IMG/VR virus record: IMGVR_UViG_3300042559_000463
Location: 1-25,356 of that record
Length of the DNA: 25,356 bases
From: a virus
Strand: one strand, 5' to 3'
The notes under the pieces were generated by a model. The model saw nothing but the letters and a program-made list of their open reading frames with translations, had not been told where the DNA came from and did no database searches. Both the position numbers and the translations under genes were made by a program. Shown here piece by piece: positions 1-25,356 of the stretch (position 1 is the stretch's first letter; each line of letters opens with the position of its first letter).

Positions 1-594
1 CTAACCATAAGTGAAGATAGTGGACCAACAGAAGATCACTTTGTAATTGAAGCTGGTTCTAACCATATTCATTTAACTGGAGCTAATGTTGATTTTACAA
101 AAAATTCACCAACTGATGAACTAAGATTAGCATTTTCATTAATTAATAAAAATGGAGATTCTGGATCAATACCAGATACAGTTAGAGTGTTAGTTGATTT
201 TTCATCTACAGATGCTGGCACTGGAGAATTTGCAAGATTTGAAGCAGAAATTAACCATGGAACATCTGGAAATCCAGAATTAGTTCAAGATTTTTCAAGT
301 AATAGATATTTTGTAGTTTCAAAACAATTGCAAGAACTATACACAACTGCTAATTTCACTTGGGATGCTGTTACTGTTGTAAAAATTTATGCATCCGTAA
401 TTGATAATGGTATAACATCTTCAGATTATTATGTTGCTCTTGATGCAATGCGTTTAGAAAATGTTGCAACAATAAATCCATTATACGGATTAACAGGATA
501 CTCTGTTATTAAAACAGATAATGCCGAAACAATTATTAAATCACCTAACACAAGTAACTATGTTGAGTTTAGATTTTCAATTGGTGTTACATAA
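1..594 (+). CDS. Tail/appendage structural protein, C-terminal part (5' truncated)
   Basis: The frame is open from base 1 with no stop, so the gene begins upstream of the window; the GTG at 187 is only an internal in-frame codon. The visible 197 residues are rich in Thr, Ser, Asn and alternating beta-type residues, and the end reads as a compact beta domain (NPLYGLTGYSVIK followed by NYVEFRF). This looks like the C-terminus of a phage minor tail or baseplate/appendage protein, and the two following genes are similar in style. The stop codon overlaps the next start (TAATG). No enzymatic motif is visible. The structural role rests on composition, position and a recalled resemblance to actinophage minor tail proteins, not on a diagnostic motif. 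Confidence 0.6.
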   Translation, partial: LTISEDSGPTEDHFVIEAGSNHIHLTGANVDFTKNSPTDELRLAFSLINKNGDSGSIPDTVRVLVDFSSTDAGTGEFARFEAEINHGTSGNPELVQDFSSNRYFVVSKQLQELYTTANFTWDAVTVVKIYASVIDNGITSSDYYVALDAMRLENVATINPLYGLTGYSVIKTDNAETIIKSPNTSNYVEFRFSIGVT

Positions 595-1040
595 TGGCTG
601 TTAAAAAAGCAATTGTTTTAAAATCTTCTTTGCCAGCAGTTAATTCAGACACTTCTGGATATGCAGTTAGATATAGGATAATATCAGAAGATAAAAATAG
701 AACATCACACTGGTCTCCAATATTTGTTACAAGTGCTATACCAGTTCAATCGGTTAATGGGGCTTTATTAATTACAGAAACAATTATTACTGCAGTATGG
801 GAGGATGAATCACCAATCTACGACGTTGTTCCATATAATTTAAGTAGGCCACTCTACGACGTATTTGTTAAATTTGATTCAGGAAGTTTTAGTTATCACG
901 GAACATCGGCAGTTCCCAATTATTCATTTTTAAATACAGGAACCACATCAGTTCATGTTAAAATACAAATTGCCTCATCTGTAAAACAAGTAAAAACAGC
1001 ACTAGTTATCTTTGACTCTGGCGTAGAGTCTTTGGTATAA
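594..1040 (+). CDS. Putative tail/appendage protein (148 aa)
   Basis: It starts at an ATG overlapping the stop of the upstream structural gene by one base, so it is translationally coupled. The N-terminal third contains a segment around residues 22-43 (YAVRYRIISEDKNRTSHWSP) that resembles repeats in actinophage minor tail proteins, where fibronectin-III-like or similar beta domains occur. The rest is beta-rich and ends in VKTALVIFDSGVESLV. There are no transmembrane segments or catalytic motifs. A promoter for the next gene (TTGACT/TATAAT) lies inside the last 30 bases. A structural protein is the best guess; the exact position in the virion cannot be told. Confidence 0.6.
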   Translation: MAVKKAIVLKSSLPAVNSDTSGYAVRYRIISEDKNRTSHWSPIFVTSAIPVQSVNGALLITETIITAVWEDESPIYDVVPYNLSRPLYDVFVKFDSGSFSYHGTSAVPNYSFLNTGTTSVHVKIQIASSVKQVKTALVIFDSGVESLV

Positions 1041-1041
1041 T
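1012..1041 (+). promoter_or_regulatory. Sigma70-like promoter before the 147-aa structural gene
   Basis: TTGACT at 1012-1017, an 18-nt spacer and TATAAT at 1036-1041 with the extended -10 TGG before it. It overlaps the end of the upstream gene. The predicted start near 1048 falls at the edge of the AGGAGG ribosome site (1047-1052), so the leader would be extremely short. Confidence 0.5.
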
Positions 1042-1057
1042 TAAATAGGAGGAATAA

Positions 1058-1501
1058 ATGGCAAAAATACCACTACCAGAACGAGGACAACCATTAGATG
1101 TTACATACATTTATCAGTTGGCTGATACTGTTAATGATCTATCAACACAGGTTTCATCAGCAACCTATAATTACACCACAGTAGATACGGTTAGTGCTGG
1201 AAAACAGAGTGTTAAAACATCGGAAGCTCGTCTAATAGGTGGATATATAGAAGTAGCAAATAACTCTACAGTTTCTGCGGGAAACGAAAAGACATTTTCT
1301 TATGATTTTCCAAGCGATTTTAAATATCAACCTATTGCAACAGCAACAGCAGTAAATACTGGAAATACTCCCGCTGGTCAAAATGTAAATATTATATTAA
1401 AAACAGTTACAACTTCTCGTGTAGAAGGAGTCGTTAGATTTGGTGCTTCTGGAGATCTATCTTTAGCAGTAAATTTAATTGTTCTTGGCATTCCAAATTA
1501 A
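1058..1501 (+). CDS. Putative tail fibre/appendage protein (147 aa)
   Basis: The start ATG follows a strong AGGAGG at 1047-1052. The N-terminus (residues 4-30) is polar and contains YIYQLADTVNDLSTQV, which looks like a short coiled-coil attachment helix. The remainder is a Thr/Val/Ala-rich beta domain ending in VNLIVLGIPN. A short helix followed by a beta-sandwich is common in small phage fibre or head-decoration proteins, and this gene closes the structural block before the replication genes. It has its own probable promoter, so it may be expressed independently of the genes upstream. No family is identified. Confidence 0.6.
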   Translation: MAKIPLPERGQPLDVTYIYQLADTVNDLSTQVSSATYNYTTVDTVSAGKQSVKTSEARLIGGYIEVANNSTVSAGNEKTFSYDFPSDFKYQPIATATAVNTGNTPAGQNVNIILKTVTTSRVEGVVRFGASGDLSLAVNLIVLGIPN

Positions 1502-1514
1502 TTAAGGGTGGTTT

Positions 1515-1706
1515 ATGATTTTTTGCAAAAAATGTAAAGGCCGTATGTTTGTTGATAGACAATATACTACGGTTGATCATATGGAAATGTTTTGTATTGT
1601 GTGTGGAGTAAGAGATTTCTTTCATCCACCATCAGAAAGTGAGCGTGGTAGATGGATACTGCAAAAGGAAAAATTGAGAGCCAAAAATACAATAACGAGC
1701 CTGTAA
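1515..1706 (+). CDS. Small zinc-ribbon protein (63 aa)
   Basis: Residues 4-7 (CKKC) and 27-30 (CIVC) form two CxxC knuckles about 20 residues apart, the pattern of a zinc ribbon. The C-terminal tail is basic and polar (GRWILQKEKLRAK). A ribosome site AAGGGTGG at 1504-1511 sits just before the ATG. The gene overlaps the following one by 55 bases. Small zinc ribbons of this sort are common at the start of phage replication regions, where they may bind nucleic acid or modulate host transcription; neither role is shown here. Confidence 0.65.
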   Translation: MIFCKKCKGRMFVDRQYTTVDHMEMFCIVCGVRDFFHPPSESERGRWILQKEKLRAKNTITSL

Positions 1707-2194
1707 TAAAGGGAAACCAAAAAATTTGGTTTTTAAACGGGGATCTAGTTAGATTGCACCATAGCTCTCGTTCTACTGGAATGGTTACTGTTTATAACAT
1801 TACTAAAGATAGAATTGAAACATGCTTAAGAACTGACTTTAGACGCAATAGACAAAGGGCATACACAGTTTCTGAGACTTCTAAGTTAATTAATCGTCAT
1901 AGAAAATATATGCCAAGCTTAATTAAACGAGGAGTTATACCACCACCAATAGGGGCCAGCTTTGATGGTAAACGTGGATTTAAAATTAGAGCATATTATT
2001 CAGAAGATCATGTGAGAGAAATAAGATCTATTCTTGCAAGCATACATATTGGTCAGCCAAGAAAAGATAAATTAATAACAAATAATAGCACTCCTACAAA
2101 TCAAGAGTTGACACGTAGAATGGGAGACGGTATACTTACATATACAAAGACAGAAGATGGGCGATACATTCCAGTATGGAGCGAGAATATCTAA
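1652..2194 (+). CDS. MerR-like helix-turn-helix DNA-binding protein (180 aa)
   Basis: Residues 69-90 (YTVSETSKLINRHRKYMPSL) form a helix-turn-helix of the MerR/excisionase type, followed by a wing-like segment (GKRGFKIRAYYSEDHVREI) that ends where such domains usually place the 'Y-seeds-D' strand and next helix. The N-terminal 60 residues form a small separate beta-rich domain (KIWFLNGDLVRLHH). The C-terminus ends in YTKTEDGRYIPVWSENI. The start at 1652 implies a 55-base overlap with the zinc-ribbon gene; I kept it because residues before the HTH look like a real domain. Possible roles are a regulator of the replication operon or an origin-binding protein. DNA binding is well supported, the target is unknown. 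Confidence 0.65.
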   Translation: MDTAKGKIESQKYNNEPVIKGNQKIWFLNGDLVRLHHSSRSTGMVTVYNITKDRIETCLRTDFRRNRQRAYTVSETSKLINRHRKYMPSLIKRGVIPPPIGASFDGKRGFKIRAYYSEDHVREIRSILASIHIGQPRKDKLITNNSTPTNQELTRRMGDGILTYTKTEDGRYIPVWSENI

Positions 2195-2207
2195 GTTCTA
2201 GTTTCTA

Positions 2208-2216
2208 TGCTACAAT
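2208..2216 (+). promoter_or_regulatory. Extended -10 promoter for the replication operon
   Basis: TGC followed by TACAAT at 2211-2216, in the only sizeable gap before the helicase/primase genes. No good -35 is seen. Predicted start is near 2223, giving a 20-nt leader with AAGGGTGG (2233-2240) before ATG 2246. Confidence 0.45.
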
Positions 2217-2245
2217 TGTAATAACAATAAAAAAGGGTGGATAAA

Positions 2246-2452
2246 ATGGAAAATGATAATACAAAGGTATCTGTAACTCTTGGATATACTCTTAACCTTG
2301 GAAACTTTCAATCTTTACGTTTAGATCTTGGAATCATTGATTCAAAGCGTGATGGAGAAAATGTAGACCAGGCTTTTGAGCGTGTATACAAGTTTGTTGA
2401 AGACAAGCTAACTGATAAAATTAATGAAGCAAAAGCTGAAATAGCAGAGTAG
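2246..2452 (+). CDS. Small acidic protein of unknown function (68 aa)
   Basis: The ATG at 2246 is placed 5 bases after AAGGGTGG and is preferred over an in-frame GTG at 2237 that lies inside this ribosome site. The protein has a beta-rich first half (VTLGYTLNLGNFQSLRLDLG) and an amphipathic helical second half rich in Glu, Lys and Asp. It is the first gene after the probable replication promoter, and its stop overlaps the GTG start of the next gene. Small proteins of this shape are common in phage replication operons but I do not recognise a family. Confidence 0.6.
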   Translation: MENDNTKVSVTLGYTLNLGNFQSLRLDLGIIDSKRDGENVDQAFERVYKFVEDKLTDKINEAKAEIAE

Positions 2453-2760
2453 TGGCCGAACGCAAAGACCGAATGGCTTTGCTTAGTAGGTTTAATAAGT
2501 TATATCTACAAAGGTATGAGCAAAAGTCTAACATAAATCTTAATGTTGAACAGTGGGCAGCAGATGGACTCGTAGAGTCTTATGGGGTGTCAGAATGTTA
2601 CGATCTTCTTGAATACTATTTTTCTATTGCACAAGATCCAACATGGAACTATTTTGCTTATAATGCAGAAAAAATATTAAACGGAAGATTAGAAGTAGAG
2701 CAAGATAAAAATGAAAGACTAGAGCGCAGAAATATTGCAAGAAAGTGGTTAAGTGAATAA
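2452..2760 (+). CDS. Small protein upstream of helicase; possible helicase loader (102 aa)
   Basis: GTG start overlapping the previous stop. The protein looks all-helical, with a central aromatic stretch (YDLLEYYFSIAQDPTWNYFAYNAEKIL) and a charged C-terminal helix. It overlaps the start of the DnaB-like helicase by eight bases, so the two are probably made together. Position directly before the helicase and an all-alpha fold are what one expects of a phage helicase loader or primosomal accessory protein, but there is no diagnostic motif, so this role is an inference. Confidence 0.5.
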   Translation: MAERKDRMALLSRFNKLYLQRYEQKSNINLNVEQWAADGLVESYGVSECYDLLEYYFSIAQDPTWNYFAYNAEKILNGRLEVEQDKNERLERRNIARKWLSE

Positions 2761-3976
2761 TACAGAGGCTAAGTTAATAACTGCAGTATTAAAGGACAAG
2801 CAAATCCATGTTCTCTTGCAGGCTAATGTAGATAACCTACTTAGAACACATAGTGACATCTGGAACTTTATTCGCCTATACTCTGAAAATAATCAATCAC
2901 TTCCTCCAGTAGATTTAGTTAGAGAAAAATTTAGAGACTTTGAGCCAGTCGAAGGCATTGGTGCTACAAAGCATCATCTCGAAGAATTGCAGGTTGAATA
3001 TTTAAATGACAGCCTAAAAGATATTATTAAGAATGCAGCAGGAGAAGTGCAAAGTGGTAATGGTCCACAAGCACTTGAACACATAATTACAAAAACATCA
3101 GAGCTTAAGAAAAATACTGCTTCTATTAGAGATATTGATGCCACTGATTTAGAATCTGCAGTTGCATATTATGAAAATGTTCAAAAACAAAATGAACTAG
3201 GTCAGGTTGGAATTAAGACTAACCTACCAGGGTTTGACAACTACCTACCATCTGGAATTATGCCAGGACAACTTGGTGTATTTCTTGCTTATCCAGGTAT
3301 TGGAAAGTCTTGGATGGCTTTATACTTTGCAGTTCAGGCATGGAAGCAGGGTAAGTCACCAATGATCATTTCTTTGGAAATGTCTGAGACTGAAGTTAGA
3401 AATAGACTATTTGCTATTATGGGTGAGGGACTTTGGTCTCATAGAAAATTAAGTAAGGGTGAAATAGAAATCGATATGCTAAAGAAATGGCATAAAGATA
3501 AAGTTGAGGGTCGTCCAGAGTTTCACATTATATCTAATGATAGTGGTGGAGAAGTAACGCCTTCAGTAATTCGTGGAAAGATTGACCAGTATAGTCCAGA
3601 TTTTGTTGTAGTAGACTATTTGCAGCTTATGTCCCCAAATCAAAAGTCTGATAACGAAACGGTAAGAATGAAAAACCTTTCAAGAGAATTAAAGCTAATG
3701 TCTATTAGTGAAGAAGTTCCTATTATTGCTATTTCATCTGCTACCCCAGATGATGTAAAAGATTTATCAAGCCCACCAACACTAGGGCAAACCGCTTGGT
3801 CTAGACAGATTGCTTATGATGCTGACTGGGTTATGGCTTTAGGTCGTGCTACCAATAGTGATATTATTGAATGTGTATTTAGAAAAAACCGTAATGGTTT
3901 TATGGGAGACTTTTTAGTGCAGGCAGACTTTGATAAAGGCTATTATCGTTATAAGGATTACGAAGATGGCAAGTAA
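2753..3976 (+). CDS. dnaB: DnaB-like replicative DNA helicase
   Basis: A 407-aa RecA-fold helicase of the DnaB family, which unwinds the replication fork as a ring. The N-terminal ~110 residues form a helical domain shaped like the DnaB primase-interacting domain. The ATPase core has Walker A at residues 179-186 (AYPGIGKS), the following helix, and Walker B near D288 (FVVVDYLQLM), which matches the DnaB motif with the conserved Q two residues after the Tyr. The GTG start at 2753 overlaps the previous gene. The end overlaps the primase start by 11 bases, so helicase and primase are coupled. The short length against about 450-470 aa in bacterial DnaB is typical of phage versions. Confidence 0.9.
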   Translation: MNNTEAKLITAVLKDKQIHVLLQANVDNLLRTHSDIWNFIRLYSENNQSLPPVDLVREKFRDFEPVEGIGATKHHLEELQVEYLNDSLKDIIKNAAGEVQSGNGPQALEHIITKTSELKKNTASIRDIDATDLESAVAYYENVQKQNELGQVGIKTNLPGFDNYLPSGIMPGQLGVFLAYPGIGKSWMALYFAVQAWKQGKSPMIISLEMSETEVRNRLFAIMGEGLWSHRKLSKGEIEIDMLKKWHKDKVEGRPEFHIISNDSGGEVTPSVIRGKIDQYSPDFVVVDYLQLMSPNQKSDNETVRMKNLSRELKLMSISEEVPIIAISSATPDDVKDLSSPPTLGQTAWSRQIAYDADWVMALGRATNSDIIECVFRKNRNGFMGDFLVQADFDKGYYRYKDYEDGK

Positions 3977-4889
3977 TATATATACTGAAGAACAAATACG
4001 TCGTGTTCTAAATGGATCTGGTATAGATATTGAAGCAGAATTTGGTAATGATTTTATTATCTATTGCCCTTATCACAACAATAGCAGAACTCCTGCTGGA
4101 GAAGTTGCAAAGGATAGTGGATTGTTTTTTTGTTTTGGATGTCAAACCACAAAAAATCTAGAAGAGTTTGTTATGTTTACTACTGGCAGAACATACTTTG
4201 AAACTGCTAGATACATAAAAAGTAAAGAAACAGAACATAATATAGAAAATATTGTAAGCAAAGCAATGTATGCTCCACCAGAATTTATACAGTATGATGA
4301 ACTTTTAATTAAAAGATTAAACAATCAAGCAATAGAGTCTCCAAGGGCAATGAGATATTTTGAAGGAAGAAAAATATCAAAATCTTCTATAGAAAAATTT
4401 AGTCTAGGGTATTCTGAAAAACAAGATTCAGTTACAATACCAATGCAGTCACCAGATGGGATGACAATTGGCTTTGTAGCAAGAACTGTTGAAGGTAAAG
4501 AATTTAAAAACACACCAGGTTTACCTAAGAGTAAAATTTTGTTTAATCTACATAGGGTAAAAAGCTCTAGCGTTGTATACGTGGTTGAATCATCCTTTGA
4601 TGCTATTCGATTAGATCAAGTAGGTTTTCCAGCAGTCGCAACTTTGGGTGCTAATGTGTCTTCATCACAGATTAAATTATTAGAAAAGTATTTTAATAAC
4701 GTTATACTTGTTGCAGATAATGATGAAGCTGGTAACATAATGAAGGATAAGTTAATAGAAAAACTTGGATCTCTTATTAGCGTAATTCAAATAGATAAGA
4801 AATATAAAGATATTGGCGATATGGATGATGAAACAATTAGGAGTTTAGAATTCCAGTTTGACAAATCTATATTTTCTATGCTAAACTAG
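3966..4889 (+). CDS. dnaG: DnaG-like DNA primase
   Basis: A 307-aa primase that makes RNA primers at the fork. The N-terminal zinc-binding domain has C34-P-Y-H37 and C56-F-G-C59 (CHC2 type). The catalytic TOPRIM domain follows: the conserved Glu is E208 (VVYVVESSFDA), and the DxD pair is D251/D253 (VADNDEAG), which bind the metals. The protein lacks the C-terminal helicase-binding domain of bacterial DnaG, as many phage primases do. The start used is ATG 3966, overlapping the helicase end; an in-frame ATG at 3930 would add 12 residues that look like translated helicase sequence. Confidence 0.9.
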   Translation: MASNIYTEEQIRRVLNGSGIDIEAEFGNDFIIYCPYHNNSRTPAGEVAKDSGLFFCFGCQTTKNLEEFVMFTTGRTYFETARYIKSKETEHNIENIVSKAMYAPPEFIQYDELLIKRLNNQAIESPRAMRYFEGRKISKSSIEKFSLGYSEKQDSVTIPMQSPDGMTIGFVARTVEGKEFKNTPGLPKSKILFNLHRVKSSSVVYVVESSFDAIRLDQVGFPAVATLGANVSSSQIKLLEKYFNNVILVADNDEAGNIMKDKLIEKLGSLISVIQIDKKYKDIGDMDDETIRSLEFQFDKSIFSMLN

Positions 4890-4907
4890 TATATAAAGGT
4901 GGGAATA

Positions 4908-5204
4908 ATGAAATTTAGAACACAGTGGTTAGATGCATTAAAAACAATGCGTTTTAAATCATATTGGAATAAAGCAAACACTGTAGAGTTCTTTGCATTT
5001 ATGGCAAAGATTGCAATTATTTTTCCAGGCCTTTTACTTGGACAACAGTTTTGGTGGCTTTATGTTTTTGCATTGGTATCAAGCCTTGCATTAATTTGGT
5101 CATCAACAGTAAAGACATTACCTACAATTATTTGGTTCAATATTTTGTGGTCTTTATTGGCAATTTTATCAATTGCAAAACACTTTGAACTAATACTAAA
5201 ATAA
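4908..5204 (+). CDS. Small membrane protein in the replication operon (98 aa)
   Basis: ATG 4908 follows AAAGGTGGG; a GTG at 4899 lies inside that ribosome site and was not used. After a basic, amphipathic N-terminus of about 25 residues there are two or three hydrophobic stretches: roughly 28-48 (FFAFMAKIAIIFPGLLLG), 50-66 (FWWLYVFALVSSLALIW) and 72-92 (LPTIIWFNILWSLLAILSIA). It is therefore an inner-membrane protein. Membrane proteins placed between primase and ssDNA-binding genes can tether the replisome or interfere with the host, but nothing in the sequence decides between these. Confidence 0.65.
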   Translation: MKFRTQWLDALKTMRFKSYWNKANTVEFFAFMAKIAIIFPGLLLGQQFWWLYVFALVSSLALIWSSTVKTLPTIIWFNILWSLLAILSIAKHFELILK

Positions 5205-5229
5205 TATAAACAACACGAAGGAGAAAAAG

Positions 5230-5886
5230 ATGAGCGTAGTAAAGGGATTAAAAGCAATCAACGCCCTGCTCGATAAGCCGAAGTATGACGAAAACTCACC
5301 AAAGGTAAAGTGGCTAAAGCTTGCCGATGGACAATCAGTAAAGATTCGTTTTGTTGAAGAATTAGACGAAGACTCTGCAAACTACAATGCAGAACGTGGT
5401 CTATCTCTTGTAGTAAAAGAGCACACAAATCCAAAAGACTACAAGCGTAAGGCTGTAGACACAATGGAATCAGAAGGCCGTGACTGGGCAGAAGAGATGC
5501 ATCGTAAAGATCCAAAGGCTGGCTGGAGAGGTCGCCTACGTTTTTATTGCAATGTTCTAGTTGACGATGGAATTGAAAAGCCATATGTCGCTATCTGGTC
5601 AATGGGTATCAGTAAGCAATCATCATTTAATACAATTCGTGAGTATGCACTTGAAACTGGTAGCATCTCAAATGTTGTATGGAAGCTAAAGCGTAATGGT
5701 CAGGGAACTGAAACCAATTACACACTAATTCCATCAGCACCCGATACAGAACCATTTAACTGGTCTGGAATCGAACCATTCCCATTGGAACTTGCACTAA
5801 AGAAGATTCCATATGCGGAACAAGAAGCGTTCTATTTGGGCTTTGATGGCCCAACTACCACTTCAGCAACAAACGCTGATTGGTAA
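5230..5886 (+). CDS. Candidate single-stranded DNA-binding protein (218 aa)
   Basis: Strong ribosome site (AAGGAG at 5218-5223) and codon choice richer in C-ending and G-ending codons than its neighbours, both suggesting high expression. The N-terminus is Lys-rich; residues 26-40 (VKWLKLADGQSVKIRFVEEL) match the opening strand seen in phage gp32-like and other OB-fold ssDNA-binding proteins. Several aromatic residues (W, Y, F) alternate with basic ones through the central region. It lies between primase and polymerase, the usual place for such a protein. Unlike T4 gp32, no Cys/His zinc site is visible and the acidic C-terminal tail is weak (ATNADW). The function rests mainly on context. Confidence 0.55.
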   Translation: MSVVKGLKAINALLDKPKYDENSPKVKWLKLADGQSVKIRFVEELDEDSANYNAERGLSLVVKEHTNPKDYKRKAVDTMESEGRDWAEEMHRKDPKAGWRGRLRFYCNVLVDDGIEKPYVAIWSMGISKQSSFNTIREYALETGSISNVVWKLKRNGQGTETNYTLIPSAPDTEPFNWSGIEPFPLELALKKIPYAEQEAFYLGFDGPTTTSATNADW

Positions 5887-5887
5887 T

Positions 5888-8800
5888 ATGAACTATACTG
5901 GCTTACACGTCCATACACACTATTCATTATTTGATGGTGTTGCTACTCCAGAAGAATATATAAACCGAGCAGTTGAACTTGGTATGCCAGCATTGGCTAT
6001 CACAGATCACGGAACCTTATCTGGGCATCGAGAGCTGTATCGAATTGCAAAAGCAAATGGTGTAAAGCCTATCCTAGGTGTAGAAGGATATTTTTGTGTT
6101 GATAGATTTGACAAGAGAGCAAAGGCAGAACGCACTGATCCTCTTGACATGGTTTATTTTCACATTATCCTTCTCGCCAAGGACCAAAAAGGTTTAGAAA
6201 ATCTTAATAAGATTAATGAAATTGCTTGGACTGAAGGATACTTTAATAAGCCACGCTTTGATTTTGAAACATTAGAAAAGTATAGTGAAGGCATTATCGT
6301 TTTATCTGGATGTCTTAGCGGAATAATTGCAAAAGCTATTGAGCATAATGAATATGCCCAAGCCAAAAAACATATTGAATGGTTTAAGAGAGTATTTATA
6401 GATGATTTTTATATGGAACTTATGCCACACAATGGAGCAGAAGTAAATAAACAGCTATCTGATTTAGCAGATGAGTTTAAGGTCCAAGTTGTTGTAACTC
6501 CAGACTGCCACCATGTTGATGAATCACAAAAAGAAATTCAAGAGTTTAAGTTGCTTATGAATTCACATGCTAAGGTAGAAAAAACCTCTACATATGAAAA
6601 ATCAAAAAAGCAAGATGGAATGATGAAGCGTCTTGACTATTTATACGGGGCAGATAGACAAATGTCATTCAATAAGTTTAACATTCATTTATTATCATAT
6701 GATGAAATGAAGTTTGCCATGGAATCTCAGGGTATAACTAGAGAAGATATGTATACAAATACCCTACTAGTAACAGATAAAATTAAAGATTATGACCTTA
6801 AAGATGGATTAAACCTGCTCCCAGTTCAATATAAAGACCCAGACAAAGAACTTAAAGCCATCGCTATTGAAGGTTTGAAGCTAAAAGGACTTGATGGTAA
6901 TCAGGAATATACAGACAGGCTAGATGAAGAACTTGAAATTATTAAAAATAAAAAGTTTGCTTCTTATTTTCTAGTTGTTAGAAGTATGATTAACTGGGCT
7001 AAGAAAGAAGGAATTCTTGTAGGACCTGGCCGTGGTTCTTCTGCTGGCTCTTTAGTTTGTTACACACTTGGCATAACTGATATTGATCCAATTAAACATG
7101 GCCTACTGTTCTTCCGTTTTATTAATCCAGAACGTAATGACTTTCCAGATATTGATACAGATATTCAGGATAACCGTCGTGAAGAAGTTAAAGATTATCT
7201 AGTTAGACAATATAGACATGTTGCTTCTATTGCAACGTTTCTACAGTTTAGAGGAAAGGGAATTGTTAGAGATATCTCTAGAGTTTTAAACATTCCTTTA
7301 ACAGATGTTAATAAGGTTTTAAAGTTGGTAGATACATGGGATGATTTTTGCACATCAAAATCAACCAGAGAATTCCGTGAAAAATATCCAGAGGTGGAAA
7401 TATATGGTGAAAAACTTCGTGGTCGTATTCGTGGCACTGGCATACACGCTGCTGGTGTGGTCACTAGCAAAGATCCAATTTTTAGGTTTGCTCCGATGGA
7501 GACGAGATCTTCTCCTGGGTCTGATGAACGCATACCTGTGGTTGGTGTTGACATGGAGGAAGCTGAACGGATTGGCCTCATTAAGATTGACGCACTTGGA
7601 TTAAAAACTTTATCCGTAATTAAAGATACTGTTAATATGGTTAAAGAAAATCATTATGTAGATATAGACTTGCTTTCAATTGATATGGAAGATTCTAATG
7701 TTTACCAAATGCTTTCTGATGGGTATACAAAAGGTGTATTTCAGTGTGAAGCAACACCATATACAAATCTTTTAATTAAGATGGGTGTTAAAAATCTTGA
7801 TGAACTTGCTGCATCAAATGCCCTAGTTCGTCCAGGTGCTATGAATACAATTGGTAAAGACTATATTGCACGTAAACACGGAAAGCAAAATGTATCGTAT
7901 AGTCATCAAATTATGAAACCATTTACAAAAGATACTTATGGTTGTGTTCTTTATCAGGAGCAAGTTATGCAGGCATGTGTTCACTTAGGTGGAATGTCTA
8001 TGTCTGAGGCTGATAAGGTTCGTAAAATTATTGGAAAGAAGAAAGATGCTAAAGAATTTGACATTTTTAAAGATCGTTTTATTAGTGGTGCTTCTGCCTA
8101 TATTAGTCCTAATGAAGCTTTGGATTTATGGCAAGACTTTGAAGCACATGCGGGATACTCGTTTAACAAGAGCCATGCAGTCGCTTACTCTACTCTCTCG
8201 TATTGGACGGCGTGGTTAAAGTATTACTACCCTCTTGAATTTATGTTTGCACTTCTTAAAAATGAAAAAGATAAAGATGGAAGAACAGAGTATTTAATTG
8301 AGGCAAAGCGTATGGGGATTGCAATTAAGCTTCCACATATTAATGATTCAGATGCAGATTTTAAAATTGAGGGTAAGGGAATAAGATTTGGATTAACTGG
8401 AATTAAGTTTATATCAGATAACATTGCTGCAAAATATATAGCTGCAAGACCATTCTCATCATATAAAGAACTTGAAGAGTTTACCTTTACAAAGGGTAAT
8501 GGAGTAAATAGCAGGGCATTAAGTGCTCTTAGATATATAGGTGCTGCAACATTTAAAGATAATCCTAGAAATGATCAAGAGATTAAGGAAAATCTTTATG
8601 AATACCTTAACCTTCCTGAGTTTAATATAACAATTCCTTCTCATTACTATGCTTTTATTCAAGATGTAGAAGAGTTTGAAGAAAAGGGATCATTCATATT
8701 ATTAGGAATGGTAAAGGCAATTAAGAGAGGAACTGGGTGGTCAAGAGTTGAAATTTTGGACAAAACTGGTAGTGTTGGTATATTTGATGAAGAATCTACG

Positions 8801-9160
8801 ACTATTGAGACTGGTCGCACTTATCTTATTCTTGCAAATGACAATAGGATTGTTTCTGCAATACCTGTTGATGAAATAAAAAATTCTGATAATGCTTTGG
8901 TAAAGTTTTTAGGATACAAGCAACTTCCATTTAAAGATGAGGAAATGTTTGTTGTATCCTTTAAGCCTAGGGTTACAAAGACTGGTAAGAAGATGGCATC
9001 CCTAACACTTGCAGATACAAGTAGAGATCTACATTCTATAACAGTTTTCCCAACAGCTTTTCCAAAAGCATATATGAAAATTGAAGAAGGAAAATCTTAT
9101 AAGTTTAGTTTTGGCAAAACAAAAGATGGAACAATAACACTGGAGGATATAGATGGTTAG
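5888..9160 (+). CDS. dnaE: DNA polymerase III alpha subunit (family C)
   Basis: A 1090-aa replicative polymerase. The PHP domain opens the protein with H7-V-H9-T-H11, and continues with ITDHGTLSG and ILGVEGYF. The polymerase core shows GPGRGSSAGSLVCY and the catalytic aspartates D423 and D425 in PDIDTDIQDNRR, with the third at D568 (KIDALGLKTL). A DNA-binding/OB-fold region fills the last 150 residues. The start is ATG 5888, two bases after the stop of the candidate SSB; an upstream frame from 5813 is overlap with that gene. It is slightly shorter than bacterial DnaE (about 1160 aa). The next gene starts 8 bases before its end. A phage carrying a full DnaE with intact PHP is typical of some actinophages. 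Confidence 0.95.
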   Translation: MNYTGLHVHTHYSLFDGVATPEEYINRAVELGMPALAITDHGTLSGHRELYRIAKANGVKPILGVEGYFCVDRFDKRAKAERTDPLDMVYFHIILLAKDQKGLENLNKINEIAWTEGYFNKPRFDFETLEKYSEGIIVLSGCLSGIIAKAIEHNEYAQAKKHIEWFKRVFIDDFYMELMPHNGAEVNKQLSDLADEFKVQVVVTPDCHHVDESQKEIQEFKLLMNSHAKVEKTSTYEKSKKQDGMMKRLDYLYGADRQMSFNKFNIHLLSYDEMKFAMESQGITREDMYTNTLLVTDKIKDYDLKDGLNLLPVQYKDPDKELKAIAIEGLKLKGLDGNQEYTDRLDEELEIIKNKKFASYFLVVRSMINWAKKEGILVGPGRGSSAGSLVCYTLGITDIDPIKHGLLFFRFINPERNDFPDIDTDIQDNRREEVKDYLVRQYRHVASIATFLQFRGKGIVRDISRVLNIPLTDVNKVLKLVDTWDDFCTSKSTREFREKYPEVEIYGEKLRGRIRGTGIHAAGVVTSKDPIFRFAPMETRSSPGSDERIPVVGVDMEEAERIGLIKIDALGLKTLSVIKDTVNMVKENHYVDIDLLSIDMEDSNVYQMLSDGYTKGVFQCEATPYTNLLIKMGVKNLDELAASNALVRPGAMNTIGKDYIARKHGKQNVSYSHQIMKPFTKDTYGCVLYQEQVMQACVHLGGMSMSEADKVRKIIGKKKDAKEFDIFKDRFISGASAYISPNEALDLWQDFEAHAGYSFNKSHAVAYSTLSYWTAWLKYYYPLEFMFALLKNEKDKDGRTEYLIEAKRMGIAIKLPHINDSDADFKIEGKGIRFGLTGIKFISDNIAAKYIAARPFSSYKELEEFTFTKGNGVNSRALSALRYIGAATFKDNPRNDQEIKENLYEYLNLPEFNITIPSHYYAFIQDVEEFEEKGSFILLGMVKAIKRGTGWSRVEILDKTGSVGIFDEESTTIETGRTYLILANDNRIVSAIPVDEIKNSDNALVKFLGYKQLPFKDEEMFVVSFKPRVTKTGKKMASLTLADTSRDLHSITVFPTAFPKAYMKIEEGKSYKFSFGKTKDGTITLEDIDG

Positions 9161-10166
9161 CATGGAAGAAGTATTAGCAGCTCTTAACCCTAAATTAAGA
9201 AAAAGTATTATGGTCGGTGATTCAGTCCCAGCAACAGAATACGCAGAAACTCCTAGCGTTGGTTTAAACCGTGCTTTATCTGGGGGCCTACCTTATGGTA
9301 GACAAGTTCTTATTTGGGGCTCTAAGTCCTCAGCAAAGTCTTCTCTATGCCTTCAGATGATAGGCTTGGCACAAAAAGAAGGAAAGGTTTGTGCATGGAT
9401 TGATGCTGAAATGTCATATGATAAAGTATGGGCAGAGCGTCTTGGGGTAGATTCTTCAAAACTTATTTACTCACAAGCCAGAACAATAAATGAAATGGTA
9501 GATGTTGGAACTAACTTAATAAACGCTGGAGTAGATATTGTTGTAGTTGATTCAATTACATCTTTGCTCCCTGCTATATATTTTGAAAAAGATTCTGATG
9601 AATTAAAACAACTAGAAAATACCAAACAGATAGGTGCTGAGTCTCGTGACTTTAGTAATGCATGGAAGATGATTAACTATGCTAATAATAAAGTTAAGCC
9701 AACACTTTTTGTATTGATTTCTCAGTCACGAAATAACATTAATGCAATGTATACAAGTCAGCAACCAACTGGTGGACAGGCTACAAAATTTTATTCGTCA
9801 ACAGTTATTAAATTGTTTTCGTCAGAGTCTGATAATCAAGCCATTAAGGGCAAGATAAAGATTGGTGATAAATTAATTGAAGAAAAAATTGGTAGAAAAA
9901 TTCGTTGGGAACTACAATTCTCTAAAACATCTCCAGGTTTTCAATCTGGTGAATATGACTTTTACTTTAGAGGTGATGAAATTGGGATTGATTCTATTGG
10001 TGACTTGGTAGATACAGCAGAAGCTGCAGGTATAGTTAACAGAACTGGTGCTTGGTATCAACTTGAAGATGGAACTAAAGTTCAAGGTAGAGATGGTTTT
10101 GTTGCAAGAGTTAGAGAAGATCTTGATTTACAACAATCATTAAGAGATAAATTAAACAATGGCTGA
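9153..10166 (+). CDS. recA: RecA-like recombinase with altered P-loop
   Basis: A 337-aa strand-exchange ATPase. Residues 35-50 (SVGLNRALSGGLPYGR) match the RecA entry to the core. The Walker A is G56-SKSSA-K62-S63, with Ala61 where RecA normally has Gly. The catalytic Glu lies in IDAEMSYD, Walker B in VDIVVVDSITSL, and the L2 region shows ISQSR and PTGGQATKFYSS, equivalent to the GGNALKF segment of bacterial RecA. The C-terminus is short. ATG 9153 is 5 bases after TGGAGGA and overlaps the polymerase stop by eight bases; ATG 9162 is an alternative. It serves recombination-dependent replication or repair together with the nucleases downstream. Confidence 0.9.
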   Translation: MVSMEEVLAALNPKLRKSIMVGDSVPATEYAETPSVGLNRALSGGLPYGRQVLIWGSKSSAKSSLCLQMIGLAQKEGKVCAWIDAEMSYDKVWAERLGVDSSKLIYSQARTINEMVDVGTNLINAGVDIVVVDSITSLLPAIYFEKDSDELKQLENTKQIGAESRDFSNAWKMINYANNKVKPTLFVLISQSRNNINAMYTSQQPTGGQATKFYSSTVIKLFSSESDNQAIKGKIKIGDKLIEEKIGRKIRWELQFSKTSPGFQSGEYDFYFRGDEIGIDSIGDLVDTAEAAGIVNRTGAWYQLEDGTKVQGRDGFVARVREDLDLQQSLRDKLNNG

Positions 10167-10344
10167 AAAAGATTTTAAAGTATTTCCAGGAAAATTTCCT
10201 TGTAAAAAATGTGGAGAAGAAGTTTTATCCTTAAGACTTTGGCTTGATAGTGGTGATGCAACCTGGATGTGCAGCAAAAAGCATGTCTCTAAGGTTGGTT
10301 TAATACCAGTTAAGAAAAAAAGAAAAGATTTTTCTGATGAGTGA
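10159..10344 (+). CDS. Small zinc-ribbon-like protein (61 aa)
   Basis: Residues 15-18 (CKKC) and a second metal-binding group at C38-SKKH (residues 38-42) form a half-CxxC zinc knuckle with a CxxxH second pair. The flanks are strongly basic (KKKRKDF). It overlaps both neighbours by eight bases, so it is a coupled member of the recombination block. A nucleic-acid-binding accessory of RecA or the adjacent nuclease is plausible but unproven. Confidence 0.6.
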   Translation: MAEKDFKVFPGKFPCKKCGEEVLSLRLWLDSGDATWMCSKKHVSKVGLIPVKKKRKDFSDE

Positions 10345-10633
10345 AAGATCTGAGTCTAAAAGAATTGGTGCCAAGCAGCATAAAAATTCTGGTAGAAATA
10401 ACACCAAAGGAGATGCTTCTTGGCATAACTTTGTTTTAGATTTTAAAGAATGCTCAAAATCTTTTACATTAAATCAAGATGTGTGGGCTAAGATAGTTAC
10501 AGATTCTCTTAAAAAAAGTATGGATCCTGCACTAGTTATAGTTTTAGGCGAGGGAACACAGAAAGTTAGACTTGCTATAATAGAGTTAGATATGCTAGAA
10601 CAATTAATAGAAAGAGAAAACAATGACAAGTGA
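10337..10633 (+). CDS. PD-(D/E)XK nuclease, probable Holliday-junction resolvase-like (98 aa)
   Basis: The N-terminal 25 residues are basic and glycine/serine-rich (IGAKQHKNSGRNNTKGD). The key pattern is G25-D26 followed nine residues later by D35-F-K37, i.e. D...D-x-K, then a Trp-containing helix (QDVWAKIVTDSL) and a strand (ALVIVLGEG). This order is that of small phage PD-(D/E)XK nucleases often annotated as Holliday-junction resolvases. D26, D35 and K37 would be the metal-binding and catalytic residues. The size is minimal for the fold. It overlaps the neighbouring genes at both ends. The nuclease fold is well supported; cleavage of junctions rather than another branched substrate is an inference. 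Confidence 0.65.
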   Translation: MSERSESKRIGAKQHKNSGRNNTKGDASWHNFVLDFKECSKSFTLNQDVWAKIVTDSLKKSMDPALVIVLGEGTQKVRLAIIELDMLEQLIERENNDK

Positions 10634-10937
10634 AGCTCCACAAAAAACAACACTAGATATGGTAAATGGTTTAACAGAAATTGCAGACTATATGAAAGAC
10701 GAAGAGCTAACTACTGCTCTGACATTTATTGCAAAAGTAATTATTAAGCCTGATATTCCAGCACAAGTAGCAAGCATTGAGATTGTAAGGCTACAGGCAA
10801 TTGCAGCAAAAATGGCTTTTAAGGCTACATGGATGGCTAATGTAGATAAGAATGATCGTGCAAAGAAAAATATTTATTATACAGCAGCAGAATCTATCAA
10901 TAACTTGGTGTCAGCACTCAAGTATATAATGCGCTAA
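10623..10937 (+). CDS. Helical protein of unknown function (104 aa)
   Basis: Starts at ATG 10623, overlapping the nuclease gene by eleven bases. The sequence is nearly all helix, Ala/Ile/Lys-rich, without Cys, His clusters or membrane segments; residues 75-104 (AKKNIYYTAAESINNLVSAL) form a clear amphipathic helix. I do not recognise it. A TGC-TATAAT motif at 10573-10581 lies inside the upstream gene and could be an internal promoter, but such motifs also occur by chance in this AT-rich DNA. A gap with a promoter follows, so this is the last gene of the first replication transcript. Confidence 0.55.
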   Translation: MTSEAPQKTTLDMVNGLTEIADYMKDEELTTALTFIAKVIIKPDIPAQVASIEIVRLQAIAAKMAFKATWMANVDKNDRAKKNIYYTAAESINNLVSALKYIMR

Positions 10938-10939
10938 CC

Positions 10940-10948
10940 TGCTATACT
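10940..10948 (+). promoter_or_regulatory. Extended -10 promoter before the Cas4-like gene
   Basis: TGC plus TATACT at 10943-10948 in the 31-base gap. No -35 is seen. Predicted start is near 10955; AAAGGG (10958-10963) then precedes ATG 10969, giving a very short leader. Confidence 0.45.
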
Positions 10949-10968
10949 TATATAAACAAAGGGATAAA

Positions 10969-11763
10969 ATGACTAAAAATTTATTGAAACAGATAATGGT
11001 AAGAGAAGTAGAAACAGCAGCACAGACAGACGCTAAAGAATTAATAAAAGTTATTGAAGCTGGATATCTTGTAGGCCGAGAGCCTAAGCATACACAGAAA
11101 AAAACTTTTAGTCCATCGACAATTGCCTATGGGCATGGAGAATGTCCAAGATATTGGTATCTAGCTTTTGAAGGTGCTATGTTTGAAGACAATGCAGATC
11201 CTTATGGTGTTGCTAATATGACTAATGGAACTCTTTCACATGGAAGAATTGAAACAGCCTTTAAAAATTCTGGCATATCAATTGATTCAGAATTTAAACT
11301 TACAAATGAAGACCCACCAATATTTGGATATGTGGATAATCTTATTAAGTGGAAAGATGAAGATATTGTTGTTGAAGTAAAAACATCTAATAACGAAGTA
11401 TTCGAATATCGTAAACGCACAGGTAAGCCAAAGATGGGTCACGTTGTGCAAATATTAATTTATATGAAGATTCTTAAAAAGGGTAAAGGCATTCTTGTTT
11501 ATGAAAATAAAAATAACCATGAACTACTTATTATTCCAGTAACAGTTAATGATTATTATAGACAATGGATTGATGAAGCTTTTGAGTGGATGAAGTCTGT
11601 TAGAAAAGCATGGGAAGACAAAACTTTACCAACTAAAAACTATAGAGCAAATTCTAAGATATGTAAGAACTGTCCAATTAAAAAGACATGCGATGAAGCT
11701 GGAACTGGAGTCTTTAAGATAGCATCTCTTAAAGAACTAAAGGAACAGAGTGAAGCTGTGTAG
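10969..11763 (+). CDS. Cas4/RecB-like Fe-S nuclease (264 aa)
   Basis: A PD-(D/E)XK exonuclease of the Cas4/RecB type. The four-cysteine iron-sulfur signature is complete: C59 (YGHGECPRYWYL) near the N-terminus, and C232, C235 and C241 in KICKNCPIKKTC at the C-terminus. The catalytic core has D in IFGYVDNLIKW and E-V-K in IVVEVKTSNNEVF, with a QILIYMKIL helix matching the conserved Q-x3-Y of RecB nucleases. No CRISPR array or other cas gene is in the window, so a role in phage end-resection next to RecA is more likely than adaptation. The final bases overlap the next gene (GTG at 11750). Confidence 0.85.
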   Translation: MTKNLLKQIMVREVETAAQTDAKELIKVIEAGYLVGREPKHTQKKTFSPSTIAYGHGECPRYWYLAFEGAMFEDNADPYGVANMTNGTLSHGRIETAFKNSGISIDSEFKLTNEDPPIFGYVDNLIKWKDEDIVVEVKTSNNEVFEYRKRTGKPKMGHVVQILIYMKILKKGKGILVYENKNNHELLIIPVTVNDYYRQWIDEAFEWMKSVRKAWEDKTLPTKNYRANSKICKNCPIKKTCDEAGTGVFKIASLKELKEQSEAV

Positions 11764-12040
11764 TTACTGCGATACATACTTTAAACCAAAAGTAAGTTAT
11801 CAGATATATTGTGGAGAGGACTGTAGAGGTTCTGCCACAAAAGAAAAGATTGCAGAAAAGTATAACGCAAAGCGTAGGAAAAAAAGAATTGGTAAAGTAA
11901 GAAAATGTCTGGGTGGATGCAACTCAGACCTATCTATTTATAATGATTCTGGATTTTGTGCCAATTGTAATGTAAGTGAAAAGCAAGTTGCAAAAATGTT
12001 AAAAGAGCTGAAAGGTTTTATTGACTATGAGCAAAAATAA
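11750..12040 (+). CDS. Double zinc-knuckle protein (96 aa)
   Basis: GTG start inside the end of the Cas4-like gene. The first finger is C4-x2-C7 with C21 and C25 (YCGEDC), a treble-clef-like layout. A second group, CLGGC and CANC, lies at about residues 54-75. Between them is a very basic segment (KYNAKRRKKRIGKVRK). The pattern points to a nucleic-acid-binding protein, possibly a recombination cofactor. It overlaps the RuvC-like gene by up to 14 bases. Confidence 0.6.
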   Translation: MKLCSYCDTYFKPKVSYQIYCGEDCRGSATKEKIAEKYNAKRRKKRIGKVRKCLGGCNSDLSIYNDSGFCANCNVSEKQVAKMLKELKGFIDYEQK

Positions 12041-12629
12041 ATGGGGATTTGAAGTAATGCCTAAGACTATATGTGCTATTGATGCAAGCACTAATAGTCT
12101 TGCCTTTGCCCTTTTTGATACTAAAGAAAAAACACTTGGCGTTGTTGGCAAAATAAAGTTTGAAGGAAATAATACATATGAAAAAGTAATGGATGCTTGC
12201 AAGAAAACAAAAGCTTTCTTTGATTATTATGGTGGGTTTGAGGCTATTGTTATTGAGCATACTGTGTTTATGAATTCCCCAAAAGTTGCTGCTGATCTAG
12301 CACTTGTTCAAGGAGCACTTCTGGGTGCTGCTGGTTTGACTGGAACCAAAATTATAGGAACTGTAGCCCCAATTACTTGGCAGATATCTATTGGTAATGG
12401 AAAGCTTACTAAAGACGAAAAGTTTTTTATAAGGTCAAAAAATCCAGGGAAATCAGAAGCATGGCATAAGTCTAATGAAAGAGAAATAAGAAAGCAAAAG
12501 ACTATTAGGTTTATTAACATGCAGTATGATAAAATTATTGATGATAATGATGTTGCTGATGCTGTAGGAATTGGACATTGGGCTATAAATAATTGGGATA
12601 AGGCGGTAGGAAATAATGGAAAGAAATAG
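12027..12629 (+). CDS. RuvC-like Holliday-junction resolvase (200 aa)
   Basis: RNase H-fold resolvase. Motif 1 is a strand with D19 (TICAIDASTNSLAFALF); motif 2 has Glu at the end of a strand (EAIVIEHT); the last acidic motif is DDNDVADAVGIGHW, with two aspartates in the helix that completes the RuvC active site. A middle helix-loop (PKVAADLALVQGALLGAAG) matches the dimer region. ATG 12027 is taken as start; ATG 12057, which begins directly at MPKTICAIDAS, is a good alternative, and a TTG at 12021 is less likely. It resolves branched phage DNA before packaging. The same block encodes a PD-(D/E)XK nuclease as a possible second resolvase. Confidence 0.8.
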   Translation: MSKNKWGFEVMPKTICAIDASTNSLAFALFDTKEKTLGVVGKIKFEGNNTYEKVMDACKKTKAFFDYYGGFEAIVIEHTVFMNSPKVAADLALVQGALLGAAGLTGTKIIGTVAPITWQISIGNGKLTKDEKFFIRSKNPGKSEAWHKSNEREIRKQKTIRFINMQYDKIIDDNDVADAVGIGHWAINNWDKAVGNNGKK

Positions 12630-12789
12630 TTTTAATTTTAAAGAAGAAGAAAAGGATACTATTTTAACTGTAAAAACTTTGTCGCCAACAAAATGGCTTT
12701 TAGTAGATCGTGAAACTGGACAAGTCTATCAAGGAAATCCTGGTGGATTTTGGGATAAGCTTAAGACAGCGGAAAGAGATAATTTATAA
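12616..12789 (+). CDS. Small hypothetical protein (57 aa)
   Basis: A short gene starting at ATG 12616, which overlaps the RuvC-like gene by 14 bases, and ending at TAA 12787-12789, which overlaps the next ATG by one base. The tight coupling on both sides supports it as real. The protein has a charged N-terminus (FKEEEKD), a strand-rich middle (WLLVDRETGQVYQGNPGGFW) and a short helical tail. The GQVYQGNPGGFWDKL segment resembles small phage proteins but I cannot name a family. Confidence 0.6.
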   Translation: MERNSFNFKEEEKDTILTVKTLSPTKWLLVDRETGQVYQGNPGGFWDKLKTAERDNL

Positions 12790-13433
12790 TGCCTGAACTA
12801 AATGCAAACATTCCTCCAATTGAATGCTATGTTCGTGGTAATTTTTTAAGAGACCAAGAAGATAGTCACGACCAATACTTTCCATGCGTTATTTTTGGAG
12901 TTGCAAGTATAAAATCTAGAAGTCCACTGTTTCACTTTATGATGGAAGATGGTGGTGTATGGTGGAGAATGCCAATTAATGCATTTTGCACTAAGCCAGG
13001 AGTTCCAGAAGAGCCAATTCATAATCTTGTTTTATGGAATTCTTTTAGTCCACATATTTCTGTTACAAAATTTCAAGCACTAAGTAATATGAGAATGTCA
13101 TATACAGACAGAAACAAAGTTACTATACCTGGGACATACTTGTTTACTTTAGATTGGCATAGTCCAGAAACTAATATACTGGATGATGGATATTCTGAAA
13201 ACCCAGGTCAACACAAGTGTGGTCATGTAATTCAAAGAGATGACGGTAATTTTGCGGTGCAGCCAAATAATAGAGTAAGAATAAAAGAGCCATCTTTTGT
13301 TACAAAAAAAGATCTAGTAATTGATAGATTAATTAATACAAAAAAATGGGATGTTGAAAGCTATGACAAATGGATCCTTGAAGATTCAAATGCATATAAT
13401 TATGATGTTATTGATACGGAAGTTGACAAATAA
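12789..13433 (+). CDS. Conserved-looking phage protein of unknown function (214 aa)
   Basis: ATG overlaps the stop of the small gene before it. The protein is soluble and aromatic-rich: residues 35-66 contain VIFGVASIKSRSPLFHFMM and GGVWWRMPINAFC, and a central part reads YLFTLDWHSPETN. An HKCGHVI motif near residue 145 is the only possible metal-binding spot, but no second pair is clear. No enzyme family is recognised. Its place between resolvase and terminase genes gives no firm clue. Confidence 0.6.
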   Translation: MPELNANIPPIECYVRGNFLRDQEDSHDQYFPCVIFGVASIKSRSPLFHFMMEDGGVWWRMPINAFCTKPGVPEEPIHNLVLWNSFSPHISVTKFQALSNMRMSYTDRNKVTIPGTYLFTLDWHSPETNILDDGYSENPGQHKCGHVIQRDDGNFAVQPNNRVRIKEPSFVTKKDLVIDRLINTKKWDVESYDKWILEDSNAYNYDVIDTEVDK

Positions 13434-13437
13434 AGCT

Positions 13438-13593
13438 ATGGGTGGTAAACTATATACATCAGAGGTTTGGCTACGTAAGAGATATCTTATGGATAAAAAA
13501 TCTCCAGAAGAAATTGCAAAAGAGTGTGGGGCAAGCATAGAAACTATTTATGTTTATCTTGCAAAATTTGGATTAAGGAAGAGTAGACGATGA
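13438..13593 (+). CDS. Small helix-turn-helix protein (51 aa)
   Basis: Starts at ATG 13438. An upstream in-frame ATG at 13351 would overlap the preceding gene by 83 bases and is not used. The core SPEEIAKECGASIETIYVYL at about residues 23-42 is a compact helix-turn-helix of the homeodomain-like/resolvase type, preceded by WLRKRYLMDKK and followed by a basic tail (GLRKSRR). It is a minimal DNA-binding protein, possibly a regulator or a small terminase helper. The ribosome site is weak. Its TGA stop overlaps the next ATG. Confidence 0.6.
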   Translation: MGGKLYTSEVWLRKRYLMDKKSPEEIAKECGASIETIYVYLAKFGLRKSRR

Positions 13594-13718
13594 ATAAAGC
13601 ACAAAAGATTTTAATTGGTCTTGGTATTACTGGTGCAGTAGGAATAACCTTTGTGGTTACAGCACTTAAAGGTTTGCCAGAAGCTTTTGATTGGGATGAC
13701 GATGAAGACATTGACTAA
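13590..13718 (+). CDS. Single-span membrane micropeptide (42 aa)
   Basis: ATG 13590 overlaps the TGA of the HTH gene (ATGA). A short basic N-terminus (MNKAQK) is followed by one hydrophobic helix of about 20 residues (ILIGLGITGAVGITFVVTAL) and an acidic tail ending in DWDDDEDID. This layout is a typical single-pass membrane peptide with an acidic cytoplasmic or periplasmic end. The next gene starts inside its 3' end. Function unknown; the consistent coupling and clean domain structure support its reality. Confidence 0.6.
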   Translation: MNKAQKILIGLGITGAVGITFVVTALKGLPEAFDWDDDEDID

Positions 13719-13953
13719 TAATCTAACCATTACAGTTGATCAAGTAAACAATCCGCTACACTATACAACTGATCCATCTGGTGTTGAGTGTATTGAAATT
13801 ACTCGTCATAGAAATTTTAACATTGGCAATGCCTTTAAATATTTGTGGAGGGCAGGATTAAAGGATGAAGCAAAAACCATTCAAGATCTTGAGAAAGCAA
13901 TTTTTTATATTAAAGATGAGATTAATAGATTAGAGGGTAAGTATGTCAACTGA
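13696..13953 (+). CDS. DUF3310-type protein (85 aa)
   Basis: The core VNNPLHYTTDPSGVECIEIT followed by FNIGNAFKYLWRAGLK and a helix DLEKAIFYIKDEI is the classic DUF3310 pattern found in many phages, often described as nucleotide-kinase-like without biochemical proof. Start ATG 13696 is used, overlapping the membrane peptide; ATG 13702 is an equally good choice. The stop overlaps the next start by 11 bases. The family is well supported; the function is unknown. Confidence 0.75.
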   Translation: MTMKTLTNNLTITVDQVNNPLHYTTDPSGVECIEITRHRNFNIGNAFKYLWRAGLKDEAKTIQDLEKAIFYIKDEINRLEGKYVN

Positions 13954-14479
13954 ATCTGATTTAGTAAATCATCTTGATCAAATAAATCAAGTTGTCTCTG
14001 AATACCTAAAGGGAAATGATCCAACAGTAATTTCTAAAGAACTAGAGATACCAAGAGTTAGAGTAGTAGCTCTTATTAATGAATGGAAAGTTATGGCATC
14101 TGCCAATGACGCTATTCGTGCACGGGCTAAGGAAGCATTGGTAGGAGCAGATACACACTATACAAAATTAATTACAAAAGCATACGAAGTTATGGATGAA
14201 TCAAGCTTAACTAATAATCTAAGTGCCAAGACAGCATCCATTAAACTTGTTATGGATATTGAAAAATCTAGAATTGAAATGTTACAGAAAGCAGGTCTTC
14301 TTGAAAACAAAGAACTTGCAGAAGAGATGGTTGAGATTGAACGTAGGCAAGAAGTTTTAATTGGTATACTTCGTGATGTTGCTTCAGAACATCCAGAGAT
14401 ACGTGATTTAATTATGCAAAGACTTTCGTCTATTGCAAAAGAGGGTGAAGTGATTACAATTGTCCACGATGTTCAATGA
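13943..14479 (+). CDS. terS: Probable terminase small subunit (178 aa)
   Basis: The gene lies directly before terminase large and overlaps it by 11 bases. Residues 18-50 (SEYLKGNDPTVISKELEIPR) form a helix-turn-helix with an RVRVVALINEW recognition helix, as expected of a DNA-recognising TerS. The rest is long, charged, amphipathic helix (MDIEKSRIEMLQKAGLLE and VEIERRQEVLIGIL) suitable for oligomerisation. It would recognise the packaging site and feed the DNA to the large subunit. The function is inferred from position and architecture. Confidence 0.65.
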   Translation: MSTESDLVNHLDQINQVVSEYLKGNDPTVISKELEIPRVRVVALINEWKVMASANDAIRARAKEALVGADTHYTKLITKAYEVMDESSLTNNLSAKTASIKLVMDIEKSRIEMLQKAGLLENKELAEEMVEIERRQEVLIGILRDVASEHPEIRDLIMQRLSSIAKEGEVITIVHDVQ

Positions 14480-16244
14480 GTTTCTTGATGTATTAAAAGA
14501 AAATCATTTTGTTGAAACTCCTGTAGATGTTAAAACATTTGTTCAATCTCCAGAGTATTTAGGACAACCACTTTTATCTGACATTCAATATGAAATTGTT
14601 GAAGCCATGAGTCAGATCTATCGTAAAGAAGATTTAATTGATCTTATGGGCGAGGTAGAAGGCACAAAACATTTTAATAAATATACTAAGAATGAACTAA
14701 TACTTCAACTTGGCAAGGGTAGTGGTAAAGACTTTATATCAACAGTAGCCTGTGCATATGTAGTATATAAGCTTCTATGCCTTAAAGATCCAGCAGTTTA
14801 TTTTGGTAAGCCCCCAGGAGATGCTATTGATATTATTAACGTTGCAGTTAACGCACAACAGGCTAAGAATGTTTTCTTTAAGGGATTTAGAGTAAAGGTT
14901 GAAAAGTCACCTTGGTTTGCTGGGAAGTATAATCCAAAAGCAGACTCATTTGAATTTGACAAAGGCATAACTGTTTATTCTGGTCACTCAGAAAGAGAAT
15001 CTCATGAAGGTTTAAACCTTCTAATGGCAGTCCTTGATGAAATTTCTGGTTTTGCTACAGAGGTTGGAACTGGTAATGAACAGGGCAAGACCGCAGATAA
15101 TATTTATAAAGCATTCCGTGGAACAGTAGACTCTCGTTTCCCAGACTTGGGTAAGGTCGTTCTTCTTTCATTCCCACGCTATCAGGGTGACTTTATTTCT
15201 CAAAGGTATGAAGCAGTCATTGCTGAAAAAGAAACTATTGAACGCACACATACTTTCATAATGAATGAAGAATTACCACATGATGATCCAGGCAATCAAT
15301 TTGAAATTTCGTGGGATGAAGATACAATACTTCAATACAAAATACCAAGAGTATTTGCATTCAAAAGACCTACATGGGAAGTAAATCCTACACGTAAAAT
15401 AGAAGATTTTAAGTTAGCTTTTTATACAGACCTTGGTGATGCTATGATGCGTTTTGCATGTATGCCAACCTATGCCTCTGATGCATTTTTTAAACAAAAA
15501 GATAAGCTAGAAAGATGTATGAATTCTAGAAATCCATTAGATTCATTTAGAAGGTTTGACGAAACCTTTAAACCAGATCCAGATAAGGTTTATTATATTC
15601 ATGCTGACCTTGCACAAAAGCATGACAAGTGTGCTGTAGCAATAGCACATGTAGATAAATGGGTAAGTATTCAAGTAATTAAAGATTATGAGCAGGTAGC
15701 CCCAATTGTTGTTGTTGATGCCGTTGCATGGTGGGAGCCAAGAGCAGAGGGCCCAGTAAATCTTTCAGAAGTAAAACAATGGATTATGAATTTACGCAGA
15801 CAAGGTTTTAATTTAGGCATGGTTTCATTTGACCGATGGCAGTCATTTGATATTCAAAATGAATTACAGGCAGTTGGAATAAGAACTGAAACTGTTTCTG
15901 TTGCTAAAAAACATTATGAAGATTTAGCTATGATGATTTATGAAGAGCGTGTTGCTATTCCTATGATCCCAATACTGCTTGAAGAAATGTCAGAATTAAA
16001 AATAATGAAGGGTAACAGAGTTGACCACCCCCGTAAAAAATCTAAAGACTTAGCAGACGCAGTATGTGGAGCAGTATTTGGAGCTATTTCTCATACACAA
16101 AAGAATACTAATATAGAGATAGATGTCCATACTTGGAGCTCTAGTGCACGACTTGCACAAAAGCAAAGGGATATGGTAGAATTAGATAATCGGGAAATGC
16201 CTAACGATGTTAGAGATTTTCTTGATAAACTTAATCTAATATAA
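14469..16244 (+). CDS. terL: Terminase large subunit (DNA-packaging ATPase/nuclease)
   Basis: A 591-aa packaging motor. The ATPase has Walker A at residues 82-88 (GKGSGKD, with Asp where Thr or Ser is usual) and Walker B in LLMAVLDEISGF, with the catalytic Glu after the Asp. A coupling-like segment (VVLLSFPRYQGDF) follows. The C-terminal RNase H-like nuclease shows YYIHADLAQKHDKCAVAI (first Asp), MVSFDRWQS (second) and KKSKDLADAVCGAVFG (third). ATG 14469 is chosen; TTG 14460 would only add three residues. It is unusual that the terminase follows the replication genes directly. Confidence 0.92.
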   Translation: MFNEFLDVLKENHFVETPVDVKTFVQSPEYLGQPLLSDIQYEIVEAMSQIYRKEDLIDLMGEVEGTKHFNKYTKNELILQLGKGSGKDFISTVACAYVVYKLLCLKDPAVYFGKPPGDAIDIINVAVNAQQAKNVFFKGFRVKVEKSPWFAGKYNPKADSFEFDKGITVYSGHSERESHEGLNLLMAVLDEISGFATEVGTGNEQGKTADNIYKAFRGTVDSRFPDLGKVVLLSFPRYQGDFISQRYEAVIAEKETIERTHTFIMNEELPHDDPGNQFEISWDEDTILQYKIPRVFAFKRPTWEVNPTRKIEDFKLAFYTDLGDAMMRFACMPTYASDAFFKQKDKLERCMNSRNPLDSFRRFDETFKPDPDKVYYIHADLAQKHDKCAVAIAHVDKWVSIQVIKDYEQVAPIVVVDAVAWWEPRAEGPVNLSEVKQWIMNLRRQGFNLGMVSFDRWQSFDIQNELQAVGIRTETVSVAKKHYEDLAMMIYEERVAIPMIPILLEEMSELKIMKGNRVDHPRKKSKDLADAVCGAVFGAISHTQKNTNIEIDVHTWSSSARLAQKQRDMVELDNREMPNDVRDFLDKLNLI

Positions 16245-16262
16245 AAACTAACAAGGAGAAAG

Positions 16263-17330
16263 ATGAATTCATTCAAAAAGATATCGCTAATCATCGCTGC
16301 AGCCATGACTAGCACAGCGTTAACAATTGCACCTTCAAGTGCAGCACCTCTTGCAGTAACGGTAGCAGGTTCAGCAAACGCAACAACCGCTGCTGCACCA
16401 GCAACTGCAAACGTGCCAGCAGACAATAAAGTTGATTCAGCAGACGCTGTAGCACTTGTTGCAACTGCAGACACAGGAACAGTAGTTTCATTTGTATCAA
16501 CAGGTGGGGTCAAGCTTGTTCTTGCTTTGGACAATGCTCCAACAGCACCAGTTCTTGCATCAGCAGGAACAACATCATATTCAGCAACATCACAGGGAAC
16601 TGCAATTACTGTATATGCATTCACAACATCAACAAATACTGGATCAGTTACCATTACAAATGGTGCCTATTCAACAATTGTTTATGTTAAGGGTAATGCA
16701 GGAGCAGCATACAATGTTGGCATTTCAGTTCCTGCTGCAGCAGCAGTTGGAACAATTCCATCAGTCTCTGTAAATGTAACCGACGTATTTGGTAATCCAG
16801 TTGGCGGAGAAACAGTAACAGCAACACTTATTGGTGGAACATGGGCTGACGCTTCAATTTCAAAGTCAATTATTACATCAACAGCAGCAAATGTTGCTTC
16901 AGACTCAACACTTACACTTGGCTCAAAGGCTGAAAAGTTATCTGTTGCAGTTGCAGGAACAGTAACAGTTGCAGCAACAGGCGCAGCCTCTGCTACAGCA
17001 GTAACAGGTCTTGCTGCACCAATTAAGGCAGTTGTTGCATCATTTGCAGTAACAGATCTTAATGGAACAATTACTGCTCTTAATGCAAGAGTTGCAGCAC
17101 TTACTGCAGAACTAGCAGCAGCAAATGCTGGTCGTGCAGCAGATAAGATTGCATCAGATAAGGCACTTGCAGACGCAAAGGCAGCATCTGATTCAGCAAC
17201 AGTTACCGCAAAGGTAGCATCAGATATTGCACTTGCAACTGCAAAGGCAGAACACAAGGCAAAGTTTAATGCGCTTGCTAAGAAGTGGAATGCAAAGAAT
17301 CCAAAGGCTAAGGTTGCTCTAATTAAATAA
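16263..17330 (+). CDS. Exported Ala/Thr-rich surface-like protein (355 aa)
   Basis: Strong ribosome site AAGGAG (16254-16259) and a Sec signal peptide: MNSFKK, a hydrophobic core, then APSSAAP as a likely cleavage site near residue 28. The mature part is Ala/Thr/Val-rich with beta-type domains (residues about 60-250, including VSVNVTDVFGNPVGGETVTA, which resembles an Ig-like/invasin-type repeat). From about 265 to 325 it is a coiled coil (LNARVAALTAELAAA), followed by a basic tail with KKWNAKNPKAKVALIK. No virion gene has such a leader normally, so this looks like a host-type secreted or S-layer-like protein. Codons are strongly biased to GCA/ACA/GTT, suggesting high expression. A terminator follows. 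Similar tails are recalled from acI proteins, not checked. Confidence 0.7.
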   Translation: MNSFKKISLIIAAAMTSTALTIAPSSAAPLAVTVAGSANATTAAAPATANVPADNKVDSADAVALVATADTGTVVSFVSTGGVKLVLALDNAPTAPVLASAGTTSYSATSQGTAITVYAFTTSTNTGSVTITNGAYSTIVYVKGNAGAAYNVGISVPAAAAVGTIPSVSVNVTDVFGNPVGGETVTATLIGGTWADASISKSIITSTAANVASDSTLTLGSKAEKLSVAVAGTVTVAATGAASATAVTGLAAPIKAVVASFAVTDLNGTITALNARVAALTAELAAANAGRAADKIASDKALADAKAASDSATVTAKVASDIALATAKAEHKAKFNALAKKWNAKNPKAKVALIK

Positions 17331-17345
17331 CCTAGTCCAACAATT

Positions 17346-17374
17346 AGGGGGCCTAACAATAGGCTCCCTTTTTT
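17346..17374 (+). terminator. Intrinsic terminator after the exported-protein gene
   Basis: Ten-base-pair stem (17346-17355 with 17360-17369, one G-T wobble), loop ACAA, followed by a T tract to 17374. This is the strongest terminator in the window and isolates the downstream gene with its own promoter. Confidence 0.85.
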
Positions 17375-17384
17375 GTTTCTTAAA

Positions 17385-17393
17385 TGGTATAAT
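17385..17393 (+). promoter_or_regulatory. Extended -10 promoter, leaderless gene
   Basis: TGG plus TATAAT at 17388-17393, just after the terminator. The ATG begins at 17400, 12 bases after the first T of the box, where transcription should start. There is no ribosome site in between, so the mRNA is predicted to be leaderless. Confidence 0.65.
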
Positions 17394-17399
17394 TGAAGC

Positions 17400-17975
17400 A
17401 TGTTTGATTTAATTCAAGAAGCAAAAAAGAATAAACACGGACTAGTATTTGAAAAATATCAAATGCCAGAAATTACCTGGGAAGATATATTAAATCATAT
17501 ATACAAAGAATCTACACTAAATAACCCAGACTTGCGTAAAAAGGTAGAAAAATTTCAAAATCTAGAAGCTTTAGACTATATAGGAAATCTACAAATACAA
17601 AATAAAATGTGGCTAGCCCCACAAACAAATAATATATTTAAAGAATTTAAAGGAGTTTCTGAGCTGCTTTATAAACTTAACCAATCAAAAGAAAATCAAG
17701 AATGTGGATATTATTCTCAAAGAGGACATAGTTGCGATTTAGATTGGCACTACCAAGGTATAAGAATTTCTTTATCTAACAGATTTGTTCCCGATCACCA
17801 TGATCCACACGATATCTTTTATTGGCAAATAGTCGGAACATCTTTCTGGAAAATAGATGGGGGAATAACATACACACTGAATCCAGGAGATCTTTTATAC
17901 CTACCTCTAGAAAATTCACATGCAGTATGGTGTGATGGCCCAAGAGCAGGTTTATTAATAGATAATTTAAATTAA
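17400..17975 (+). CDS. JmjC/cupin-like Fe(II)/2-oxoglutarate oxygenase (191 aa)
   Basis: The C-terminal half is a double-stranded beta-helix of the JmjC/cupin_4 kind. The metal site is H133-H-D135 (HHDPHDIFYWQIVG), with the usual run D-x-F-x-x-Q-x-x-G-x-x-x-W (FWKI), then PGDLLYLPLENSHAVW with the distal histidine H174. These three residues (H133, D135, H174) would bind Fe(II). The N-terminal 90 residues are helical and not recognised. Members of this family hydroxylate ribosomal proteins, tRNA or small molecules; the substrate here is unknown. The gene has its own promoter, a leaderless start and no coupling to neighbours, so it looks like a moron acquired separately. Confidence 0.75.
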   Translation: MFDLIQEAKKNKHGLVFEKYQMPEITWEDILNHIYKESTLNNPDLRKKVEKFQNLEALDYIGNLQIQNKMWLAPQTNNIFKEFKGVSELLYKLNQSKENQECGYYSQRGHSCDLDWHYQGIRISLSNRFVPDHHDPHDIFYWQIVGTSFWKIDGGITYTLNPGDLLYLPLENSHAVWCDGPRAGLLIDNLN

Positions 17976-17976
17976 A

Positions 17977-17985
17977 TGATATAAT
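17977..17985 (+). promoter_or_regulatory. Extended -10 promoter before the large exported protein
   Basis: TGA plus TATAAT at 17980-17985. Predicted start near 17992 falls on the 5' arm of the hairpin described next. Confidence 0.55.
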
Positions 17986-17989
17986 AAGA

Positions 17990-18020
17990 CTATTAGTTAC
18001 CACCACAAACTAATAGGAGA
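17990..18020 (+). promoter_or_regulatory. 5'-terminal mRNA hairpin touching the ribosome site
   Basis: A perfect 9-bp stem, CTATTAGTT (17990-17998) with AACTAATAG (18008-18016), around the loop ACCACCACA. The last stem bases are also the start of the ribosome site AGGAGA (18015-18020). The predicted transcription start lies within the first three bases of the stem, so the mRNA would begin with this hairpin. It could shield the 5' end from decay or modulate ribosome access. Confidence 0.6.
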
Positions 18021-18024
18021 AAAA

Positions 18025-20241
18025 ATTAAAAACATACTAATCAAAATGGGATTAGTGGGGTTGCTTTTAACACTTTGGATGATATTCTCTCCTGCAGATT
18101 ATGCACATGCTGACGAAACTAATACAGTTCAAGTATCCCCCTCTGATCCTACAATAACAGAAAATGCAACAGCCACAATTGAGGTAGCTAATACTGAAAT
18201 ATCTCAGGCTGAAACCTATATAGAAGCTATAGAAAATAACGCAACAGCCATTACAAGCCCTACAGAAGCCATTACAGCCACTATTGCAGAGGCACAGGAC
18301 TCAATCACACAGGCTCAAGCAGTAGTAGATAGTGCTGCTGTGGCAGTTACCCAAGTTGATTCTGCTATAGTTTTAGTTGAAGAGGCTGAAGAAAATGTAG
18401 AAATTGCAGAAGTAGAAGTAGAATTACAGACAGAAGTTGTAGCAATAGCAACCACTAATTTAATTAATGCAGAAAATACTTTGGCTCAACTTGAAAACAC
18501 TCCCTCCGATTCTACAACTTATACAACAGAGGGCTACGTAGCACCAGTTGCTCCAGAGACACCAACAGTTAATACAACTACCCTTCCTGTTATGTATGAT
18601 GGCTCAACAAAAATTGAAACCCCATTTGATATTAAAATGGGCGATATCGTATACAACGGTCAAGGTGCAGATAGCCAAATCTATGTAACTTCAAAAGCAA
18701 CCATTACTTTTGGTATCGGAGATCATATTTGGTGGGATTTCCCTCAAGGAGCACACATTTCTGTTTATGGCTCTGACTTTATGAGTGGTGGTGCGGGAGC
18801 TGGTATTACCGTTACAACTACAGAAACAACTTTAGCTGTTGATTGGGATCTTCACAGATTTGGAGATAGCAACGGACCTATTACCAATGTTAATTGGACA
18901 ATGACTGTCAATCCTGATACTGGTGAATGGACAGGTATAGGAACTGTTTCTGGTAATACTACTAATTTATATAATGGTCCTCGTATTGGTGTTCGTGAAA
19001 CTGTTGGTCAGCCTGTAGAACAAATGACTAATGTAACTAATGAAAATTTAACGGAACAAATTCAAATTCAAGAAGCAGTAGTTGAAGATAAAACAGAAAT
19101 TAAAGCTATTGAGGTTTCAATACTTCAAACACTTACACAATTAAAAATAGAGGCAGAAGAAGATCTTGTTGAAGCAGAACAAAATCTTGAAGAGGCACAT
19201 GAAGTTTTAGAAACAACAATTAATCAAGTAGGTATTGCTATTGCATATATGAATACTAGTGTTAATGAAGCACGATCAGAAGTTAACAATGTTTTAGAAC
19301 AGGAAGAAGTTGCAAGGCAAGCATCATTAGCAGCACAGGCAGCAGCTCAGGCTGCACAAGCAGCAGCAGCAGAAGCAGAAGCAGCACAGGCAGCAGCAGA
19401 ACAAGCTGAAGCGGATCGTATAGCTGCAGAAGAAGCTGCAGCACAAGCAGAAGCAGAGGCTGAGCAAGCAGAAGAAGATAGAATTGCTGCAGAAGAAGCA
19501 GCAGAGCAAGCAGCACAGGAAGCAGCAGAACAAGAAGAGGCTGCAGCACAAGCAGCAGCTGAAGCAGCAGAGGCAGAGGCTGAAGAAGCACGTCAAGCAG
19601 AAGAAGATGCTAAAGCAGAAGCAGAAGCAAAAGAAGCAGAAGCAGAGGATGCTAGACAAGCAGAAGAAGACGCAAAAGCTGAAGCAGAAGCAAAAGAACA
19701 AGAAGAAGAAGAAGCTAAAGCTATAGAAGAAGAATTAAAAGAAATAGCAGAAGATGCAAAAGATGGAAAAGAATTAACTGAAGAGCAAAAAGAAAAAGTT
19801 ATTGAGGCATTACTTGAAGACCTTAAGCCTGGAGAATCTATATCAACAGCAGCAATTCAAGCTTCTGGAGTTTCATATGCAGATCTTCCGCCTTCAACAC
19901 CAATTGAAGTTCGCACTGATGAAAATGGAAATGCCCTTGTAATAACAGCAGCTGTTGCTGCAAATATTGAATTAGTCCAAGATCCAGGTGCGTTATTAAC
20001 TGCAGCATTTACAGACCCAGGAGCAGCATTAGCAGCACTGGGAAGTATTGGGGCAGATATGACTGAAGCAGAAAGAGAAGAAGCCACAAATATGGTTGTT
20101 GCAACAGTTGTAGCAGCAGGAGCAGCAATTAACGCTGCAGCAGTAGCAGCAGGTGGAGCAACTGGGGGCTCTACTGGAGGAGGTTCTGGTGGAGGCTCAG
20201 GCGCTAATTCACCAGGTTCAAGAGGAGGAAGAAAATGGTAA
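18025..20241 (+). CDS. Large exported coiled-coil protein with probable ATT start (738 aa)
   Basis: The first canonical start, ATG 18046, is 25 bases from the only ribosome site (AGGAGA, 18015-18020). The in-frame ATT at 18025 is correctly spaced and adds MKNILIK, giving the lysines that a Sec signal peptide needs before its hydrophobic core; cleavage is likely near AHA-D. Mature order: a helical coiled-coil region (to about 150), a beta domain (about 190-330, with YDGSTKIETPFDIKMGD and FGIGDHIWWDFPQG), a very long Ala/Glu/Lys coiled coil (about 400-590), a globular tail domain (PGESISTAAIQASGVSYADL), a hydrophobic Ala-rich helix and a Gly/Ser-rich end. It is a surface or spike-like adhesin or secreted host-manipulation factor; no enzyme motif is seen. 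Its stop overlaps the next gene. Confidence 0.7.
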   Translation: MKNILIKMGLVGLLLTLWMIFSPADYAHADETNTVQVSPSDPTITENATATIEVANTEISQAETYIEAIENNATAITSPTEAITATIAEAQDSITQAQAVVDSAAVAVTQVDSAIVLVEEAEENVEIAEVEVELQTEVVAIATTNLINAENTLAQLENTPSDSTTYTTEGYVAPVAPETPTVNTTTLPVMYDGSTKIETPFDIKMGDIVYNGQGADSQIYVTSKATITFGIGDHIWWDFPQGAHISVYGSDFMSGGAGAGITVTTTETTLAVDWDLHRFGDSNGPITNVNWTMTVNPDTGEWTGIGTVSGNTTNLYNGPRIGVRETVGQPVEQMTNVTNENLTEQIQIQEAVVEDKTEIKAIEVSILQTLTQLKIEAEEDLVEAEQNLEEAHEVLETTINQVGIAIAYMNTSVNEARSEVNNVLEQEEVARQASLAAQAAAQAAQAAAAEAEAAQAAAEQAEADRIAAEEAAAQAEAEAEQAEEDRIAAEEAAEQAAQEAAEQEEAAAQAAAEAAEAEAEEARQAEEDAKAEAEAKEAEAEDARQAEEDAKAEAEAKEQEEEEAKAIEEELKEIAEDAKDGKELTEEQKEKVIEALLEDLKPGESISTAAIQASGVSYADLPPSTPIEVRTDENGNALVITAAVAANIELVQDPGALLTAAFTDPGAALAALGSIGADMTEAEREEATNMVVATVVAAGAAINAAAVAAGGATGGSTGGGSGGGSGANSPGSRGGRKW
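19588..19698 (+). repeat. 16-residue protein repeat in the coiled coil
   Basis: The segment ARQAEEDAKAEAEAKE is encoded twice, at 19588-19635 and 19651-19698, separated by five codons. The copies differ at silent positions (CGT/AGA, GAT/GAC, GCT/GCA, GCA/GCT), so the repeat is old or held by selection on the protein, not a fresh DNA duplication. Confidence 0.75.
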
Positions 20242-20417
20242 GAATAATAAAAAATATAATAAAGGACCTAATAGATCAGGCATGGACTCTTCTTGGAATG
20301 TTTATTGCCTGGGTAGTATTAGATGGCAGTGCTAAAACCATAGTTGGATATGGAATCGTAGCAACAACAACCCTATGGATTATAACTAGTCCATTTAGAA
20401 ATAAGGAGGAAGAATAA
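20235..20417 (+). CDS. Small two-span membrane protein, holin-like (60 aa)
   Basis: Ribosome site GGAGGAAG (20224-20231) precedes ATG 20235, which overlaps the stop of the exported protein. Two hydrophobic segments are seen, about 17-31 (WTLLGMFIAWVVLDG) and 37-55 (IVGYGIVATTTLWIITSPF), with a charged C-terminus RNKEEE. Tiny two-span proteins encoded just before another membrane protein are typical of holin or antiholin pairs. Its ATG-overlapped successor is the other half of the pair. No lysin is visible nearby, which leaves the lysis role open. Confidence 0.6.
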   Translation: MVRIIKNIIKDLIDQAWTLLGMFIAWVVLDGSAKTIVGYGIVATTTLWIITSPFRNKEEE

Positions 20418-20701
20418 TGGCAACTAAAAAAATAGCAGTAGCCCCTAAAAAAGAGAGCCCACAAAAGGCTCTTCCAAACATTTTGATGCGTATTGTGGCG
20501 GTATTTGCAGCATCAGGATTATCAGTCCTAGGAGCAGGAGCAGTAGTAGGAATTGATACAATTCAGGCAGTAATGCTTGCAGGCCTACTAGGAGTAGCAA
20601 CAGTAGTTGAAAGGCTGGCTAGGGCTTTTTTGGACGATGGCAAGCTTACTATCGCAGAAATAAATGATGCATTTAAGACTGTAGATAAGAAGGCTAATTA
20701 G
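20417..20701 (+). CDS. Putative holin (94 aa)
   Basis: ATG 20417 overlaps the previous TAA by one base, with AAGGAGGAAG before it. A basic N-terminus (TKKIAVAPKK) is followed by two Ala/Gly/Val-rich hydrophobic segments, about 24-45 (MRIVAVFAASGLSVLGAGAV) and 50-66 (IQAVMLAGLLGVATVVE), and a soluble end with DDGKLTIAEINDAF. This is the layout of actinophage holins: helical hairpin in the membrane and a charged cytoplasmic tail. It would make the lesions that release the endolysin. Function is inferred from architecture and the small coupled partner. Confidence 0.6.
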   Translation: MATKKIAVAPKKESPQKALPNILMRIVAVFAASGLSVLGAGAVVGIDTIQAVMLAGLLGVATVVERLARAFLDDGKLTIAEINDAFKTVDKKAN

Positions 20702-20717
20702 TCATTATTGACTATGT

Positions 20718-20746
20718 TTGACAGCCCCTCTGGGCAATGCTATACT
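20718..20746 (+). promoter_or_regulatory. Consensus promoter of the HslV-like gene
   Basis: TTGACA at 20718-20723, a 17-base spacer and TATACT at 20741-20746 with extended -10 TGC. This is the best sigma70-type promoter in the window. Predicted start is near 20753. Confidence 0.75.
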
Positions 20747-20772
20747 TAAGTATACGTATCCAGAGGGGTTTT
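20725..20772 (+). promoter_or_regulatory. Inverted repeat hiding the ribosome site in read-through RNA
   Basis: CCCCTCTGG (20725-20733) pairs perfectly with CCAGAGGGG (20760-20768), followed by TTTT. The right arm holds the ribosome site of the HslV-like gene; the left arm lies in the promoter spacer, so it is absent from RNA made by this promoter. Only transcripts coming from the holin genes would fold it, giving a terminator-like structure or a blocked ribosome site. The loop contains the palindrome TATACTTAAGTATA. Confidence 0.65.
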
Positions 20773-20774
20773 CC

Positions 20775-21302
20775 ATGACTTGTATTGCTGTTGTTAGACA
20801 AGATAAAACTATCTATATGGCTGGAGATAGAGGTGCTTCAACAGAGGATTCTATCATAACACTTAAGGCTCCAAAGGTTTTCAAAATAGGTCCATATCTT
20901 TTTGGATATGCAGGAACTATGGATGGAGAAAGAATCCGTCACAACTTTAAACCACCAATTATAAAAGCTAATGCCAATGTAGATAAATTTATGTATACAG
21001 ATTTTCTTATTTCACTTAGAAATTTTTATGAAAATTGGTGGGTAGATATATCTAAAGACTCTGATTTTGGTATGCTAATTGCATTTAAGGGTAGAATATT
21101 TGAACACAATGCCGTTGATATGTCATTAACAGAATACGATGAAGAGTATCTTGCAATGGGTTCAGGAAGTGATTTTGCGCTAGGATCTTTATGGACAACT
21201 CAGCATCAAAAAAACGGTAAACGTAGAGCACAATTAGCAGTTGAAGCAGCGGTTAAATATTCAACATCTTGCATCGGACCAGTTGACGTAGTAAGCATTT
21301 AA
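20775..21302 (+). CDS. HslV/proteasome-beta-like Ntn peptidase (175 aa)
   Basis: The ATG is directly followed by ACT, so removing Met exposes Thr1 without a propeptide, as in HslV. Counting from that Thr, D17 (AGDRGAS) and K33 (LKAPKVF) sit at the exact positions of the catalytic Asp17 and Lys33 of proteasome beta subunits and HslV. The next landmarks are also present: FGYAGTMDG at about 40 and AMGSGSDFALG, matching the conserved GSGG-x-x-A segment. Length is near that of HslV (about 175 aa). No HslU or other AAA unfoldase gene is in the window. ATG 20775 after GAGGGG is the start; an upstream in-frame TTG at 20718 falls inside the promoter. A phage threonine peptidase for host proteins or scaffold is plausible. 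Confidence 0.8.
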   Translation: MTCIAVVRQDKTIYMAGDRGASTEDSIITLKAPKVFKIGPYLFGYAGTMDGERIRHNFKPPIIKANANVDKFMYTDFLISLRNFYENWWVDISKDSDFGMLIAFKGRIFEHNAVDMSLTEYDEEYLAMGSGSDFALGSLWTTQHQKNGKRRAQLAVEAAVKYSTSCIGPVDVVSI

Positions 21303-21305
21303 GGA

Positions 21306-21311
21306 TATACT
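21306..21311 (+). promoter_or_regulatory. Possible -10 box before the acidic protein gene
   Basis: TATACT begins 11 bases before ATG 21317, near the spacing of the leaderless genes, but lacks the TGn element and a -35. AAGG at 21301-21304 is too far to be a normal ribosome site. The evidence is weak. Confidence 0.3.
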
Positions 21312-21316
21312 TAACT

Positions 21317-21520
21317 ATGGATGAAATTAATAGTATCTTTGAAGATGGTCCAGAGTTTGATGAATTTGAAATTTGGTTAAACAATGGAATTGATCGGGGC
21401 TGGATAACAGAACCATTTTGTAACACACATGATGGTGATCCCTATATGACAGAAGAAGAAATGAAAGAGTGGGATGATGGCGGAAATCCTTGCCAAGTAG
21501 TTTTTAAGATAAAGGAATAA
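21317..21520 (+). CDS. Small acidic conserved-type phage protein (67 aa)
   Basis: A strongly acidic protein with many Glu/Asp and aromatic residues. Key piece: GWITEPFCNTHDGDPYMTEEE near residues 32-52, followed by WDDGGNPCQVVF. The Cys-x2-His and the later Cys may be structural. Such short proteins occur in many actinophage genomes next to regulatory genes, without known function. Transcription may come from the box at 21306 or from the HslV-like promoter. Confidence 0.6.
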   Translation: MDEINSIFEDGPEFDEFEIWLNNGIDRGWITEPFCNTHDGDPYMTEEEMKEWDDGGNPCQVVFKIKE

Positions 21521-21524
21521 ATAA

Positions 21525-22862
21525 ATGCCTATTATATGTATATTTGCAATTGCAATTGGTTCTATTCTATTTTCAACACCAACAGCAGATGCTTCTATAA
21601 TGTTTAGTAAAAGCTCATGTAATAAATCAGATTTAAATAAAATTAAGAAGAATAAGATTTGTCTTAAAAATGGTAAAAATTATACTTGGACAATAAAAAA
21701 GAAACCAATACAGGCTCCTGTAACTATTGCTAAACCAACTCCAACGCCTTTTCAGGTAGGAATTACATACACACCACCTTCAAGCCCTGGCCTACAAGTT
21801 GATGTATGCAAAATAAATGAACAAAGTAATGCCCGTGGTTCTACAGGAGCAGGATTTCCAGAATGGAATTCTTTAACTCCCAAAACAGGAACAGTTAAAT
21901 GGGCGCTAGTCCCAATAGATTTCACTGATATTCCTGGAGAAGTCGATTTCCGATCTAGAGTAAATAATCAGATGTTGCTACTTTCTGAATGGTTTGAAAC
22001 CGTTAGTGAGGGTAAGTTCAAGGTTGAGTGGGTGGTTGCTGATAAGTGGACAACCCTTTCTGGGAAATCAACTGATTATGAAGTTGAACAATCACAAAAC
22101 CTTGATAGAAGTCCAAATGGTTTAAAAATATTCCAAGAGTCAATAGCAAGAAGCGATGAAACTTTCGACTATACAGGTGTGCAAGTAGTAAATTTCATCC
22201 TTCCACTTAAACAGAAAAATATAAAGGAAACAGTGCAAGGATTCCCTTGGGACAGCGCTGTAAAAAATTACACAACAAATGAGGGAAAGATATCGGCGTT
22301 TACTATGCCTGGTGTATTTTTTAATGTAGACGGAAAAGGATATTGGGAATACTGGGCACATGAGTTTGGTCATTCAATAGGACTTCCCCATATTGGAACT
22401 TCTAGGGGAGTTTTTGGTCCTTTTCATTCACTAGATATTATGGGAGACCAAAGTGGTCCGACAAAAGAGTTAAGTGGATGGCTTCGATTCTTAGCTAGAT
22501 GGATGCCTGATGAAAAAATTTATTGTCAGGAACAAAACAATATTAAAGAAACTGAAATAATACTTGCGCCTTTAAGTTCTTTAGAGCAAGGAATTAAAAT
22601 GTCAATAATTAAATTAAGTGAATCAAAAGCCTTAATTATAGAATCTAGAAGAACAACTAAATTTTCCTATTCAGCATCATGGCTTAATGGGGTATTGGTA
22701 TATGTGTATGACGCAACTCTTGGCCATAATGAAGAATTTTTAATTCCAGCAAAAAAGACTGGTAGTTCATTGCTTTACCAAGGTGACAAAATAACAATTG
22801 AAGGAATAACTGTTGAAGTTTTGCTGAGTAAGAATCTTGATAAAATAAAAATAACAAGGTAG
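21525..22862 (+). CDS. Exported zinc metalloprotease (HExxHxxGxxH, M6-like)
   Basis: Ribosome site AAAGGA at 21511-21516. The N-terminus is hydrophobic (IICIFAIAIGSILF) with an ADAS cleavage-like site near residue 24, although the usual lysines before it are missing. Residues about 31-60 carry a small two-Cys motif (SSCNKSDLNKIKKNKICLK, then GKNYTW) that resembles N-terminal modules of host-type actinobacterial exported proteins. A Pro/Thr linker follows. The catalytic site is H279-E-F-G-H283-SIGLP-H289, with E280 as base, and a Met-turn-like LDIMGDQSGP after it, as in M6/metzincin peptidases. The final 140 residues are a beta-rich domain. It would cleave host or competitor surface proteins outside the cell. 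Confidence 0.8.
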   Translation: MPIICIFAIAIGSILFSTPTADASIMFSKSSCNKSDLNKIKKNKICLKNGKNYTWTIKKKPIQAPVTIAKPTPTPFQVGITYTPPSSPGLQVDVCKINEQSNARGSTGAGFPEWNSLTPKTGTVKWALVPIDFTDIPGEVDFRSRVNNQMLLLSEWFETVSEGKFKVEWVVADKWTTLSGKSTDYEVEQSQNLDRSPNGLKIFQESIARSDETFDYTGVQVVNFILPLKQKNIKETVQGFPWDSAVKNYTTNEGKISAFTMPGVFFNVDGKGYWEYWAHEFGHSIGLPHIGTSRGVFGPFHSLDIMGDQSGPTKELSGWLRFLARWMPDEKIYCQEQNNIKETEIILAPLSSLEQGIKMSIIKLSESKALIIESRRTTKFSYSASWLNGVLVYVYDATLGHNEEFLIPAKKTGSSLLYQGDKITIEGITVEVLLSKNLDKIKITR

Positions 22863-22866
22863 TTTT

Positions 22867-22939
22867 TGGTCTGTAGCTCAGTTGGTAGAGCGCCGAACTG
22901 TTAATTCGGATGTCGCAGGATCGAGACCTGCCAGACCAG
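22867..22939 (+). tRNA. tRNA-Asn (anticodon GTT)
   Basis: Seven-pair acceptor (22867-22873 with 22932-22938), D stem GCTC/GAGC, anticodon stem CCGAA/TTCGG with loop CTGTTAA (GTT at 22900-22902), T stem GCAGG/CCTGC and discriminator G at 22939. The T loop starts with A instead of T. No CCA is encoded. It begins four bases after the protease stop. Confidence 0.93.
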
Positions 22940-22943
22940 CAAT

Positions 22944-23017
22944 GCGGATATTGCATAGTGATAGTGCGTAACCTTGCCAAGGTTAATGTGTGGGTTTGAT
23001 TCCCTCTATCCGCTCCA
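22944..23017 (+). tRNA. tRNA-Gly (anticodon GCC), CCA encoded
   Basis: Acceptor 22944-22950 with 23007-23013, anticodon stem TAACC/GGTTA with loop TTGCCAA (GCC at 22976-22978), and CCA encoded at 23015-23017. The T stem has one T-T mismatch (22991/23005). It lies four bases after the tRNA-Asn, so the pair is probably processed from one transcript. Confidence 0.88.
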
Positions 23018-23034
23018 AACTATAGTATAAAATA

Positions 23035-23043
23035 TGTTATAAT
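23035..23043 (+). promoter_or_regulatory. Extended -10 promoter, leaderless gene
   Basis: TGT plus TATAAT at 23038-23043. ATG 23050 is 12 bases after the first T, exactly the geometry of the 17388 box. No ribosome site exists between. Confidence 0.65.
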
Positions 23044-23049
23044 AATACT

Positions 23050-23856
23050 ATGAAATCTATATACACTATCCCGCTTAAATCTGCGGAAGGCACAGAAGAT
23101 CACTTATCTCAATATATTGGTAAAGTAACACTTGTTGCCAATACAACAGTTGGTTGTGGAAACGCAAACCAAATGGAAGTTTTACAATGGCTTCAAGATA
23201 AATATGATAACGTTGATTTTGAAATCATTGCTATTCCAACAAATGATTACTGTGGTCCAGGGGTTACTAAGGGTAAGTGGTCACAAGGAATTACTTGTGG
23301 ACTAGACTCAAAAACATACGGAGAAGAAGTTTACGGAACCACTTTTAAGTTTTCGGAAATGGTTTCCTCTAATCCTAATAAAGATCTTAATGAACAACTT
23401 TCCAATGGTTTACCTGAAGGTGTCAATGGCTTAGGTCAAGAAACTCAACCACCACACGAGTTTTATAAAGAAATTTCAAATCAAATGATCTCATTATCAA
23501 ATATCAAGCATACTATAAAAGATGAAACTCCAGAAGGAGGATATTTATCTCCTTGGCTTAATAAAGGTTTTTACAATGGAGCTCAAATGGGTGGAAACTA
23601 TGAAAAATATCTTATTGATAGAGATGGATATGTTGTAAAGCATTTTGCCTGCACAACATTAAACTATGACATTGAAAAAACTCTCAAAGAGGCACTTATT
23701 GAAGCAGGAACACCAGCTGCAATGGGTGAAGGAAGAACTATGGAAGTCTTTAATGAAGAGTATGCTCTTATATGTAATGAAATAGAAAAACTAATTGCAG
23801 GAGCCAAATCTCCAATAAATCCTGCTTTTTCTGATAACCTACAACCTAGCTTTTAA
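23050..23856 (+). CDS. Glutathione-peroxidase-like thioredoxin-fold protein (268 aa)
   Basis: The first 70 residues follow the peroxidase fold: GKVTLVANTTVGCGNANQ with the reactive cysteine at C36, then a helix and FEIIAIPTNDYCGP, the counterpart of the FPCNQF segment. The C-terminal YEKYLIDRDGYVVKHF matches the last strands of glutathione peroxidase. Between them are about 100 extra residues (75-180) with no counterpart in the ordinary 160-aa enzyme. Of the catalytic tetrad, Gln appears replaced (NDY) and Trp by Gly (GGNYEKY), so activity may differ. It has its own leaderless promoter and no coupling to neighbours. A role in protecting infection from peroxide is plausible. Confidence 0.7.
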   Translation: MKSIYTIPLKSAEGTEDHLSQYIGKVTLVANTTVGCGNANQMEVLQWLQDKYDNVDFEIIAIPTNDYCGPGVTKGKWSQGITCGLDSKTYGEEVYGTTFKFSEMVSSNPNKDLNEQLSNGLPEGVNGLGQETQPPHEFYKEISNQMISLSNIKHTIKDETPEGGYLSPWLNKGFYNGAQMGGNYEKYLIDRDGYVVKHFACTTLNYDIEKTLKEALIEAGTPAAMGEGRTMEVFNEEYALICNEIEKLIAGAKSPINPAFSDNLQPSF

Positions 23857-23858
23857 GT

Positions 23859-23888
23859 TTGACATAAACCCTATAATTCTGCTATAAT
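23859..23888 (+). promoter_or_regulatory. Consensus promoter of the Hsp20 gene
   Basis: TTGACA at 23859-23864, 18-base spacer, TATAAT at 23883-23888 with extended -10 TGC. Predicted start at 23895. Confidence 0.7.
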
Positions 23889-23894
23889 AGTTAT

Positions 23895-23913
23895 GTATTG
23901 CCTTCGGGGATAC
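23895..23913 (+). promoter_or_regulatory. 5'-terminal UUCG hairpin in the Hsp20 mRNA
   Basis: GTATTGCC, loop TTCG, GGGATAC: a stem of about seven pairs with one bulged G, closed by a very stable C(UUCG)G tetraloop. Its first base is the predicted transcription start, so the RNA begins in the hairpin. It probably stabilises the message. AAAGGGG (23931-23937) then precedes ATG 23944. Confidence 0.6.
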
Positions 23914-23943
23914 ATTAACTTATTCGCTTGAAAGGGGAATAAA

Positions 23944-24360
23944 ATGGTAACACAGTTTGCTATGGATCTTTTTAATGATCCTTTTTTTATTGGCTTTAAC
24001 AGAGAGTTAGGCCGTCTTAATACCGCACACAAAACAAATTCACAAGCATATCCTCCATATGATCTTCTTAAATTAGATGAAGATACATATAGACTTTCAG
24101 TAGCAATTGCTGGATTTACAAAAGATAATGTTGATGTTTCTGTAGACAACGGAACTCTTGTTATTAAAGGAGAAATTGTTGAAGTAACTGATGCTGAAGT
24201 TGTTCACAAAGGAATTGCATCTAGAAAGTTTACACGTTCATTTGCTCTTGGAGAGTATATGGAAGTTACTGGTGCTGATCTTAAAGATGGAATGCTACAC
24301 GTAAGTATTGATCGTGTTGTTCCTGAAGAAAAGAAACCAAAAACAATTAAGATAAAGTAG
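23944..24360 (+). CDS. hsp20: Hsp20 small heat-shock protein (138 aa)
   Basis: An alpha-crystallin domain occupies about residues 36-130: PPYDLLKLDEDTYRLSVAIA opens it, AGFTKDNVDVSVDNGTLVIKG is the typical central segment, and ADLKDGMLHVSIDRV matches the conserved A-x-x-x-G-x-L-x-I end. The N-terminal arm is IbpA-like (MDLFNDPFFIGFNRELGRL), and the basic tail ends with the I-x-I motif (IKIK). It holds unfolding proteins in solution; phage Hsp20 proteins are known in cyanophages and are thought to aid assembly or host stress survival. Strong consensus promoter and a 5' hairpin suggest high expression. Confidence 0.93.
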   Translation: MVTQFAMDLFNDPFFIGFNRELGRLNTAHKTNSQAYPPYDLLKLDEDTYRLSVAIAGFTKDNVDVSVDNGTLVIKGEIVEVTDAEVVHKGIASRKFTRSFALGEYMEVTGADLKDGMLHVSIDRVVPEEKKPKTIKIK

Positions 24361-24366
24361 TATAAT
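24361..24366 (+). promoter_or_regulatory. Possible -10 of the intergenic RNA
   Basis: TATAAT starts directly after the Hsp20 stop. It lacks TGn and a recognisable -35. A start near 24373 would place a small hairpin (GTCG with CGAC at 24387-24390) at the RNA's 5' end. Confidence 0.4.
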
Positions 24367-24370
24367 AGAA

Positions 24371-24490
24371 CTGTCGGGGGAGACAGCGACATAAAATATC
24401 TGGCATGTCCTACACAGGACCTTAGTGATGGTTTAGTTACCCATTAATTATAACCGTGGCGCACTGCAGACGGATTACCTGTGTAGGACT
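24371..24490 (+). ncRNA. Structured intergenic RNA candidate
   Basis: The 154-base gap between Hsp20 and the HNH gene has no ORF but contains nested pairing. CTGTC (24371-24375) can pair with GACAG (24382-24386). GTCCTACACAGG (24407-24418) pairs perfectly over 12 bp with CCTGTGTAGGAC (24478-24489), enclosing 59 bases with smaller helices such as ATGG/CCAT (24428-24431 with 24441-24444) and CCGT/ACGG (24454-24457 with 24470-24473). The closing helix makes a compact multi-branched RNA likely. There is no T tract after it, so it is not a simple terminator. It is not a tRNA or tmRNA. A regulatory RNA or a leader element is possible; the class is unknown to me. Confidence 0.5.
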
Positions 24491-24499
24491 CTTAATTGC

Positions 24500-24508
24500 T
24501 GATATAAT
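24500..24508 (+). promoter_or_regulatory. Extended -10 promoter, leaderless GTG gene
   Basis: TGA plus TATAAT at 24503-24508, with GTG 24515 again 12 bases after the first T. No ribosome site. Confidence 0.6.
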
Positions 24509-24514
24509 ATTATT

Positions 24515-24790
24515 GTGACTAACAAAGAGTTGGATCATTACAATAAGCAGCAGTTTAAAAAAAGACTGTCAGAGATTAAAGAAGCATCTGGATGTGTAGA
24601 TTGTGGAATCAATAATCATATACTTTTAGATTTTGATCATCTCAAAGATAAAAAATATAATATTTCAAGAATGATCCACGATGGATTTTCTTGGGCAGCA
24701 ATTAAAAAAGAAATTGCAAAATGTGAAGTAGTATGTGCAAACTGCCATAGAATTAGAACTTATAATAGGTTAACAAAAAAAATAGCTTAG
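24515..24790 (+). CDS. HNH-type nuclease-like protein (91 aa)
   Basis: C27-V-D-C30 and, near the end, C-x2-C with H (VVCANCHRIRT) are the zinc knuckles of a phage HNH protein. The H-N-H core reads LLDFDHLKDKKYNISRMI, with the catalytic-type His after Asp, and a helix SWAAIKKEIAKC before the second knuckle. The start is GTG 24515, which fits the leaderless promoter; there is no nearby ATG. It is either a homing-type endonuclease or a packaging-associated nicking enzyme; as the terminase lies elsewhere and the gene has its own promoter, a free-standing homing element is favoured. Confidence 0.8.
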   Translation: MTNKELDHYNKQQFKKRLSEIKEASGCVDCGINNHILLDFDHLKDKKYNISRMIHDGFSWAAIKKEIAKCEVVCANCHRIRTYNRLTKKIA

Positions 24791-24801
24791 TGCTATTCTT
24801 T
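24781..24801. terminator. Small bidirectional terminator between convergent genes
   Basis: AATAGC (24781-24786) pairs with GCTATT (24792-24797) around TTAGT. An A run stands before it and a T-rich run after it, so it can work in both directions. Both genes' stop codons lie within the hairpin. The stem is only 6 bp and AT-rich, so it may be weak. Confidence 0.45.
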
Positions 24802-25353
24802 ATTTAAAACAAAAACTATTCGATCTGACATATAACCATAATCAGTATCAAGTTCGTATTTTTTAATGTCTAATATGCTAAAACCATTATTTGTAAAAAT
24901 TTCCGTAAGTGTTGTTTCTGACAATAGATTATATTCGCTAGGAAGAAGTAAATCTTTTTCAATAAAAGCAGTTTCAAAAATAATTGTTTTTATATTTGGG
25001 TAAGAAGAAATATCTGAAACCATAGATTGAACATCGTCTACGTAATAAGACACTCCTAAACAAAAAATAACATCTATATTTTGAAGAAGATCTAAATAGT
25101 TTTCTGTGTTTAAATTCTTATTTATAAAGTTTATATCTGGATGTAAAGATTTTCCAAGATCGCAGTTGCTAGGATTTTTCTCTATGCCAGTTATTGACTT
25201 TGCCCCAAATGAAAAAGCTAAATTAGCTAAATGCCCTTGATGAATTCCAAGATCTAGAATATCTTTATCTTGAATTAGTTCAATAGTTTTTGCATTAAAT
25301 ATATTAGACACCCTAATTTCTTGGGTGTAGTCTTCTTCTCTTGGTTTTTCCAT
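24793..25353 (-). CDS. SAM-dependent class I methyltransferase-like protein (186 aa)
   Basis: The only convincing - strand gene. Motif I is at residues 31-40 (DILDLGIHQG), where the usual G-x-G-x-G is changed to G-I-H-Q-G; the motif II acidic residue is E58 (ITGIEKN), and the next core strand reads IDVIFCLGVSYYVDD. The C-terminal part keeps the FTNNGFSILDIKKYEL pattern of Rossmann methyltransferases. The catalytic substrate cannot be told: there is no DPPY/NPPY motif of DNA adenine or cytosine N4 methylases and no PC motif of C5 methylases, so a small molecule, tRNA or glycan substrate is more likely. The start ATG is three bases from the window edge; the promoter is outside. Confidence 0.7.
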   Translation of the reverse strand: MEKPREEDYTQEIRVSNIFNAKTIELIQDKDILDLGIHQGHLANLAFSFGAKSITGIEKNPSNCDLGKSLHPDINFINKNLNTENYLDLLQNIDVIFCLGVSYYVDDVQSMVSDISSYPNIKTIIFETAFIEKDLLLPSEYNLLSETTLTEIFTNNGFSILDIKKYELDTDYGYMSDRIVFVLNKE

Positions 25354-25356
25354 ATA

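Follow-up and report, generated by a model that had tools for sequence, protein, structure and literature searches.

How could a proteasome-like peptidase encoded by a virus work when no unfoldase is encoded with it? This question is raised by a gene in the IMG/VR virus record IMGVR_UViG_3300042559_000463, analyzed here over positions 1 to 25,356 (25,356 nucleotides, herein referred to as the window). A preliminary description, made from the sequence alone, had interpreted the gene as an HslV/proteasome-like threonine peptidase flanked by holin genes and an exported protease and controlled by the strongest promoter seen. Genes of this kind have been met before. A survey of 2021 reported 22 new proteasome homologs, among them PPH and AAH, both carried by phages; no AAA+ partner was found for these homologs, and their partners, contexts, and functions were not known (Fuchs, Alva, Lupas, 2021; PMC8665760). 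HslV without HslU was also noted in a Salmonella jumbo phage (PMC7823757). Phage HslV-like genes lacking an HslU/AAA+ partner are thus an already described kind and are not what is new here; the interest of the locus lies in a partner gene and a control element, both overlooked in the preliminary description, rather than in the missing unfoldase. The features of the locus are listed in Table 1.

Table 1. Features of the peptidase locus and the terminase gene (positions within the window).
Feature	Position	Strand	Remarks
Terminase large subunit	14460..16244	+	53% identity over 594 residues (full length) to Streptomyces phage Yaboi
Membrane-protein-like gene, 60 aa	20235..20417	+	In 52 of 57 relatives; outside the module
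Small membrane protein, 94 aa	20417..20701	+	Weak holin PHROG match; conserved neighbor, outside the module
Sigma-70-type promoter	20718..20746	+	TTGACA-N17-TATACT, TG before the -10; 11/12
Hairpin (predicted)	20720..20773	+	5' arm in the promoter spacer, 3' arm over the Shine-Dalgarno; -27.7 kcal/mol, z -4.9
Proteasome/HslV-like N-terminal threonine peptidase	20775..21302	+	175 aa; Thr1 (20778-20780), Asp17, Lys33
Acidic partner protein, 67 aa	21317..21520	+	pI 4.05; starts 14 nt past the peptidase stop codon
Exported metalloprotease-like gene	21525..22862		Zinc motif HEFGHSIGLPH

Reading Frame and Catalytic Residues

According to the ORF listing and its translation, the peptidase frame opens with ATG ACT TGT (M-T-C) and comprises 175 codons. 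After removal of Met1, T1, D17, and K33 fall exactly at the canonical proteasome numbers, as had been claimed in the preliminary description, and these positions are kept in the clade. Thus, Thr1 and Lys33 were found in all 34 aligned sequences of the viral clade, and position 17 is occupied by Asp (21 sequences) or Glu (13 sequences). Glu17 occurs in the Thermoplasma beta subunit as well. The Ser129 equivalent is also retained in 34 of 34 viral sequences. The alignment of bacterial relatives retains Thr or Ser, Asp, and Lys at the three catalytic positions.

In the window, the frame is formally open up to a TTG at 20718, giving a 194-codon ORF. This TTG was ruled out as the real start, since it is not conserved and since many relatives have an in-frame stop 1-9 codons 5' of the Thr-starting frame. 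In all 63 close IMG/VR relatives (59-100% identity), Thr directly follows the start codon, which is ATG or GTG; a TTG start before Thr was found in a few further relatives. The stops located just upstream indicate that Thr1 is the mature, exposed N-terminus. An N-terminal extension, named in the preliminary description as an observation that would speak against its reading, was looked for and not upheld.

The protein matches phrog_1040 ("peptidase HslV family") over residues 1-175 (E=9.7e-23), and its score with the Pfam Proteasome profile, 20.3 bits, is slightly below the cut-off of 22.4. The phrog_1040 match, the residues, and the predicted fold (see below) support the identification of the viral protein as a phage-encoded, putatively active Ntn threonine peptidase of the proteasome/HslV superfamily.

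Predicted Fold

The structure prediction and comparison with HslV that had been suggested for this protein were carried out. An AlphaFold2 model of the monomer, based on an alignment of 62 sequences, has a mean pLDDT of 94.3 and displays the proteasome-beta sandwich fold with a compact HslV/BPH core. No propeptide is present in the model, whereas helices H1-H4 are, including both the helix at 51-57 and that at 69-87. In the search with Foldseek and VIA-align, the top fold match was BPH (5ovt; Z 20.2, rmsd 2.4 A, 164 residues, 23% identity), followed by HslV (6kr1; Z 19.7). Residue 2 of the model superposes on residue 1 of both BPH and HslV; judged from this superposition, from Thr1 onward, Thr1, D17, and K33 very likely converge.

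Other parts of the predicted structure deviate from the known enzymes. The loop at 88-98 (WWVDISKDSDF, ~11 residues) is acidic but short and Trp/Asp-rich, whereas the pore loop of BPH is long and very acidic. At the C-terminal site of the catalytic network, FDKSS of BPH faces YSTSC of the viral peptidase in the sequence alignment. The canonical Asp166/Ser169 pair therefore appears to be replaced, with Ser at the position of Asp166; this reading of the alignment counts against the explanation as a working peptidase.

Relation to Known Proteasome Homologs

The viral peptidase resembles HslV (ClpQ) in fold, length, and the Thr1/Asp17/Lys33 set. Nevertheless, the HslV label did not hold for the protein itself: its scores with the two HslV equivalog models are 23.0 bits against a cut-off of 157.75 and 21.5 bits against 137, its nearest fold is BPH, no HslU partner was found, and HslV is not marked for the phylum of the probable host, Actinobacteria (Fuchs et al., Table 1; PMC8665760). 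PPH, like the viral protein, is a phage-encoded group I proteasome homolog, but it has ~140 residues and lacks helix H2; with 175 residues and both helices, the viral peptidase was excluded from this family. BPH, the best fold match, shares with the viral peptidase the absence of a known unfoldase and the exposure of Thr1 by Met removal, but differs in its hosts and in having near the C-terminus a catalytic Asp that is not aligned in the viral protein. BPH had no activity in vitro on standard peptides or on casein, and no cleavage could be shown, perhaps for lack of a cofactor (PMC5777263). This inertness is counted against an active viral peptidase.

The closest described group is AAH/PHROG 1040. 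The members of this group likewise start with MT(C/A)I, contain T1-D17-K33, have ~175 residues, are found in phages, and have no AAA+ neighbor, and the profile matches the entire length of the viral peptidase. Deposited phages with a relative at E<=0.01 number 159, mainly T5-like Salmonella and E. coli phages and also phages of Vibrio, Aeromonas, and others, none closer than ~34% identity. One viral scan, seeded from a Vibrio phage protein, gave no matches. Bacterial relatives, 20-33% identical, occur in Azospirillum, rhizobia, and others, and also on Streptomyces plasmids, which fits AAH. The tree sets the viral clade beside the phage sequences with weak support. The clade itself is separate and monophyletic (100/100) on a long stem, and differs from the other AAH/PHROG 1040 sequences (~20-34% identity) in several traits: the motif TSSFRMGQ is changed to GTMDGERI, Ser129 is retained, in contrast to Cys in most bacterial relatives, a WWVD loop and Cys166 are invariant, the hosts are those of actinophages, and a 67-aa partner is fixed.

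Several relatives deserve mention in their own right. Relatives are frequent on the large plasmids of legume-nodule Rhizobium, Sinorhizobium, and Paraburkholderia (H133-H168), where they are annotated as hypothetical only. The Aeromonas phage 2L372X (L149) has two adjoining HslV-family genes, which might form hetero-rings, and the Pseudoalteromonas phage J2-1 (L147) encodes a 388-aa HslV-family fusion with possible extra domains.

Host, Distribution, and Absence of an Unfoldase

At least 560 IMG/VR stretches encode a peptidase of this clade, and a PHROG 1040 member was found in each of the 13 long relatives (49-118 kb). The terminase of the window is similar to those of Yaboi and its kin (Stanwilliamsviridae). 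WhiB was found above the cut-off in 11 of the 13 long relatives; among 14 control genomes, the WhiB profile matches Corynebacterium only. The likeness of the terminase and the presence of WhiB indicate that the host is very probably an actinobacterium. A neighboring gene resembles one of the lake phage DSL-LC01, and this gene similarity would point to a freshwater habitat. Yaboi itself contains neither the peptidase nor the partner gene, and DSL-LC01 contains no partner gene.

Actinophages as abundant carriers of a tight PHROG 1040 clade, in hundreds of IMG/VR stretches, are new here; in the survey of 2021, AAH was not encountered in any phage specific to Actinobacteria (Fuchs et al.; PMC8665760). 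Actinophage carriers of this fold are, however, not without precedent, since a protein of the Gordonia phage Daredevil with the same fold was found in a viral fold library. Capture of the gene from a host was rejected, as no close-clade relative was found in 84,980 species genomes searched with patterns and the Streptomyces plasmid homolog groups elsewhere.

The earlier remark that no HslU/ClpX-type partner is encoded holds for the window, where no AAA+ unfoldase was found in the ORF listing, and extends to the 13 long relatives. In none of these, some of which may be incomplete contigs, did PF00004 or PF07724 score above the cut-off, and one had a sub-threshold PF00004 match of 17.3 bits. Both profiles match all 14 control genomes, although a small or novel type of motor may escape them. 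HslU (TIGR00390) had no match in the two long relatives searched with it.

Small Acidic Partner Gene

The peptidase gene is followed by a gene for a small acidic protein with the conserved motif C-x-T-H-(D/E)-G ... E-E-x-x-E-W-x-x-G-G-(D/N)-P-C; a W, C-x-T-H, E-E-x-x-E-W, and G-G-x-P-C do not vary. This gene was found in 52 of the 57 peptidase loci examined, mostly 8-15 nt downstream or with an overlap of a few bases and sometimes behind an inserted gene. In all testable relatives it adjoins the peptidase gene or lies within ~1 kb of it. Two reciprocal scans from the partner, with different seeds and taking the best 80 loci each (some contigs shared with the first scans), showed the peptidase preceding the partner in the same orientation in 79 of 80 loci in one scan and in 76 of 80 in the other; in each of the five exceptions the contig breaks off, in one case within an inserted gene. 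More distant forms of the partner may occur alone. Thus, a same-strand peptidase gene is present upstream in all 155 partner-seeded loci with sufficient upstream sequence. Each long relative has one copy of each gene. Judged by gene order, peptidase and partner constitute a two-gene module, and the partner is not described before.

The model of the partner has a moderate pLDDT of 77; a PDB search gave no matching fold for it, and it shows no antitoxin-like DNA-binding fold. A tblastn search with the 67-aa protein, a query low in complexity, found nothing in cultured phages. A promoter-like site at 21283-21311, TTGACG-N17-TATACT (10/12), spans the 3' end of the peptidase gene, and through it the partner may also be made separately from the peptidase. 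The inserted genes between peptidase and partner, ~0.6-1 kb, were found in L237 (1-389), L218, L219, L222, and L259; that of L237 resembles the C-terminus of a 2-oxoglutarate oxygenase.

The peptidase had been placed between holin genes on one side and an exported protease on the other, which was true in one half only. The small membrane genes upstream are conserved, whereas the metalloprotease-like gene, present in no more than 5 of 57 relatives, belongs to the variable cargo and was ruled out as part of the unit. The product of the 94-aa gene matches phrog_26427, labeled "nuclease"; the label is probably wrong, as the product is membrane-protein-like. Farther upstream, 18046-20241 encodes an apparently secreted, Ala/Glu-rich, coiled-coil-like protein of 731 aa with no PHROG or Pfam match; in 42 of 57 relatives, a similar protein is encoded before the membrane-protein genes.

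Promoter Within a Predicted Hairpin

In 35 of 40 relatives, a promoter scoring at least 10/12 lies at a roughly constant distance from the start; ~1.2 were expected from shuffles. In the scanned region 16000-25356 of the window, the promoter of the peptidase is strong, as had been stated, but it is not the strongest, being second to a 12/12 site before an Hsp20-like gene. The latter site, TTGACA-N18-TATAAT, lies within 23859-23960, with a UUCG-capped hairpin in the leader of the Hsp20-like gene (23944-24360), a gene of varying position among relatives. Beyond that gene, a perfect 12-bp inverted repeat (GTCCTACACAGG/CCTGTGTAGGAC, 24407-24418 and 24478-24489) with arms ~60 nt apart is intergenic; it may form a structured RNA and has no Rfam match.

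When the 66-nt region before the peptidase gene is folded, AGCCCCTCTGGG of the promoter spacer forms a stem with CCAGAGGGGTT around the Shine-Dalgarno AGAGGGG (20762-20768), which lies inside the 3' arm and is followed by TTTT (20769-20772). The same prediction was made for 70 distinct upstream sequences, consisting of the window and 69 representatives below 90% identity (one locus, L001, repeats the window): in 30 of the 70, z is below -3 with the ribosome-binding site (RBS) paired. The arms of one locus average -14.0 kcal/mol with each other and -9.2 kcal/mol when swapped between loci (0 of 20000 permutations); for hairpin-bearing loci only, the values are -21.9 and -14.7 kcal/mol. These permutations leave shared ancestry in; the swapped-arm test was used because the MAFFT hairpin alignment misplaced arms. 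Plainly different arm pairs were found among relatives, namely CCCCTCTGG/CCAGAGGGG, CCCCTAGCT/GGCTAGGGG, and CCCTCTCC/GGAGAGGG. Such pairing was found at 1 of 20 strong promoter sites in the window and at 1 of 95 and 2 of 71 in two long relatives, that of the peptidase being the strongest each time and one other site reaching below -15 kcal/mol. An Rfam scan found two tRNAs only. About half of the distinct relatives lack the hairpin although the promoter is kept, so that control by the hairpin is not essential to the module. The conserved promoter within a covarying, RBS-covering hairpin is, as predicted from sequence and folding, new here.

Most relatives with the hairpin have a T-run after the 3' arm, and the element is located directly 3' of the upstream stop codon. 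Both facts agree with a mere intrinsic terminator of the upstream genes that overlaps the promoter and has no role in translation, an explanation compatible with any reading of the peptidase. On the other hand, the arms coincide precisely with the promoter spacer and the ribosome-binding site. Moreover, in L215 and L228, which carry a divergent peptidase variant, the pairing extends to the start codon (TAGGCATG) and the T-run is absent. We consider the chances of a terminator alone to be a little short of even. Whether the hairpin terminates transcription or hides the RBS, only RNA started inside it would be productive. This logic resembles that of the T4 genes I-TevI, e, and soc, for which only internally started RNA escapes the RBS-hiding hairpin (PMC2988022). 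As in those genes, the promoter is inside the hairpin and the RBS would be hidden in read-through RNA; unlike them, the viral locus has a host-type sigma-70 consensus, the -10 inside the hairpin, and usually a T-run.

Proposed Mechanism and Alternatives

The explanation that we favor, with somewhat better than even chances, is a self-compartmentalizing HslV/BPH-like threonine peptidase without an encoded AAA+ protein, forming a two-gene unit with an acidic adaptor, activator, or inhibitor. The peptidase is most likely an ATP-independent enzyme of narrow specificity and of the compartment or ring type, which the partner would help or restrain. The host methionine aminopeptidase would remove Met1 and expose Thr1, and the subunits would form a double ring enclosing the active sites. 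Substrates that are unstructured or delivered specifically could then enter the ring without ATP, with the small acidic partner controlling entry or activity. Read-through RNA from the upstream holin-like genes would fold into the hairpin, leading to termination and/or a hidden RBS, whereas RNA from the internal promoter, without the 5' arm, would be translated. The peptidase would thereby be made on its own schedule, by the same logic as the T4 genes (PMC2988022).

Alternatively, the protein could be a specific processing enzyme or a connectase-like transpeptidase or ligase acting on one phage or host target, with the partner as substrate or receptor. Connectase is a member of the superfamily that turned into a monomeric specific ligase (PMC8665760), and the clade-specific invariants and the fixed small partner would suit such a role. 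The model, however, lacks the insertion that connectase has between strands 3 and 4 and retains the compact core, and we regard this function as unlikely.

Docking of the peptidase on a host AAA+ ring, either HslU, ClpX/ClpC, or the actinobacterial proteasomal ATPase, is still less probable. HslV requires HslU, and as none is encoded in the phages, a host one could serve. Borrowing of HslU in particular is improbable, given an actinobacterial host and HslV unmarked for Actinobacteria. Moreover, the sequence of the peptidase is distant from HslV, no co-occurring AAA+ protein was found for related families (PMC8665760), and the phage brings its own fixed small partner instead.

It is very unlikely that the partner is an immunity-like inhibitor and that the pair, close to the lysis genes, acts as a toxin-antitoxin or timed-killing unit: the fixed two-gene order, the very acidic partner, the adjoining holin-like genes, and the tight expression control would fit, but the partner gene comes second, in some relatives ~1 kb off behind an inserted gene, its product has no antitoxin-like fold in the model, and addiction modules are of little use to lytic phages.

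Returning to the self-compartmentalizing peptidase, a bolder version of it is put forward as a tentative possibility: the locus may encode a complete two-component, ATP-independent viral proteasome-like system, in which the ring is gated or targeted by the CxTH...GGDPC protein and the pair is switched separately by the promoter in the terminator or RBS-hiding hairpin. In any case, the inseparability of the peptidase gene from one small gene provides a concrete cofactor candidate for proteasome homologs, and the predicted hairpin-promoter represents a compact regulatory element. With this clade, abundant actinophages join the carriers of such homologs, among which the 2021 survey had found no actinophage with AAH.
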